DNA from: Clostridium sp. DL-VIII | GTDB lineage: Bacteria; Bacillota; Clostridia; Clostridiales; Clostridiaceae | Direction of reading: 5' to 3' | Assembly: GCF_000230835.1 (NCBI RefSeq) | Contig: NZ_CM001240.1 | Location: 1,248,501-1,312,500 of the forward strand | Length of the DNA: 64,000 bases | Shown here: positions 1-64,000 of the stretch, one piece after another | How positions within the stretch are numbered: position 1 is the first letter of the stretch | Layout of the letters: each line of letters starts with the position of its first letter | Notes under the pieces: model-generated | The model's database searches: none | The model's input: the letters and a program-made list of their open reading frames with translations, nothing else | What the model was told of the DNA's origin: nothing | Position numbers and translations under genes: made by a program

Positions 1-1250
<1,250 letters not shown>

Positions 1251-1277
1251 AAATACGTATATAAAATAGATTCATAG

Positions 1278-1310
1278 CTTGCAACATATATTTTTGATAT
1301 ATGTTGCAAG
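1278..1310. terminator. 13-bp perfect stem-loop after the GH1 gene
   Basis: CTTGCAACATATA (1278-1290) pairs perfectly with TATATGTTGCAAG (1298-1310) around a 7-nt loop, 28 bases after the stop. There is no U-run, so it may be a weak terminator or a transcript 3'-end stabiliser. Confidence 0.5.
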
Positions 1311-1434
1311 TTACAATATATATATTAAAGCAATGTATTGGACAGTGATGACTATATATAGTTCTTCATAAATAAACAACTCATAAATTTAGCTTATATT
1401 ATATAATAATTATTTATTTAAGCTAAACTTTTTG

Positions 1435-1490
1435 TGTATGTTATTTCGATAAGCTACAACATAAGTCTAAGTTTAAAGCTGGATAACCAT
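1435..1490 (+). repeat. 56-bp element repeated at 4312-4370
   Basis: About 56 bases starting TGTATG and containing ATTTCGATAAGCTAC match a segment upstream of hypE at roughly three in four positions. TATGTT (1436-1441) can pair with AACATA (1458-1463). In the hypE copy the same arms read TATGTG and CACATA, a compensated change. No function known. Confidence 0.4.
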
Positions 1491-1499
1491 AGTTTTATC

Positions 1500-2129
1500 T
1501 TAACGTATAAAGTTAGTAGCAACTCTAGGTTCTTTTTCTGGTAATGAGACTCCAGCCTTTTTTCCTGCTTCTATAGATTTTAGAAGCCATGCCATGTTTC
1601 TACCTAAAACTCTCATAGTTTGCATTCCCTCTAAATCCTGCCTTACTTCTTCAGGAGTATTTCCATGAACCATATTCCAGTATTGTGAAGATACAACTGG
1701 CATATTAGAAATTGTGAAATACTTATTTAATTGATCAAAAGCAGCAGTTGATCCACCACGACGGCAGCTTACGATTGCAGCACCAGGTTTTAATTGGAAT
1801 GTACTTCCTCCAGCAAAGAATGCTCTATCTAAAAATGATGTGATTGCACCAGATGGAGCTGCATAATGGACAGGTGAACCAAATATAAAGCCATCAGCCT
1901 CTTTAGCCTTTTCTAAAAAAGCATTTACAACATCATCGTTAAATACACATTTACCATCTCCATTTTTATGACAGCCTCCGCAACCTGCACATCCACGTAT
2001 AGGCTTATTTCCAAGATGGAAAATTTCTGTTTCAATATTTTCTTTTTCTAATTCATTAGTTATTTCGCTCAAAGCAGTATAAGTACATCCTTGAGCTTTT
2101 GGACTACCATTAATAAGTAATACTTTCAT
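1500..2129 (-). CDS. Flavodoxin-like NAD(P)H-dependent FMN reductase / Fe-S flavoprotein family
   Basis: A 209-residue cytoplasmic flavoprotein of the NADPH-dependent FMN reductase (PF03358) family. It opens with MKVLLINGSPKAQGCT, the FMN phosphate-binding loop. Residues around 45-62 carry the cluster CAGCGGC plus one more Cys, like clostridial iron-sulfur flavoproteins that bind a 4Fe-4S cluster. GSPVHYAAPSGA is the second flavin-contacting loop. The ATG follows GAGGTGAG at good spacing. It is monocistronic and transcribed away from the hyp genes. The family reduces quinones, O2/peroxide or nitro compounds; the electron partner cannot be read here. Confidence 0.82.
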   Translation of the reverse strand: MKVLLINGSPKAQGCTYTALSEITNELEKENIETEIFHLGNKPIRGCAGCGGCHKNGDGKCVFNDDVVNAFLEKAKEADGFIFGSPVHYAAPSGAITSFLDRAFFAGGSTFQLKPGAAIVSCRRGGSTAAFDQLNKYFTISNMPVVSSQYWNMVHGNTPEEVRQDLEGMQTMRVLGRNMAWLLKSIEAGKKAGVSLPEKEPRVATNFIR

Positions 2130-2162
2130 TTAAAATCTCACCTCATTATAATTTAAGATTTT

Positions 2163-2518
2163 TAGGCATATGAAAATAAATAACAAGTCTAAAGTTGCCG
2201 TGAATATTTTGCATCAGGCAAGGAAATAAATTGCTCTTATAGTAAGCCTATTAGGTCAATTTACCGATAAGCAGATAAGCAAGGGTACAAATCTTTGATT
2301 TCGCTACTTGAATTTAGTTAATTCGCTTATGAGTTAACATCCCTATAAAAATGATTTTGTGTGAATCGGTTAGTTAAGTAGACATCTCAAATCTATGATT
2401 ATGATTTGATGAGGGTCGCTTATTCTGAGAGTACTCAGGGAGTATATCCGAGTCGGGCTTCCTTTATGATGGAAAATAGACCGGCAAGTTGACTTGGTAT
2501 TTATTTGATTATGCCTTA
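2163..2518. repeat. Family A inverted-repeat element, full copy (about 356 bp)
   Basis: Left end (2163-2189, starting TAGGCATATGAAAATAAATA) and right end (2491-2518, ending ATTTGATTATGCCTTA) are imperfect inverted repeats of each other. The interior shares GTGAATCG and GAGTCGGGCTTCCT blocks with the copies at 4131 and 29786. There is no reading frame for a transposase, so it looks like a non-autonomous, MITE-like element. Confidence 0.6.
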
Positions 2519-2830
2519 AATTCTTGTTATTACTAATATACAGTAATTAAATAGAAAAAGATAGAGTTTTAACGGGGTATAATGGCCACATTAAAAATTA
2601 TTTGTTCTTAAAATTGGTGTATTTGCTTTTAAATCTTGTATATTTTTCTATAACAGACGGCTTTATAACTAGAATGGAAGTATAAATTTTCAATTTTATC
2701 AATAATTATATTATATGAAATAAGTATATGGATTGTTTATTTTGTGGAAAGAAAAAATGAGGAGAAGTAAAGGTTGAAATATAAAACTCTACGTACCAAG
2801 AAAGAGACAATAATTATAGGAGGGTTTACT
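2519..2830. other. Gap before hypC
   Basis: About 310 bases of AT-rich sequence between the family A element and hypC. It must hold the hyp promoter, but no convincing -35/-10 pair stands out. A weak frame running into hypC from 2774 lacks an RBS and is not the start. The hypC RBS AGGAGGG is at 2818-2824. Confidence 0.4.
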
Positions 2831-3055
2831 ATGTGCTTAGCAGTTCCCGGGAAAGTTTTAAGTTTAGATGGATTTAAAGGAGTTATAGAAATAGGCAGTA
2901 TTAGAAGAGAAGTTTTCATGCATTTAATTCCAGATGCAAAAATTGGACAATATGTTCTTGTTCATGCAGGCTGTGGAATAGAAACGATCGATGAGGAAGA
3001 AGCAGAAAAAACTCTAGAATTAATAAAGGAGTTATCAGATAATGAAATTTGTTGA
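2831..3055 (+). CDS. hypC: Hydrogenase maturation chaperone HypC
   Basis: Small chaperone (74 aa) that with HypD carries the iron atom while CN and CO ligands are attached, then delivers it to the hydrogenase large subunit. The start ATG at 2831 gives MCLAVPGKVLS, the family signature with the functional Cys at position 2; AGGAGGG lies 6 bases upstream. An in-frame extension upstream to 2774 would bury this signature and is rejected. It overlaps hypD by 14 bases, which suggests translational coupling. First gene of hypC-D-E-F. Confidence 0.95.
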   Translation: MCLAVPGKVLSLDGFKGVIEIGSIRREVFMHLIPDAKIGQYVLVHAGCGIETIDEEEAEKTLELIKELSDNEIC

Positions 3056-4124
3056 CGAGTTTAGAAATGGAGAATATGCTAAAAGCCTCGTAAAATTGCT
3101 GCAAAATATAACAGATGAAAAGATAAATATCATGGAAGTCTGTGGTACACATACTAGGGCTATATTTAGATATGGTATAAGAGATATACTACCAGGCAAT
3201 ATAAAGGTAATATCTGGACCAGGATGTCCGGTATGTGTTACTCCTCAAAGTTATATTGATACTTCTTTAGGACTGACTTCAAATAAAGATGTCATAATTG
3301 CGACCTTTGGAGATATGATAAGAGTGCCAGGAAGAGAGACTTCTTTAATGAAAAGAAAAGCAGAAGGTGCGGATATCAGAATTGTATATTCACCGATGGA
3401 TGCATTAACGCTTGCAGAAAACAATTCATCAAAAAAAGTAGTATTTCTTTCAGTTGGATTTGAAACAACAACGCCAATGACAGCAATAACTGCCATAGAG
3501 GCAAGGAAGGAAGGAATAAAAAACTTATTTTTCTTGACAGCTAATAAGATTGTTCCTCCTGCAATGAAAGCTCTTGTAGAGGATAAAGAAATCAATATAG
3601 ATGGATTTTTACTTCCAGGACATGTTAGTGCTGTTATAGGTAAAAGACCATATGAATTTTTAAGCGATGAATATAACATTCCTGGAGTAATAACTGGTTT
3701 TGAGCCTTTAGACATACTTAAGAGCTTAAATACACTTATAAATATGATAGATAAAAGGGATTATAAAATAGTGAATGAGTATAAAAGAATAGTAAGAGAT
3801 GATGGAAATTCAGAGGCTTTAGAATATTTAGATAAAGTTTTTGAAATAACTAAAAGTACATGGAGAGGAATAGGCACTATTCCTAATAGTGGATATAAGA
3901 TTAATAAGGAATACGAAGATTTTGATGCTATAAAGCATTTTGACATAAACTATAAAGATTATGATGGAAGTCCAGGCTGTAGGTGTGGTGACATACTTAA
4001 AGGAAAGATAACTCCTTTTGAATGTCCATTGTTTAGAAAAGCCTGCACGCCAGAGAATCCAGTAGGTTCCTGTATGGTATCCTCAGAAGGTACCTGCGCA
4101 GCTTACTATAGGTATAGTTCTTAA
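3042..4124 (+). CDS. hypD: Hydrogenase maturation protein HypD
   Basis: Iron-sulfur protein (360 aa) that acts with HypC as the scaffold on which Fe(CN)2CO is assembled. Visible signatures are EVCGTHT (residues 32-38), GPGCPVCVTP (near 60-70), GFETTTP, and the Cys-rich C-terminus with GCRCGDILKG, FECPLF and GSCMVSSEGTCAAYY, which holds the 4Fe-4S ligands. Length matches the family. The start overlaps hypC. A 278-bp gap carrying a family A core and a second repeated element separates it from hypE, an unusual interruption for a hyp operon. Confidence 0.96.
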   Translation: MKFVDEFRNGEYAKSLVKLLQNITDEKINIMEVCGTHTRAIFRYGIRDILPGNIKVISGPGCPVCVTPQSYIDTSLGLTSNKDVIIATFGDMIRVPGRETSLMKRKAEGADIRIVYSPMDALTLAENNSSKKVVFLSVGFETTTPMTAITAIEARKEGIKNLFFLTANKIVPPAMKALVEDKEINIDGFLLPGHVSAVIGKRPYEFLSDEYNIPGVITGFEPLDILKSLNTLINMIDKRDYKIVNEYKRIVRDDGNSEALEYLDKVFEITKSTWRGIGTIPNSGYKINKEYEDFDAIKHFDINYKDYDGSPGCRCGDILKGKITPFECPLFRKACTPENPVGSCMVSSEGTCAAYYRYSS

Positions 4125-4130
4125 GCAGAG

Positions 4131-4206
4131 AACCCAAATCTATGATTTGGCGTGAATCGCTTACTCAGCGAACGAACGTGAGTCGAGTTTCATCTAGAGC
4201 TTGTTC
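4131..4206. repeat. Family A core block between hypD and hypE
   Basis: This stretch, with AAATCTATGATTT and GTGAATCGCTTACTCAGCGA followed by GTGAGTCGAGTTTC, matches the reverse complement of the interior of the copy at 29786-30016 over roughly 75 bases. The terminal inverted repeats seen in the other full copies are not evident here, so it appears to be an eroded or partial copy. Confidence 0.55.
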
Positions 4207-4311
4207 CATTTACTGCTTGTCACGAACTTGTTTCGGGAGCATGTAGAAATGGATGCATGTTCACATTTAGAACTTTTCAGCGAAAATTTCACAAGTCCTG
4301 TGGAATAAAAA

Positions 4312-4370
4312 TGTATGTGATTTCGGTAAGCTACCACATAAATTTAGTTTTCAAGTTGGATATCTATATA
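4312..4370 (+). repeat. Second copy of the 1435-1490 element, upstream of hypE
   Basis: Matches 1435-1490, including TGTATGTGATTTCGGTAAGC and the arms TATGTG/CACATA. It ends about 33 bases before the hypE start, so it would lie in the hypE leader if transcribed from upstream. Confidence 0.4.
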
Positions 4371-4402
4371 ACAGTAAACTTACTCTTGGGGGTGTATAAA
4401 TA

Positions 4403-5410
4403 ATGGATAATAAAATATTATTAAGTCATGGCAGCGGAGGAAAACAAACAAACAATTTAATTAATGATTTGTTTTTAAAGTATTTTAATAATGAAATAAT
4501 AAATGAAATGAATGATTCAGCGCAGTTTGCCTTAAATAGCAGTAAAATTGCTTTTACCACTGATTCTTTCGTAGTTAAACCTATGTTTTTTAATGGTGGA
4601 AATATTGGAAAGCTTGCAGTTTGTGGTACAGTAAATGATTTAGCCATGAGTGGAGCTAAGCCTTTGTATTTAACAAGTGCATTTATGATAGAAGAAGGCT
4701 TTGAATTAGAAAAACTAGAACTTATTGTGAAATCTATGACGGAAGCAGCAAAAGAAGCAGGAGTTCAAATTATTGCGGGAGACACTAAAGTGGTTGAAAA
4801 AGGCGGTGTGAATGGAGTATTTATCAATACTTCAGGAATAGGGACGATTTATGAAAATACAAATATTAAAGCAAGCAATGCCAAGGCTGGCGATGTAGTT
4901 ATTGTAAATGGAACATTAGGAGATCACGGAATGACTATTATGTGCCAGCGAAGTGGAATAGACATACAAGGAGATTTAAAAAGCGATTGTGCACCTTTAA
5001 ATTCTCTTGTAGATTCCATGATTGAAGTATGTTCTGATATCCATGTGTTAAGAGATGCTACAAGAGGCGGTGTTGCAGCGGTATTAAATGAAATTGCAGA
5101 GACAAGCCAAGTATCTATTGAATTAGACGAAAATTCAATTCCTATAAGTGAAGAAGTGAAAGGAAGCTGTGAGCTTTTAGGTTTAGATCCTTTATATGTT
5201 GCAAATGAAGGCAAGCTGTGTTGTTTTGTCCCAGAGGCTTATGCAAGTTATGTGCTTGGAGTAATGAGAAAGCATTCACTTGGGGTTAATGCAGCGATTA
5301 TTGGGAAAGTAGTAGAACAATCATCACAAAAGGTTTATTTAAAAACTATTATAGGTGGAAAAAGAATAGTAGATATGCCTTCAGGAGAGCAATTGCCTAG
5401 AATTTGTTAG
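4403..5410 (+). CDS. hypE: Hydrogenase maturation protein HypE
   Basis: ATP-dependent dehydratase (335 aa) that converts the carbamoyl group placed on its C-terminal cysteine by HypF into thiocyanate, the source of the cyanide ligands. The N-terminal LLSHGSGGKQ and the DSFVVKPMFFNGGNIGKLAV segment are the PurM/AIR-synthase-like ATP site. The protein ends in PRIC with the required terminal Cys, so it looks intact. ATG follows TTGGGGGTG. It lies between hypD and hypF but is separated from both by repeat-containing gaps. Confidence 0.96.
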   Translation: MDNKILLSHGSGGKQTNNLINDLFLKYFNNEIINEMNDSAQFALNSSKIAFTTDSFVVKPMFFNGGNIGKLAVCGTVNDLAMSGAKPLYLTSAFMIEEGFELEKLELIVKSMTEAAKEAGVQIIAGDTKVVEKGGVNGVFINTSGIGTIYENTNIKASNAKAGDVVIVNGTLGDHGMTIMCQRSGIDIQGDLKSDCAPLNSLVDSMIEVCSDIHVLRDATRGGVAAVLNEIAETSQVSIELDENSIPISEEVKGSCELLGLDPLYVANEGKLCCFVPEAYASYVLGVMRKHSLGVNAAIIGKVVEQSSQKVYLKTIIGGKRIVDMPSGEQLPRIC

Positions 5411-5434
5411 GATATCGATGAACAATATATAATG

Positions 5435-5472
5435 TAAGGCACATGAACTTGCTATTTATTTGATTGTGCTTA
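5435..5472. repeat. Family A deleted copy (38 bp)
   Basis: TAAGGCACATGAA at the left and TTATTTGATTGTGCTTA at the right are the two family A ends joined with only a few bases between. It probably derives from a full element by internal deletion. It lies between hypE and hypF. Confidence 0.5.
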
Positions 5473-5620
5473 AGCATATTTAATAGACAGATAAGGGATT
5501 AAGCAATGCATCATAAAATTAAAAAAACAAGTATATATCTTGAGGTATGAACTATACTCATATTTTACAGAAATATGAAAAAATTTTTGAAAGGCTAAAA
5601 GGAAAATCTCTGAATTTTTA

Positions 5621-7921
5621 TTGATTGAAGGTGTTATTATTAAGAGATTATTTTTAAAAGTTGAAGGAATTGTACAAGGCGTGGGATTTAGGCCTTTTGT
5701 TTATAAGCAGGCGATTTCACTAGAACTGAAAGGATGGATAAATAACAATTCAGAAGGAGTATACATCGATATAGAAGGACAAGAAGATAATTTAAACACA
5801 TTTATTAATAATCTTAAATTCAAAAAGCCTCCCTTAGCTAAAATAGACAACATAATTGTAAATAAAAAAGAGCTTTTTAATTATGAAAATTTTGAAATAA
5901 GAGAAAGCGAAAGCAAAAAAGAAAAGTTAACTTTAATTTCTCCAGACATAGCTGTTTGTGAAGAATGTATTAAGGATATTAACGATCCATCCAATAGAAG
6001 ATATAAATATCCTTTTACTAACTGTACAAATTGTGGTCCAAGATTTTCAATAATAAAAGCTATTCCATATGATAGAGCCAATACAACCATGAAAAAATTT
6101 GTTATGTGCAGAGAATGCCAGGAGGAATACATAGATCCAGTTAATAGAAGATTTCATGCCCAGCCTAATGTTTGTAAGGAGTGTGGACCTAAGCTTTGGA
6201 TTGAAGATACTTATGGAGTGGAGATTAAAGTTGATGATGTATTGAAATGGACAAGACAAAAGCTTAAAGAAGGTAAAATTTTTGCAATTAAAGGTCTTGG
6301 AGGATTTCATTTAGTTTGTGATGCTGAAAATGAGGAAGGAGTGAGGCTGCTAAGAAGTAGAAAAAAAAGGCCTGACAAAGCCTTTGCGGTTATGGTAAGG
6401 AATATAAAGACAGTAAAAAAATACTGCCATGTAAATGAAGAAGAAGAAAAAATCCTTACAGGTTCAAAAAAGCCTATAGTAATACTAGGACAGATTGATA
6501 ACTACAATTTATCACAGTACATAGCACCAAATCAAAAAACTTTAGGGGTAATGCTTCCATATACTCCTTTGCATTATTTATTGTTTGAGGATAGCGTAAA
6601 GGTTTTAGTTATGACAAGTGCAAATATTAATAGTTTACCTTTAGAATATAAAAATGAAAGTGCAGTTAAGAAGTTAACTGAGATTGCAGATTATTTTCTA
6701 CTACATAATAGAGATATTCATATGCCAATAGATGATTCAGTAGTACGGATGATAAATAATGAAGTTTATATGATAAGAAGAGCAAGAGGATATGTACCAG
6801 AACCTATAAAAATGGAGAATACAAAAGAGATTTTAGCTTGTGGTTCCAATATGAAAAATACTTTTTGTGTAGGAAAAGAAAATAATTTATTTTTAAGTCA
6901 GTATAATGGAGATTTAGAAAATCTGGAGACCTTTGAACATTATGAAAATAATATAGAATATTTTAAGAATATATTTAATTTCGTCCCAAAGTATGTAGCT
7001 TGTGATATGCACCCAAGCTATGCTTCAACACAATATGCCTATAATTCAGCAATACCCAAAATTGAGGTTCAGCATCATCATGCACATATTGTAAGCTGCT
7101 TAGTAGAAAATAATATAAATAAAAAAGTTATTGGGATTGCTTTTGATGGAACGGGCTATGGAACTGATAAAAAAATATGGGGTGGTGAATTTTTAATCTG
7201 TGATAATAAAGAATTCACACGACTTGGATATTTAGATTATGTAAAAATGCCAGGTGGTGAAAAAGCTGTTAAGGAACCTTGGAGGATGGCTGTATCGTAT
7301 ATATATAAGATGTTTGAGTCAAAGATGTGGAGTGAATACAACACAGACCTATCAATTGGAGAAATATTAATTAAATTATATGGTGATAAAGCAGCTAATA
7401 TTATAGCTGTGCTTGAAGCAGATATTAACTGTCCAGAAACTTCAAGTATGGGACGTTTTTTTGATGCGGCAGCCAGTCTAATTGGAGTTAGAGATAATAT
7501 TACTTATGAGGGGCAGGCAGCCATAGAACTTGAAAATATTGCGCTAAATAATAGTTTAAGTACTTATGATTATGATATAGTCAAGGAAGAGTTCTATGTT
7601 ATAAAGCCAGAAAAAATTATTTTAGGTATTATAAAAGATAGATTGTCAGGTAAACAAGCTTCTACTATGTCAGATAAATTTCATAATACAATAATTAGCT
7701 TAGCAAAAGATATGTGCAAACTAATTAGAAAAGATACAGGTATTAATGAAGTGGCATTAAGCGGAGGAGTATTTCAAAACTGTATTTTGCTTAAAGGTCT
7801 AATAAACGAACTAGAAAATGAAAATTTTAGTGTGTATACAAATAAATTAATACCAACTAATGATAGTGGCGTAGCATTGGGACAAATTGTTATAGCAAAT
7901 GAAATTTTAAGAAATATATAA
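5621..7921 (+). CDS. hypF: Carbamoyltransferase HypF
   Basis: Uses carbamoyl phosphate and ATP to carbamoylate the HypE C-terminal Cys. Domains in order: acylphosphatase (VEGIVQGVGFRPFVYK, residues about 13-30), two zinc-finger repeats (CEEC...CTNC and CREC...CKEC, about 110-187), YrdC/Sua5-like domain (about 200-390), and Kae1-like domain with QHHHAH near 484-489. The length is typical. The start is uncertain: there is no ATG or GTG before the conserved domain. TTG at 5621 is the first usable codon but has a poor RBS, while GAAGGTG at 5627-5633 sits correctly for ATT at 5639, which would give the family-like MKRLFLKVEG. Confidence 0.94.
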   Translation: MIEGVIIKRLFLKVEGIVQGVGFRPFVYKQAISLELKGWINNNSEGVYIDIEGQEDNLNTFINNLKFKKPPLAKIDNIIVNKKELFNYENFEIRESESKKEKLTLISPDIAVCEECIKDINDPSNRRYKYPFTNCTNCGPRFSIIKAIPYDRANTTMKKFVMCRECQEEYIDPVNRRFHAQPNVCKECGPKLWIEDTYGVEIKVDDVLKWTRQKLKEGKIFAIKGLGGFHLVCDAENEEGVRLLRSRKKRPDKAFAVMVRNIKTVKKYCHVNEEEEKILTGSKKPIVILGQIDNYNLSQYIAPNQKTLGVMLPYTPLHYLLFEDSVKVLVMTSANINSLPLEYKNESAVKKLTEIADYFLLHNRDIHMPIDDSVVRMINNEVYMIRRARGYVPEPIKMENTKEILACGSNMKNTFCVGKENNLFLSQYNGDLENLETFEHYENNIEYFKNIFNFVPKYVACDMHPSYASTQYAYNSAIPKIEVQHHHAHIVSCLVENNINKKVIGIAFDGTGYGTDKKIWGGEFLICDNKEFTRLGYLDYVKMPGGEKAVKEPWRMAVSYIYKMFESKMWSEYNTDLSIGEILIKLYGDKAANIIAVLEADINCPETSSMGRFFDAAASLIGVRDNITYEGQAAIELENIALNNSLSTYDYDIVKEEFYVIKPEKIILGIIKDRLSGKQASTMSDKFHNTIISLAKDMCKLIRKDTGINEVALSGGVFQNCILLKGLINELENENFSVYTNKLIPTNDSGVALGQIVIANEILRNI

Positions 7922-8017
7922 TTATAAAGATTAATCTATGGACAATATATTATGAGTTAGTATAAATAAGTATAAAGCTGAAAAGAGCATGTTAGGAAAT
8001 AAGTATATTGTATTTAT

Positions 8018-8057
8018 CATAAAAATTGATATCTATTTAGGGATATCAATTTTTATG
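8018..8057. terminator. Bidirectional terminator between convergent hypF and the uvrC-like gene
   Basis: A perfect 16-bp stem, CATAAAAATTGATATC (8018-8033) with GATATCAATTTTTATG (8042-8057) and an 8-nt loop. A-tract and T-tract flanks lie within the stem on both sides, so it can serve both strands. Confidence 0.75.
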
Positions 8058-8066
8058 ACTATATCC

Positions 8067-9152
8067 CTAAATAGATATTAGTTTATCAAGCTCGTTTAAT
8101 ATATTCATGTAACCATCTGGAGTGTTTAACCATCTCTCAAGAACTATAAAATATTTACAATTATTAGACTTATTTTTTAAATATGTATAAATTATTTGAG
8201 ACTCATCTATTTCTTCACGGCCAATTTCTATTGGATTCTTTAAATTTTCATTATTAAAGTAAAATGAAATATTGTTTTTTATAATTAGTTTTAACTTTTC
8301 TAAATTCAAATCATTCATTGAATATTTTTCACTAAAGAGCATTTTATTGCCGTTAATAAGAAAAAGTTTAATTACGCTATTGTTTAAAGATTCAAGCAAA
8401 ACAATATTTTTATTTTCCTTTACAAATTTTACAACTTTCACATTATTGATTAAATAATTTACTGCCTGTATATAATCTCTGTATTTAGCAGCTGTTTCAA
8501 AGTCAAATTTTTCTGATGCATCAAGCATTTTTAGTTCCAGTTCTTTAAGAATACTTTTATCAGTTCCGTTAAATAAATAGATCAATCTTTTTAATATATC
8601 AATATACTGTTTTTTTGAAGTATCATTTAAACACATTCCAATACATAATCCCAAGGAATAATTAATACAGGATGAAGTTTTTTGTAAATTATTATTGCAG
8701 ATTATTTTAAAGTATTCTCTTATGTTTTGAATAGCCTTCCTTAACGTGTTTTTATTGGTATATGGTCCGAAATAAATACATTCATCGCTACTTTTATGTT
8801 CATTGCATATCAATATATCAGGATTTTTTTCGTTAAGGTTTATTCTTATGTAGCAATAAGATTTAGGGCTTTTCATTTGCTTGTTATACGCAGGTTTTAT
8901 TTTTTTTATTAACTCACATTCAAGTAAAAATGCTTCAAATTCTGTATCAGTAATTATATATTCAAAGTCCTTAAGATTTTGGACTAGTTTTATAACTTTT
9001 GGAGAGTGAAATTTTGAATTTTGAAAGTATGAACTAACTCTATTTTTTAAATTCTTAGATTTCCCAACATAAATGACATTTTTGAGAGAATCTTTCATGA
9101 GATATACACCAGGGCAGGAAGGTAATATTTTAACTTTTTCTTTTATGTCCAC
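8067..9152 (-). CDS. UvrC-like GIY-YIG nuclease, truncated architecture
   Basis: A 361-aa homologue of the N-terminal half of UvrC, the nucleotide excision repair nuclease. The GIY-YIG domain is residues 1-95: PGVYLMKD, VIYVGKSKNLKNR with the catalytic Arg, and a Glu in TEFEAFLLE. A UVR (UvrB-contact) helix pair lies near 205-235 (EKFDFETAAKYRDYI). The RNase H-like 5' incision domain and helix-hairpin-helix pair of full UvrC (about 600 aa) are absent, and the frame ends cleanly. The start is GTG after GGAGGA. The single-nuclease layout recalls E. coli Cho, but Cho lacks the UVR motif. It could be an accessory 3'-incision enzyme; a true uvrC is expected elsewhere. Confidence 0.8.
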   Translation of the reverse strand: MDIKEKVKILPSCPGVYLMKDSLKNVIYVGKSKNLKNRVSSYFQNSKFHSPKVIKLVQNLKDFEYIITDTEFEAFLLECELIKKIKPAYNKQMKSPKSYCYIRINLNEKNPDILICNEHKSSDECIYFGPYTNKNTLRKAIQNIREYFKIICNNNLQKTSSCINYSLGLCIGMCLNDTSKKQYIDILKRLIYLFNGTDKSILKELELKMLDASEKFDFETAAKYRDYIQAVNYLINNVKVVKFVKENKNIVLLESLNNSVIKLFLINGNKMLFSEKYSMNDLNLEKLKLIIKNNISFYFNNENLKNPIEIGREEIDESQIIYTYLKNKSNNCKYFIVLERWLNTPDGYMNILNELDKLISI

Positions 9153-9336
9153 GTAATCTCCTCCATAAGATGATTAATTATTTTACTATTATGATTCTAT
9201 CATGTGCCTTAATTAATAATTTTATGATATGTGGATTTTTAACAATTAAGTTTGGAACTGGAAATATGACTTTTTATTTTACAAAGTGGCATCTGGTCTT
9301 TCAATTAACCATTTCTATATTTTATATGAAGCCATG

Positions 9337-9373
9337 GACAAGCACCCTTGTCATGATGACAAGTAAACTTGAC
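9337..9373. promoter_or_regulatory. Paired operator in front of the membrane protein/XRE pair
   Basis: GACAAG-N4-CTTGTC (9337-9352) and GACAAG-N4-CTTGAC (9358-9373) are two near-identical dyads whose centres are 21 bp apart, two helical turns. The second overlaps the -35 hexamer TTGACA. This fits cooperative repression, most simply by the small XRE protein encoded at 9757. Confidence 0.6.
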
Positions 9374-9396
9374 AATATGTAAAATTAAGGTATAAT
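9369..9396 (+). promoter_or_regulatory. Sigma-A promoter for 9425-9966
   Basis: TTGACA at 9369-9374 and TATAAT at 9391-9396 with a 16-bp spacer. Both hexamers match the consensus perfectly. Confidence 0.8.
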
Positions 9397-9424
9397 AATC
9401 ATTAATAGGAATGGAGTTGATTTT

Positions 9425-9745
9425 ATGAATAAAGAGGATATATTGGAAAGAAACAAGAAAAGTAATATAGATAATGAGGATGAAATGGAACAATATATTA
9501 ATGGAAAAGCGGGATTAAGTGCAAAATTTATCTTTAGCTTAATAATTTTAGCTTTAGCAATCTTTAAATGTTATAAACATCTTCCAACAGGGGATATATG
9601 GACAATTTTTATGGCTTATGTTGCAACTGAATCATTTTACAAATATTATTACTTGAGATATAAAAAACTATTGATATTAGGAAGTTTTTTTAGTATTAGC
9701 GGTATGTTTTTTTTATTTCAATTTCTTACTATAACTTGTAAATAG
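9425..9745 (+). CDS. Small membrane protein, DUF6442-like
   Basis: A 106-aa protein that begins MNKEDILERNKKSN, resembling DUF6442 proteins, which commonly start MNKEEILEKSR and precede a small XRE regulator. A charged, cytoplasmic N-terminus (1-34) is followed by hydrophobic segments at about 34-49, 57-72 and 82-103, so two or three membrane passes are likely. ATG follows GGAGTTG. It lies directly upstream of the XRE gene with an 11-bp gap and shares its strong promoter. Function unknown; family assignment is by N-terminal resemblance and context only. Confidence 0.65.
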   Translation: MNKEDILERNKKSNIDNEDEMEQYINGKAGLSAKFIFSLIILALAIFKCYKHLPTGDIWTIFMAYVATESFYKYYYLRYKKLLILGSFFSISGMFFLFQFLTITCK

Positions 9746-9756
9746 AAAGGGCATTT

Positions 9757-9966
9757 ATGGAGGAAAAATTAATTTTACAGAATCGATTAAAGGTAGCTAG
9801 AGCAGAAAAAAATTTATCTCAAGGAGATTTAGCAGAAATGGTTAACGTATCTAGGCAGACAATAAGTTCTATAGAGACAGGACAATTTTGTCCAAGTGCA
9901 AAATTGGCATTATTAATATGTATAGCATTAGATAAAAAATTCGAAGAGATGTTTTATTTTGAATAA
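9757..9966 (+). CDS. Small XRE-family (Cro/CI-like) transcriptional regulator
   Basis: A 69-aa single-domain helix-turn-helix protein. The HTH runs from about residue 9 to 60, with SQGDLAEMVNVSRQTISSIE as the helix-turn-helix core and the typical C-terminal DKKFEEMFYFE. GAAAGGG provides the RBS. It is of the YozG/YvaO size class that usually represses its own operon with a membrane protein partner. The dyads at 9337-9373 are the obvious candidate target, though binding is an inference. Confidence 0.88.
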   Translation: MEEKLILQNRLKVARAEKNLSQGDLAEMVNVSRQTISSIETGQFCPSAKLALLICIALDKKFEEMFYFE

Positions 9967-10005
9967 AAATTATTAAAGTAATGGTTAATATGGAGGTATT
10001 AAGAG

Positions 10006-10602
10006 ATGATTAGAAACGATAATAAAGTATTGAATTCAAAGAAAATCACAATTAATAATTCAAGAAAAAATACTAAAGTGCGAATAGTTAAAAAAAATAA
10101 TATGAATTTCTTTAAAGAATGGATCATACCAGTAATATCAGCAATAGCAGTAGCATTATTAGTAAATAAGTTCATATTTTTTAATGTATATGTACCAACT
10201 CCTTCAATGGTGCCAACTATAAATATTAATGATAAGTTTATTGTAACTAAAGTATACAATAAAGAAAATCTTAAGGTTGGTGATATCATAGTTTTTCATT
10301 CTAATGAATTTAATGAGAGATTAGTAAAGAGATTAATAGGACTTCCAGGAGATAAAATAGATATAAAAGAAGGGGTCGTATTTAGAAATGGCGAAAAGCT
10401 CAATGAAGATTATGTAAAGAATAAAGATGCATTTAATGGAACATATGAAGTGCCACAAGGAAAGTATTTTTTCTTGGGAGATAATCGGCCAGATTCTGCA
10501 GATTCAAGACTTTGGAAGAATCCTTATGTGGATGCAGCTGATATTGAAGGAAAAGTTCAATTTAGATATTATCCACTAAAGGATTTTGGAACTGTAAAGT
10601 AA
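10006..10602 (+). CDS. lepB: Signal peptidase I
   Basis: Membrane-bound serine protease (198 aa) that removes signal peptides from exported proteins. A basic N-terminal tail (1-38) is followed by one transmembrane helix (about 40-60). The catalytic Ser is S67 in PTPSMVPT and the general base Lys is K108 in RLVKRLIGLPGD. Box E is GDNRPDSADSR. ATG follows GGAGGT. It is a single-pass Gram-positive form and seems complete. It follows the XRE gene by 39 bases and may be partly cotranscribed. Confidence 0.93.
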   Translation: MIRNDNKVLNSKKITINNSRKNTKVRIVKKNNMNFFKEWIIPVISAIAVALLVNKFIFFNVYVPTPSMVPTININDKFIVTKVYNKENLKVGDIIVFHSNEFNERLVKRLIGLPGDKIDIKEGVVFRNGEKLNEDYVKNKDAFNGTYEVPQGKYFFLGDNRPDSADSRLWKNPYVDAADIEGKVQFRYYPLKDFGTVK

Positions 10603-10616
10603 AATTAATAAAATAT

Positions 10617-10760
10617 ATGACTTTAGATATAAAAGCAACTATAAAAATAAGTAATATCATTCTGTCATTTTTGTGCGCAGTAACTATTTGGAGTTTAACA
10701 AATTTACTTATAATTAGAAATAGAAAAGAAAAAACATTAGATCACGTAAAAAGTACTTAG
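10617..10760 (+). CDS. Possible 47-aa small membrane protein
   Basis: A short frame after lepB encodes MTLDIKATIKISNI followed by a hydrophobic stretch (about residues 12-33) and a basic tail ending in HVKST. The one-helix, positive-inside layout is protein-like, but no ribosome binding site precedes the ATG. Its stop codon lies in the left arm of a family A hairpin. It may be a real small protein or chance. Confidence 0.28.
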   Translation: MTLDIKATIKISNIILSFLCAVTIWSLTNLLIIRNRKEKTLDHVKST

Positions 10761-10809
10761 GCACATGAAAAATAGACAAGCATACTTATCTGTTTTTTCA
10801 TGTGCCTAA
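10757..10809. repeat. Family A minimal hairpin copy, possible terminator
   Basis: TTAGGCACATGAAAAA (10757-10772) and TTTTTTCATGTGCCTAA (10793-10809) form a long hairpin, with weaker pairing further in. It is two family A ends with almost no interior. It sits between the convergent lepB and argF transcripts and could terminate either. Confidence 0.55.
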
Positions 10810-10872
10810 AATTTTGATTACTTGTTTTTTGACACTTATACATCAATAATTTACTCTAAAGGTCTAATAAAT

Positions 10873-11793
10873 TTATTTCATTAATTTAACAAGTACAGCC
10901 TTTTGAGCATGTAATCTATTTTCAGATTCATCAAAAATTGAATCAGCATGTTCTTCTAAAACTTCAGCAGTGATTTCTTCACCTCTGTGGGCTGGAAGGC
11001 AATGGAGTACCATTACGTTTTTATCAGCAGCTTCTAATAATTCTTTATTAATTTGAAAATCCTTAAAAGCCTTAGTTCTTTCAGCAATTTCTTTTTCATG
11101 TCCCATGCTTGCCCAGACATCTGTAATTAATACATCAGCATCTTTAGCAGCCTCATATGGAGAAGTAGTTACTGTGAAGTTTACTCCTTCAATTTTAGCA
11201 ATTTCCTTTGCTCTATTTAAATATTTATCAGATGCCATATATTCTTTTGGAGAAGCAATTGCAAAATTCATTCCAACCTTTAAGCAGCCAATCATTAAAG
11301 AATTTGCCATATTGTTTCCATCACCTATAAAAGCGACCTTTAGTCCTTCTAGGATATTTTTATTTTCTCTTATTGTCATTAGGTCTGCTAATACCTGACA
11401 TGGATGTTCATCATCTGTTAAGCCATTTATAATAGGAATCGATGCATATTTAGCAAGTTTTTCAGCTTCTTCTTGAGAAAAAGTTCTAATCATTATGCCT
11501 TGTATGAATCTTGAAAGAGATCTTGCAGTATCTTCAATTGGTTCACCACGTCCAATTTGAAGATCTTTATCAGTCAAGAATAACGAATTACCACCTAGTT
11601 GATACATGCCAGTTTCGAAAGAAACTCTAGTCCTAGTAGATGATTTTTCAAATATCATTCCTAAACTCTTACCTTTTAAATGATGATGTTCTATACCATG
11701 TTTTTGTTCATATTTTAGTTGATCTGCTAAGTTCAATATATCTAAGATTTCTTCTTTAGAAAGATCATCCATTTTTAATAAATCTTTTTTCAT
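10873..11793 (-). CDS. argF: Ornithine carbamoyltransferase
   Basis: Makes citrulline from ornithine and carbamoyl phosphate (306 aa, cytoplasmic trimer). The carbamoyl-phosphate loop is FEKSSTRTRVSFE; HPCQ and the ornithine-binding VLHCLPAHRGEEI are present. The start is taken at ATG 11793 (MKKDLLKMDD), 8 bases after GGAGGC; a frame extension to 11820 has no RBS. It is the last gene of the arg cluster, separated from argD by a family B-like repeat. The biosynthetic role is inferred from the cluster; arcB-type catabolic enzymes look similar, but no arcA or arcC is nearby. Confidence 0.95.
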   Translation of the reverse strand: MKKDLLKMDDLSKEEILDILNLADQLKYEQKHGIEHHHLKGKSLGMIFEKSSTRTRVSFETGMYQLGGNSLFLTDKDLQIGRGEPIEDTARSLSRFIQGIMIRTFSQEEAEKLAKYASIPIINGLTDDEHPCQVLADLMTIRENKNILEGLKVAFIGDGNNMANSLMIGCLKVGMNFAIASPKEYMASDKYLNRAKEIAKIEGVNFTVTTSPYEAAKDADVLITDVWASMGHEKEIAERTKAFKDFQINKELLEAADKNVMVLHCLPAHRGEEITAEVLEEHADSIFDESENRLHAQKAVLVKLMK

Positions 11794-11815
11794 AATAAAT
11801 GCCTCCAAGCTAATG

Positions 11816-11920
11816 TACAATAGACAATTAACAATATAGAATTATGGAAGAAATCTTAAAGAAACTTATTAAATGTAAGAAATCAAATTCTAATTGTCAA
11901 TTGCTAATTCTTAAATTATT
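11816..11920. repeat. Family B-like inverted repeat between argD and argF
   Basis: ACAATAGACAATTAACAATATAG-type sequence at the left and ATTCTAATTGTCAATTGCTAATTC-type sequence at the right are imperfect inverted repeats with no coding frame inside. It fills the whole argD-argF gap. Confidence 0.4.
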
Positions 11921-11922
11921 AA

Positions 11923-13107
11923 TTATTCTTTTATATTGGATAAAACTTCAAGAATAATATCTATACCAGCCTTTAATTCTTTTTTAGTTATAACAAGTGG
12001 TGGAAGAAGTCTTACTGCATCTCTTCCAGCTGTTAATACCAATAAACCTTTTTTCATGGCCTCTTTTTGAACTAGAGCTGGATCACATTTTACTTTTATT
12101 CCAATCATTAAGCCTATGCCACGTACATCTTCTACTTGAGGATTTTTAGCTTCTTCAATAAGCTCTTTTACATAAGCACCTCTTTTGGTTATTTTCTCAA
12201 GATATTTTTCATTGCAAATTTCATCAAGAACAACTAAAGCGCCAGCGCATACAACAGGATTTGCTCCAAAGGTTGAACCATGATCTCCAGGTTTGAATAC
12301 ATCTGCTACTTTAGATGAACAAAGTATACCACCAATAGGAAGCCCTGCACCAAGACCTTTAGCTACAGAAACTATATCAGCTTCTACATCAAAGTTGTTA
12401 TAACCAAACATTTTTCCAGTTCTGCCTATACCGCATTGAACTTCGTCAAATATTACAAGCACATCTTTTTCATTACAGATTTTAACTACTTTCTGAACAA
12501 ATTCTTTATCAAGAGGAATAACTCCACCTTCTCCTTGAATTGCTTCAAGCATTATAGCACAGACATCATCTGAAAGTTTTTCTTTAAAATCTTCTAAGTC
12601 ATTTGCTTTTACATAATCAAAACCTTCAGTGAAAGGGTAGAAATACTTATGAAATTTTTCTTGGCCAGTTGCTTTTAGCGTAGTTACTGTTCTACCATGG
12701 AAGGAATTTATTAGAGTAAGAATTTTATTTCTTCCGTTGCCATATTTGTCATAACTGTACTTCCTAGCTAGTTTAATTGAGCCTTCATTAGCTTCTGCAC
12801 CAGAGTTAGCAAAAAATACTTTACTCATATTTGCTTTTTCAGTTAATTCTTTAGCAAGCTTTAAGCTTGATTCAGTATAAAATATGTTAGAGGCATGAGC
12901 AAGAGTTTTTATCTGCTTACTTGTAGCTTTAACCCATGCTTCATGTCCATATCCTAAACTGCTAACACCAATACCGCTTGTAAAATCCAGATATTTGTTT
13001 TCATCCTGGTCATAAAGATATACACCTTCACCGTGAGTAATTGTAAGACCTAGACGACCATAACTGTTTACAACATGCTCTTTTGCTTCATCATAATTAT
13101 ATGACAT
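11923..13107 (-). CDS. argD: Acetylornithine aminotransferase
   Basis: PLP enzyme (394 aa) that transfers an amino group from glutamate to N-acetylglutamate semialdehyde. The class III aminotransferase signatures are FFANSGAEANE (PLP phosphate loop), SFHGRT, FDEVQCGIGRTG, and the PLP lysine in SVAKGLGAGLPIG. GGGGTGA precedes the ATG. The length is normal and all catalytic residues are visible. It lies between argB and argF and is flanked on both sides by repeat-rich gaps, so argD and argF may be expressed less than the upstream genes. Confidence 0.95.
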   Translation of the reverse strand: MSYNYDEAKEHVVNSYGRLGLTITHGEGVYLYDQDENKYLDFTSGIGVSSLGYGHEAWVKATSKQIKTLAHASNIFYTESSLKLAKELTEKANMSKVFFANSGAEANEGSIKLARKYSYDKYGNGRNKILTLINSFHGRTVTTLKATGQEKFHKYFYPFTEGFDYVKANDLEDFKEKLSDDVCAIMLEAIQGEGGVIPLDKEFVQKVVKICNEKDVLVIFDEVQCGIGRTGKMFGYNNFDVEADIVSVAKGLGAGLPIGGILCSSKVADVFKPGDHGSTFGANPVVCAGALVVLDEICNEKYLEKITKRGAYVKELIEEAKNPQVEDVRGIGLMIGIKVKCDPALVQKEAMKKGLLVLTAGRDAVRLLPPLVITKKELKAGIDIILEVLSNIKE

Positions 13108-13125
13108 GAAATCACCCCTTTTTTT

Positions 13126-13322
13126 AGTTTACAGTTAACGATCTACAGTTAACTGCCTTTGTTAGAAACTCCTTCAGAATTTCTGGAAATTATATTATGT
13201 TATATTTTCATTGTATCTCAATTTAACAGGTATTCAAAGTTAACAATTTGCATAAAGAGTCTTAAGGAAATTTAAAAATGTATTTAAGAAATTCCGAAAG
13301 AATTTCGGCCTTAACTGTAAAA
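13126..13322. repeat. Family B-like repeat region between argB and argD
   Basis: The gap starts with TTTACAGTTAACGATCTACAG and ends with GCCTTAACTGTAAAAT, an inverted relation, with CAGAATTTCTGGAAATT and AATTCCGAAAGAATTTCGG hairpins inside. It is non-coding and resembles the other AGTTAAC-ended repeats of the window. Confidence 0.4.
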
Positions 13323-13327
13323 TAGAT

Positions 13328-14182
13328 TTAGTAAATTATAGTTCCAATTCCCTCAGGGGAAAATAATTCTAAAAGGAGAGAGTGAGGTACACGACCATCG
13401 AGAATAGTCGATTTTTCAACGCCCATTCGAATTGCTTCCACACAACAATCAATTTTTGGAATCATACCGCCCTTAATTACACCTTCAAGGCATAATTTAG
13501 GTATTTGATGTAATCTTAATACACTAATAAGACTGGAAATATCTTTTGGATCTTTCATAACTCCAGGCACATCAGTAAGTAGTATTAATCTTTCAGCTTT
13601 AAGTGCAGCTGCGATTTTTGAAGCACAAATATCAGCATTTATGTTATACGGCTTATTGTCATGTTCACCTAAAGCTACGCTTCCAACAACAGGAATATAA
13701 CCGGAATCCATAGCAATCTTTAAAATCTCAGTATTTACTTGAGTTATCTCACCTACATAACCTAAATCAACCTCAGATTCTAATTTTTTAGCTTTTAGAA
13801 GAGAACCATCCATGCCACATAAGCCAATGGCTTTTCCTCCGAATTTTTCTATTAAAGAAACTAAATCTTTATTTACTTTTCCACCAAGAACCATTTGAAC
13901 TACATCAATAGTAGTTTCATCTGTATATCTTAAGCCATTAATAAATTGACTTTTTTCACCTAATCTATTTAAAAAATCTGAAATATCTGGTCCGCCTCCA
14001 TGGACTACAACAGGCTGAATTCCAACACATTTCATTAAAATAATATCATTTATAACTGTTTCACGAAGTTCATCGCTCACCATCGCATTTCCACCATATT
14101 TTACTACTATGATTTTTCCATAATAGCGTTGAATATAGGGAAGTGCATGAACTAAGACTTCAGCTCTTTCTGTATAATTCAA
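13328..14182 (-). CDS. argB: Acetylglutamate kinase
   Basis: Phosphorylates N-acetylglutamate (284 aa). KYGGNAM is the nucleotide loop and VHGGGPDI the substrate loop. The N-terminal helix RAEVLVHALPYIQRYYG is the segment that links dimers into the arginine-inhibited hexamer, so feedback inhibition is likely. The start is TTG at 14182, preceded by GGGGGGT at good spacing; no ATG is available near the conserved N-terminus. It follows argJ by 18 bases. Confidence 0.95.
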   Translation of the reverse strand: MNYTERAEVLVHALPYIQRYYGKIIVVKYGGNAMVSDELRETVINDIILMKCVGIQPVVVHGGGPDISDFLNRLGEKSQFINGLRYTDETTIDVVQMVLGGKVNKDLVSLIEKFGGKAIGLCGMDGSLLKAKKLESEVDLGYVGEITQVNTEILKIAMDSGYIPVVGSVALGEHDNKPYNINADICASKIAAALKAERLILLTDVPGVMKDPKDISSLISVLRLHQIPKLCLEGVIKGGMIPKIDCCVEAIRMGVEKSTILDGRVPHSLLLELFSPEGIGTIIY

Positions 14183-14200
14183 AATAAACCCCCCATATAT

Positions 14201-15424
14201 TTAGCTTCTGTAGTCTCCATTTATTTTTACGTATTCATAGCTTAGATCGCAGCCCCAAACATAGGCACTATGATCACCTAAGAATAAATCGACCTTGATG
14301 ATAATTTCATTTTCACTTAAAACTTTTTTTGCTATATCTTCATCGAAAGGTAAGGAACTACCAGCTTCACAAACTTTTATATAACCAGCAGCACTTTCGA
14401 AGGAAACATCAACTTTTTCAGGATCAAAGTCAATATTTGCATAGCCAAGTGCACAAAGAATTCGTCCCCAATTTGCATCGCTTCCAAACATTGCTGTTTT
14501 AACTAAACTAGAATTAATAACACTTTTACCTAAAGTAACTGCATCTTTTTCACTTTTTGCACCTATTATTTGGCATTCTAATAATTTAGTTGCACCTTCA
14601 CCATCTTTAGCAATATTCTTAGCCATATGTGTATTTAATTCAGTAAGAACTTTAACAAAAGTATCATAGTTATCATCTTTTTCTGTTATAGTAGGATTCT
14701 CAGCCAAACCGTTAGCTAAAATTAATATCATATCATTAGTGCTTGTGTCTCCATCAACACTGACTCTGTTATATGTTACACTAACGCTTGATTTTAGGGC
14801 TTCATTTAATAATTCTGGAGAAATGGATAAGTCAGTTGTGAGGAAAGAAAGCATTGTTCCCATATTAGGTTCAATCATTCCAGAGCCTTTTGCCATTGAT
14901 CCAATTGTTATTTTCTTATCGCCTATATAAAATTCTAAAGCCATTTGCTTTTTGAAGGTATCTGTGGTCATTATGGCAGAAGATGCATCGTTAAAACCTT
15001 CTTTAGACAATTTCTCAGTAAGCAGTGGAATGCCATTTTTAATAGCATCTATGTTTAAAGGAACCCCAATAACTCCTGTAGATGCAACTAAAACATCGTC
15101 AGTTTTTAAATTTAACTCCTTAGCCTGAAGACTGGTCATTTTTTTTGCTTTTTGTAACCCATCATCGCCATTGCAGGTATTTGCATTACCGCTGTTTATG
15201 ATTATTGCTTGTGCATTTTTGTTAGTTAGATGCTCTTTTGTAACATAAATAGGAGCACCTTTAACTTTGTTTTTGGTATACATTCCTGCAGCAGCTGCAG
15301 GAACTTCTGAATAAATCAAAGCTAGGTCCTTCTTCAGACTGCCTTGTTTTAATCCGCAGTGTACACCAGAAGCTAAAAAACCGTTGGGAGCTGTAACTCC
15401 ACCATCTATATAATTTATATTCAA
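14201..15424 (-). CDS. argJ: Glutamate N-acetyltransferase / ornithine acetyltransferase
   Basis: Recycles the acetyl group from acetylornithine to glutamate (407 aa). The self-cleavage site that yields alpha and beta chains is visible as KDGEGATKLLE, with the Thr nucleophile after Ala. GSGMIEPNM is the oxyanion region. TTG at 15424 after GGGGGTT is the best start. The pathway is thus the cyclic, acetyl-saving version; whether it also accepts acetyl-CoA cannot be read. It sits between argC and argB with short gaps. Confidence 0.95.
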   Translation of the reverse strand: MNINYIDGGVTAPNGFLASGVHCGLKQGSLKKDLALIYSEVPAAAAGMYTKNKVKGAPIYVTKEHLTNKNAQAIIINSGNANTCNGDDGLQKAKKMTSLQAKELNLKTDDVLVASTGVIGVPLNIDAIKNGIPLLTEKLSKEGFNDASSAIMTTDTFKKQMALEFYIGDKKITIGSMAKGSGMIEPNMGTMLSFLTTDLSISPELLNEALKSSVSVTYNRVSVDGDTSTNDMILILANGLAENPTITEKDDNYDTFVKVLTELNTHMAKNIAKDGEGATKLLECQIIGAKSEKDAVTLGKSVINSSLVKTAMFGSDANWGRILCALGYANIDFDPEKVDVSFESAAGYIKVCEAGSSLPFDEDIAKKVLSENEIIIKVDLFLGDHSAYVWGCDLSYEYVKINGDYRS

Positions 15425-15447
15425 ATTAATAACCCCCTTTTAACTCT

Positions 15448-16482
15448 TTAAAATGCTGGTGCAATTAGATTTAATCCATCAGTTTCATCAAAACCTAGAA
15501 TTATATTCATGTTTTGAATTGCTTGTCCGGCAGCACCTTTAACCATATTATCTATTGTGCTTACAACAATAATTTGGTCTTTTCTATGATTTAAGTGTAA
15601 TGAAATAAAGCAATCATTCGTTAATCTTACATTTTTAATTGAAGCAGTTTCCCCAAGAGGTAATATATTAACAAATGGTTCATCTTTATAAAAATCTACA
15701 TATAATTTATGAATTTCTTCAAGATTAACTGTATCTTTTGGAATACAATAAATTGTAGAAAGAATTCCTCTATTAATTGGAAGTAAGTGAGGCGTAAAAG
15801 TTACACTTACTTTATCTTCTGCCATAGCAGATAATGTTTCTTCAATTTCAGGCGTATGTCTATGGGCACCAACTTTATATGGTGCGAAAGTTTCATTTTC
15901 TTCTGGAAAGTGAGTATTTAAAGTTAAACCTCTTCCAGAACCAGTAGTTCCAGATTTTGAATCACAAATGATGTTATCTAATTTTATCAATGAATTTTTT
16001 AAAAGCGGCATTAAGCCAAGTTCAATAGTTGTCGGATAGCAGCCAGGATTCGCAATTAGGGAACAGTTTTTAATTTTTTCCCTATTCAATTCTGGAAGTC
16101 CATAAATACTTTCTGAATGGAGAGCGGGCTGTGTAAATTTCTTGCCGTACCACTCTTCATATTCATCTTCACTAGATAATCTGAAATCAGCACCCATATC
16201 AATGCAGATTTTATTATTGTCAATAGCCTTTTTCGCAATATCTTCACTTAAGCCATGAGGTAGAGCAGTGAAAATAACATCTGATTTTTCAATTACATCC
16301 TCTGCAGTTTTGCAAATCAAATTTGTTTTATTAAAAAAAGTTTTATATACATTACTAATTTCCTGACCTTCAAAAGAAACTGAGCTTAAAGCTGCAACTT
16401 CAACTTTAGGATGAGATAATAGTAATCTTAAAAGTTCAGCACCAACATATCCAGTAGCACCGATTATTCCGATCTTAACCAT
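15448..16482 (-). CDS. argC: N-acetyl-gamma-glutamyl-phosphate reductase
   Basis: NADPH-dependent reductase (344 aa) that makes N-acetylglutamate semialdehyde. The Rossmann motif is GIIGATGYVGAELLRLL and the catalytic Cys is in ANPGCYPT. HRHTPEIEE carries the substrate-binding histidine. ATG follows GGGGGTAA. The length is that of the long, type 1 form. It lies between argH and argJ. Confidence 0.96.
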   Translation of the reverse strand: MVKIGIIGATGYVGAELLRLLLSHPKVEVAALSSVSFEGQEISNVYKTFFNKTNLICKTAEDVIEKSDVIFTALPHGLSEDIAKKAIDNNKICIDMGADFRLSSEDEYEEWYGKKFTQPALHSESIYGLPELNREKIKNCSLIANPGCYPTTIELGLMPLLKNSLIKLDNIICDSKSGTTGSGRGLTLNTHFPEENETFAPYKVGAHRHTPEIEETLSAMAEDKVSVTFTPHLLPINRGILSTIYCIPKDTVNLEEIHKLYVDFYKDEPFVNILPLGETASIKNVRLTNDCFISLHLNHRKDQIIVVSTIDNMVKGAAGQAIQNMNIILGFDETDGLNLIAPAF

Positions 16483-16541
16483 TGTAAATTACCCCCGATA
16501 TGACAAAGTTAACAATAGATTTGTTATTTTTTTGATTGTGC

Positions 16542-17933
16542 CTAATTGTTAACTGATTTAAATTCATTAATAAAGTTTTCTAATGCAGAAATTTGCATTT
16601 TTACTGATTCTGTAGAAGGACCGCCTATAACTTTACGTTCCTCTACACAAGTCAATAAATCTATTGCGTGGTAAATATCTTCTTCGAAAATAGGAGAGAA
16701 GACTTTAAACTCTTCAAGAGATAATTCTTCAATCATCTTATTTTCTTTTATACATGCGAGAACTATTTCTCCAACTACCTCATGAGCATTTCTAAATGGC
16801 ATTCCTTTTTTTACTAAATAATCAGCTACATCAGTGGCATTAGTAAAACCAAGAGCTGCACCTTTTCTCATGTTATCTTTCTTTACTCTCATAGTCTTAA
16901 TCATTCCACAAAAAGTTTTAAGTGAAAGGGTAGCAGTATCTATTCCATCAAAAAGAGCTTCCTTGTCTTCCTGCATATCCTTATTATAAGCAAGTGGAAT
17001 TCCCTTCATAACAGTTAATAAGGTAATAAGATCACCATAAACTCTTCCTGTTTTGCCTCGAACTAGTTCTGCAACATCAGGATTTTTCTTTTGAGGCATG
17101 ATACTGCTTCCAGTACTATAGCCATCATCGAGTTCAATGAAGCTGAATTCATTAGTACACCAAAGAATTATTTCTTCAGAGAATCTCGATAAGTGCATCA
17201 TTATAATTGAAAGACAGGATAATGTCTCAATTACATAGTCTCTATCAGAAACAGAATCTAAACTGTTTAAGGTAACTTTTGAAAAACCAAGATCACGTGC
17301 AACCGATTCTCTATCAATTGGATAAGTAGAAGTAGCCAATGCTCCAGCACCTAAAGGCATTTCATCCATTCTGTTATAGCAGTCAGTAAGTCTTCCAATA
17401 TCTCTCTTAAACATTTCAGCATAAGCTAAAATATGATGCGCAAAGGTTATTGGCTGAGCTTTTTGCAAATGAGTATATCCAGGCATTATAGTATTTATAT
17501 TCTCTTTAGCTTTATCTAGAAGTACTTCTTCCAAAGCTATGATATCTTCGTTTAAAGATATGATTGCTTTCTTTAAATGCAATCTTAAATCTAAAGTTAC
17601 TTGGTCATTTCTGCTTCTTCCAGTGTGAAGCATTTTTCCATATTCACCTATATAATAGGTTAGGGTACCTTCAACAAAGCTATGAATATCTTCAGAAGTT
17701 TGATCGATCTCAATAGCTCCACTATCAATTCTTTTTAATATTTCAAAAAGACCGGAAGTAATTCTGTCGCTGGCTTCCTTTGGAATTATATTTTGTTTTC
17801 CAAGCATTGAAGCGTGAGCTAAACTTCCTTCGATATCTTCTTTATACATTCTCTGGTCAACATTTATAGAGGAGTTAAAATCATTAACTAATTTGTCAGT
17901 GCCTTTTTTGAATCGTCCGCCCCAAAGCTTCAT
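16542..17933 (-). CDS. argH: Argininosuccinate lyase
   Basis: Splits argininosuccinate into arginine and fumarate (463 aa, fumarase superfamily). It starts MKLWGGRF and carries [17 protein letters not shown]-like YTHLQKAQP, and the signature [12 protein letters not shown]. Start and argG stop overlap as TAATG, so translation is coupled. Its last codons (SVNN-stop) lie in a perfect 9-bp inverted repeat, GTTAACAAT (16508-16516) with ATTGTTAAC (16545-16553), so the extreme C-terminus may come from repeat DNA. A family A half-site lies between these arms. Confidence 0.97.
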
Positions 17934-19156
17934 TATATTTCCTCTTTCTTGACTTTTTCTAGCATCTTAGCTCTTACAACAGTTGGAAGACCGTATAGAT
18001 TAATGAATCCAGCAGAATCCTTTTGATCGTATACTCCATCTTCTCCAAAGGTTGCATATTCTTCACTGTATAGTGAGTATGGACTAGTCATACCGGCATT
18101 GACAACATTTCCTTTATATAATTTTAATTTAATTTCTCCTGTAACTGTTTCTTGAGTTTTAGTAACAAATTCAGATAATGCTTCTCTAAGTGGAGTAAAC
18201 CATTGTCCGTTATATACTAAATCAGCAAATTTTAAAGCTATTTGTTCTTTATAATGAGCTGTTTCGCGATCAAGGCAAAGTTCTTCTAAATCCTTATGAG
18301 CCTTGTAAAGAATAGTTCCGCCTGGAGTTTCATAAACTCCTCTAGATTTCATACCAACAAGTCTGTTTTCAACCATATCAGTAATTCCTACAGCATTTTC
18401 TCCGCCAATTTTATTTAATTCATCTAGAAGCTCAACGCTGTTCATTTTCTTTCCATTTAAGCTAACTGCAATTCCTTTTTCAAAATTTAAGGTAATATAA
18501 GTTGGTTCATTTGGAGCAGCTTCTAAAGTCTTTGAAAGTTCTAAGATTTTAGCATATTGTGGTTCATTTTCAGGAAATTCTAAATCTAAACCTTCGTGGC
18601 TTAAATGCCAAATATTTTTATCTTTACTGTAGTTTGTTTCACGATTGATCTTTAATGGAATATTATTTGCTTCGGCATAATCTATCTCATCTTCTCTTGA
18701 TTTTATATCCCATATTCTCCATGGAGCAATTATTGGCATACCAGGAGCAAATGCTTTAACAGCCATTTCAAATCTTACTTGATCATTTCCTTTACCTGTA
18801 CATCCGTGGCAGATTGCATCTGCACCTTCTTTTTTTGCAATCTCAACTAATCTTTTTCCGATTATTGGTCTAGCAAATGAAGTTCCAAGAAGATATTTAC
18901 CTTCATATATAGCACCAGCTTGAATAGTAGGGAAGATATAATCATCAACAAACTCTTGAGTTAAATCTTCTATATATAATTTTGATGCGCCTGTTTTTAT
19001 TGCCTTTTCTTCTAAACCGTCTAGTTCATCCTTTTGACCTACATTAGCACATACAGCTATAACTTCACAGCCATAGTTTTCCTTAAGCCATGGAATAATA
19101 ATTGATGTATCTAACCCCCCAGAATAAGCTAAAACTACCTTGTTGTATTTTGTCAT
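17933..19156 (-). CDS. argG: Argininosuccinate synthase
   Basis: ATP-dependent condensation of citrulline and aspartate (407 aa). The PP-loop [10 protein letters not shown], the [13 protein letters not shown] segment and YSKDKNIWH are family hallmarks. ATG follows AAGGAGGGC. It is the first gene of the seven-gene arg operon. Promoter and ARG-box-like sequence lie upstream at 19262-19314, leaving a leader of about 100 nt that contains a degenerate family A hairpin. Confidence 0.97.
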
Positions 19157-19186
19157 TTTAAAAGCCCTCCTTATATAATAGAAATA

Positions 19187-19229
19187 TAAGACACATAAGA
19201 TAAAATGCTAGTTAAAAGATGCCTTATAA
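19187..19229. repeat. Degenerate family A hairpin in the argG leader
   Basis: TAAGACACATAAGATAAAAT and, at the other end, AAGATGCCTTATA resemble the two family A ends facing each other. It lies between the predicted argG start point and its RBS. Confidence 0.35.
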
Positions 19230-19261
19230 TTAAATATTTTCTAACTTGATTTATGTTTATA

Positions 19262-19290
19262 ATTATACAGCTACATACAAAAATAATCAA
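19262..19290 (-). promoter_or_regulatory. Promoter of the arg operon
   Basis: On the minus strand TTGATT (19285-19290) and TATAAT (19262-19267) are separated by 17 bp, upstream of argG. Confidence 0.7.
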
Positions 19291-19295
19291 GCAAT

Positions 19296-19314
19296 AAATG
19301 CAAAAATATTCATA
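19296..19314 (-). promoter_or_regulatory. ARG-box-like ArgR site
   Basis: TATGAATATTTTTGCATTT on the minus strand fits the Bacillus-type ARG box (TGAATA-AT rich-TGCA) and touches the -35 region. A second TTGAATTTTATGCATAAA-like stretch lies further upstream, near 19390. ArgR itself is not in the window. Confidence 0.45.
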
Positions 19315-19445
19315 AAAATATATTAAATATACATAATTAAATAAAAAAATAAGAAAAAATTAATATTTTATGCAAAGTATATTGGATTTTATGCATAAAA
19401 TTCAATATAGTATAAAGATATAAAACGATGCATAATTATAAAAGA

Positions 19446-19826
19446 CTAAAATATATTTTCAATGCTTGGAAGCTGTAATTTTTTTAGATGATCACTATTA
19501 TATTTAACTAAGTGTAAAGATGCGTGAGCTTCTGTTTCATCATCATGAATTAAGTACGTAGATAATTTCACAGCCTCATTTAACAAATTATCAAATTCTT
19601 GATGGCTGAGATACAAGGAAGTTAGGAGATTTTTTTCTTCAATTGAGTTTAGTAATTCAAGTGATTCAGAATATGCATCTTCAAGTTTTCCATCATTAAT
19701 TTTTAATTCTATATCTTCTGTTTGTGTTTTGATGTTATCACATAAATTTAGGATAGAATTATTTAGAAAATATACGCATATCATAGTTAAGATAAATAGA
19801 AATATTGATAATATTGCATTTCTCAT
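19446..19826 (-). CDS. DUF4363 family membrane-anchored protein
   Basis: A 126-aa protein with one N-terminal hydrophobic helix (residues 4-25), which would anchor it to the membrane, followed by a predicted helical domain rich in Glu, Leu and Asp outside the membrane. The pattern matches DUF4363, which regularly sits beside DUF421 genes in Clostridia and Bacilli. It overlaps the DUF421 gene by four bases (ATGA), so the two are translated together. Function unknown. Confidence 0.75.
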   Translation of the reverse strand: MRNAILSIFLFILTMICVYFLNNSILNLCDNIKTQTEDIELKINDGKLEDAYSESLELLNSIEEKNLLTSLYLSHQEFDNLLNEAVKLSTYLIHDDETEAHASLHLVKYNSDHLKKLQLPSIENIF

Positions 19827-20539
19827 TTTATATGCTCCCTTTCATATTCATCAAAAAGTTGATATTTAAACTTTCCTTCAGTATCATATAAGGCAATTAA
19901 TACATGTTTTATTGATGAAATATTATGCTTACCTAATAAATCAGTTATCCACTTTTCATCTTTATTAATTGAGGTTAACGAATTGTTATTTATCTTACCG
20001 TCAGAAATTAGAACTTTAGGCAATTTAGCTTTAATAGTTTTAGATGTATTATCAGAACTTGAATTGGATTTTTTTGAAGAATTATAATCTACAGGTAGTA
20101 TAGATATTTGTCCATCATTCTCTAATATTGCATATTGAATTTCATCAAGATTGAAATAATTTGCTAGACGTAACTCTTCCAATAATTCATCTATATTTAA
20201 TTGCTGTTTTTTTAAAGTTGGATAATTGATTTTTCCATTGTGAACTAGTATACATGGTTCACCGTCAACAATTTTTCTTGTAGATTGAAATTTTAAACCT
20301 ATTTGAGTTAGAATTGTCTTTAAAAATAATAAGGTTATTATAGGAATAATTCCAAGGAGTAATGGTAATCTTGTATCTTGCATTGGCAAAGATGCCAAAT
20401 CTGAAATCATAATTGTTATTACAAACTCGTAAGGTTGAAGCTCACCTATTTGTCTTTTTCCCATTAATCTCATTGTTAATACAACTAGTAAATATAAAAT
20501 AGCAGTTCTAATTGACACTACAAACATATAAAAAATCAC
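19823..20539 (-). CDS. DUF421 membrane protein (YetF/YcaP type)
   Basis: A 238-aa protein with three N-terminal transmembrane helices (about 5-22, 33-52, 60-78) carrying the family signature MRLMGKRQIGELQPYEFVIT. A cytoplasmic domain (about 85-150) with VDGEPCILVHNGKI is the DUF421 soluble fold; the C-terminal half (about 175-238) resembles DUF3290-type sequence. A Ser/Lys/Asn-rich linker lies near 150-165. First gene of a two-gene unit with DUF4363. In Bacillus, YetF-type proteins are linked to spore germinant-complex stability; the role here is not known. Confidence 0.85.
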   Translation of the reverse strand: MIFYMFVVSIRTAILYLLVVLTMRLMGKRQIGELQPYEFVITIMISDLASLPMQDTRLPLLLGIIPIITLLFLKTILTQIGLKFQSTRKIVDGEPCILVHNGKINYPTLKKQQLNIDELLEELRLANYFNLDEIQYAILENDGQISILPVDYNSSKKSNSSSDNTSKTIKAKLPKVLISDGKINNNSLTSINKDEKWITDLLGKHNISSIKHVLIALYDTEGKFKYQLFDEYEREHIK

Positions 20540-20906
20540 CTCGAAAGTAATATTTGCAAAAATAAAATTTAATATACTAAGGGCAATTTAAAAAGTAACA
20601 GAATAAAGAATTAGTTTATTTTAAATATTTATTCTACATAAGATTGTTTTAGCAAGTCAGCTATAGGTAAGCTCATTTCTTAGCTTATGAAAATATATAT
20701 GACAAATTCAGACTTGTTATTTTATTTCATATTTCTAATAAAAATACTTTTATCTTTTTTAGGAAAAATGTATATAATATAGTTGATGCTACCTATACAG
20801 GGTGCAAAAAATTAAAATAATTGAGTATTTTGAAAGAATTCATGCTTTTGGGGGCAGATGAGTTTAAAGTCTAGTGAAATATTATTAGAAGGAAAGGGTT
20901 AATTGT
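20540..20906. other. Divergent intergenic region
   Basis: Separates the minus-strand DUF421 pair from the plus-strand kinase. TATAAT at 20773-20778 is a possible -10 for the kinase, with no clear -35. A family A half-site (GACTTGTTATTTTATTTCAT, from 20713) is present. No gene is seen. Confidence 0.4.
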
Positions 20907-22565
20907 ATGAGGAGTAAGAATGGGTTTGAATTAGAAAAAGGTATTATTAAAGCTAAAAAGGGCTTAACATTTTATGAATTAATTATTGACAATTGCAAAG
21001 ATATAATTAAAGATGTTGCTATATGTAAACTTAATGGGAAATACTGTGAATTGACTGAAATAATAGAGGATGATGGAGAGGTCGAACTCATTGGCTTTAA
21101 TACTGAACTAGGAATGAAAATTTATGCTAGAACATTACAGTTTGTTTTTATAAAAGCTGCTTTAGATTTATTTCCAGAAGCAAAGATAACAATTGACCAT
21201 GCTATAAGCGATGCTATATATGGTGAAGTGCATAAAGATGTTCCTCTGAGCAAAGGAGACATTGACAAAATTAAAGTAAAAATGCAAGAAATAATAAGTA
21301 AAGACATACCTATAAAAAGTATCAGAACAACTAAAAAGGATGCTATGGACATTTTTAAAAGTTATAAGATGAAAGATAAAGTTAAACTTTTAACATACTA
21401 TGATATAAAATATGTCCATCTTTACGAACTTGATGGAAGATATGATTATTTCTATGGATGTATGGGATATTCTACTGGAGTAATAAAAAAATTTGATGTA
21501 TTTAAATATGAAACAGGGTTTATATTGCAAAGGCCTCAAGAACAAAATATGGATGAACTTGCTGAGTTTATGGAGCAAAAGGGCTTAACTAAGATTTTTA
21601 TAGAAACACAGAGATGGTTAAATATATTGGGGTTAGAGGATGTTGGAACATTAAATGAAAGAATAGTTAATAATGAATTAAAAAATATAATCATGGTTGC
21701 AGAAGGGCTTCATGAAAAGAAAATTGCCAATATTGCTGATGAAATTCTAGATAGAAAAGATATTAAAATTATTCTAATTGCAGGTCCATCTTCTTCAGGA
21801 AAAACTACTTTTGCAAATAGGCTGAGTATACAATTAAGAGTAAATGGATTAATCCCTATACCATTATCGTTAGATAATTACTTTGTGAATCGCATAAATA
21901 CACCTAAAGACGAAAATGGTGATTATGATTATGAGTCGATTAATGCCTTAGATTTAGAATTGTTAAATAAAGATTTAGAAAAATTAATGATTGGAGAAGA
22001 AGTCGAACTTCCGATTTATAATTTTAAAACAGGTGAAAAGGAATGGAAGGATTATAAGGTTAAATTACCTAGAAATGGGGTGTTAGTAATTGAAGGAATT
22101 CATGGACTAAATCCAAGTTTAATCTCAAACAATTTAAATAGTAATGTTTTTAAAATTTATATTTCAGCATTAACGCAGCTAAATATAGATAATCATAATA
22201 GAATTTCTACAACTGATGTAAGAAAAGTAAGAAGAATAGTGAGGGATTCATTATCTAGGGGATATAAGGCAGAAGATACTTTAAAAATGTGGCCTTCCAT
22301 TAAAAAAGGAGAGAAAAAGAATATATTTGTTTATCAGGAAGAAGCTGATGTGGCGTTTAATTCTACACTAGTTTATGAACTTGGAGTATTAAAGCCATAT
22401 GCATTACAGGAGTTAGATAAAATAACGGAAGAAAGTTCAGTTTATTCAGAAGCTCTAAGATTAAAATCTTTTTTAGGTTTTTTTACAGAAATAGAAATAG
22501 CTGAAGTGCCTAAGAATTCATTATTAAGAGAATTCATTGGAGGATCTATTTTTTATGAGTATTAA
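20907..22565 (+). CDS. Uridine kinase-like nucleoside kinase with TGS/ThrRS-like N-terminus
   Basis: A 552-aa fusion found in Clostridia. Residues 1-60 resemble a TGS domain and about 60-230 a threonyl-tRNA-synthetase second-additional-domain fold with the HAISDAIYGEVHKD histidine region. The C-terminal half is a P-loop kinase of the phosphoribulokinase/uridine kinase family: Walker A AGPSSSGKTTFANRLS (about 290-305) and LSLDNYFVNR. Phosphorylation of uridine/cytidine is likely, but the physiological substrate and the role of the tRNA-synthetase-like part are unknown. ATG follows GGAAAGGG. Monocistronic, with a terminator at 22626. Confidence 0.85.
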   Translation: MRSKNGFELEKGIIKAKKGLTFYELIIDNCKDIIKDVAICKLNGKYCELTEIIEDDGEVELIGFNTELGMKIYARTLQFVFIKAALDLFPEAKITIDHAISDAIYGEVHKDVPLSKGDIDKIKVKMQEIISKDIPIKSIRTTKKDAMDIFKSYKMKDKVKLLTYYDIKYVHLYELDGRYDYFYGCMGYSTGVIKKFDVFKYETGFILQRPQEQNMDELAEFMEQKGLTKIFIETQRWLNILGLEDVGTLNERIVNNELKNIIMVAEGLHEKKIANIADEILDRKDIKIILIAGPSSSGKTTFANRLSIQLRVNGLIPIPLSLDNYFVNRINTPKDENGDYDYESINALDLELLNKDLEKLMIGEEVELPIYNFKTGEKEWKDYKVKLPRNGVLVIEGIHGLNPSLISNNLNSNVFKIYISALTQLNIDNHNRISTTDVRKVRRIVRDSLSRGYKAEDTLKMWPSIKKGEKKNIFVYQEEADVAFNSTLVYELGVLKPYALQELDKITEESSVYSEALRLKSFLGFFTEIEIAEVPKNSLLREFIGGSIFYEY

Positions 22566-22625
22566 TTTATCACAATGTATAAGCCATAATGATTGGTGAA
22601 AGTTTAAATAGCGAAAAGAAATGTT

Positions 22626-22676
22626 AGCAAGAAATAATGGAAATGATAGCCATGATTTCTTGCTTTATTTTTTATT
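22626..22676 (+). terminator. Rho-independent terminator after the kinase gene
   Basis: AGCAAGAAAT (22626-22635) pairs with ATTTCTTGCT (22655-22664), with an inner ATGG/CCAT pairing, followed by TTATTTTTTATT. Confidence 0.85.
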
Positions 22677-22897
22677 GATAAAAATAATTTTTTAATTGTT
22701 CTATTTTTCATTTTTATTACTTATTGAGGATACTTTGAATAACTATATAGTGTTTACAGTCATATTCAGCATATGCTACACTATTATTATATATACTTGT
22801 TTTTATTTGGATATTAGTATAAATTATAGAATATAAGTAATTAAAAGCTTATTTATTGTTATTTTGAACTTTTTAGTATTAAAATGGAGGAGGGCCT
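22677..22897 (+). promoter_or_regulatory. Upstream region of the carbohydrate locus
   Basis: AT-rich gap of about 220 bases. TTTACA near 22755 and TACACT some 18 bases later form a weak candidate promoter. No operator dyad was recognised. Confidence 0.3.
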
Positions 22898-24532
22898 ATG
22901 AAAAATCTATTTGTAAAGGTTTGCGGAGGGGTAATGACTTTAATTTTAATTTCTGTGGTCTTTACAACATGCGGTACAATTGGAAAGAAAACGGGTAATG
23001 TGATTAAAAATAACTGTGACGAAGAAGGGTGGAAGTCAGATACTACACCAATAACATTTGATTGGTACATTGATTTTTCATGGTTTCAAACTAAATGGGG
23101 CACTAATCCTGTTTCGAAATATGTTACTGATAAAACAGGTGTTAGCTTAAATTTAATAACTCCAAGCGGTGATGAGGCAGAAAAACTAAATTCTATGATT
23201 GAAACAGGTAAATTGCCGGATTTTATTACACTAAGTTCCCAAGATGATGGATATAAAAGAGTTATAGAAAACGGTTTAGCACTACCTCTTGACAAATTAT
23301 CAGAACAATACGATGCATACTTTATTAAAGTGGCAGATAAACAAAAATTGGACTGGTATAGGCAAAGTGATGGACATGTTTATTGCTATCCAAATTTTTC
23401 TAGTCCAGTGACTGATTTTAATAATTATAAAGAAGAAAAACCATCAAATCAAACATTTTTAGTAAGGAAAGATATTTATGAAGCTTTAGGAAAACCGGAT
23501 ATGAGTACACCAGAGGCATTTTTGAGTGCGCTTGAAAGAGCAAAAAAGCAATTTCCAATCGTTGATGGTAAAGAATTAATACCATTAGGATTTCATGAGT
23601 TTAATGACGACGGAAATCTTTCGTTAGATAGCATTTTACCAAATTTTTTAGCAGTTCCACGAGAAGAAAATGGTAAAGTATATAATAAAATTACAGATAA
23701 AGACTACATAAGATGGTTAAAAACATTACGAACAGCTAATGAGAAAGGATTGCTTTCAAAGGAAATATTTGTAGATAAAAGAGCTCAGATAGAAGAAAAT
23801 ATTACAGAAGGAAGATATTTTGCAATGCTTTATCAAAGTTCTGATATGTCTGCTCAGCAACTAGAATTATATTCTAAGGATAAAAATAAAATATATATGG
23901 CAATTGATGGACCTTCAAACTCTAAAGGTGACACACCTAAACTCGCAGGAGACAGTATTTCGGGATGGACAGTTACTCTGATTTCAAAAACATGCAAAGA
24001 CCCAAAACGAGCTATAAGCTTTTTAAGTTATTTAATTAGTGAAGAGGGCAATAAAGATTTATATTTAGGAATAAAAGGTTTTACCTGGGATGAAATTGAT
24101 GGAAAAGAACAGTTTAAACCTGAAGTTGTAGATTTACTAAATAAGGATAGAATAGCTTTTGATAACAAATATGGTGCGGCAAGTACTTATTGGATGCTGG
24201 AAGACGGGGATTTGGTACAGAAATGGACACCACCTAGTGAAGAAGCGATAAAGATGATAAGTGATTGGTCAAAGGGAAAGACATATAATTATTCTTTATT
24301 TGATAACATTTATCCATATGGAGATAGCGAGGAAGGCGTAGCGTTCTCTAGAATAAATATAAGGTGGGGAAGCACTTTGAAAAATTTACTTATAGCTAAG
24401 AATGAGGATGAATTTGATAGAATATTAAATGAATTTATTGCATATAGAAAAGAACAGGGTTGGGATAAGATACAAAAATATATTCAGCAAAAATATGAAG
24501 AAAATAAGAAAAAGCTAAATGTAGTTAAATGA
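22898..24532 (+). CDS. Extracellular solute-binding lipoprotein, LplA-like
   Basis: A 544-aa family 1 binding protein. A signal peptide (1-24) ends at FTTC, with Cys25 as the likely lipid anchor; Thr at -1 is unusual for a lipobox. The mature part shows ITFDWYIDFSWFQTKWG and KLPDFITL, typical of long LplA/YtcQ-type oligosaccharide binders. AGGAGGG precedes the ATG. It lies 21 bases before a sensor kinase and response regulator with no permease genes directly beside it, so it could act as a ligand-presenting partner of the sensor or share the permeases at 30046-31814. Confidence 0.85.
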   Translation: MKNLFVKVCGGVMTLILISVVFTTCGTIGKKTGNVIKNNCDEEGWKSDTTPITFDWYIDFSWFQTKWGTNPVSKYVTDKTGVSLNLITPSGDEAEKLNSMIETGKLPDFITLSSQDDGYKRVIENGLALPLDKLSEQYDAYFIKVADKQKLDWYRQSDGHVYCYPNFSSPVTDFNNYKEEKPSNQTFLVRKDIYEALGKPDMSTPEAFLSALERAKKQFPIVDGKELIPLGFHEFNDDGNLSLDSILPNFLAVPREENGKVYNKITDKDYIRWLKTLRTANEKGLLSKEIFVDKRAQIEENITEGRYFAMLYQSSDMSAQQLELYSKDKNKIYMAIDGPSNSKGDTPKLAGDSISGWTVTLISKTCKDPKRAISFLSYLISEEGNKDLYLGIKGFTWDEIDGKEQFKPEVVDLLNKDRIAFDNKYGAASTYWMLEDGDLVQKWTPPSEEAIKMISDWSKGKTYNYSLFDNIYPYGDSEEGVAFSRINIRWGSTLKNLLIAKNEDEFDRILNEFIAYRKEQGWDKIQKYIQQKYEENKKKLNVVK

Positions 24533-24553
24533 ATGAAAATAGGAGCTGCTTAA

Positions 24554-26395
24554 ATGAAAAATAATATTGTAATTTTGTGGGGGAAAATTAAGCAAGTACT
24601 AAATAATGAAAGTTTAATAAAAAAATTAATAACTACGTATATATTCATTATCGGTATTCCGATACTAATATTTTGCATATATATATTTCATTCACTTTCA
24701 GATAATGCGAAGCATAATGCAATAAGTAGAGCTAATTATGATCTTAGTACTGAATATGATAGCGTTGAAAAGAATGTGTACATAATGCGAAATATAATTA
24801 ACGCTATAGAATCCGATAATAAAGTAATGGGATATTTACAAGGTAATAATAATAAAGAAGCAAAGGAACTAATTGATTTTAGAGAAACAACTTATAAACA
24901 GCTAATTAATCTGCAAAATAATAATCCAACAATTAAGCAAATAAACATATTTACTAGCAATTCAGAAGTTAATGAGATTTGGCCTACGTTTTATAAAATA
25001 GATAGAATCATCGATAATGAATGGTATAAAAAAGTTATTGAAAAAAATGGTGGGGAATATTGGAATGTTAGTCACTATGACAATGATATTGTAGTTAAAT
25101 CAACCTTAAATGATGAATCAAAAGATATAGTAGTCTCACTTAATAAGAAAATTAATTATCCGAGTGATAAATATTTAGGCATAAGTAGAGTTACTATGCG
25201 ATCTAAAGACTTCTTTCCCAAAATGTATGAAGATGATGATTTGAAAAGTGGACAAATATTGTTAGTAAATAAGGAAAACATGGACATAGAAACAGATGAA
25301 AATAGTGCACTACTTAGAAGTTTTAATTTTGATAAAAAAAATTTTCAAGAATTTATTAAAGATAAGTTAGAATATGAAAAAGGAGAAGTGAATTATAATC
25401 AAGGGAATGAAGGCTATATCATATTATACAAAGAGTCGCCGATTCCAAACAATTATTTGGTAAATGTTATACCATTAAATAGTATTTCACAGGAAATCAA
25501 AAACTCTAGACACGTGGTTATTTGGGGCTCTGTTTTTTTACTGCTACTTTTATCTGTAGTTGTATATTATGCAACTAAAACTATTCTAAAAAGATTATAT
25601 AAGATAATTGCTGCAGTTAAGCAAGTCAGAACTGGAGATTTAATGCCGAGTATAGAGGTATATGGTAATGATGAAGTAGGAGTACTTGCTCATAACTTTA
25701 GGCAGATGATGAAAACTATAGATACACTGATTAAGGATAGTATAGATAAAGAAATAATAACCAAGGAAGCAGAGTTGAAAGCATTAAAAACTCAAATAGA
25801 TTCACATTTTTTATATAATACTCTTGAAAATATTAGGATGATGGCACTTGTTGAAGAGAATTATATGGTATCGGATTGTTTGGCATCTTTAGGTGATATG
25901 ATGAGGTATAACATGAAATGGAACAATGAGTTTGTTCCACTAAGTGAAGAAATAAGCCATATTAAGAATTATATATCATTAATGACTCTTAGATATGATT
26001 TTGAAATAATTTTAAAGATTGATATTGATTCTGAATTTCTTGATAGAGAAATATTAAAATTAACTATTCAGCCTTTAGTAGAAAATGCAGTGAAGCATGG
26101 TCTTTCAGAGAAATTAATGAGTGAAAATGGTATAGTTTCTATATCTCTTGATATTGATGAAACATATCTGTATTTAAATGTGAAGGATAATGGAAAAGGA
26201 ATGGATATAAGTAAAGTGAATGAACTGCAAAGCCACATAAATGGAAAGACAGATAAAAGATATGGCCTTGGTCTTAAAAATGTTAGCGACAGAATAAAAC
26301 TTTTCTATGGAAAACAATATGGTATTATGATTGAATCTAAAGAAAGGTGTTATACTCAAATAACACTTAAGCTGCCTAATGGATTAGACAATTAG
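24554..26395 (+). CDS. Sensor histidine kinase, YesM type
   Basis: A 613-aa membrane kinase of the LytS/YesM group. TM1 is about residues 24-47, then an extracellular, Cache-like domain to about 323, TM2 about 324-342 and HAMP to about 395. The His-kinase motif QIDSHFLYNTLENIRMM carries the phosphoacceptor His near 419. An HATPase domain follows, with N box QPLVENAVKHGL and G boxes DNGKGM and YGLGLKNV. Its partner is the regulator 46 bases downstream. By family habit it senses an extracellular sugar and activates an adjacent ABC transporter. Confidence 0.92.
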   Translation: MKNNIVILWGKIKQVLNNESLIKKLITTYIFIIGIPILIFCIYIFHSLSDNAKHNAISRANYDLSTEYDSVEKNVYIMRNIINAIESDNKVMGYLQGNNNKEAKELIDFRETTYKQLINLQNNNPTIKQINIFTSNSEVNEIWPTFYKIDRIIDNEWYKKVIEKNGGEYWNVSHYDNDIVVKSTLNDESKDIVVSLNKKINYPSDKYLGISRVTMRSKDFFPKMYEDDDLKSGQILLVNKENMDIETDENSALLRSFNFDKKNFQEFIKDKLEYEKGEVNYNQGNEGYIILYKESPIPNNYLVNVIPLNSISQEIKNSRHVVIWGSVFLLLLLSVVVYYATKTILKRLYKIIAAVKQVRTGDLMPSIEVYGNDEVGVLAHNFRQMMKTIDTLIKDSIDKEIITKEAELKALKTQIDSHFLYNTLENIRMMALVEENYMVSDCLASLGDMMRYNMKWNNEFVPLSEEISHIKNYISLMTLRYDFEIILKIDIDSEFLDREILKLTIQPLVENAVKHGLSEKLMSENGIVSISLDIDETYLYLNVKDNGKGMDISKVNELQSHINGKTDKRYGLGLKNVSDRIKLFYGKQYGIMIESKERCYTQITLKLPNGLDN

Positions 26396-26441
26396 TGAAA
26401 AATTAAATTAATAAAATAAGAACTTTTAAGGGGGGAGAAAT

Positions 26442-28043
26442 TTGTATTCAGTAATGATTGTAGATGATGAACCAATTATTAGAATGGGGCTAAAGAAAAT
26501 AATTAATTGGGAAGAATACGGTTTTAATATAGTCTGCGAAGCCCGTAATGGGGAAGAAGCGCTTGAATTACTTAAGGAGCATAGTATAGATTTCATTGTA
26601 TCAGATATTAAGATGCACAAAATGACTGGAATTGAGCTACTAAGGGCAATTAGGAAAAAGGAATTAGATACGTTAGTTCTATTATTAAGTGGATATGATG
26701 AATTTTCATATGCGCAGGAGGGCATAAGACTAGGAGCCTTTGATTACATACTAAAGCCGTTAGATTCTCAAAAACTAAAAAACATATTAATAAGTGCTTA
26801 CAATAAACTAACTACGAAAGAAAAAAAAGATTATGAATACAATGTAAATAAAGTTATATCTGGTGAGAAGATACTGTATGACTTATTAAGAGGAAAAAAT
26901 CTAATGATGATGGATGAATATATTTCCAAGTATAATCTTCCTCTTATTAAAGGTAAAGTTCAAGTGGCGATTATTGAAATCAATGAAATTGTTATTAGTA
27001 GTCAGGATTTAACTGAAAATGGTGAATGGAACCATTTGAATAACAAGGTTAATGATTTAATAGAAAAAGAATTAAATGATAGTGTTATAAAATATTTCTC
27101 TGTATTAGAAGGGGACTTTGGAAAAAAAGTTATCATTGTACAAGCTAGCGATGATAGTGAAATATCGGATTTTGATCAAAGTTTTCGTACAGTACTAAAA
27201 AGAATACTTGCAAATGGCAGCGAAGGCTTGCAAACAAAATTAAATATTGGGGTTGGAAAAGCCTATAATCAAGTATATAGTATTTACAAAAGTTATTTGA
27301 ATGCTAAAGAAGCACTAAAATACAAATATGTGTTAGGCACAAATAAGTTAATTCATGTAAACGAATTGACAGAGCTTAGGCAGAAGAATTTTGTTTATCC
27401 GATTGAGAAAGAAAAAGAATTAATAAATTCAATACTTATAGGTAAAGATGATTCAGTAATTATGCTTAAAGATCTAGTAAAAGAAATAGCGAATATATTG
27501 AATTTTAATATCTTTAGTATTAATATTGCGTTAACAGAGTTAATATATAATATTTACAATAATGTGCTCAAAAAATATAGTTTTTTACAAGCAGTATATG
27601 ATTTAAGCCAAATAATTAAGATTGGTTTTGTAGGAGTTGAAACTCTTGACAATATTGAGGAACAACTTATTGGAAATATAGAGAAGCTTATAAATATTAT
27701 AAAGGAATACAATCTAAATAAGAGTGATAATATTGTTCAAAAAGCTTGTGAATATGTGCTTAACCATATAGATGAGGATATTACATTAATGTCTATAGCT
27801 AATAGTTTAAATATAAGCAAGAACTATTTATGTTCAATATTTAAGCAGAAAACAGGGGAAAACTTTTTAGAATATGCAACAAAAGCAAAGATGGAAAGAG
27901 CAAAACTATTATTAAAGAGGTATGACTATAAAGTTTATGAAGTTAGTGATATGCTTGGCTATAAGGAGAAAGCGTATTTTAGTAAATTATTTAAAAAGTT
28001 TACTGGCTTTACTCCAGCCGAATATAAAAAAAGCAATATTTAA
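26442..28043 (+). CDS. Response regulator with AraC-type DNA-binding domain, YesN type
   Basis: A 533-aa regulator. The receiver domain is residues 1-120: VDDEP, phosphoacceptor Asp in FIVSDIKMHKMTG, KPLD. A long middle segment (about 130-420) is followed by two AraC HTH units at the C-terminus (about 430-530), LMSIANSLNISKNYLCSIFK and YFSKLFKKFTGFTPAEYKK. The start is TTG at 26442 after GGGGGGAG with 6-base spacing. It ends with a strong terminator, so the binding protein, kinase and regulator form one unit. Likely target: the transporter operon starting at 28391. Confidence 0.92.
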   Translation: MYSVMIVDDEPIIRMGLKKIINWEEYGFNIVCEARNGEEALELLKEHSIDFIVSDIKMHKMTGIELLRAIRKKELDTLVLLLSGYDEFSYAQEGIRLGAFDYILKPLDSQKLKNILISAYNKLTTKEKKDYEYNVNKVISGEKILYDLLRGKNLMMMDEYISKYNLPLIKGKVQVAIIEINEIVISSQDLTENGEWNHLNNKVNDLIEKELNDSVIKYFSVLEGDFGKKVIIVQASDDSEISDFDQSFRTVLKRILANGSEGLQTKLNIGVGKAYNQVYSIYKSYLNAKEALKYKYVLGTNKLIHVNELTELRQKNFVYPIEKEKELINSILIGKDDSVIMLKDLVKEIANILNFNIFSINIALTELIYNIYNNVLKKYSFLQAVYDLSQIIKIGFVGVETLDNIEEQLIGNIEKLINIIKEYNLNKSDNIVQKACEYVLNHIDEDITLMSIANSLNISKNYLCSIFKQKTGENFLEYATKAKMERAKLLLKRYDYKVYEVSDMLGYKEKAYFSKLFKKFTGFTPAEYKKSNI

Positions 28044-28052
28044 AAACTAAAG

Positions 28053-28079
28053 GAGATTCTGCAAAGAGTCTCTTTTTTT
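28053..28079 (+). terminator. Rho-independent terminator after the yesN-type gene
   Basis: GAGATTCT (28053-28060), loop GCAA, AGAGTCTC (28065-28072), then seven T. One G-U pair in an 8-bp stem. Confidence 0.85.
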
Positions 28080-28218
28080 GTGTAAATGTTTAAATTGAGT
28101 AATTTTTTAATACTATATCGTAATTTTATACCATTCTAGTAAACGTTTTTTTTATGTATCATAAAGATGTAATAAGGATTGAGGAGGAAAAAGCTTAAAT
28201 AAATTTAAATTTATCAAC

Positions 28219-28302
28219 TTTCGAAACTGGTTTTGAAATACTGCATTATAAAAAATATTAATAAATATTTTTTTATAAATTATCGAAAGGGGTTTCTGGA
28301 AA
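28219..28302. promoter_or_regulatory. Two LacI-type operator candidates upstream of the ABC operon
   Basis: TTTCGAAACTGGTTTTGAAA (28219-28238) is an imperfect dyad of the LacI/GalR style. TCGAAAGGGGTTTC at 28283-28296 repeats its TCGAAA-N4-TTT core 64 bases downstream. The 347-bp gap holds no gene. The LacI-family protein at 39158 is the natural candidate to bind here. Confidence 0.45.
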
Positions 28303-28390
28303 TGAGTTTTTAAAAAATTTCAAAAACTGAGCTAATTTTTTTAGGACATATATTTTAATAGAAATTAATTATAAGGGAGAAATTGTAATT

Positions 28391-29743
28391 ATGAAAAAAA
28401 ATTATTTAAAAAAAGTATTAATATTTGCAATGTCAGTTGCAATAGTGGGATCTGTTTTCACAGGTTGTGGTAGCTCAAAAAGTGAAAATGAATCAAAACC
28501 AACCGCTTTTACAGAGAAGGATCCAAAGGATTATAAAGGAACAATCAACATGTGGTCATTTACAGATGAATTTCAATCATCACATTTTATCGAAAAATTT
28601 AATGAAGTATACCCAAACATTCAGGTTAAGTTAACAGTTATACCGACTGATAACAATGCATACTCAACAAAACTTTCATCAGTATTAGCTTCAGGATCAG
28701 GTGTACCTGATGTTTTCACTTCAGAAGTTGCAAATGTAAACAAATATGTTAATACTGATTACTATGAAAATCTTTCTAAGGCTCCATATAATGCAGAAGA
28801 CATTGGAAAAACTGAGGCTCAATATGTTGTAGATCTTGGAAGAAATGTACAAGATAATAGCATTAGAGCACTATCTTGGCAAGCAACTCCAGGTGGATTA
28901 TTCTACAAGAGAAGTTTAGCTAAACAATATCTTGGAACAGATGATCCAGACGAAATTTCTAAGAAATTTAGTTCATGGGATTCGTTAATTGAAACTGGTA
29001 AAGAATTAAACGAAAAAAGTGGTGGCACAGTTAAGCTACTTCCAAATTATTCTGAAGGATTCGTTATTGCATCTGGAAGTAGATCGCATGGCTGGGTAGA
29101 AGACAATAAATTAGTTATCGATGACAAGATGATGGAATATGCTGATAATGCAAAGAAAATCAGAGATGCAGATATAGATGCTAAGTTTAATACATGGTCA
29201 GCACCATGGTCAGCATCAATGGCTGGTGCAGTAGATGGGACAAACGTATTAGCTTATGCACTTCCAACTTGGGGATTACCATATGAAATAGCTACTAATG
29301 CTAAAGACTCAAAGGGAGATTGGGGACTTGCTAAGGCACCAGCAGCTTACTACAATGGTGGTACTTGGTTAGGCATCTACAGTAAGAGTGAAAATAAGGA
29401 ACTAGCATGGCAATTTGTTAAGTTCTTCAATTCTAAGGAATTCCAAACATGGGACATGAAAACAAATGGTGATTTCTCATCTATGCCAGACGTAAGTAAG
29501 CAATTTGCAACTACTGATGATGGAAAAAATGCTTTTTGCGATGGACAAAATTTAGCTAAGACATATAATGAGATAATTCCATCTATTTCTGGTAAGTTAG
29601 TTACTAAGTATGATGAAACTATCAACAATAAATTTCAATCTGATTTAGATTTATATGTAACAGGACAAAAAACAAAAGAAGAATTTTTACAACAATTTAA
29701 AGCAGATGTTAAGGCTGCATTCCCAGATATAACTGTAGAATAA
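28391..29743 (+). CDS. ABC transporter sugar-binding lipoprotein (CUT1)
   Basis: A 450-aa family 1 binding protein. The signal peptide ends in the lipobox VFTGC with Cys26 as the lipid anchor. NMWSFTDEFQSSHFIEKFNEV and the SGVPDVFTSEV region are typical of MalE-like oligosaccharide binders. AAGGGAG precedes the ATG. A family A repeat lies between this gene and its permeases, which may adjust the ratio of binding protein to permease. No ATPase is in the cluster, so a shared MsmK-type ATPase elsewhere is expected. Confidence 0.93.
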   Translation: MKKNYLKKVLIFAMSVAIVGSVFTGCGSSKSENESKPTAFTEKDPKDYKGTINMWSFTDEFQSSHFIEKFNEVYPNIQVKLTVIPTDNNAYSTKLSSVLASGSGVPDVFTSEVANVNKYVNTDYYENLSKAPYNAEDIGKTEAQYVVDLGRNVQDNSIRALSWQATPGGLFYKRSLAKQYLGTDDPDEISKKFSSWDSLIETGKELNEKSGGTVKLLPNYSEGFVIASGSRSHGWVEDNKLVIDDKMMEYADNAKKIRDADIDAKFNTWSAPWSASMAGAVDGTNVLAYALPTWGLPYEIATNAKDSKGDWGLAKAPAAYYNGGTWLGIYSKSENKELAWQFVKFFNSKEFQTWDMKTNGDFSSMPDVSKQFATTDDGKNAFCDGQNLAKTYNEIIPSISGKLVTKYDETINNKFQSDLDLYVTGQKTKEEFLQQFKADVKAAFPDITVE

Positions 29744-29785
29744 CTTTATAAGAACTTATTAGCTGTTTATTATATTTTAAGCAGC

Positions 29786-30016
29786 TAAGGCACAATCAAG
29801 AAAATAATTGATCAGTATGCTAGCCTATTTTACGTTATAGAGGAAGCTCGACTCGCATATGCTCGCTGAGTAAGCGATTCACACAAAATCATAGATTTTG
29901 GTTCACTGCTCATCAGTAAATTCTACTAATAAGCCCGCTATGAGCAGAATTCACTTCCTTGTCTGACGCAAAATATGCGTCGCATCTTTGGTCAATTATT
30001 TTCTTTCATGTGCCTA
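29786..30016. repeat. Family A element (231 bp) inside the ABC operon
   Basis: Ends TAAGGCACAATCAAGAAAAT (from 29786) and, inverted, AATTATTTTCTTTCATGTGCCTA (to 30016) match over most of 27 bases. The interior carries the block with CTCGCTGAGTAAGCGATTCAC that recurs inverted at 4131-4206. No protein-coding frame. Confidence 0.65.
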
Positions 30017-30045
30017 ATAAGTAATTTAAATTAGGAGGCGGTTTG

Positions 30046-30951
30046 ATGCCAAAGAAAAAAAACAGAGTAGATAAAGGGAGATATGGAATATACTTTATTA
30101 TTCCATATTTTGTTGTATTCTTATTATTTTCATTATATCCGATTATATATACTTTAATTATAAGTCTTGAAAAGTGGGATGGGATGTCACTAAACCAAAC
30201 TTTTGTAGGACTTAAGAACTATGTTACTCTTATACATGATTCTTTATTTTATCAGGCTATAGCCAATACATTGATAATGTGGATTTGCGCTGTAATTCCA
30301 CAGATGGTTTTGGCACTTCTACTTGCAGTATTGTTTAATAGTGCAAAAAAAATTAGGGGAAAAGAATTTTTTAGAGCAGCTATGTATCTTCCTAACCTTG
30401 TTACACCAGCAGCTGTAGCCGTGTTATTTGTATTTCTATTTGACTGGCAAACTGGTGCGGTTAATAAGGTTCTTTTAAATTTACATTTGATTAAGGAACC
30501 TGTTAACTGGTTTTTGAGTGAATTTTCTTCTAGAGGAATAATGTCACTTATATCATGGTGGATGTGGTTTGGATATAGTACGATAATTTTTGGAGCTGGT
30601 TTGAATAATATACCTGCAGAATTGTATGAATCTGCAAGCATAGATGGAGCAACTCCTTGGGAGAGTTTTAAGAGTATAACAATGCCACTTTTAAAACCAA
30701 CTTTATTATTTGCTGCTGTAACATCACTTATTGGTGGTATGCAGACATTTGATATTCCTTATGTTATGACTGGTGGACAAGGAAATCCTAATAATAAGAC
30801 ATTAACGGTAGTTATGTATTTATATAATACTGCTTTCCAAAATTCAAACTATGGATATGGTTCTGCTATTGGATATGGTTTATTTATATTGATACTCATA
30901 TTTTCTATAATAACTTTCAAGTTTATTAATAGAAATGTTGAGAATGATTAG
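30046..30951 (+). CDS. ABC transporter permease, MalF type
   Basis: A 301-aa integral membrane protein with six predicted helices. The EAA loop that contacts the ATPase is ESASIDGATPWESFKSITMP. The ATG at 30046 is 6 bases after AGGAGGCGG; a TTG three bases earlier is the less likely start. It is followed 11 bases later by the second permease and preceded by a repeat element that splits it from the binding protein gene. Confidence 0.94.
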   Translation: MPKKKNRVDKGRYGIYFIIPYFVVFLLFSLYPIIYTLIISLEKWDGMSLNQTFVGLKNYVTLIHDSLFYQAIANTLIMWICAVIPQMVLALLLAVLFNSAKKIRGKEFFRAAMYLPNLVTPAAVAVLFVFLFDWQTGAVNKVLLNLHLIKEPVNWFLSEFSSRGIMSLISWWMWFGYSTIIFGAGLNNIPAELYESASIDGATPWESFKSITMPLLKPTLLFAAVTSLIGGMQTFDIPYVMTGGQGNPNNKTLTVVMYLYNTAFQNSNYGYGSAIGYGLFILILIFSIITFKFINRNVEND

Positions 30952-30962
30952 GGGGGATATTA

Positions 30963-31814
30963 ATGGAAACAAAAGTTAAAAGAACTAATAATATGAGGAC
31001 AAGTAGTAAAACAATAGTTAGGTATATCTTTTTAATCTTACTTACTATAATATGTTTAGTTCCCTTTTATATAATGCTCATAGATTGTACACATACCAAT
31101 GGAGAAATAGCATCAAAATTATGGCTTTTACCAGGTACAGCATTATTAGATAATTACCATAGGTTAGTGGAAAGTGTACCTATATGGAGAGGATTTGCCA
31201 ACAGCTTATTCATTGCAGTTGCTGTTACAGTAGTAAGTGGATATTTTAGTGCACTTACTGCATATGGATTTTCAAGATACAAATTTAAGGGTAATAAAAT
31301 GCTTTATGCAATTGTATTAGGTTCAATGATGATTCCTATGCAGTTAGGATTCATAGGATTTTATCAATTAATAAGCAAAATGCATTTGCTTAACAGTTAT
31401 ATTCCTTTAATAATTCCTTCAATAGCTAATGCGAGTTCTGTTTTCTTTATTAAAGGTTATACAGATGGTGCAGTTCATGAATCCTTAATTGAAGCAGCAA
31501 GAATAGATGGTTCTGGTGAATTTGCTATATTTAACAAAATAGGATTACCTCTTATTATGCCTTCTGTTGCAACTATGTCTATATTTACATTTATAGGAAC
31601 TTGGAATAACTATTTAACACCTCTTATTCTAATATCAGATATGAATAAGTATACACTTCCAATTATGCAGGTTGTTGCAAAAGGTGTTTACAAGACTGAA
31701 TTTGGTGCAATATATACATGTATTGCAATTTCTGTTGTTCCAATAATGATAGCATTTGCATTCTTGTCAAAGAAGATAATTGGTGGATTGACAATTGGAG
31801 GAGTAAAAGGTTAA
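30963..31814 (+). CDS. ABC transporter permease, MalG type
   Basis: A 283-aa membrane protein with six predicted helices and the EAA loop IEAARIDGSGEFAIFNKIGLP. It starts after GGGGGGAT with the family-like SKTIVRYIFLILLTIICLVP first helix. It pairs with the MalF-type permease to form the CUT1 importer channel. It is followed by 136 non-coding bases and the DUF624 gene. Confidence 0.94.
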   Translation: METKVKRTNNMRTSSKTIVRYIFLILLTIICLVPFYIMLIDCTHTNGEIASKLWLLPGTALLDNYHRLVESVPIWRGFANSLFIAVAVTVVSGYFSALTAYGFSRYKFKGNKMLYAIVLGSMMIPMQLGFIGFYQLISKMHLLNSYIPLIIPSIANASSVFFIKGYTDGAVHESLIEAARIDGSGEFAIFNKIGLPLIMPSVATMSIFTFIGTWNNYLTPLILISDMNKYTLPIMQVVAKGVYKTEFGAIYTCIAISVVPIMIAFAFLSKKIIGGLTIGGVKG

Positions 31815-31950
31815 AGGTAAGAGTAACATAGGATTAATTCCTTGTGTGTAGTTGAAAATAAAAAAGAAATAATACTTTTTCTAAATTTAGCGATGAAATT
31901 AGGAGTATTGCTATATCAATTAAAGTTGTTGATAGAGATAGGAAAAAATT

Positions 31951-32661
31951 ATGAGTAAAAAAAGAGAATTCAATGATGGTGTTATTGTTAAATTTTTTAA
32001 TTATGTATGGTGGTTTTTATTAGCAAATTTTTATTTTTGGATTTTAAATATTCCATTTATATTTGTAGCATTAGGAATGAACAATTATGAGACTATAGAT
32101 GTGTATATGATTATTATTTTAATGTTGTCATCAATACCTATTGGACCTGCGTTAACAGCATTGTTAAGTATAATGGGTAAGCTAACGAGAGAGGGAGATA
32201 TTGATATTACAAAAGACTTTTTTGAAGCTTATAAGGTAAATTTTCTTGATTCAGTATTTTTTTGGACATTAGAGATAATTATTTTAACTTTAGCTTGGAT
32301 TGAATTATTATACTTTAATAATAATTTTAGTTTGACTCTAGTGAAAATTATACCTGTGATTTTGATATTTATATGTGTTTCTATATGGTTTCATATATTT
32401 CCTATATTATCAAGGTTTTATTTGAAGAAAAAAGAGATTTTTGCATTATCATTAATGTACCTAATTAAGAAAATTTATGTATGTATAATTTCAATTGCAG
32501 CTGCTTTTATATTATGGAATATATTCATTAAAATAAAGTTTATAGTGATACTTCCATTGTTTTTTGTAAGTATTGTATGTTACTTAGTGATGCTTATGGA
32601 AAAAAGTATGCTCATAGATATTGAAGAAAAATACAATAATAAGGACGCTGAAGTTCAATAA
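31951..32661 (+). CDS. DUF624 (YesL-like) membrane protein
   Basis: A 236-aa protein with five or so transmembrane segments. FFNYVWWFLLANFYFWILNI and SIPIGPALTALLS are the DUF624 signature regions. YesL-type genes accompany CUT1 importers and YesM/YesN systems for plant polysaccharide use in Firmicutes. The function is unknown; a role in assembly or activity of the transporter is only a guess. RBS is weak (AGGAAAAA). Confidence 0.82.
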   Translation: MSKKREFNDGVIVKFFNYVWWFLLANFYFWILNIPFIFVALGMNNYETIDVYMIIILMLSSIPIGPALTALLSIMGKLTREGDIDITKDFFEAYKVNFLDSVFFWTLEIIILTLAWIELLYFNNNFSLTLVKIIPVILIFICVSIWFHIFPILSRFYLKKKEIFALSLMYLIKKIYVCIISIAAAFILWNIFIKIKFIVILPLFFVSIVCYLVMLMEKSMLIDIEEKYNNKDAEVQ

Positions 32662-32726
32662 AAATAGACATATTTAAATAATGAAAATAAAAGTATAAAA
32701 ATTAATATATATTTGGGAGGTAAATA

Positions 32727-35696
32727 ATGAGAGAAGTTGTAGCTAGAAAAGTTGAACAGTCTGCAGAGCAGAAATTAAGAGAAATATTTAATGAAAGGCT
32801 TGAAAAGCAAGCTGTTATAGATGGTATCTTCTACGATAGCACATATAGGAAGTCAGTGGGAGTTGCTAATTTACCAATCAAAATTCCTGTTACTTTAGAA
32901 ATGTTTAAGAATAGAGAAATAGCTATATTATTAGATACGATTTTAAAAGACAATGAATCTGTGATCATTAAATTTACTAAAAATGTAGATGACACTATTT
33001 TATTATCATATAACAAGGGATTAATTACTGAAATAAAGTTAGACCTTGAGATTAGTAATAAGATAAACACAATAGTAGAAAAGATAACTTATGGTGTGGG
33101 AAGCATCAATGAAGAGGGAGAGCATGAAATAGATTTATTAGCTCCAGCTCCTGGTCCACATTTTTATACTAATTTATTGTTAGGAAATAGAATTGATTTT
33201 TCTCATCCTTTACAGACTACCCCGAAGAGCGTAGTGGATAAACTAGGAAGAGGAAGCTTTAGATCTCATGCAGCTACTCAAGTATTGGCCACAAGATGGG
33301 ATATGCTTCAAGAAGAAAATGGCTTTCCTGCAAGTCGTCAGTTTTATTTGGTGGAGGATGGAAAGCAAATATTCTATTCAGCAAATGTTACAGACAAAAA
33401 TATAGAATCAGGGAAATGCATTCATTCTCAAAATCATACTAAAATTATTTATAAGACTAAGTGTGGATTAGAAATTGAAAGATTGATTTTCTTACTTCCT
33501 CAAGAAGAAAATATGCCTATAGCTGTTGAGGCACAACAAATTAAAATAAAGAATAATACAAATAGTGTAAGGAATATAAAAATAGTTTGCACTGGTATGT
33601 TTGGAAGTGCTGCGCCAAGTGCATTGATGGAGGATGTTTTATACAGCAATGTAATTATGCAGGCAAAGGTATTACTTGATGACGAAGGCTCAGTAATGGC
33701 TATATCTTCAGATTATTATCCAATGTATACAAGTGGTGACTACAGATTTCATACAATGATCACACATAATGAAAAAGGGGTAGTTCTTCCTAAGGAATTT
33801 TGTACAAGTTATAGTGAATTCGTTGGAAGTGGTTCATTAGAAAGACCAGAAGGGTTATACAAACTTAGCAGTAATTTAAATAGAAAAGGACCAGGTTTCT
33901 TTGCTGTTAGCAGTGAAATCACATTGCAACCTGTAGCTGAAATTTCTATTAATAACTTAACAGGATTAGTTTCAAATAAGACAAACGATAACTTTAATGA
34001 AAATACTTTTAAAACTGAAGTGCAAAATTTAATTGTTAAATATAGTAATGAAAAAGAAGTGCAAAATGCTTTTAATAATAGCATGAGCTTTATAAATAAA
34101 TATAGTAGTTACCTACAAGTTAATTCTTGTGATAAGCAATTCGATACTTATGTTAATAAAAATCTACCTTTCCAAGTTTTATATCAAACTTTTGTATCAC
34201 GTTCCTTTGACCAAACACAAAAAGGCTATAGAGAAATAGGTTTTAGAGAAATTCAAGATATTTACGCATCAATGTATTACTTTATAGGAATGGGTAAAAA
34301 AGATTTAGTTAAAACTTTAATAAAGGAATGGGCTGAAAAGGTATTTGAATTTGGTTATGCATACCATAATTTCTTTTGGATTGGTAAAGAGCCAGGAAAA
34401 TGGTCAGATGATGGATTGTGGTTAATCCAAGCTGTATATAGATATGTAAATGTTACTGGCGATGTTGGCTTCTTGGATGAACAGTTCGTTATTGGTGGAA
34501 GTAATCCAATAAAGAAAAGAAGCTTATATGATACAATGAAAGCTATTTTAAGATATTCAGGAGAAATTTCAATAGGAAAACATGGAATACCTCTACTTGA
34601 TTTTGCAGATTGGAATGACTGTCTAAAGCTTGACACTAATTTTATAAATGGGGTTGAAAAAGAGAGAAGATACAAGGCACAGGTAGCTAGAACAGGAAGA
34701 GATGGAGAGCCATTTGAAAGTGATTATTCTGAAAGTGTTATGAATGGATTCTTATTAAAGGTTGCTATGGACGAAATGATTGAAATTGGAAAGCAGAAAG
34801 AAGATACATTATATTTAAGTAACATTGAAAAGGCTTCTAATAAACTTTATGATAATCTGCAACAATATGCTTGGAAAGAGGATTTCTTTGCAAGAGTTTT
34901 ATTTAATAGATACAAAGATGGGAAATTTACTTATCTTGGTGCTAAAGGTGATAATCTTTCGGCAGATTCCAATAAAGACGGCACATATTTCCTAAATTCT
35001 TTCAGCTGGGCAGTTTTATCTAATTCTGCAACAGAAGAACAAATTAAAATAATGCTTGAATCTATAGAGGCACATTTAAAAACTCCTTATGGATTAAAGC
35101 TTATTAGTCCAACAGATTTAGGGAAGGTTGCAAGTGGAACTGCTACAGGAGAATATTTTCCTGGAGATAGAGAAAATGGTGGAATATTTAAGCATGCTAC
35201 AATGATGGCTACTAGTGCTATGCTAAAAGCTGCTAAGATAGTTGAGAGTGATGAATTAGCAAGAAAGCTAACTAGTACAGCATATTGGATGATAAATCTA
35301 GTCTTACCTTACAACACAATGAAACATCCATATGAAACATGTGGAAATCCAAGATTTTGTACTCAATATAACAATAGTGATACTGGAGAAAATATAGGGC
35401 CTACACTTAGTGGTACCTCTACTTGGCTTACATTATCACTATTTGATGCATTTGGTGTTGAATATACAGTAAGAGGTATAGAGATAAATCCAATACTTGC
35501 AGAAGAGCAAGAATCCATAAACTTGATTCTCAATACTGGTAAGGCTAGCTTTGATATCAGAATCTCAAAACCTAAAGGTTTTTACAGAATGAAAGATTCT
35601 TCATATTATATAAAAGTTGATGGTGAGAAAATTGAAGGTAATATCCTAAAGAATTTTGAAGATGGTAAGGAGCATAACGTAGAAATAATCTTCTAA
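32727..35696 (+). CDS. GH94 glycoside phosphorylase, cellodextrin phosphorylase-like
   Basis: A 989-aa cytoplasmic enzyme that would split a beta-glucoside with inorganic phosphate to release alpha-glucose 1-phosphate. The N-terminal beta-sandwich is followed by an (alpha/alpha)6 barrel. The catalytic motif FADWNDCL places the general acid near D631. Near the end, ETCGNPRFCTQYNNSDTGEN and GPTLSGTSTWLTL form the active-site wall. The length is close to that of clostridial cellodextrin phosphorylases (about 980 aa) rather than cellobiose phosphorylase (about 810 aa). RBS GGGAGG. First of three phosphorylases in the locus; linkage specificity is not determinable. Confidence 0.85.
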   Translation: MREVVARKVEQSAEQKLREIFNERLEKQAVIDGIFYDSTYRKSVGVANLPIKIPVTLEMFKNREIAILLDTILKDNESVIIKFTKNVDDTILLSYNKGLITEIKLDLEISNKINTIVEKITYGVGSINEEGEHEIDLLAPAPGPHFYTNLLLGNRIDFSHPLQTTPKSVVDKLGRGSFRSHAATQVLATRWDMLQEENGFPASRQFYLVEDGKQIFYSANVTDKNIESGKCIHSQNHTKIIYKTKCGLEIERLIFLLPQEENMPIAVEAQQIKIKNNTNSVRNIKIVCTGMFGSAAPSALMEDVLYSNVIMQAKVLLDDEGSVMAISSDYYPMYTSGDYRFHTMITHNEKGVVLPKEFCTSYSEFVGSGSLERPEGLYKLSSNLNRKGPGFFAVSSEITLQPVAEISINNLTGLVSNKTNDNFNENTFKTEVQNLIVKYSNEKEVQNAFNNSMSFINKYSSYLQVNSCDKQFDTYVNKNLPFQVLYQTFVSRSFDQTQKGYREIGFREIQDIYASMYYFIGMGKKDLVKTLIKEWAEKVFEFGYAYHNFFWIGKEPGKWSDDGLWLIQAVYRYVNVTGDVGFLDEQFVIGGSNPIKKRSLYDTMKAILRYSGEISIGKHGIPLLDFADWNDCLKLDTNFINGVEKERRYKAQVARTGRDGEPFESDYSESVMNGFLLKVAMDEMIEIGKQKEDTLYLSNIEKASNKLYDNLQQYAWKEDFFARVLFNRYKDGKFTYLGAKGDNLSADSNKDGTYFLNSFSWAVLSNSATEEQIKIMLESIEAHLKTPYGLKLISPTDLGKVASGTATGEYFPGDRENGGIFKHATMMATSAMLKAAKIVESDELARKLTSTAYWMINLVLPYNTMKHPYETCGNPRFCTQYNNSDTGENIGPTLSGTSTWLTLSLFDAFGVEYTVRGIEINPILAEEQESINLILNTGKASFDIRISKPKGFYRMKDSSYYIKVDGEKIEGNILKNFEDGKEHNVEIIF

Positions 35697-35838
35697 TATA
35701 TATGCAGTGCTAGGGTGTGAAAAGTAAAAGTTTTTGTGGACTTAAATATTACTAATTATCACCTTAGCAGTAGCTATTGGAACTAAATTGATTAGGAAAT
35801 AAAAATGGAAGTATGACCTATAGATAAGAGGTGTTTTA

Positions 35839-38800
35839 ATGAAGAAGAAAAATGAATTTAAGAAGGATTATATAGATGAGCTAGGATTTTATGTTATAGA
35901 AGATTATGATAAAAAAGCTCCTTTTGCTAGTTTTTTATCAGGTATTGCGGGTATAGAAGGAATACCTATGTGGTCATTTTACGTTAACAGAGGACAAGCG
36001 ATAAGCAGTATTGGAATAAGGGATAAAAGTAATTGTATAATGGAGTTTTTTCCAGCTAATGAAGCTTATAAAATGGTGTATAGTAATGGGTTTAGAACTT
36101 TTATAAAGGTTAAAAGCAATGAAGAAGAATTTGTTTTTGAACCATTTTCTATGACTACAAATGAGAATATAAGTAGAATAATAAAAATTAAGAATAATGA
36201 ATTAAGATTAATTGAAATAAATAGCAAATTAAATATAAATATTGAAATAACTTATTATACAATTCCTAATGAAGAATTTTCAGCACTTGGAAGAAAAGTA
36301 GAAGTTGTAAATACATCTAATGTAAAAAAGGAAATAGAAATATTAGATGGATTATCTGCAATATTACCATATGGATCCGATAATAAAACCTACAAAGCAA
36401 TTGGAAATACGTTAAGAAGTTATATGCAGGGAGAAATTAAAGGAGATGGAACTGCTGTCTATAAGTTAAGATCTTCTTCTGAAGACACAACTCAAATGGG
36501 AACAGTAGAAAATAGTTATTTTTACGTAGCATTTGATGAAAATGAAGATATATTAAATCCCATAGTAGATTCGGAAAAGATATTTGGATATGATACATCA
36601 TTAAAAGAACCAGTAGAATTTAAAAATAATATTATCGGAACATTACTCAATGGTAATAATATTTCTTATAATAAAGTTCCTTGCGCGTTTACAGGAAAAT
36701 CAACATTCTTAGATAGAAATAATACAACATGTATATACAGTTATATAGGATATATGAATAATAGTGATGATGTTAATAAATCATTAAATAAAATATGCAA
36801 AAAAAGTTACTTTGATGTGAAAATAAGTGAAAGTAATGAATTGGTAGATAGTATTAGCAAGCATGTGGATACTAAAACTGCATATCCACTATTCGATGAA
36901 TATATAAAACAATGCTATATAGATAATGTTTTAAGAGGCGGATATCCATTAGAGTTTGGGAATGTAGATAAAAAGATATACTATGTATATTCTAGAAAAC
37001 ATGGGGATTTAGAAAGAGACTATAACTTCTTTAGTATAGAACCGAATTTCTATTCTCAAGGAAATGGAAACTTTAGAGATGTAAATCAAAATAGAAGAAT
37101 GGATATATATATTCATCCATTTACAGGAGTAGAAAATATTAAATTATTTAATGATCTAATTCAGCTTGATGGTTATAATCCTTTGGTTATTAAAGGAAAG
37201 AAATTCTATATAGAGGAAAATAAAAAAGAAAATATATTAAATTTAGTTAATACATTTGAAAATGAAGAATTGATAAAAACTTTAGATGGTAAATTCACTG
37301 TTGGTGAATTGTATTCTTCATTAAGAAATATAAATGGTATTGAAAGTAAAAAAATCAATGAGATTATGAATAATATTATAGAAATGTGTAGTGAATCTAT
37401 AGAAGCAGACTTTGGTGAAGGGTTTTGGAGTGATCACTGGACTTATAATCTTGATTTAATAGAAGAATATTTAAATATATATCCAGATAAGATAAGAGAA
37501 TTATTAATTAAGGATGAAAGTTATAAGTTCTATAATTCTCCAGAATACGTATTGCCTAGAAAATATAAATATAGTATTGAAGATGAAAAAGTTAGGCAAT
37601 ATGCAGCTTTAGCCAAAAAGGAAAATATATGCGATAGCTGGATTTTTGATAGTCATGGTAATTTATATAAAACAAATTTATTTTCAAAGTTATTAATTCT
37701 TGCAGGAATTAAATTCATGACTTTAGATCCTATGGGATTTGGAATAGAGATGGAAGCAGGAAAGCCAGGTTGGAATGATGCTATGAATGGACTTCCAGGG
37801 TTACTTGGTTCAAGTTTTTCGGAAACTGCAGAGTTAAAAAGATTATTACTATTCATAAAGGGAAATTTAAATGTCGCAGAAGACTCAGTAAAATTGCCAG
37901 AAGAATTTTATGAATCTATATGCGAAGTAGAAAAAGTTCTTTCATTAAATTTAAATGAGGAATTAACTCAATTAGAATATTGGGACAAGGTTTCTACAAT
38001 AAGAGAAGAATATAGAGAAAAAATCAAATATTCAATAAGTGGAAATAATTCGAATATAGAAGTCACAGCTATTGAAATTATAATTAACAAAATGATTTCT
38101 AAGCTTGATTTGGGAATTGAGAAAGCAAAGGACATGAATGAAGGTAACATTCCTACATTTATGTATTATGATGTAGCTAAATATGAAATAGATAATAAAG
38201 GAGTTAAAGGAGTAATAAAACCATTAGAGTTTAAAATTAATTTCTTACCACTATTTTTAGAAGGTCCTACCAGATATTTTAAAACCAAATTAGATTATGT
38301 TGAAAAGCACGGATTATATAAATCTATTAAGAAAAGTAATGTTTATGATAAAAAATTAAAAATGTACAAAACTTCAGAATCATTAGAAGATGTATCTTTC
38401 GAAATTGGGAGAGCAAGAAGCTTTACAGCTGGTTGGCTTGAAAGAGAATCAGTATTTATGCACATGGAATTTAAGTACATTTTAGAATTAATAAAAAATG
38501 GATTATATGAAGAATTCTTTGAGGATATAAGAACTGCAATGCCGCCGTTTATGAATCCCAAAATATATGGAAGGAGTATACTAGAAAATTCATCGTTTAT
38601 TGCAAGTAGCAGCAATCCAGATGAAAGAATTCATGGAAGAGGATTTGTAGCAAGATTAAGTGGTACAACTGTAGAAATGCTTAATATTTGGAAATTAATG
38701 ATGGTTGGAGAAAATTTATTTGTATATGAAGATGGAATTTTGAAATTTAGGCTAAATCCTATTTTAACAAAAGATTTCTTTAAAGATAGTGCTTTGATTA

Positions 38801-39006
38801 CTACAATATTAGGAAATACTAAGCTTGTTTATGTAAATAAAAATAATAAGGACACTTTTGGATCTGAAAAAGGAATAATAGAAGAAATTATTTTAGTTGA
38901 TGCAAACAACAATATGAGTAAATTTAAAGGAAATGAAGTATGTGGAGAGTTAGCTGAAAAAATTAGAAATAAAGAAGTAGTAGAAATTCAAGCTACTATT
39001 CTATAA
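35839..39006 (+). CDS. Large clan GH-Q glycoside phosphorylase (GH161/GH149-like or SOGP-like)
   Basis: A 1055-aa protein of the GH94/GH149/GH161 clan. Its catalytic region reads GKPGWNDAMNGLPGLLGSS with the likely general acid near D647, instead of the ADWND of classical GH94. An extended N-terminal sandwich with PMWSFYVNRGQ and an ERDYNFFSIEPNFYSQGNGN region precede the helical barrel; RIHGRGFVARLSG lies near the C-terminus. That motif and size fit the large oligoglucan phosphorylases (beta-1,3 in GH149/GH161, beta-1,2 for SOGP). It lies 142 bases after the GH94 gene. Exact family needs an HMM comparison. Confidence 0.7.
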   Translation: MKKKNEFKKDYIDELGFYVIEDYDKKAPFASFLSGIAGIEGIPMWSFYVNRGQAISSIGIRDKSNCIMEFFPANEAYKMVYSNGFRTFIKVKSNEEEFVFEPFSMTTNENISRIIKIKNNELRLIEINSKLNINIEITYYTIPNEEFSALGRKVEVVNTSNVKKEIEILDGLSAILPYGSDNKTYKAIGNTLRSYMQGEIKGDGTAVYKLRSSSEDTTQMGTVENSYFYVAFDENEDILNPIVDSEKIFGYDTSLKEPVEFKNNIIGTLLNGNNISYNKVPCAFTGKSTFLDRNNTTCIYSYIGYMNNSDDVNKSLNKICKKSYFDVKISESNELVDSISKHVDTKTAYPLFDEYIKQCYIDNVLRGGYPLEFGNVDKKIYYVYSRKHGDLERDYNFFSIEPNFYSQGNGNFRDVNQNRRMDIYIHPFTGVENIKLFNDLIQLDGYNPLVIKGKKFYIEENKKENILNLVNTFENEELIKTLDGKFTVGELYSSLRNINGIESKKINEIMNNIIEMCSESIEADFGEGFWSDHWTYNLDLIEEYLNIYPDKIRELLIKDESYKFYNSPEYVLPRKYKYSIEDEKVRQYAALAKKENICDSWIFDSHGNLYKTNLFSKLLILAGIKFMTLDPMGFGIEMEAGKPGWNDAMNGLPGLLGSSFSETAELKRLLLFIKGNLNVAEDSVKLPEEFYESICEVEKVLSLNLNEELTQLEYWDKVSTIREEYREKIKYSISGNNSNIEVTAIEIIINKMISKLDLGIEKAKDMNEGNIPTFMYYDVAKYEIDNKGVKGVIKPLEFKINFLPLFLEGPTRYFKTKLDYVEKHGLYKSIKKSNVYDKKLKMYKTSESLEDVSFEIGRARSFTAGWLERESVFMHMEFKYILELIKNGLYEEFFEDIRTAMPPFMNPKIYGRSILENSSFIASSSNPDERIHGRGFVARLSGTTVEMLNIWKLMMVGENLFVYEDGILKFRLNPILTKDFFKDSALITTILGNTKLVYVNKNNKDTFGSEKGIIEEIILVDANNNMSKFKGNEVCGELAEKIRNKEVVEIQATIL

Positions 39007-39157
39007 GAGAGTAGGAAATTAATAAATTGATAAAGAAAATAAAGATAAGCCTGTGAAGTTAGAAATAGATAATGAGTTTGAAGATAAATTTTATTTATAC
39101 TACTGCAGAGACAATATAATTGATAATGTAAAGCTTATAGAAGGGAAGATATACAGC

Positions 39158-40195
39158 ATGAGTACAATTTATGAAATAGCAAAAATAGCAGGAGTTTCTC
39201 CAACTACAGTTTCAAAAGTAATAAATAATTATCCTGATGTAAGTAATAAAACAAGAGCCAAAATACAAAAAATTCTTAATGAGGAAAAATTTTTGCCAAA
39301 TGCACAAGCTCAGTTCTTATCCACCAAGAAAACATGGACATTAGGTATTGTATATTTTGAAAATCTTGGAGTTGGACTTAATCATGCTTTCTTTTCAGGA
39401 GTAATAGAAGCTTTTAAAAATCAAGCAGATAAGCACGGATATTCATTATTATTCGGCTCTAAAAACGATAGATTAAAGAATGATACTTTTTTAGAATATT
39501 TCAAATATAGATGCGTAGATGGAATCGCTATAATTTGTACGGACCCATATGATAAAGAAACTTTAGAGCTTATAGAAAGTGATTTCCCTATTGTAGTAAT
39601 AGATATAATTAATAAAAATACATCAACAGTAACTTCAGATAACTTAGAAGGTTGTTATTTGGCTATTAAGCATTTATATGATTTGGGACATAGAAGAATT
39701 GCACATATAACGGGTGCAAATAAATTAGATAACTGGCCAAGCATAATAAGAAGAAAAGGCTATGAAAAAGCTATGAAGAAATTTAATTTAGAAATACTTG
39801 ATGGATATATTGCAGATGGAGTAAATTTTGATGTTAGTGGTGGTTATAATGCAATGAAAGGTTTACTAAAGCTTAAAGAAATACCAACAGCAGTTTTTGC
39901 ATCAGCAGATAAGATAGCAATTGGAGCAATAGATGCATTAAAAGAGGAAGGTTTAAGTGTGCCAGATGATATTTCAATAATAGGGTATGATGATATAGAG
40001 TTAGCGAGATATATCACACCTAAATTAACAACTATAAGACAAGATCGTAAAGAAATTGGAAAAACTGCAGTTGATTTATTAGTAAAGCAAATTAATGAAA
40101 AAGCTAAACTCAAAATTAATAAAATTATACCAGTGCAGCTTATTGAAAGAGATTCTTGTAAGAAATTAGATTTAGTAGAAACAAATAAAAAATAA
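39158..40195 (+). CDS. LacI-family transcriptional regulator
   Basis: A 345-aa repressor-type regulator. The HTH and hinge are residues 1-55 (TIYEIAKIAGVSPTTVSKVI), followed by a periplasmic-binding-protein-like effector domain (about 60-335) with GYDDIELARYITPKLTT. The ATG at 39158 with AAGGGAAG upstream is chosen; the open frame extends 35 codons upstream without RBS or homology. It lies between two phosphorylase genes and probably controls the locus, with the dyads at 28219-28302 as candidate targets. Confidence 0.93.
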   Translation: MSTIYEIAKIAGVSPTTVSKVINNYPDVSNKTRAKIQKILNEEKFLPNAQAQFLSTKKTWTLGIVYFENLGVGLNHAFFSGVIEAFKNQADKHGYSLLFGSKNDRLKNDTFLEYFKYRCVDGIAIICTDPYDKETLELIESDFPIVVIDIINKNTSTVTSDNLEGCYLAIKHLYDLGHRRIAHITGANKLDNWPSIIRRKGYEKAMKKFNLEILDGYIADGVNFDVSGGYNAMKGLLKLKEIPTAVFASADKIAIGAIDALKEEGLSVPDDISIIGYDDIELARYITPKLTTIRQDRKEIGKTAVDLLVKQINEKAKLKINKIIPVQLIERDSCKKLDLVETNKK

Positions 40196-40231
40196 TATTT
40201 AATAAAACATTGTAAAGGTGGTTTTCGCGGT

Positions 40232-42934
40232 ATGGCAAATTGTAAATTTATAAATAATAAAGGAACATTTAAGCTTAAAAATCCAGAAAATAATAGCTAT
40301 TTGTATTTTCCACTTGCAAATGAGGCTGGAGTTATGTCTAGTATAACCCCAACTTTAAATGGAGATTGTAAGATGGGGCAGAACACATTTTTACTTGCAC
40401 CAGTAAGTAGTGAAGAGCTTCATAATAATAAATCATCGAGAAATTTTTGGATATATGTTGAAGGTATAGGTGCATGGTCAGCTACAGGAGTTTCAGCAGC
40501 TCAGCAAGCAGAAGCTTTTAGTGAGGATAAAGAAGAAACAGAATTAGAAGCAGGAATTATGTGGCATAAGATGACTAGGAAGTCAAAGAAATATGGTATA
40601 AAAAGTGAAATAATATCTTTTGTACCTTCCAATGATGAGAAAATAGAATTAATGAAGGTAACAATTACTAATACAAGTGATAATTCTAAAAAGGTAACAC
40701 CAACTGTAGCAATACCATTATATTGCCGTTCCGCAGATAATATTAGAGATCACAGACATGTGACATCTCTTTTAAATAGAATAGAAACCACAGAAGATGG
40801 AATTATAGTGAATCCAACATTGACATTTGATGAAAGAGGACATAAGAAAAATACTGTTGTTTATGGCGTTGTTGCAGCAACAGGTGATAGAGAAAAGCCA
40901 GTAAGTTTTTGTCCAATAGTAGAAGAATATATTGGAGAAGGCGGATCATTTGAAGTTCCAAAGAGTATTTTATTAAATGAGGAATTTAAAGTTAAGGCGG
41001 ATACAAAATTAGAAGGTTATGAGGCAATTGGAGCTATTCGTTTTGATGAGGTAAAAATTGAGCCTAATGAATCTAAAACATATATTGTAGCAATAGGTTT
41101 TGGAGATTCAAAATCTGATTTTAATAATATTGCTGAAAGAAATTTGAAAGAAATAGCTTTTGATAAGCTTCTTGAAAAAACTAAAGCATATTGGGATAAA
41201 AAAATTAATATTTCATATGAAACAGAGGATAAGCAGTTTGATAATTGGATGTATTGGGTTAATTTCCAACCAATGCTTAGAAGGATTTATGGCTGTTCAT
41301 TTTTACCACATCATGATTATGGTAAGGGCGGAAGAGGCTGGAGAGATTTATGGCAAGATTGCTTAGCTCTACTTGCAATGGATCCAAGCGGAGTACGTGG
41401 TATGCTTTTAGATAATTTTGGTGGAGTTCGTTTTGATGGAACTAATGCTACAATTATCGGAACTAAACAAGGTGAGTTTATTGCAGATAGAAATAATATA
41501 ACACGTGTTTGGATGGATCATGGAGCATGGCCTTTCTTAACAACTAAGCTATATATTGAACAAACAGGAGACATAGATTTTCTTTTAGAAAAACAAAGCT
41601 ATTTTAAAGATCTTCAAGTAGGAAGAGGCACAGAAAAAGATAATTTATGGGACTTAAGTCAAGGAAATAGAGTTCGTACAGAAAATTTAGAAGAACATAA
41701 AGGAACTATTTTAGAGCATCTTTTAGTACAACACTTAACAGCATTTTATGATGTTGGAGAGCATAATAATTTAAAATTACATGGTGCAGACTGGAATGAT
41801 GGTCTTGATATGGCAGAAAAACACGGTGAAAGTGTTGCTTTTAGTGCTCTTTATGGAGGAAATCTTACAGATATTGCTGAGTTATTAAAGTACTTAAGAG
41901 ATGTAAAGAAAGTAAAAAGTATAGAGTTAGCTGAAGAGTTACAATTGCTTTTAACTGGTAATAATGAAGTTTATGACAACGTAGAAGAAAAACAAAGTAT
42001 ATTAAAAAATTATTGTGATAAATGCAAGCATAATATTAGTGGAAAAGTAGCTAACATAGACTGTGATGAATTGATTAGTAACATTGAAGAAAAAGCAAAA
42101 TGGCTTAAGGAACATATTCAAAGAAATGAATGGATAAGTAATAAGGATGGCTATAGTTGGTATAATGGCTACTATGATAATAATGCTAGAAGAGTCGAAG
42201 GAGATGGAGAATCAGGAACTCGTATGATGCTTACTGGACAAGTGTTTACAATTATGAGCAATACGGCAGCAGAGGAGCAAGTTGAAAGTATTATTAAAGC
42301 AGCTGATAAATATCTTTATGATAAATCTGTTGGTGGCTACAGATTAAATACCAACTTCAATGAAGTAAAAACTGATTTAGGAAGAATGTTTGGATTTGCG
42401 TATGGACATAAGGAAAATGGCGCTGTATTTAGCCACATGGACATTATGTATGCAAATGCACTCTATCAAAGGGGTTTTGCATTTGAAGGATTTAAGGTTA
42501 TTGATACACTTTACAGTCATTGTAATAATTTTGATGTTAGCAGGATATATCCAGGTGTGCCTGAATATATAAATGAAAAAGGAAGAGGTATGTATCATTA
42601 TTTAACTGGATCAGCAAGTTGGTTGATATTAACAGTATTAACTGAAATGTTTGGAATAAAAGGTGAAATGGGGGATTTATTATTTGAACCTAAGATTCTG
42701 GCAAGGCAATTTAATGATGAAAGTAAAGCTTCTATTAAAATGAATTTTGCTGAAAGACGACTTAAAGTTGAATATATAAATAGTTATAATAAAGAATATG
42801 GAGAGTATAAAGTGAGCGAAGTTTATATTGATGGACAAGAATATAAATTCTATGGACAACCTGTTATCAAAAGAAAAGTGATAACTTCAATGGGGGAAGA
42901 TATTGAGCATATAATAAGAGTTATTCTTAAATAA
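40232..42934 (+). CDS. GH94 disaccharide phosphorylase (laminaribiose/cellobiose phosphorylase-like)
   Basis: A 900-aa GH94 enzyme. The N-terminus (FKLKNPENNSYLYFPLANEA, MGQNTFLLAPVSSEE) resembles laminaribiose phosphorylases of Paenibacillus type, which are also about 900 aa. The catalytic motif is LHGADWNDGLDMA, general acid near D523; the phosphate and subsite region includes GGRGWRDLWQD and DHGAWPF. An inserted segment at about 565-640 is unusual for the shortest GH94 members. RBS AAAGGTGG. It follows the LacI gene by 36 bases and closes the locus. Assignment to beta-1,3 rather than beta-1,4 is tentative. Confidence 0.82.
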   Translation: MANCKFINNKGTFKLKNPENNSYLYFPLANEAGVMSSITPTLNGDCKMGQNTFLLAPVSSEELHNNKSSRNFWIYVEGIGAWSATGVSAAQQAEAFSEDKEETELEAGIMWHKMTRKSKKYGIKSEIISFVPSNDEKIELMKVTITNTSDNSKKVTPTVAIPLYCRSADNIRDHRHVTSLLNRIETTEDGIIVNPTLTFDERGHKKNTVVYGVVAATGDREKPVSFCPIVEEYIGEGGSFEVPKSILLNEEFKVKADTKLEGYEAIGAIRFDEVKIEPNESKTYIVAIGFGDSKSDFNNIAERNLKEIAFDKLLEKTKAYWDKKINISYETEDKQFDNWMYWVNFQPMLRRIYGCSFLPHHDYGKGGRGWRDLWQDCLALLAMDPSGVRGMLLDNFGGVRFDGTNATIIGTKQGEFIADRNNITRVWMDHGAWPFLTTKLYIEQTGDIDFLLEKQSYFKDLQVGRGTEKDNLWDLSQGNRVRTENLEEHKGTILEHLLVQHLTAFYDVGEHNNLKLHGADWNDGLDMAEKHGESVAFSALYGGNLTDIAELLKYLRDVKKVKSIELAEELQLLLTGNNEVYDNVEEKQSILKNYCDKCKHNISGKVANIDCDELISNIEEKAKWLKEHIQRNEWISNKDGYSWYNGYYDNNARRVEGDGESGTRMMLTGQVFTIMSNTAAEEQVESIIKAADKYLYDKSVGGYRLNTNFNEVKTDLGRMFGFAYGHKENGAVFSHMDIMYANALYQRGFAFEGFKVIDTLYSHCNNFDVSRIYPGVPEYINEKGRGMYHYLTGSASWLILTVLTEMFGIKGEMGDLLFEPKILARQFNDESKASIKMNFAERRLKVEYINSYNKEYGEYKVSEVYIDGQEYKFYGQPVIKRKVITSMGEDIEHIIRVILK

Positions 42935-43121
42935 ATTATTAAAAATGCGATTCTCGAGTAGTCACTTTTGTTTTATTCTCTAGTGATTTATAATGCAATA
43001 ATATCCGTGAATGGAATATCACTTTATCGTATGACTTATGAAGATTGGCTATTAATTAGGATCTATATGAAAAGAGAATAAAAAATAAATTATATAAGGA
43101 TTGTTATATTATTAACTATCC
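42935..43121. other. Gap between the phosphorylase locus and the glp promoter
   Basis: AT-rich sequence with a weak dyad near 42955-42995 (GTCACT/AGTGAT) and no clear U-run terminator. Short frames here lack RBSs. No gene seen. Confidence 0.35.
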
Positions 43122-43150
43122 TTGACACTAAGAAATAAATGTGTGATACT
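43122..43150 (+). promoter_or_regulatory. glpF promoter
   Basis: TTGACA (43122-43127), 17-bp spacer, GATACT (43145-43150). A 17-base stretch starting 9 bases after the -10 (43159-43175) recurs exactly after the glpP promoter at 44340-44356. The leader to the glpF start is about 410 nt. Confidence 0.75.
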
Positions 43151-43209
43151 AATAACATAAAGAAAACAATTACATTTAGATTCTGTGGGGAGATCCCTTT
43201 GTAAATGTA

Positions 43210-43354
43210 GGCTATAGAGAATTAGAGAAAAGAGCCACATAAAACTAAATTTACTTAGAAGAACTACTTTATTTTAGGTAAATTTAAAGCTTATATATTT
43301 AGTCAATATGAAGAATTCATTATTGTTTAAAGTATAAGGGTGTTTTATGTGGCT
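43210..43354 (+). promoter_or_regulatory. Putative GlpP antitermination element in the glpF leader
   Basis: GGCT (43210-43213) can pair with AGCC (43233-43236) around a loop with the direct repeat TAGAG-AAT-TAGAG. The 3' arm also begins AGCCACATAAAAC (43233-43245), which pairs perfectly with GTTTTATGTGGCT (43342-43354). The two structures exclude each other. The same element recurs before glpK and the G3P dehydrogenase genes, and a glpP gene is in the operon. The U-run after the long stem is poor (TATTATTATT). Confidence 0.6.
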
Positions 43355-43568
43355 ATTATTATTGGCAAAATTAATAGCAATTTAGAATTTTTAATCAATC
43401 TTACTAAAATAATTCTTAACGCTGAAGATTGCTGATGTATTGCTTTCTAGGATTATCAAACAAAATATTTATTTTGAAAGTAGGTGTATATCAACTAAAA
43501 TATGTACTACATTTTAAGAGTAAGGAAAAATAAATTAAATGTTGTAAGAATAGAAAGGAGATAATGCT

Positions 43569-44282
43569 ATGACAATTTTTTTTGCAGAACTAGTAGGAAC
43601 TTTATTACTTATTTTATTAGGTGACGGTGTTGTAGCCAATGTCGTATTAAAAAAATCAGGTGGATCAGGAGCAGGATTAATAGTAATTGCAATAGGATGG
43701 GCTTTTGCGGTAGGAATTCCAGCATTGATTTTTGGAAATTATAGTGGGGCTCATTTTAATCCAGCATTAACAATTGCGTTAGCAGTAATAGGTAAAGTAG
43801 CGTGGGCTCAAGTTCCGATTTATTTAGCTGGACAATGTATTGGTGCATTTTTAGGAGCAGTTTTGGTATTTATTGTTTATAATGATCAATTTAAAGCTAC
43901 TGAAGATAAAGGAAGCAAACTTGGTGTATTTTGTACAGGCCCTCAAGTAAAGAATACTTCAATTAATTTTATAACTGAGCTTGTAGGAACATTTGTACTA
44001 GTTTATGCAATTTTAGGAATGGGAGATCAAAATCTATCAAATGGAATGGGAACATTGTTTGTAGCATTTTTAATTTTGGCTATTGGTGTAAGTTTAGGAG
44101 GTCCAACAGGATATGCAATTAATCCAGCAAGAGATTTAATGCCAAGAATCGCACATGCAGTATTACCTATACCTGATAAGGGAGATTCTAATTGGGGATA
44201 TGCATGGATTCCTGTTGTTGCCCCAATTGTAGGAGCAATTTTAGCTGCATTATTTTATGTAATGTTACATGGAATATTATAA
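43569..44282 (+). CDS. glpF: Glycerol uptake facilitator (MIP/aquaglyceroporin)
   Basis: A 237-aa channel with six transmembrane helices for passive glycerol entry. The two NPA half-helices are HFNPALT and AINPARD; in the second, Asp after Arg is the residue that marks glycerol facilitators rather than water channels. AAAGGAG precedes the ATG. It is the first gene of glpF-glpP-glpK, behind a long leader with a putative GlpP element. Confidence 0.94.
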   Translation: MTIFFAELVGTLLLILLGDGVVANVVLKKSGGSGAGLIVIAIGWAFAVGIPALIFGNYSGAHFNPALTIALAVIGKVAWAQVPIYLAGQCIGAFLGAVLVFIVYNDQFKATEDKGSKLGVFCTGPQVKNTSINFITELVGTFVLVYAILGMGDQNLSNGMGTLFVAFLILAIGVSLGGPTGYAINPARDLMPRIAHAVLPIPDKGDSNWGYAWIPVVAPIVGAILAALFYVMLHGIL

Positions 44283-44301
44283 AAACTTATTAATATTTGG
44301 A

Positions 44302-44330
44302 TTTGACAGTGAAAGGTAAGTATGCAATAC
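44302..44330 (+). promoter_or_regulatory. Internal promoter for glpP
   Basis: TTGACA (44302-44307), 17-bp spacer, AATACT (44325-44330). The initially transcribed sequence AAAGAAAACAATTACAT (44340-44356) is identical to that after the glpF promoter, as if the start region had been duplicated. Confidence 0.6.
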
Positions 44331-44366
44331 TTAAAATAAAAAGAAAACAATTACATGGGAGTATAT

Positions 44367-44924
44367 ATGAATATTAAAGAATTGTTAGAGGAAAATCCAG
44401 TTATAGCAGCAGTAAAAAACGAAGAACAATTAGGATTAGCAGTAGATTCAGATGCTCAAATTATATTTGTTTTGTTTGGAGATGTGATGAATATTAAAGA
44501 AATAAGTGAAATTATTACATCTAAAAACAAGATAGGAATAATTCATATAGATTTAGTTGAAGGATTTACAAATAAGGAAGTGGTTATAAGATATATCAAA
44601 GAAAGAACAAAATTTAGTGGAATAATCAGCACAAAACCACAGGTTGTAAAACTCGCTAAAAAATATGATTTATTAGGAGTTCAGAGAGTTTTTATTTTCG
44701 ATACTCTATCATTGAGCACTGTTAAAAATCACATGATTTCTGAATGTGATGCAATAGAAGTATTACCAGGAATAATTCCTAAGGTACTTGGAATTATATC
44801 AGAACACTCTAATAAGCCAGTTGTTGCTGGCGGACTAATTGAAACCAAAGAAGAGGTAATACAGGCATTAAATTCAGGAGCAACATGCGTATCTACAACC
44901 AAAAAAGAAATTTGGAACATGTAG
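44367..44924 (+). CDS. glpP: Glycerol-3-phosphate-responsive antiterminator
   Basis: A 185-aa RNA-binding regulator of the GlpP family, a TIM-barrel-like protein that on binding glycerol 3-phosphate prevents termination in glp leaders. Recognisable segments are NPVIAAVKNEEQL, HIDLVEGFTNKE, GIISTKPQVVKLAKK and CDAIEVLPGIIPKVLG, with the C-terminal VAGGLIETKEEV phosphate-site region. ATG 44367 is preferred because GGGAG lies 5 bases upstream; ATG 44355 has none. Its stop codon TAG is also the start of the antiterminator stem of the glpK leader. Confidence 0.94.
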   Translation: MNIKELLEENPVIAAVKNEEQLGLAVDSDAQIIFVLFGDVMNIKEISEIITSKNKIGIIHIDLVEGFTNKEVVIRYIKERTKFSGIISTKPQVVKLAKKYDLLGVQRVFIFDTLSLSTVKNHMISECDAIEVLPGIIPKVLGIISEHSNKPVVAGGLIETKEEVIQALNSGATCVSTTKKEIWNM

Positions 44925-45068
44925 GCTATAGAGAATTAGAGAATAAAGCCACATAAAACTAAGTTTATTTAGATAAGTTTATTTGGACTAAATAGATTTT
45001 AAATTTATACAAGGCAGTAAGGATAATATATTATATTGCAGGAGTATGAATTAATGTTTTATGGGGCT
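44924..45068 (+). promoter_or_regulatory. Putative GlpP antitermination element in the glpK leader
   Basis: GGCT (44924-44927) and AGCC (44947-44950) flank TAGAG-AAT-TAGAG. AGCCACATAAAAC (44947-44959) pairs with GTTTTATGGGGCT (45056-45068) with one mismatch. The first 50 bases are nearly identical to the glpF element, so this is a duplication that separates glpK from glpP. Confidence 0.6.
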
Positions 45069-45173
45069 ATAATTTTCAGCAAATTTACTTACAATGCTTA
45101 TATATTCCATATTTAAAGCTTAAATAAGAGAGATATAAATTAATCTAGATGTTTAATATTAGAATTTTAATGA

Positions 45174-46715
<1,542 letters not shown>

Positions 46716-46716
46716 G

Positions 46717-46860
46717 CTCAGTTAAGAATTATGAGTTAAAAGTTTATAGTTGAGGAGGAGATTCCTCATAGGAATTTCTAAAATACATTATTTTTTGAAA
46801 AGCTATCGGCTTTTCTTCCTCAACTCATAACTTTTCACATATTACTTTTAACTAAGTGAG
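46717..46860. repeat. Family B element after glpK
   Basis: Ends CTCAGTTAAGAATTATGAGT (from 46717) and, inverted, CATATTACTTTTAACTAAGTGAG (to 46860) frame about 144 bp. Arms include TATAGTTGAGGA/TCCTCAACTCATA. An internal GAAAAGC-TATCG-GCTTTTC hairpin (46797-46815) is shared with the copy at 53053. Confidence 0.65.
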
Positions 46861-46942
46861 ACCTTTCTTTAGAGTATTTTTTAGAAATTTGGGACAGAAT
46901 CACAAATTAATCAGAAAAATTTTAATATTAAGTTATTAGGAC

Positions 46943-46971
46943 TGGACAAGTATACATTTACAGAGTATAAT
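46943..46971 (+). promoter_or_regulatory. Promoter of the G3P dehydrogenase operon
   Basis: TGGACA (46943-46948), 17-bp spacer, TATAAT (46966-46971). The predicted start point is about 15 bases before the GlpP element. Confidence 0.75.
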
Positions 46972-46991
46972 ATAGATATAATTAAAGATAA

Positions 46992-47063
46992 ATGCTTAGA
47001 GAATTTAGAGTCAAGCATAAAAACAGAGGTGATGTTACACCTGTTTTTAGCTTGGCTTTTTTT
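46992..47063 (+). terminator. GlpP antiterminator/terminator leader of the G3P dehydrogenase operon
   Basis: ATGCTT (46992-46997) pairs with AAGCAT (47013-47018) around TAGAG-AATT-TAGAG. The alternative stem pairs CAAGCATAAAAACAGAGGTG (47012-47031) with CACCTGTTTTTAGCTTG (47038-47054), followed by seven T (47057-47063), a full intrinsic terminator. Arms differ from the glpF/glpK copies but still pair. Confidence 0.75.
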
Positions 47064-47138
47064 GTGCAAAGAAAATCAGAAATAAATCACAATTATAAGT
47101 AATTGTAAATTGTGAACTAAATAAAGGGAGGATTTTAT

Positions 47139-48566
47139 ATGTATGATGTAGCAATAATTGGAGCAGGAGTTATTGGAAGTTCCATATTTAGAGAACTAAC
47201 AAAATATAACTTAAAGGTAGTCACTTTAGAAAAAGAAAAAGATGTATCGATGGGAACAAGTAAAGCAAACTCAGCAATAGTTCATGCTGGATATGATCCT
47301 AAAGAAGGTACATTAATGGCAAAGTACAATGTAAAAGGAAATGAAATGTTTGAAGACTTATGTAAAGAATTAAGTGTTCCTTTTAAAAGAAATGGATCAT
47401 TAATTTTAGCATTTGACGAAGAGGATATGAAAACAGTAAATCACCTTTATGAGAATGGAACTAAAATTGGTGTAAAAGGATTAAAGGTTTTAACTAAGGA
47501 AGAGGTTTTAGAAATGGAACCGAATCTTAGTGAAGAGGTGCAAGGAGCTTTATATGCACCAACAGGAGGCATAGTCGGACCATTTGAATATACAATCGCA
47601 TTAGCTGAAAACGCAGTTCAAAATGGTGGAGAGCTTAAACTTAAAAAAGAAGTAGTGTCTATAGAAAAAGGTGATACATTTAGGATTTCAACTAGTGATG
47701 GAGAAGTTATAGAAGCTAAATTTGTTATAAATGCTGCTGGGTTATATGCAGATAAAATTCACAATTTAATTTGTAAGGAAAGTTTCAAGATAATTCCAAG
47801 AAGTGGCGAATACTTTGTAATGGATAAAAGTCAAGGAAGCGTAGTAAGTCATACAATATTCCAATGCCCATCAAAGCTTGGAAAGGGAGTTTTAGTAACT
47901 CCAACTGTTCATGGAAATTTACTTGTTGGTCCTGATGCAAGAGATATAGAAGATAAAGAAGACCTAGGTACCGTTTCAGAAGGGTTAGATTCTATAAGAG
48001 AAGCATCAATGCATACAACTAAAAAGGTTAATTTTAGAGAGAGCATAAGAAATTTTGCAGGTCTAAGGGCTAATCCAGATACAGGAGATTTTATAGTAGA
48101 AGAAAATGACGAAGTTAAAGGATTTATTGATGTAGCAGGAATGAAATCACCAGGTTTATCTTCTGCACCAGCTATAGCTTTAGGTGTGGTAGATATATTA
48201 GAAAAGGCAGGATGTAAGTTAGAAAAGAATGAGAATTTTAAAGCTAAGAGAGAGCAAATTCACTTCATGGAGTTATCACCAGAAGAAAAAGCTAAACTTA
48301 TAAAGGAAAATCCACAGTATGGAAGAATTATTTGTAGATGTGAGACTATAACAGAGGGTGAAATCGTTGATGCAATAAAGAGAAGCTTTGGAGTACTTTC
48401 TTTAGACGGAGTAAAGAGAAGATGCAGACCAGGAATGGGAAGATGCCAGGGTGGTTTCTGCGGACCAAGAGTTCAAGAAATAATTGCAAGAGAATATAAT
48501 GTACCACTAGAAAGTGTTGTTTTAGAAAAAGATAATTCTTATTTATTAGTAGGAAAATCTAAGTAG
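47139..48566 (+). CDS. Anaerobic glycerol-3-phosphate dehydrogenase subunit, GlpA-like FAD protein
   Basis: A 475-aa flavoprotein that would oxidise glycerol 3-phosphate to DHAP. An N-terminal DAO-type FAD domain (VAIIGAGVIGSSIFRELTKY) with GTSKANSAIVHAGYDP is followed by a C-terminal BFD-like [2Fe-2S] domain, CRCETITEGEIVDAI and RCRPGMGRCQGGFCG (about 400-450). GGGAGG precedes the ATG. It is first of three tightly spaced genes whose combination replaces the proteobacterial GlpABC. Substrate assignment comes from family and glp context. Confidence 0.88.
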   Translation: MYDVAIIGAGVIGSSIFRELTKYNLKVVTLEKEKDVSMGTSKANSAIVHAGYDPKEGTLMAKYNVKGNEMFEDLCKELSVPFKRNGSLILAFDEEDMKTVNHLYENGTKIGVKGLKVLTKEEVLEMEPNLSEEVQGALYAPTGGIVGPFEYTIALAENAVQNGGELKLKKEVVSIEKGDTFRISTSDGEVIEAKFVINAAGLYADKIHNLICKESFKIIPRSGEYFVMDKSQGSVVSHTIFQCPSKLGKGVLVTPTVHGNLLVGPDARDIEDKEDLGTVSEGLDSIREASMHTTKKVNFRESIRNFAGLRANPDTGDFIVEENDEVKGFIDVAGMKSPGLSSAPAIALGVVDILEKAGCKLEKNENFKAKREQIHFMELSPEEKAKLIKENPQYGRIICRCETITEGEIVDAIKRSFGVLSLDGVKRRCRPGMGRCQGGFCGPRVQEIIAREYNVPLESVVLEKDNSYLLVGKSK

Positions 48567-48583
48567 AAGGGCGAGGTAGTATT

Positions 48584-49837
48584 ATGAGTTATGAATTAAT
48601 AGTAGTAGGTGGAGGACCAGCAGGCCTTGCAGCAGCATATGAGGCATATAACAATGGAATAAAAAAGATATTAATTTTAGAAAGAGATAACGAATTAGGT
48701 GGAATCTTGAATCAATGTATCCATAATGGATTTGGACTTCATACATTTAAAGAAGAACTTACAGGACCTGAATATGCAAGCAGATTTATTGATATGGTTA
48801 AGGATACAGATATTGAGGTTAAGCTTAATACAATGGTATTAGAAATAACAAAAGATAAAAAGGTGTATGCTATAAACTCAGAAGAAGGATATATGGAACT
48901 TCAAGCAGAGGCTGTAATTCTTTCAATGGGCTGTAGGGAAAGAACAAGAGGAGCTATTAATATCCCAGGGGATAGACCAGCAGGTGTATATAGTGCAGGT
49001 GCAGCTCAAAGATACATTAATGTAGAAGGATATATGCCAGGTAAGGAAGTTCTTATCTTAGGGTCAGGAGATATAGGCCTTATAATGGCAAGAAGAATGA
49101 CACTTGAAGGTGCAAAAGTTAAAGCAGTTGTTGAATTATGTCCTTATTCTAATGGATTAAATAGAAATATAGTTCAATGCTTAAATGACTATGATATTCC
49201 ATTATATTTATCTCATACAGTAGTAGATATTGTTGGAAAAGAAAGACTTGAAAAAGTTATAATAGCTGAAGTAGATGAAAATAGAAGACCAATTAAAGGA
49301 ACTGAAAAGGAATTTGATGTAGATACTTTATTGTTATCAGTTGGATTAATTCCTGAAAATGATATATCATTTAATGCAGGAATTGAAGGTGATAGGAGAA
49401 CAAATGGTTTAATGGTCAGCGAAAGTATGGAAACTTCTGCAGATGGAATATTTGCATGTGGAAATGTAGTACATGTTCATGACTTAGTAGACTTTGTAAC
49501 AGAAGAATCAAAGCGTACTGGTATTTCAGCAGCAAGATATATTAAGAATGAACTTAAGAAAGATAAATATGTTAATATAATAAATGGTACAAATGTTAAT
49601 TACACAGTACCACAAAGACTTGATATAGATGATGTTCAGGATAAATTAACTATCTTTATGAGAGTAAATAATATATATCACAATAAAGCATTAGTAGTTA
49701 GAAGTGGTGAGGAAGTTATAGCTAAATTTAAGAGAGCTCATTTAGCACCATCAGAAATGGAAAAAGTAGTTTTAAGTAAGGTACTGCTAGATAAGATTAA
49801 AGGTGATATTACAATATCATTAGAGGACGGTGAATAA
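48584..49837 (+). CDS. NAD(P)/FAD-dependent oxidoreductase, partner subunit of G3P dehydrogenase
   Basis: A 417-aa pyridine-nucleotide disulfide oxidoreductase-like protein. It has an N-terminal FAD dinucleotide fold (VVGGGPAGLAAAYEAYNNG), NQCIHNGFGLHTFKEELTGP, and an internal NAD(P) fold (LILGSGDIGLIMARRM). GIFACGNVVHVHDLVDFVT is the C-terminal FAD-contact region. It lacks the CxxxxC redox pair of true disulfide reductases. It sits 17 bases after the GlpA-like gene and one base before the DUF1667 gene, so the three probably form one complex passing electrons to NAD(P)+ or another carrier. Confidence 0.88.
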   Translation: MSYELIVVGGGPAGLAAAYEAYNNGIKKILILERDNELGGILNQCIHNGFGLHTFKEELTGPEYASRFIDMVKDTDIEVKLNTMVLEITKDKKVYAINSEEGYMELQAEAVILSMGCRERTRGAINIPGDRPAGVYSAGAAQRYINVEGYMPGKEVLILGSGDIGLIMARRMTLEGAKVKAVVELCPYSNGLNRNIVQCLNDYDIPLYLSHTVVDIVGKERLEKVIIAEVDENRRPIKGTEKEFDVDTLLLSVGLIPENDISFNAGIEGDRRTNGLMVSESMETSADGIFACGNVVHVHDLVDFVTEESKRTGISAARYIKNELKKDKYVNIINGTNVNYTVPQRLDIDDVQDKLTIFMRVNNIYHNKALVVRSGEEVIAKFKRAHLAPSEMEKVVLSKVLLDKIKGDITISLEDGE

Positions 49838-49838
49838 A

Positions 49839-50189
49839 ATGGAAAGAGAATTAATATGTATAAGTTGTCCTAAGGGATGTCATTTAAAAGTTGATGAAGA
49901 AAGTTTAACTGTTACTGGTAATAGCTGTCCTAAGGGAGCTGAATATGGAGTAAATGAAGTTACAAATCCTGTTAGAATAGTAACTTCAACAGTTAAGGTT
50001 ACTGGCGGAGAAGCACCAGTAGTTCCAGTGAAAACCGAAAAGGCAATACCAAAAGGTCTTATTATGGAATGCATGGAGGAAATCGACAAAGTCACAATAA
50101 AAGCTCCTGTTAAAATAGGTGATATTATAATTAAAAATATATTAGAAACTGGTGTAAATATTATTGCAACAAAAAACGTAGTTTTATAA
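49839..50189 (+). CDS. DUF1667 Cys-rich protein, small subunit of G3P dehydrogenase complex
   Basis: A 116-aa protein with two N-terminal cysteine pairs, ISCPKGCHLK and NSCPKGAEYG, likely ligands for an Fe-S centre, and the family-typical TNPVRIVTSTVKV. ATG 49839 follows the previous stop by one base with GAGGACGG as RBS; a GTG nine bases upstream is less likely. DUF1667 proteins consistently accompany the two preceding gene types in anaerobes. The exact role is unknown; electron transfer is inferred. Confidence 0.85.
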   Translation: MERELICISCPKGCHLKVDEESLTVTGNSCPKGAEYGVNEVTNPVRIVTSTVKVTGGEAPVVPVKTEKAIPKGLIMECMEEIDKVTIKAPVKIGDIIIKNILETGVNIIATKNVVL

Positions 50190-50211
50190 TTAGAATTGCA
50201 CAGTAAGGATT

Positions 50212-50246
50212 AAGACTAATGCTAAAAAAGTATTAGTCTTTTCTTG
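50212..50246 (+). terminator. Terminator of the glp dehydrogenase operon
   Basis: AAGACTAATGCT (50212-50223) pairs with AGTATTAGTCTT (50229-50240) with one wobble and a five-base loop, followed by TTCTTG. Confidence 0.75.
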
Positions 50247-50420
50247 AAGTTATTAAATAAGATTCTAAGAGGTTTAGGGTAATGAAGGGTGAACCATATC
50301 ATAAACTGATGATAAATTTATTAAAAACAAATAAAATTAGATGAGATGAACGATACACCATATAAAACTATATTTAGGTGATGTAGTATGTGTAAAAGTA
50401 AAATGATTTAATAATATAGC

Positions 50421-50461
50421 TAACGCTAGCAATAAGCAATAAAAGCTTTTTGCCAGCGTTA
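50421..50461. terminator. Hairpin downstream of the nitroreductase gene
   Basis: TAACGCTAGCA pairs with TGCCAGCGTTA around an AT-rich loop, just after the minus-strand nitroreductase stop. U-run absent on that strand, so termination is uncertain. Confidence 0.4.
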
Positions 50462-50466
50462 AAATT

Positions 50467-51027
50467 TTATTTTACTATATTAACAGTTCCTTCTTTTCTA
50501 GGTGCTGCTTTAGGTTCTTCTTTACTGTTATAGCCCAAAACTGCAGTACCAAACACTGCATAATCTTCAGGAACACCTAGCTCTGTAAGTATGCTTTTAA
50601 CTTTAGGATCTTCTCCTGTAAGAGCTAATATATGAATCCAGCATGATCCAATATTAAGTGAATGAGCTGCTAAAAGCATGTTTTGAAGTGCAGTAGCACA
50701 ATCAGATTCCTTTGTAGGTAAAGTTTCATCATAAGCTGTAATTACTATTGTAGGTGCATTATAAAATGGATTAAAATTAGGATTTTCACCCATTTTTCTA
50801 TATTGTTCTATAGATGACTTTAACATAGCTTCTTTGATTGCAGAAATTAACTTTTCAATTTTTTCTTTATTTTGAACTGCTGTGAAATGCCAGCCTTGTT
50901 TACTCATAGCTGTTGGTGCAAATTGGGCAGCCTCTAAAACTGTATTTAAGTCTGCATCAGAAATTTGATCTTCTTTATAAGTTCTTATACTTCTTCTTGT
51001 TAAGATATTTTGTATTACTTCATTCAT
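50467..51027 (-). CDS. Nitroreductase family protein
   Basis: A 186-aa FMN enzyme of the nitroreductase fold. The N-terminal LTRRSIRTYKEDQISDADL carries the FMN-phosphate arginines, AAQFAPTAMSKQGWHF follows, and the middle CATALQNMLLAAHSLNIGSCWI is typical. AAGGAG precedes the ATG. It is transcribed divergently from a LysR regulator across a 290-bp gap, a common arrangement for induced nitroreductases. Natural substrate unknown. Confidence 0.9.
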   Translation of the reverse strand: MNEVIQNILTRRSIRTYKEDQISDADLNTVLEAAQFAPTAMSKQGWHFTAVQNKEKIEKLISAIKEAMLKSSIEQYRKMGENPNFNPFYNAPTIVITAYDETLPTKESDCATALQNMLLAAHSLNIGSCWIHILALTGEDPKVKSILTELGVPEDYAVFGTAVLGYNSKEEPKAAPRKEGTVNIVK

Positions 51028-51200
51028 AGTTTTTCTCCTTTCAATTTAAAAGACATTTTAATTTATATATTTACTATATGATAATAAAATATGTAAACTT
51101 CTTGCTTAATAAAAAAACATCATTATTTTTGACTAATATATAAATTAAATTTATAATTAACCTATCAAAATTTAAATGTAATTTATAAAGTAATATAATG

Positions 51201-51234
51201 ATATCAATATATGTATTGTATGTCTAATTGATAT
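51201..51234. promoter_or_regulatory. Dyad in the nitroreductase/LysR divergent region
   Basis: ATATCAAT (51201-51208) and ATTGATAT (51227-51234) form a perfect 8-bp inverted repeat with an 18-bp spacer. LysR proteins bind such dyads; the spacing is longer than the usual T-N11-A. Confidence 0.35.
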
Positions 51235-51317
51235 TTTTCATCAAATCAATAACTAAAAGTTATAAATTGTTATTGGTGTTATATAACTTAAAATATTATA
51301 AATTAAGGAGTGCATTT

Positions 51318-52211
51318 ATGAACTGGCAGCAACTAGAATATTTTAAAACTATAGCAGAAACACAGAATTTTACATCAGCAGCTAATTTACTTTCTGTAAC
51401 TCAGCCAGCCTTGAGTAAAGCTATTTCAAAATTAGAAGAAGAGTTAAATGTACCATTATTTGAAAAAAATGGCCGCAATATAAAATTAACTCGTTTTGGC
51501 AGTATGTTTTTAATACATGCTAACGCTGCAATAAATGAGATTAGTAAAGGAATTCAGGAATTACAGGATGCAATTAATCCTATGGTAGGCACAGTTTCCA
51601 TATCTTCACTGTATACTATTGGAACACATTTTATTCCTTCGATTATAAGTAATTTTTTGAAGGAAAGTCCAAATACAAAATTTGAATTTGGGATTCAATC
51701 AACTTTTAATATTTTAAAAGACCTTAAGGATGGTAAGTTTGATTTTGGTTTTTATGATGAATTTGAAGATATTAAAGGATATGAAGAAATAGAGTCAGTC
51801 CCTATAAAAAATGAGGAACTTGTTGTCATAGTACCTAAAAATCATCATCTTGCTGATAAAACAGAAGTACTACTAAAAGATTTGAAAGAAGAGACTTTTG
51901 TGTTTTTTTCAGAAGGAATCAAAGGGAAAATGTGTTCTATTTTTGAAAGTATTGGTTTCATCCCAAAAACATCCATGGAATATAATGAAAGCAGTATGGT
52001 GGTAACAGGGTTTGTTAGTGCAGGTCTTGGTATTTCTATAGTTCCTAACACCCAAAATTTAATAACTGAAGAAGTATCGGTATTAAGAATAAAAGAGCCA
52101 CATTGCTATAGAACTGTGCATATGGGATGGTTAAAGAATGGATATATGACTCCTTCAGCTAAAATATTTAAAGATTTTGTTATAGAATCTGTTTCAAAAA
52201 TTAAAATATGA
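51318..52211 (+). CDS. LysR-family transcriptional regulator
   Basis: A 297-aa regulator. The winged HTH is residues 1-60 (MNWQQLEYFKTIAETQNFTS and TQPALSKAISKLEEEL), followed by an effector-binding domain with VGTVSISSLYTIG and GFVSAGLGISIVP. ATG 51318 is 7 bases after AAGGAG; an in-frame GTG/ATT-rich extension upstream has no RBS. The divergent nitroreductase gene is the likely target. The inducer is unknown. Confidence 0.93.
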   Translation: MNWQQLEYFKTIAETQNFTSAANLLSVTQPALSKAISKLEEELNVPLFEKNGRNIKLTRFGSMFLIHANAAINEISKGIQELQDAINPMVGTVSISSLYTIGTHFIPSIISNFLKESPNTKFEFGIQSTFNILKDLKDGKFDFGFYDEFEDIKGYEEIESVPIKNEELVVIVPKNHHLADKTEVLLKDLKEETFVFFSEGIKGKMCSIFESIGFIPKTSMEYNESSMVVTGFVSAGLGISIVPNTQNLITEEVSVLRIKEPHCYRTVHMGWLKNGYMTPSAKIFKDFVIESVSKIKI

Positions 52212-52380
52212 TAGAAAAAGAGTGTAGTTTTCATAGATAAGGAATTTTGAAATTGGAATTACAGCTGTGAATAATGATTAATTTTATATACTAAAATTAG
52301 TGATATTGTGGTTTAATTAATATAAAAAATATACAAACTAAGGATAGACTTATATAAAAGTTGTAAGAAAGAGGAGAAAT

Positions 52381-53058
52381 ATGAAAGGTATAGGAGTTTT
52401 TGATATTATAGGGCCTATTATGATAGGTCCATCAAGTTCGCATACAGCAGGCGCAGCAAGACTTGGAAAAGTTGCGAGGAGTATAGCTGATGGAGAGATA
52501 GCAGAAGTGACTTTCCTCTTACATGGATCTTTTGCTCAAACCTATAAAGGTCATGGAACTGATAGAGCATTAGTTGCAGGTATATTAGGCATGGAACCAA
52601 GTGATGAAAGACTTAGAAATTCAATGGAGCTTGCAAAAGAAAAAGGTATTGAGTTTTTATTTAAAGAAGCTGATTTAGGAGATGTCCATCCTAATACAGT
52701 AAAATTTATTATGAGGACAAAGGATGATAGGCATTGTGAAGTTATGGGATCATCTATTGGCGGGGGAAGTATTCGAATTATAGAGGTAAATGGTAATGAA
52801 GTTGATTTCTCTGGAATGTATGAAACTTTAATAATAGATCATAAAGATGTTCCAGGAGTTATTAGCAGTGTAACAGGTATTCTCTATAGTGAAAATATAA
52901 ATGTAGCATTTATGAGAGTTTTTAGAAATCATAAAGGTAAAGAAGCTACAATGATTTTTGAAATGGATAATAAGGTAAACAATGAATTAATGCAAAAAAT
53001 TAAAAATATAGAATTGGTTTATAATGCAATTTCAATAAGTCCAGCGAGAAATAGTTAA
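52381..53058 (+). CDS. sdaAB: L-serine dehydratase, beta subunit
   Basis: A 225-aa subunit of the iron-sulfur L-serine ammonia-lyase that turns serine into pyruvate and ammonia. GPIMIGPSSSHTAGAARLGK is the family signature and SSIGGGSIRI follows. The C-terminal ACT domain (about 145-220, VPGVISSVTGILYSENINVA) may sense serine. GAGGAG precedes the ATG. Its stop codon lies within the left end of a family B repeat that separates it from the alpha-subunit gene. Confidence 0.95.
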   Translation: MKGIGVFDIIGPIMIGPSSSHTAGAARLGKVARSIADGEIAEVTFLLHGSFAQTYKGHGTDRALVAGILGMEPSDERLRNSMELAKEKGIEFLFKEADLGDVHPNTVKFIMRTKDDRHCEVMGSSIGGGSIRIIEVNGNEVDFSGMYETLIIDHKDVPGVISSVTGILYSENINVAFMRVFRNHKGKEATMIFEMDNKVNNELMQKIKNIELVYNAISISPARNS

Positions 53059-53151
53059 GAGTTATGAATTAAAAGTTATAAGTAAAAAAATATTATTTTT
53101 GAAAAGCTATATGCTTTTCTCCATTAACTAATAATTCATAACTAATTAAGG
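53053..53151. repeat. Family B element between sdaAB and sdaAA
   Basis: About 99 bp with inverted ends AGTTAAGAGTTATGAATTAA and TAATTCATAACTAATTAAGG, and the internal GAAAAGC-TATAT-GCTTTTC hairpin (53101-53119) seen in the copy after glpK. The left end overlaps the sdaAB stop. Confidence 0.65.
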
Positions 53152-53244
53152 CATTTTATTGTATAGAGATTATTTTAAGTAAGGCAAATTTAATAGACCA
53201 AAAGTTATAGGATTGAAAATAAAGGAAGGCGGAATAGTTATTTT

Positions 53245-54123
53245 ATGATAGCAAGAACAGGATTAGAGCTTTTAGAAATATGTGAAAAAAATAATATTTC
53301 ACTAAGTGAGTATGCGATAATGTGTGAAATGGAAGAGCAGAACTTAACTAGAGAAGAAGTAATGAATAAAATGAGACAAAATTTAAAGGTTATGGTATCA
53401 GCAGCAAACGAAGGAATGGAAAAGGAAGTTTATTCAGTTAGTGGGCTAATAGGTGGAGACGGACATAAATTATATAACTATGCAAAGAGTGGGAAAACCC
53501 TTACTGGAACTGCGACAACAATGGCAATGGCAATGGCAATTTCTTCTTCAGAAGTCAATGCTTCAATGGGGAAAATAGTAGCTTGCCCAACAGCTGGTTC
53601 ATGTGGAATTTTACCAGCAGTAATTCTATCAGCAGGTAGAGAATTAAATTTAGATGAAGAAGAAATGCTGAAAGGATTATTTGCAGCAGCAGCAATTGGA
53701 ACTATCATAGGACTAAATGCAACACTATCTGGTGCAGAAGGTGGGTGTCAGGCAGAGTGTGGTTCAGCATCTGCAATGGGAGCGGCTGCCGTTGTGGAAA
53801 TGATGGGCGGAACTCCTAAAATGAGCTTAGATGCAGCAGCTATAATAATTAAGAATGTCTTAGGGCTTGTATGTGATCCAGTGGCAGGACTTGTTGAAAT
53901 ACCTTGTGCTAAGAGAAATGCACAAGGTGCTGTAACCGCACTTTGTACAGCCGATATGGTAATGGCTGGCGTAACTTCTAAAATTCCCTTTGATGATACT
54001 GTAAGTGCAATGTACAAAGTAGGTAAATGCTTACCTCCAGCACTTAGAGAAACAGCTCTTGGCGGAGTAGCAACAACAAAAGAAGGACTAAGGCTTAAGG
54101 AGCAAGTTTTTGGAAAGCAATAA
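53245..54123 (+). CDS. sdaAA: L-serine dehydratase, alpha subunit
   Basis: A 292-aa catalytic subunit that holds the 4Fe-4S cluster. Cys ligands are in CPTAGSCGILPAV, CQAECGSASAMGA and VCDPVAGLVEIPCAKRN. AAGGAAGGCGG lies upstream of the ATG at slightly long spacing. With sdaAB it forms the two-subunit enzyme used by anaerobic Firmicutes; the oxygen-labile cluster suits a strict anaerobe. Genes in between are absent, only a family B repeat. Confidence 0.95.
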   Translation: MIARTGLELLEICEKNNISLSEYAIMCEMEEQNLTREEVMNKMRQNLKVMVSAANEGMEKEVYSVSGLIGGDGHKLYNYAKSGKTLTGTATTMAMAMAISSSEVNASMGKIVACPTAGSCGILPAVILSAGRELNLDEEEMLKGLFAAAAIGTIIGLNATLSGAEGGCQAECGSASAMGAAAVVEMMGGTPKMSLDAAAIIIKNVLGLVCDPVAGLVEIPCAKRNAQGAVTALCTADMVMAGVTSKIPFDDTVSAMYKVGKCLPPALRETALGGVATTKEGLRLKEQVFGKQ

Positions 54124-54229
54124 AAATTATAAGCTAAGACTCAAAATGTGTAATTATAAAATGTAGAGCCTGAATCATAATTTACTAACTGTGAATTGTT
54201 ATATGTTATTAATGAAGGGAAGGAATATT

Positions 54230-54916
54230 ATGAATTCATTAACAAGAGGACAAATTACTATTTTAGTAGTGGATGACGAAAAAAGTATAGTTGATTTTAT
54301 TAAAATGGGTTTAGAAGCAGAGGGGTATGATGTATACTCTGCATTTGATGGAAATGAAGCGATTGAATTAGCTCAAAAAATTAATCCACATATAGTTATA
54401 TTAGATATTATGCTGCCAGGAATGAATGGATATGAAGTGTGTTCCAGAATTAAAAAATATATTAGAGCATCAATAATTATGCTTACAGCAAGGGATGATG
54501 TTGATGATAAAGTTAGAGGTTTAGATATTGGAGCGGATGATTACATGGCAAAACCGTTTAGTTTTAAAGAACTCTTAGCGCGAATTAATGCAAGAATAAG
54601 GAATAGTTTTCCAGAATTAAATAATATTCAGCAGCTAGGTAATTTTGTGATAGATGATAGAGCACATGAAATTACATATAATGGTAAAGTATTAGATTTA
54701 CCACCAACTCAATATAATTTATTAAGATTTTTAGTTGTAAATAATGGAATGGCATTAAGTAAATCTTTAATTCTTGAGAAAGTTTGGGGATATGATTTTA
54801 ATGGTGAAGAAAATATTGTTGAGGTTTATATAAGATACTTACGAGATAAAATTGATGATAAGGAACATAGTATTATTAGAACTGTTCGTGGTGTTGGTTA
54901 TAAAGTGGTGATATAA
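54230..54916 (+). CDS. OmpR/PhoB-family response regulator
   Basis: A 228-aa regulator. The receiver domain (about 10-122) has VVDDEK, phosphoacceptor Asp in HIVILDIMLPGMNG, and MAKPFSFKEL. The winged-helix domain (about 130-228) has PPTQYNLLRFLV and IRTVRGVGYKVV. ATG 54230 follows AAGGGAAGG; a GTG 39 bases upstream lacks an RBS. It shares the TAATG stop-start overlap with the kinase gene. The 11-bp direct repeats at 56561 and 57797 are of the kind bound by this family, so they are its best candidate targets. Confidence 0.95.
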   Translation: MNSLTRGQITILVVDDEKSIVDFIKMGLEAEGYDVYSAFDGNEAIELAQKINPHIVILDIMLPGMNGYEVCSRIKKYIRASIIMLTARDDVDDKVRGLDIGADDYMAKPFSFKELLARINARIRNSFPELNNIQQLGNFVIDDRAHEITYNGKVLDLPPTQYNLLRFLVVNNGMALSKSLILEKVWGYDFNGEENIVEVYIRYLRDKIDDKEHSIIRTVRGVGYKVVI

Positions 54917-56451
54917 TGAAAAACTTAAAAAGTAAATTTAAAATAAAGAGTCTCAAATGGCAGTTGTTGTTTCGTTTTTTCGTAATATTAATAATTCTAT
55001 TGATTGCAATGGGAATTTTTCAATACATAGATATGGAGCATTACTTTTATGAAACTAAAAGACAAGTATTACAGCAAAGGTTTCATAGTCTGGATTTTAT
55101 TGATGTGGTATCTAAAGAAGATGTTGATACTATGGATGAAAAAGATGCCATGCAACTTTTAAACAATTTAGCAAGTAAAAATATGAGAACTGCATTAATT
55201 AATAAAAATGGGGAAGTGTTATTTAATAATGCAGAGGGATTAATACTAAAAGATGATAATGATGGGGATGATGATTCTAAGGATATAAAAGAAAAGAAAA
55301 AACCAGAGGTACAAGTTCCAGTATTATCAAAAGATCAATATATAGATATCTGTAATCAGTCAGGGAATTTAGAACATGTATATAAAATTGTAGAAGACAA
55401 AAATAATAATTGTCAAATGGTTGCATGGATAAAAGTTGGAAACATATCTTCTCCATCTGGATTGATACAAATAAGCACACCTATAGATGATATTAATGAA
55501 ATTTTGGCTAGACAGTTTTATACCCATGCAGGTCTTTCAATTTTGATTCTTATAATAGGTACAATACTTGGAACCACAATTTTTAATAAAACATTAAAGC
55601 CCTTATATGACATAACAGATACAGTTGAAGGAATAGGAATAACTGATTTGAATAAGAGGCTTAAAGAAGGAAATGGACAATTAGAAATAGATAGGCTGGC
55701 TAAATCCTTTAACATTATGTTTGCGAGAATAGAAGAATCTTTTGATAAGGAACAGGAAATTAAAGAAAAAATGAGACACTTTGTATCAGACGCTTCACAT
55801 GAATTAAGAACACCATTAACTTCAATTCATGGATTTGTTGAGGTTTTATTAAGAGGGGCAGCTAGAAGTAAGGAACAGTTAGATTTAGCTTTAAATAGCA
55901 TATTGATAGAAAGTGAGAGGCTCACAAAACTTGTAAATGATCTTTTGATTTTAACTAGATTAGATGGGAAGCCAGTTGTAGAAACTAAAAAAGAAGATAT
56001 TAACGAATTAGTGCAGGAAGTTGAACCTCAGCTTAAAATACTTTGTAAGAATAGGTCATTGCAGCTTAAACTTAAGGATAATATACAGGCAATTATAAAC
56101 AAGGATCAAATGAAGCAGGTTATATTTAATTTAACTCAAAATGCTGTACTTCATACAGATAATGATAATGGAATTATAACCATAGCGACAGATTTCGAAA
56201 GTATAAATGGTGAAAACTTTGCAGTCATAAAAGTAACAGATAATGGAACTGGAATATCTGAAAAAGATATTACTAAGATATATGACAGATTCTTTAGAAG
56301 TGAAAGTCATAGATCAAGAGAGCAGGGAGGATATGGCTTAGGACTTTCAATAGTTAAAGCCATAGTAGATAGTAATAGAGGAAAAATTGAAGTTAAAAGT
56401 AAGATAAATGTTGGTACAACATTTACGGTATACATGAGAATAAAAGATTAA
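54916..56451 (+). CDS. Sensor histidine kinase (HisKA type)
   Basis: A 511-aa membrane kinase. TM1 is about 18-40, an extracellular loop of about 155 residues contains an acidic DDNDGDDDSKD stretch, TM2 is about 205-224, then HAMP. The HisKA motif FVSDASHELRTPLTSIHGFV carries the phosphoacceptor His, followed by HATPase boxes NLTQNAVLHTD, DNGTGIS and GGYGLGLSIVKAI. The acidic loop could bind cations, a guess. It overlaps the response regulator gene by one base and heads toward the apbE gene. Confidence 0.94.
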   Translation: MKNLKSKFKIKSLKWQLLFRFFVILIILLIAMGIFQYIDMEHYFYETKRQVLQQRFHSLDFIDVVSKEDVDTMDEKDAMQLLNNLASKNMRTALINKNGEVLFNNAEGLILKDDNDGDDDSKDIKEKKKPEVQVPVLSKDQYIDICNQSGNLEHVYKIVEDKNNNCQMVAWIKVGNISSPSGLIQISTPIDDINEILARQFYTHAGLSILILIIGTILGTTIFNKTLKPLYDITDTVEGIGITDLNKRLKEGNGQLEIDRLAKSFNIMFARIEESFDKEQEIKEKMRHFVSDASHELRTPLTSIHGFVEVLLRGAARSKEQLDLALNSILIESERLTKLVNDLLILTRLDGKPVVETKKEDINELVQEVEPQLKILCKNRSLQLKLKDNIQAIINKDQMKQVIFNLTQNAVLHTDNDNGIITIATDFESINGENFAVIKVTDNGTGISEKDITKIYDRFFRSESHRSREQGGYGLGLSIVKAIVDSNRGKIEVKSKINVGTTFTVYMRIKD

Positions 56452-56560
56452 TGAATTGAAAGTTTAATTAACATTAAAATTACAGATAATATTAAGGATA
56501 TTTTTTGTGGAGACTGCATAGTAGTCAAAACAATATAGTATCCTTTATTTAATTAGTAAT

Positions 56561-56615
56561 TCTCAGTAAATTCTAAGCTTATGCTAAGAATAAACTAAGG
56601 CCTAAGTGTTATGAT
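56561..56615 (+). promoter_or_regulatory. Four 11-bp direct repeats and -10 upstream of apbE
   Basis: TCTCAG (56561), TCTAAG (56572), GCTAAG (56583) and ACTAAG (56594) repeat at exactly 11 bp. TATGAT (56610-56615) follows 16 bp from the start of the last repeat. No separate -35 is seen; the repeats occupy its place, as in activator-dependent promoters. The same layout recurs at 57797. Confidence 0.7.
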
Positions 56616-56649
56616 TTGGTTATTATAAAATTAATAGTGTGTTTGGTAG

Positions 56650-57702
56650 GTGAGTATTATAAATATTTTATTAGCAATATGTGCAATAGTTATTATTTTT
56701 CTTTTAATTAGTAAGTTTATTAATAAATATAATAGGAGTAAGGAAATGCGTGAATCGGCTAGAAGCGGTTATGTTCTTGGAACGTTAATTAATTTGAGAG
56801 CATATGGAAATGCGCCGGAAGCTGCAATTGATGAAGCCTTTGAAAAGTTAAATGATATTGATGATAAAATGTCCGCATTTAAAGAAAATAGTGAAATATC
56901 AAAAATAAATTTTGGTTCTGGAACAAATGCTGAGACTGTAAGCGGTGATACATATTTCGTGGTTAAAAAATCTATAGAGTACAGTAAAATTTTAGAAGGA
57001 ACCTTTGATCCTACAATAAGACCTTTAGTGAAATTGTGGGGGATAGGTACAAAGGAGGAAAGAATTCCACAAAGGTCTGAAATAGACAAGGTATTAAAGC
57101 TTGTAAATTATAATGATGTTATTTTGGAGGAAAGTAACTCTTCAATAAAGTTAAGACAAGAGAAGCAGGCCTTAGATGTTGGAGGTATAGCAAAAGGTTT
57201 TGCTGCTGACAAAGTTAGGGATATTTTTATAAAGAATAATATTAAAAGTGCATTAATTGATTTAGGTGGAAATATTTTTGCATTAGGTAATAAGCAGGAT
57301 AATACATCTTGGAAGGTTGGAATTCAAAATCCTTTTAAACCTAGAGGGGAATTCATAGGTATTCTAAGTGTTAAGGATAAGTCAATTGTTACTTCAGGAA
57401 ATTATGAAAGATATTTTGTAGAAGGTGGAAAAAGGTTTCATCATATAATGGATCCTAGAACAGGATATCCATCAGAAAGTGAAATTATAAGTGCAACGAT
57501 TATATCAGATAATTCAATAGATGGCGATGGGTTATCAACAGGAATCTATATTCTTGGAGTAGAAAAGTCCTTAAGGATTATAGAGTCAATTGAGGGTGTT
57601 GAAGCAATATTAGTTACAGAAGATAAAAAGGTATATACCACATCAAGCATTAATGAAATTTTTATAGTAACAGATGAAGAATTTACCTCAGAAAATAAAT
57701 AA
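56650..57702 (+). CDS. apbE: FAD:protein FMN transferase, ApbE family
   Basis: A 350-aa enzyme that transfers FMN from FAD to a Thr of target flavoproteins outside the membrane. An N-terminal hydrophobic helix (about 4-22) would anchor it. LDVGGIAKGFAADKV, ALIDLGGNIFALG and HHIMDPRTGYPSESE are the FAD/Mg-binding signatures. The start is GTG 56650 (keeps the membrane helix, weak RBS); ATG 56746 has a much better AGGAG but would remove it. The likely substrate is the FMN-binding polyferredoxin encoded next. A terminator follows. Confidence 0.9.
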   Translation: MSIINILLAICAIVIIFLLISKFINKYNRSKEMRESARSGYVLGTLINLRAYGNAPEAAIDEAFEKLNDIDDKMSAFKENSEISKINFGSGTNAETVSGDTYFVVKKSIEYSKILEGTFDPTIRPLVKLWGIGTKEERIPQRSEIDKVLKLVNYNDVILEESNSSIKLRQEKQALDVGGIAKGFAADKVRDIFIKNNIKSALIDLGGNIFALGNKQDNTSWKVGIQNPFKPRGEFIGILSVKDKSIVTSGNYERYFVEGGKRFHHIMDPRTGYPSESEIISATIISDNSIDGDGLSTGIYILGVEKSLRIIESIEGVEAILVTEDKKVYTTSSINEIFIVTDEEFTSENK

Positions 57703-57715
57703 GATACAATAGCGG

Positions 57716-57752
57716 AATAATAGGCAATCATAAGACTGTCTATTATTTTTTG
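57716..57752 (+). terminator. Terminator after apbE
   Basis: AATAATAGGCA (57716-57726) pairs with TGTCTATTATT (57737-57747) with one wobble, followed by a T-run to 57752. Confidence 0.8.
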
Positions 57753-57796
57753 GTTTTATAAGTGTAATTCTCTATTAATTTCACATTTTTAGCTAT

Positions 57797-57851
57797 TCTC
57801 AGCAAATTCTAAGCTTACACTAAGGTTGTCTTAAGGTTTAATTGTTATAAT
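57797..57851 (+). promoter_or_regulatory. Four 11-bp direct repeats and -10 upstream of the polyferredoxin gene
   Basis: TCTCAG (57797), TCTAAG (57808), ACTAAG (57819) and CTTAAG (57830) repeat at 11 bp, with TATAAT at 57846-57851, 16 bp from the start of the last repeat. This equals the geometry at 56561-56615. Confidence 0.7.
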
Positions 57852-58036
57852 TTTTATTGTTGAAAGGATTAAATAGCGCATTTAGGGCAAGTGATGTTTT
57901 TTCTAATAATAAAAAATTAACCATTAATAAGGGATAACTAATAATAGGATAAATAATTCTTAACTCTTTTAATTTGCAGCTATAAAAATATTTCCAGTTA
58001 TAAAAATACAAGATTTTATTAGAAGGAGAAAAAGAG

Positions 58037-59221
58037 ATGGCTAAAAAAATAAAGAAATCACAGGTCTTAAGGCATGCTGTACAAATAATTATGTTTTTTA
58101 TAATGCCTGGACTTTATTCCATGACATTTAGTGAAATAAAAACAGTGTACAAAATGATTATAGAAGGTAATTTTAATTTCATTCAAGCATTTCCAAGCTT
58201 AATAGAATTCACAGCTGTGATGCTTATAACAATACTAATGGGAAGATGGTTTTGCGGATGGGTATGTACTTTTGGAGCATATAATGATTTTGTATATGCT
58301 ATATCTAAAAAAATATTCAAAGGAAAATTTAAAATAAGCGAAGAAATTGATTCAATATTAAAATATACAAAGTATGTGATATTACTGCTTATAATAATTA
58401 TTTCATGGACATTAGGAAGTAATATTTTACAAAGTACAAGTCCTTGGGATGTGTTTGGACAAATGTCTGATGTATCTGGTATATTTAATAACTTATTTAT
58501 AGGTTTAGTGCTTTTGATTTTAATTACAATAGGAGCAGCGTTTATTGAAAGATTTTTTTGTAGATATTTGTGTCCATTAGGTGCAGTATTTTCTATAATT
58601 TCCAAAATTGGAATAGTAAAAATTAATAAACCTAAAACTGATTGTGGAAAGTGCAGAGCTTGTACTATGAATTGTTCTATGGGATTAAAGCTTTATAAAG
58701 TGGATGGTGCTAAAGGTGGTGACTGTATCAATTGCTTAAAGTGTACAGAAATATGCCCTAGAGGAAATGCAAATATAAATATTCTTGGACAAGATGTAAA
58801 TAAAAATTTAGCAGGGTCTGTAGCATTAGCAGCAATGATTGGAACATATGGATTAAGTAATTTTAGTGCAGATGCTTTAACTAAGGCAGGTGTAATATCA
58901 AGTGGAACTTCAAATGAGGTTTCTCAAGGTTCTGTTTCCAATAGTTCTGTACAATATAAAGATGGAACATATACAGGAAACGGACAAGGATTTAGAGGAG
59001 GGACAACTAAAATTTCTGTAACAATAGCAGGTGGAAAAATAACAGATATAACAACATTATCTGATAAAGATACTTCTAATTATTATAATAGGGCCTTTGG
59101 AACTATATCTAAGGGAATAATTTCAAAACAGACAGCTCAGGTTGATACAGTTTCTGGTGCTACTTATAGTTCAAAAGGAATCATGAGTGCTGTAGCTGAT
59201 GCTTTAAGTCAGGCAAAATAA
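58037..59221 (+). CDS. Membrane polyferredoxin with FMN-binding domain (NapH/NosR/RnfG-like)
   Basis: A 394-aa membrane electron carrier. Residues 1-190 hold about five transmembrane helices with the paired motifs RWFCGWVCTFGA and RFFCRYLCPLGA. Two 4Fe-4S motifs, CGKCRACTMNC and CINCLKCTEICP, lie near 203-245. The C-terminal FMN-binding domain (about 310-394) has VSGATYSSKG, the flavinylation site for ApbE, on the outer face. AGAAGGAG precedes the ATG. It suits flavin-based electron transfer across the membrane, for example to an external acceptor; its partner enzymes are not in the window. Confidence 0.9.
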   Translation: MAKKIKKSQVLRHAVQIIMFFIMPGLYSMTFSEIKTVYKMIIEGNFNFIQAFPSLIEFTAVMLITILMGRWFCGWVCTFGAYNDFVYAISKKIFKGKFKISEEIDSILKYTKYVILLLIIIISWTLGSNILQSTSPWDVFGQMSDVSGIFNNLFIGLVLLILITIGAAFIERFFCRYLCPLGAVFSIISKIGIVKINKPKTDCGKCRACTMNCSMGLKLYKVDGAKGGDCINCLKCTEICPRGNANINILGQDVNKNLAGSVALAAMIGTYGLSNFSADALTKAGVISSGTSNEVSQGSVSNSSVQYKDGTYTGNGQGFRGGTTKISVTIAGGKITDITTLSDKDTSNYYNRAFGTISKGIISKQTAQVDTVSGATYSSKGIMSAVADALSQAK

Positions 59222-59297
59222 TATATTTAGACACAATTATATTAATTATTAATATAATAATCTCAGGATTATAATATTAATAGGAGTATGAAATAAA

Positions 59298-59492
59298 ATG
59301 CCATCTAAAAGCAGAACTAACATAGGCAGAAAACCTGCCGTAATAACAGCAGAACGTGTTAAGAAAAAGAAGGAAACAATTTTAATTGAGGTTGCTAAAG
59401 ATCAAGTGATAGGCGAACTTATCAACGGATTTGAGGTAATAAAACCTGTTAAAAGATATGGAAAATACTATGTATTAGTAAAGAACAATTAG
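59298..59492 (+). CDS. 64-aa basic protein of unknown function
   Basis: A short gene with AGGAG upstream of its ATG. The protein has a Lys/Arg-rich first half (SKSRTNIGRKP, RVKKKKE) and a C-terminal half predicted as short beta strands (GELINGFEVIKPVKRYGKYYVL). No family recognised. It stands 76 bases after the polyferredoxin gene and is followed at once by a family B repeat. No signal peptide. The RBS and regular codon use suggest it is real. Confidence 0.6.
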   Translation: MPSKSRTNIGRKPAVITAERVKKKKETILIEVAKDQVIGELINGFEVIKPVKRYGKYYVLVKNN

Positions 59493-59640
59493 ATCAGTTA
59501 AGAATGATAAGTGACAAAGTTAAGAATAAAGCTAACAGAGAAAGTTATGCTAATCATATATAAAACTTAAACATTCACTTTCTAGATTCTTACTTTTAGT
59601 AGCATAACTCATAACTTTTAATTTATCACTAAATATTGAT
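59493..59640. repeat. Family B element upstream of the thiamine operon
   Basis: CAGTTAAGAATGATAAGTGA at the left and AACTTTTAATTTATCACTAA at the right are imperfect inverted repeats about 140 bp apart, with AACATTCACTTTC-type interior. The GAAAAGC hairpin of the other copies is missing. No frame. Confidence 0.5.
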
Positions 59641-59734
59641 TGTTGTTTATAATTTATCACTAAAAATATTGCTTGACGTTTTAAGGTTAATGGTATAATG
59701 TTTAAATTGTAAAAGATAATTTTATAATTGAATA

Positions 59735-59824
59735 ACTAGGGGAGCTAATATTTTAGCTGAGATTGGAAAAATTGATTTCCTAGACTCTTATAACCTGATT
59801 TGGTTAGTACCAACGTAGGGAAGT
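59735..59824 (+). promoter_or_regulatory. TPP riboswitch (THI element)
   Basis: The conserved blocks are visible in order: GGGGAGC, TTAGCTGAGATTG, GACTCTTATAACCTGATTTG, GTTAGTACCAACGTAGGGAA. This is a thiamine-pyrophosphate aptamer. A candidate promoter (TTGACG at 59673, TATAAT at 59694, a short 15-bp spacer) lies upstream, and a terminator with T8 downstream, so control is by transcription termination when TPP is bound. Confidence 0.95.
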
Positions 59825-59855
59825 ATATTAATATTTTTGTGTGCATATGGTTGTT

Positions 59856-59884
59856 AATGTATCCCGTTGGGATACATTTTTTTT
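59856..59884 (+). terminator. Riboswitch-controlled terminator
   Basis: AATGTATCCC (59856-59865), loop GTT, GGGATACATT (59869-59878), then a run of T to 59884. It lies 30 bases after the TPP aptamer and ahead of thiW. Confidence 0.9.
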
Positions 59885-59969
59885 GCTTAAAATATTTAAC
59901 TTCTTCAAAGTTAATCAATTAAAAAATCTTAAAAAAATAATCTATTTTATTTTTTAGGAGGTCATTAAA

Positions 59970-60503
59970 ATGAAGGAAAGAAGTAAAGCGCAGAAAATTG
60001 CATTAAGTGGGGTGTTAATTGGGATTTCTGTGATATTTGGAACATTTTCTGTACCAATTGGAGCGGCCAAGATATCTCCGGTGCAGCACTTTGTAAATGT
60101 AGTTGGTGCAATAACCCTTGGCCCAGTGTATGCTCTTGCAAATGCATTTATTACATCACTTATAAGAAATATTATGGGAACAGGAAGTTTATTGGCGTTT
60201 CCAGGAAGCATGGTGGGTGCGTTTCTTGCAGGTATTCTTTATAAGAAATTTAGAAAACCAAGTATAGCTGTACTTGGAGAAATAATTGGTACAGGAATAT
60301 TAGGAGCATTATTAGCTTATCCAGTGACAGAAATTATTTTGGGTAAGAATGTTGCAGTATTTGTCTATGTAATACCATTTATATCAAGCTGCACAGTTGG
60401 AGCAATAATAGCATATTTCTTTGTAAATATTCCTGTTATAAAGAAAATGTTAATAGAGAATGAGTCACCAATAGATGAAAAACATAGTACTAATCAAATT
60501 TAA
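59970..60503 (+). CDS. thiW: ThiW, S-component of an ECF transporter for a thiamine precursor
   Basis: A 177-aa membrane protein with about five helices that supplies substrate specificity to an ECF transporter; the predicted substrate in the literature is the thiazole moiety (hydroxyethylthiazole). The ALSGVLIGISVIFGTFSVPI and PVQHFVNVVGAITLGPVYAL segments are typical. AGGAGGT precedes the ATG. First gene after the TPP riboswitch. The shared energising module (EcfAA'T) is not in the window. Thiazole uptake matches the downstream thiM. Confidence 0.88.
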   Translation: MKERSKAQKIALSGVLIGISVIFGTFSVPIGAAKISPVQHFVNVVGAITLGPVYALANAFITSLIRNIMGTGSLLAFPGSMVGAFLAGILYKKFRKPSIAVLGEIIGTGILGALLAYPVTEIILGKNVAVFVYVIPFISSCTVGAIIAYFFVNIPVIKKMLIENESPIDEKHSTNQI

Positions 60504-60519
60504 ATGAAAGGATGATTTT

Positions 60520-61320
60520 ATGTTTAGAGCATTAACTATTGCAGGATCAGATACTTGTGGAGGAGCGGGAATTCAAGCGGATTTAAAATCTTTTTCTGCA
60601 AATGGAGTTTATGGAATGAGCGTTATCACGGCTGTAACAGCTCAAAATACCATGGGGGTTTTTGGAATTCAAGATATAAATCCAGAAATGATAGAATCAC
60701 AAATAGATGTTATTTTTGATGATATTAGGGTTGATGCAATAAAAATAGGTATGGTTTCTAAAATTGAATCAATAAAAGCTATAGCTAAAGCTTTAAAAAA
60801 GGTTGAAAAACTACCAGTAATAGTTTTAGATCCTGTTATGATTTCAAAAAGCGGTTTTAATTTATTATCAAAAGATGCTAAGGATACCTTAGTTAAGGAA
60901 TTATTTCCTTTAGCAACACTAATTACTCCTAATCTACCTGAAGCTGAAGAAATTTTAGGTATAGAAATAAGCAATTTAGAAGAAATGAAGGAAGCAGCTT
61001 TAAAACTTAAGGAACTTGGACCAAAGGCTGTTTTAGTTAAAGGCGGACATTTAGAAGAGGATGCAACAGACTTACTATTTGATGGAAAGAACTTTATGTT
61101 TTTACCGCAAGAAAGAATAAATACAAAGCATACTCATGGAACTGGCTGCACTTTATCATCTGCTATTGCAGCAAATTTAGCAAAGAATATGAGTATTGAT
61201 GAAGCTGTTAAAGAAGGAAAGAGATATATAACAGTTGCAATTGAGCATGGTTTTGAGCTTGGTAAAGGTGTAGGACCTACTAATCATTTTTATGAACTCT
61301 ACAAAAAAGCAAATATTTAA
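60520..61320 (+). CDS. thiD: Hydroxymethylpyrimidine/phosphomethylpyrimidine kinase
   Basis: A 266-aa ribokinase-like enzyme that phosphorylates HMP and HMP-P. LTIAGSDTCGGAGIQADLK is the substrate region, DPVMISKSG and LITPNLPEAEEILG follow, and the anion-hole/catalytic motif is HTHGTGCTLSSAIAANLAK. AAAGGATG precedes the ATG 16 bases after thiW. It processes ThiC product for joining by ThiE. Confidence 0.96.
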   Translation: MFRALTIAGSDTCGGAGIQADLKSFSANGVYGMSVITAVTAQNTMGVFGIQDINPEMIESQIDVIFDDIRVDAIKIGMVSKIESIKAIAKALKKVEKLPVIVLDPVMISKSGFNLLSKDAKDTLVKELFPLATLITPNLPEAEEILGIEISNLEEMKEAALKLKELGPKAVLVKGGHLEEDATDLLFDGKNFMFLPQERINTKHTHGTGCTLSSAIAANLAKNMSIDEAVKEGKRYITVAIEHGFELGKGVGPTNHFYELYKKANI

Positions 61321-61478
61321 ATTAGCTAAGGGTTAAGAAGTAAGAGTTAACTAGCAATAAGATACAATCTTTACAGAATTCTAAAGAAATAGTGGTTTAA
61401 AAGTTATGTACTAGAATTAAAAAATTGTAAATTTAAAATTTTGTTATATAAAAAATGTGATAAAGGAGAGAAAATAAA

Positions 61479-62789
61479 ATGAATTATAAAACTCAAATGG
61501 AAGCAGCAAGAAAAGGTATAGTTACTAAAGAAATGAAGGTAGTAGCTGAGAAAGAAAAAATTTCAGAAGAAAAATTAATTAAGCTTATAGCAGAGGGTAA
61601 AATAGTTATTCCAGCAAATATTAATCATAAATCACTTAGCCCAGAAGGAATCGGTGATGGACTAAGAACAAAAATAAATGTTAACTTAGGCATATCTGGA
61701 GACTCAGTGGATTATTGCAGAGAAATGGAAAAAGTAAAAATGGCAATAGACTTTGGTGCTGAAGCTATAATGGATTTAAGTAATTATGGAAAGACTCAAG
61801 AATTTAGAGAAAAACTTATTGAATATTCTCCTGCTATGATAGGAACAGTTCCAATGTATGATGCAATTGGATATCTTGAAAAGGATCTTTTAAACATAAA
61901 AGCAGAGGATTTTCTTGAAGTAGTTAGAGCTCATGCGAAGGCTGGAGTTGACTTTGTTACTATTCATGCAGGTATAAATAAGAGAACAGTTTCAATATTT
62001 AAAGAAGATAAGAGAAAGATGAACATAGTATCTCGTGGAGGATCTTTATTATTTGCCTGGATGGAGATGACAGGAAATGAAAATCCATTTTATGAGCATT
62101 ATGATGAATTGCTTGAAATTCTTAGAGAGTATGATGTTACAATAAGTCTTGGCGATGCTATGAGACCAGGCTGCCTTGATGATTCAACTGATGCAGGACA
62201 AGTTACAGAACTTATAGAATTAGGGTTATTAACAAAGAGAGCTTGGGAAAAAGATGTTCAAGTTATGATTGAAGGACCTGGACATATGGCTATAAATGAA
62301 ATAGCAGCAAACATGCAGATTGAAAAGAGATTATGTCATGGAGCACCATTCTATGTACTTGGACCACTTGTTACTGATATTGCCCCAGGATATGACCATA
62401 TTACTTCAGCAATTGGTGGAGCTATTGCAGCAACTAATGGAGCAAACTTCTTGTGTTATGTAACACCTGCTGAACATTTAAGACTTCCAGATTTATCAGA
62501 TGTTAAGGAAGGAATCATTGCTTCAAAGATTGCAGCTCATGCAGCAGATATAGCTAATGGACTTCCAGGAGCAAGAGATAGAGATAATGCAATGGCAGAT
62601 GCTCGTCAAAAATTAGATTGGGAAGAGATGTTCAAGGTTGCCATAGATGGAAAGAAGGCAAGAGAATATTTTGAAAGCATACCACCAGAAGACAAACATA
62701 GCTGCTCAATGTGTGGAAAAATGTGTGCAGTAAGAACAACTAATAAAATTTTAAATGGTGAAAAAGTAGAACTTTTTGATCAAAAATAA
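61479..62789 (+). CDS. thiC: Phosphomethylpyrimidine synthase
   Basis: A 436-aa radical-SAM enzyme that rearranges AIR into HMP phosphate. The C-terminal [11 protein letters not shown] gives the CX2CX4C cluster motif. [44 protein letters not shown] and YHIT-like [10 protein letters not shown] are conserved. AAAGGAG precedes the ATG. A 158-base gap with no clear terminator separates it from thiD. De novo pyrimidine synthesis is therefore present. Confidence 0.97.
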
Positions 62790-62935
62790 ATTTGGAGTAT
62801 ATAATCATGGCATATTTGAACTTGATATTTTCATTCATGTGTCTTATATGATGGAAAAAAGGATTGCTTAAAGGAGGGAGGTTAGTAAGAATTTTGATAT
62901 TACTATTATTAAAGATAAATTCTTACTGAAGTTTT
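62790..62935. other. thiC-thiM gap with family A half-site and unused strong RBS
   Basis: AACTTGATATTTTCATTCAT (from 62838) and GTGTCTTA resemble one family A end. AAGGAGGGAGG at 62871-62881 is a strong ribosome-binding sequence without an ATG at proper distance. A TTG at 62894 starts an 11-codon frame that stops at 62929, six bases before and in frame with thiM. Confidence 0.35.
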
Positions 62936-63763
62936 ATGGAGAATAAATTAGTTTTAGAGATTGGGAAGTTATTAGATGAGGTTAGGAATAACAAACCTCT
63001 TGTGCATAACATAACTAATTATGTGACAGTAAATGATTGTGCTAATATTTTGCTTGCATTAGGAGCATCACCAATTATGGCAGATGATATTAAAGAAGCA
63101 GCAGATATTACTAAAATTTCATCTGCACTTGTAATAAATATTGGTACATTAAACGAAAGAACTATTGAATCAATGATTGCATCAGGAAAAAAGGCAAATG
63201 AATTAAACATACCAGTTGTTTTTGACCCAGTAGGTGCAGGGGCATCAGAATTTAGAAATGCTACCACTAAGAGAATAATAGATGAAGTTAAAATAAGTGT
63301 TTTACGTGGAAATATGTCTGAAGTAAAATTTATAGCAGGTTTACAAGCAACTACAAAAGGTGTTGATGCTTCAGAAGCTGATACAAAAGGTGGAAGTGAT
63401 GAAGGCATTAATGTAGCTAAAAATTTAGCTGATAGACTTAATTGTACTGTAGCTATTACAGGTGTAATAGACATTATATCTGACGGGGAAAGAGTAGCTA
63501 TACTTGAAAATGGAACAAAAATGTTATCAAATGTAACAGGAACTGGCTGCATGACAAGTGCATTAGTTGGAGCATATTGTGGTGCAGGTTCAGATTATTT
63601 CATTGCAGCTATTTCAGGAATTATTTCAATGGGAATTGCAGGAGAAATTGCATTTGAAAAGGCAGGGAATATTGGAACAGGTAGTTTTCATATTTCCATT
63701 ATAGATGCGATAAGTAATTTAAATTCTGAAATAATTAAAAAAATGGCTAAAATTAAAGAATAA
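62936..63763 (+). CDS. thiM: Hydroxyethylthiazole kinase
   Basis: A 275-aa kinase that salvages hydroxyethylthiazole. PLVHNITNYVTVNDCANILLA, FDPVGAGASEFR, RGNMSEVKFI and the catalytic GTGCMTSALVGAYCG are intact. ATG 62936 matches the family N-terminus but has a weak RBS. The stronger RBS at 62871 leads into a short in-frame leader frame, so coupling is possible. Complements ThiW import. Confidence 0.96.
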   Translation: MENKLVLEIGKLLDEVRNNKPLVHNITNYVTVNDCANILLALGASPIMADDIKEAADITKISSALVINIGTLNERTIESMIASGKKANELNIPVVFDPVGAGASEFRNATTKRIIDEVKISVLRGNMSEVKFIAGLQATTKGVDASEADTKGGSDEGINVAKNLADRLNCTVAITGVIDIISDGERVAILENGTKMLSNVTGTGCMTSALVGAYCGAGSDYFIAAISGIISMGIAGEIAFEKAGNIGTGSFHISIIDAISNLNSEIIKKMAKIKE

Positions 63764-63784
63764 TAAGACATTTTTTAAGTGTGT

Positions 63785-63823
63785 TTTAAGCGTATATCTA
63801 GTAAAATTAGATATACGCTTAAA
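63785..63823. terminator. 16-bp perfect hairpin between thiM and thiE
   Basis: TTTAAGCGTATATCTA (63785-63800) pairs with TAGATATACGCTTAAA (63808-63823) around GTAAAAT. No T-run follows, so it may be an mRNA stabiliser or partial attenuator rather than a terminator. Confidence 0.5.
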
Positions 63824-63867
63824 TTAAATAAAAAAATATTAATAGAGAAATGGAGTGGATTTATATA

Positions 63868-64000
63868 TGAAACCTAAAATAGATTATAGTATCTATCTTG
63901 TAACAGATAGGGATTTAATGAGTACAGAGACTTTAGAAGAAGCTGTAGAGCAAGCTATTATTGGAGGATGTACATTAATTCAATTAAGAGAAAAAGATTG
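63868..64000 (+). CDS. thiE: Thiamine-phosphate synthase (3' end outside window)
   Basis: The first 44 residues of a TIM-barrel enzyme that joins HMP pyrophosphate with thiazole phosphate. [20 protein letters not shown] and [12 protein letters not shown] are the recognisable N-terminal signatures, including the pyrophosphate-contacting QLREKD. ATG 63868 follows ATGGAGTGG. The frame is open to the window end. It completes the thiamine cluster. Confidence 0.93.

Follow-up and report, generated by a model that had tools for sequence, protein, structure and literature searches.

Which regulator controls apbE and the membrane polyferredoxin gene beside it in Clostridium sp. DL-VIII, and is it dedicated to them? 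We approached this question from one stretch of 64,000 nucleotides (the window), in which genes for a response regulator (RR, 54230), a kinase (54916), apbE (56650) and the polyferredoxin (58037) follow one another according to Pfam. The polyferredoxin gene is called nosR throughout. From the comparisons below we consider it very likely that the neighbouring two-component RR reads the repeat boxes in front of apbE and nosR, activates both genes and is dedicated to electron transfer by flavinylated extracytosolic proteins.

Two four-box promoters beside a two-component system

The argument concerns the following features of the window.

54230..54916, + strand: RR, response regulator with receiver and winged-helix DNA-binding domain (Pfam PF00072, PF00486)
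54916..56451, + strand: sensor histidine kinase (Pfam HAMP, HisKA, HATPase), extracytoplasmic domain with an Asp-rich stretch
56561..56599, + strand: apbE promoter, four boxes at 56561-56566, 56572-56577, 56583-56588 and 56594-56599, 11-bp steps
56610..56615, + strand: apbE -10 TATGAT, extended by a preceding TGT, 10 nt from the end of box 4
56650..57702, + strand: apbE, FAD:protein FMN transferase (Pfam PF02424, E 1.4e-89), hydrophobic N-terminus
57714..57749, + strand: terminator-like hairpin 3' of apbE, RNA fold -13.1 kcal/mol, z -4.2, running into T
57797..57835, + strand: nosR promoter, four boxes at 57797-57802, 57808-57813, 57819-57824 and 57830-57835, 11-bp steps
57846..57851, + strand: nosR -10 TATAAT, extended by a preceding TGT, 10 nt from the end of box 4
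58037..59221, + strand: nosR, NapH/NosR-like membrane polyferredoxin with C-terminal FMN-binding domain (Pfam PF12801, PF04205)
59144..59164, + strand: putative flavinylation motif DTVSGAT of nosR, read from the sequence by the motif definition given in PMC12052999

A preliminary description of this DNA had placed an OmpR/PhoB-type regulator directly upstream of apbE, and both points hold: RR and the kinase (54230 and 54916) immediately precede apbE, and RR combines a receiver (PF00072, 102.1 bits) with Trans_reg_C (PF00486, 82 bits). The HisKA/HATPase kinase gene lies directly downstream of RR, and this gene position, found also in relatives, suggests that the two form a cognate pair.

The promoter architecture was confirmed as well. 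Each promoter has four boxes at steps of exactly 11 bp, namely TCTCAG, TCTAAG, GCTAAG and ACTAAG before apbE (from 56561, 56572, 56583 and 56594) and TCTCAG, TCTAAG, ACTAAG and CTTAAG before nosR (from 57797, 57808, 57819 and 57830). In both, the start of box 4 and the start of the -10 are 16 bp apart, and the consensus -35/-10 scan gave no paired promoter ending at either -10, as expected from the claimed absence of a -35. The dinucleotide TG stands one base 5' of each -10. Over their first 21 bases the apbE and nosR sites are identical but for one position, and the genus alignment shows that the conserved part exceeds the hexamers (TCTCAGYNAATTCTMAGYTTR).

The T-tailed hairpin after apbE was found by RNA folding and had no match in the consensus terminator scan; it suggests that nosR is a separate transcription unit with its own promoter. 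The GTG taken as the apbE start (56650) falls within GGTAGGTGAG, a stretch that is likely to bind ribosomes, and translation may in fact begin at another codon. Further downstream, the window contains a TPP riboswitch at 59728-59838 on the + strand (RF00059, 77 bits), and the genes 3' of it (59970-63763) look thiamin-related by eye.

The nosR product matches the NapH/MauN subfamily model below its cut-off. The cluster contains a PF12801 membrane protein, a PF04205 FMN-binding domain and apbE (PF02424), the combination that defines a NapH-like flavinylated system; the systems treated in passages of PMC8238504 likewise have a Fer4_5 membrane protein, an FMN-binding domain and a nearby apbE. ApbE recognises D-x-x-[ST]-G-A-[ST], seven residues being sufficient and working best at a terminus, according to the part of PMC12052999 on this motif. 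In the nosR product, FMN would be bound covalently to the DxxSGAT threonine of DTVSGAT.

Distribution of the promoters and of the response regulator

Runs of at least three NYTMAG boxes occur in the 64-kb window, on both strands, only at the two promoters, and 200 Markov-1 sequences of window length gave 0.015 three-box runs per sequence and zero four-box runs. Across the 6.48-Mb genome the three-box pattern was again found only at these promoters (4 overlapping matches; 1 for the reversed-pattern control). The composite pattern TCTMAG-N5-TCTMAG-N6-YTMAG with at most one mismatch recovered only the two promoters among the matches listed. At up to two mismatches it gave 17 genome matches versus 8 for the control, and the two-mismatch matches beyond the two promoters, including L145 and L146, were left out of the analysis. 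The genome search, proposed in the preliminary description as a check, finds the box pattern confined to two promoters and not scattered at random; a chance origin of the boxes is excluded in the window and in the genome.

RR was identified in 15 of 68 genomes of the genus (E <= 1e-75; 73-100% identity) and nosR in 16 (E <= 1e-140), which are the 15 RR genomes and C. puniceum (G021). Boxes precede apbE in all 16 genomes with nosR, four boxes in 14 of them and three in G008 and G066, and 9 of the 16 have a boxed nosR promoter. These 25 promoters from 16 genomes align without gaps, each step from box to box being 11 bp; 15 of the 30 candidate genus loci had fewer than three boxes and were dropped. 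Box 1 (TCTCAG) and box 2 (TCTMAG) are present in 25/25 promoters, the base following box 1 giving TCTCAGC in 22/25 and TCTCAGT in 3/25. The G of the extended -10 is kept in 24/25, and the gap from box 4 to the -10 is 10 nt in all 25, while the bases in the spacers and those following the boxes differ between species. A weight matrix built from the 25 sites scores 38.6-84.1 on its own training sites, and the highest score that it gave in 12 Mb of Markov-1 sequence, read on one strand, was -23.6. A recurrent match, TTCCAGCWAATTCTAAGTTTA, seen in several genus genomes, was dropped, as the one locus inspected (L092) had a single box.

Promoters of the boxed type were found in 15/15 RR genomes of the genus, inspected directly, versus 2/53 RR-less genomes (G021 and G004), which were surveyed by a 21-base pattern at up to two mismatches; the comparison is uneven, since this pattern misses the apbE site of G008 (three mismatches), and the 2/53 leaves out four pattern matches in the RR-less G005 and G014. 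The co-occurrence was assessed by a Fisher test, uncorrected for kinship.

In the family, 44 of 206 genomes, belonging to 13 of 46 genera, carry RR, and nosR is present in 66 of the 206, comprising 44/44 genomes with RR and 22/162 without (E <= 1e-70 for both proteins); RR was called absent on the basis of an initial screen in which no more than 14 candidates were scored in any genome. When the interval from 450 bp before to 90 bp past the apbE or nosR start was scanned automatically, a site (score >9) was detected in 41/44 RR genomes versus 4/22 RR-less nosR genomes; the cut of 9 was set after the scores had been seen, and random sequence reached at most 5.5 in 3 Mb. Site scores of RR and RR-less genomes differ with a Mann-Whitney p of 1.7e-8, uncorrected for kinship, and the family is one clade, so the counts are not independent. 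Outside the training set the distance to the -10 was 10 nt in 28/31 sites, partly by selection, since the -10 is itself part of the matrix, whose training sites all came from the genus. Among the 41 family pattern matches, those in the loci L206, L208, L215, L225 and L232 were dropped for lack of a matrix score above -2, and another five, located in G097 (one), G099 (three) and G145 (one), were left out.

Of the three RR genomes missed by the scan, G094 was missed because its site (20.3) precedes a fragmentary apbE excluded by the length filter, G079 has one before an esterase gene adjoining RR and not before its apbE-nosR, and G088 has RR and apbE-nosR with no site found in the automatic scan. 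Fourteen further apbE/nosR loci in RR genomes (L153-L157, L261, L263-L270) had no site, the best score being -10.2. The RR-less matches were C. puniceum and G130, G124 and G132, the latter three scoring 17, 12 and 10 with weak boxes lacking TCTCAG.

The sites persist where RR is not a neighbour. In G012, RR lies 127 kb from apbE and the boxes are kept; outside the genus, sites are kept in G184 and G097, with RR about 20 kb and about 11 kb away, respectively, and in G093, G094, G096, G099 and G185 neither RR nor the kinase was found in the flanking DNA covered around a boxed apbE-nosR. The kinase adjoins the boxed apbE in G145 (L272) and G146 (L271), with L193 and L198 as the other loci concerned, and RR stands alone on another contig; this split pair ties kinase, RR and boxed apbE together. 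C. puniceum has lost RR and its kinase is cut to 56 aa, with good apbE boxes retained (score 70); another regulator may read them, or the loss may be recent. G004, without RR and nosR, carries a three-box promoter before an apparent apbE remnant and a 25-aa kinase match. We withdrew G065 as a case of RR distant from the boxes: its kinase and its boxes are each found at the end of a contig (L090, L091) and may be neighbours.

DNA recognition and competing readings

The closest solved relative of RR is PhoP of Mycobacterium tuberculosis (E 5e-57, 196.3 bits). Among 25 of the 103 NCBIfam models matched, for named regulators such as PhoB, MtrA, YycF and PmrA, RR was below the curated cut-off of every one. 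In Escherichia coli, PhoB activates pstS from tandem pho boxes, four 11-bp direct repeats that replace the -35 upstream of the -10. The promoters described here share the four 11-bp direct repeats in place of the -35, but differ in motif and regulon, and RR reaches 203.3 of the 296.2 bits demanded by the NCBIfam PhoB model. PmrA/BasR recognises CTTAAG repeats; a reading of this type, in which boxes 3 and 4 are taken as NYTAAG, was set aside, BasR scoring 113.8 bits versus 196.3 for M. tuberculosis PhoP.

According to the passages of PMC4832192 on DNA binding, M. tuberculosis PhoP reads TCACAGC repeats in tandem, the 7-bp motifs being separated by strictly 4 bp, binds four motifs in a row more tightly than two, and contacts bases through N212, V213, E215, S216, Y217 and Y220. 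At these six positions the recognition helix of RR has N, I, E, V, Y and Y in the alignment, four of six being identical. Both proteins have the OmpR/PhoB fold, and in both cases motif plus spacer gives 11-bp steps, four in a row. The differences are in box 1, which is TCTCAGC-N4 here and TCACAGC-N4 there, in two of the six base-reading side chains and in the candidate target genes. The likeness to PhoP together with the TCTCAGC boxes leads us to expect RR in tandem on all four boxes, the two nearest the -10 standing in for the -35.

We infer binding, activation, phosphorylation dependence, flavinylation, acceptor and signal in the following scheme. The kinase of the two-component system (54230-56451) would sense an envelope signal, and the four 11-bp repeats would be filled by phosphorylated RR in tandem, probably as two dimers. 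Boxes 3 and 4 would cover the position of the missing -35, and RNA polymerase would be brought by RR to the extended -10 elements of both genes. ApbE would then attach FMN to the polyferredoxin, creating a flavin path that could conduct electrons through the membrane, plausibly with Fe(III) or some other external acceptor at its end. Promoters of this type may drive further redox genes in relatives.

Regarding the kinase, its extracytoplasmic part contains an Asp-rich stretch, DDNDGDDDSKD (residues 113-123; window 55252-55284). By eye it is similar in most of 15 genus orthologues and missing in that form in G008 and G066. Metal or cation sensing through this stretch was considered and set aside, the stretch being short or missing in distant orthologues such as G159 and G161. 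A model of the sensor domain made from six sequences had a mean pLDDT of 61.5, too low for comparison with known folds.

The boxes could also be read by a different regulator of the OmpR/PhoB type, or by several overlapping ones, with the neighbouring RR mainly employed otherwise. Such regulators abound, as a first look found up to 107 RR-like stretches per genus genome, and the boxes that C. puniceum keeps without RR fit this reading. However, the sites track RR and not apbE/nosR as such, they are kept in RR genomes where RR is not adjacent, and TCTCAGC resembles the motif of the best solved relative of RR; we regard another regulator as unlikely. A shade less probable again is a repressor site, at which RR would block the promoters by covering the place of the -35. 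Boxes 3 and 4 do cover this place, but the scan listed no -35 that could be blocked, and the fixed 10-nt gap in 25/25 genus promoters is the layout of an activator that replaces the -35, as PhoB does at pstS.

The near identity of the first 21 bases might mean that the second promoter is a mere duplicate of the first, or a chance AT-rich similarity, without a role. We consider this highly improbable, as both promoter kinds are kept across species while the letters between and after their boxes vary, and the random maximum of -23.6 is far from the 38.6-84.1 of the training sites. Activation of apbE and nosR by the neighbouring RR is the reading that we follow below.

Candidate targets in relatives and flavin-based electron export

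We found eleven sites outside apbE/nosR, all in relatives and none of these targets in the window's own genome. Eight of the eleven precede flavin-motif or redox genes and three precede genes without a clear redox role. We read the sites before further redox genes as a putative flavinylation regulon. The main candidates, with one site-less hydrogenase orthologue for comparison, are listed here.

L084:4526-5119, L088:3598-4113 (- strand), L143:4852-5472 (- strand) and L150:1492-2067: DGVSGAT wall-type proteins
L082:3079-4071, - strand: [NiFe] hydrogenase small subunit of G023 (PF01058, PF14720)
L160:3593-4510: hydrogenase orthologue of C. puniceum, degenerate tag DAVSAAT
L234:3545-5414 (- strand), L235:4129-5984 (- strand) and L236:2401-4255: CDP-alcohol phosphatidyltransferase and ferric-reductase-like flavoprotein

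The four genes of the first group (G012, G030 and, twice, G056) encode small proteins that combine a hydrophobic N-terminus with the motif DGVSGAT and with choline-binding repeats; the repeats were seen in the three of the four that were scanned, and these three had no match to the FMN-binding domain. A search of the 68 genomes with the first 47 residues returned just these four copies, and all four genes are preceded by a site.

The hydrogenase small subunit gene of G023 stands under a promoter with TCTCAG-type boxes, and its product has a C-terminal tail with DVVSGAT and DTVSGAT at residues 293 and 320, which looks like a natural Flavin-tag. The TAT_signal model gives 20.7 bits, below its cut-off of 22.7, and 24.5 for the C. 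puniceum orthologue. Among the best 120 of 517 small-subunit homologues, the tail motif is present in 4, one of them 97% identical. No site scoring above 8 was found around the orthologue in C. puniceum, a genome that lost RR, and the nearest subunit in the window's genome is 43% identical over residues 40-288 only.

In G145, G146 and G162 a site (scores 19, 48 and 17) precedes a CDP-alcohol phosphatidyltransferase gene followed by one for a ferric-reductase-like FAD/NAD-binding membrane protein, and in G008 a site precedes the phosphatidyltransferase gene alone. No obvious relation is seen for two further genes, the G079 esterase gene that adjoins RR and, in G077, one that is Spo0E-like. Taken with these targets, the dedicated regulon proposed in the preliminary description is largely supported: only two promoters match in the genome, the boxes go with RR across genomes and stay where its gene is not adjacent, and relatives add redox genes beyond apbE and the polyferredoxin.

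The bare seven-residue DxxSGAT motif of these proteins is that of the Flavin-tag, which the part of PMC12052999 on it presents as an engineered label, whereas here it occurs naturally, in the tail of a hydrogenase subunit and, in the wall proteins, close to the N-terminus. Proteins that are multi-flavinylated and have wall-binding domains (SLH, Rib, FIVAR, LysM) are described in PMC8238504 (eLife 2021), whose main text mentions 'two-component' once and 'histidine kinase', 'hydrogenase' and 'choline-binding' 0 times. In FMN_red proteins, mainly of Firmicutes, the C-terminus is extended and bears one or two flavinylation motifs (passages of PMC11334425, mSystems 2024), comparable to the bare ApbE motifs in the C-terminal extension of the G023 subunit. 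Their tags, however, belong to a flavin-binding fold encoded beside apbE, whereas here the carrier is a hydrogenase small subunit encoded away from apbE; the main text of PMC11334425 mentions 'hydrogenase' 0 times.

Regarding the signal, apbE and nosR of C. saccharoperbutylacetonicum RS-1 are up during reduction of Fe(III) plaque, and the ApbE-NosR module is conserved in iron-reducing Clostridium (passages of PMC13134045). The main text names no regulator, with 0 mentions of 'two-component', 'response regulator' and 'histidine kinase', and its passages leave open which RS-1 apbE-nosR copy responded; G023, if it is C. saccharoperbutylacetonicum, also has a copy without boxes (L153). The RS-1 expression, from this one paper, fits Fe(III) or a linked redox state as the cue and does not prove it.

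In the literature searched, with most subscription papers and supplements outside reach, we found no earlier description of the regulon or of a flavinylation-tagged hydrogenase. We see the novelty in the putative regulon, the tagged hydrogenase and the single-tag wall proteins; the repeat architecture was already known.

We propose, tentatively and at somewhat below even confidence, that a widespread regulator of Clostridiaceae runs cell-envelope flavinylation as one programme, including natural Flavin-tags on hydrogenase and wall proteins. If so, the two C-terminal tags of the putatively Tat-exported [NiFe] hydrogenase small subunit would pass electrons from H2 to flavin, replacing a cytochrome, and the choline-repeat proteins would anchor single flavins in the cell wall, as relays on the way to external acceptors, Fe(III) for example. 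Hydrogenase and wall proteins with putative natural tags would be missed by apbE-centred searches because they are located elsewhere in the genome. For Fe(III) reduction by Clostridium, the ApbE-NosR module is a candidate, for which the main text of PMC13134045 names no regulator. The control of flavin-based electron exporters in anaerobic Gram-positive bacteria is little known, and a regulator with a sharp, searchable DNA address would offer a way to list the parts of flavin electron-export pathways.
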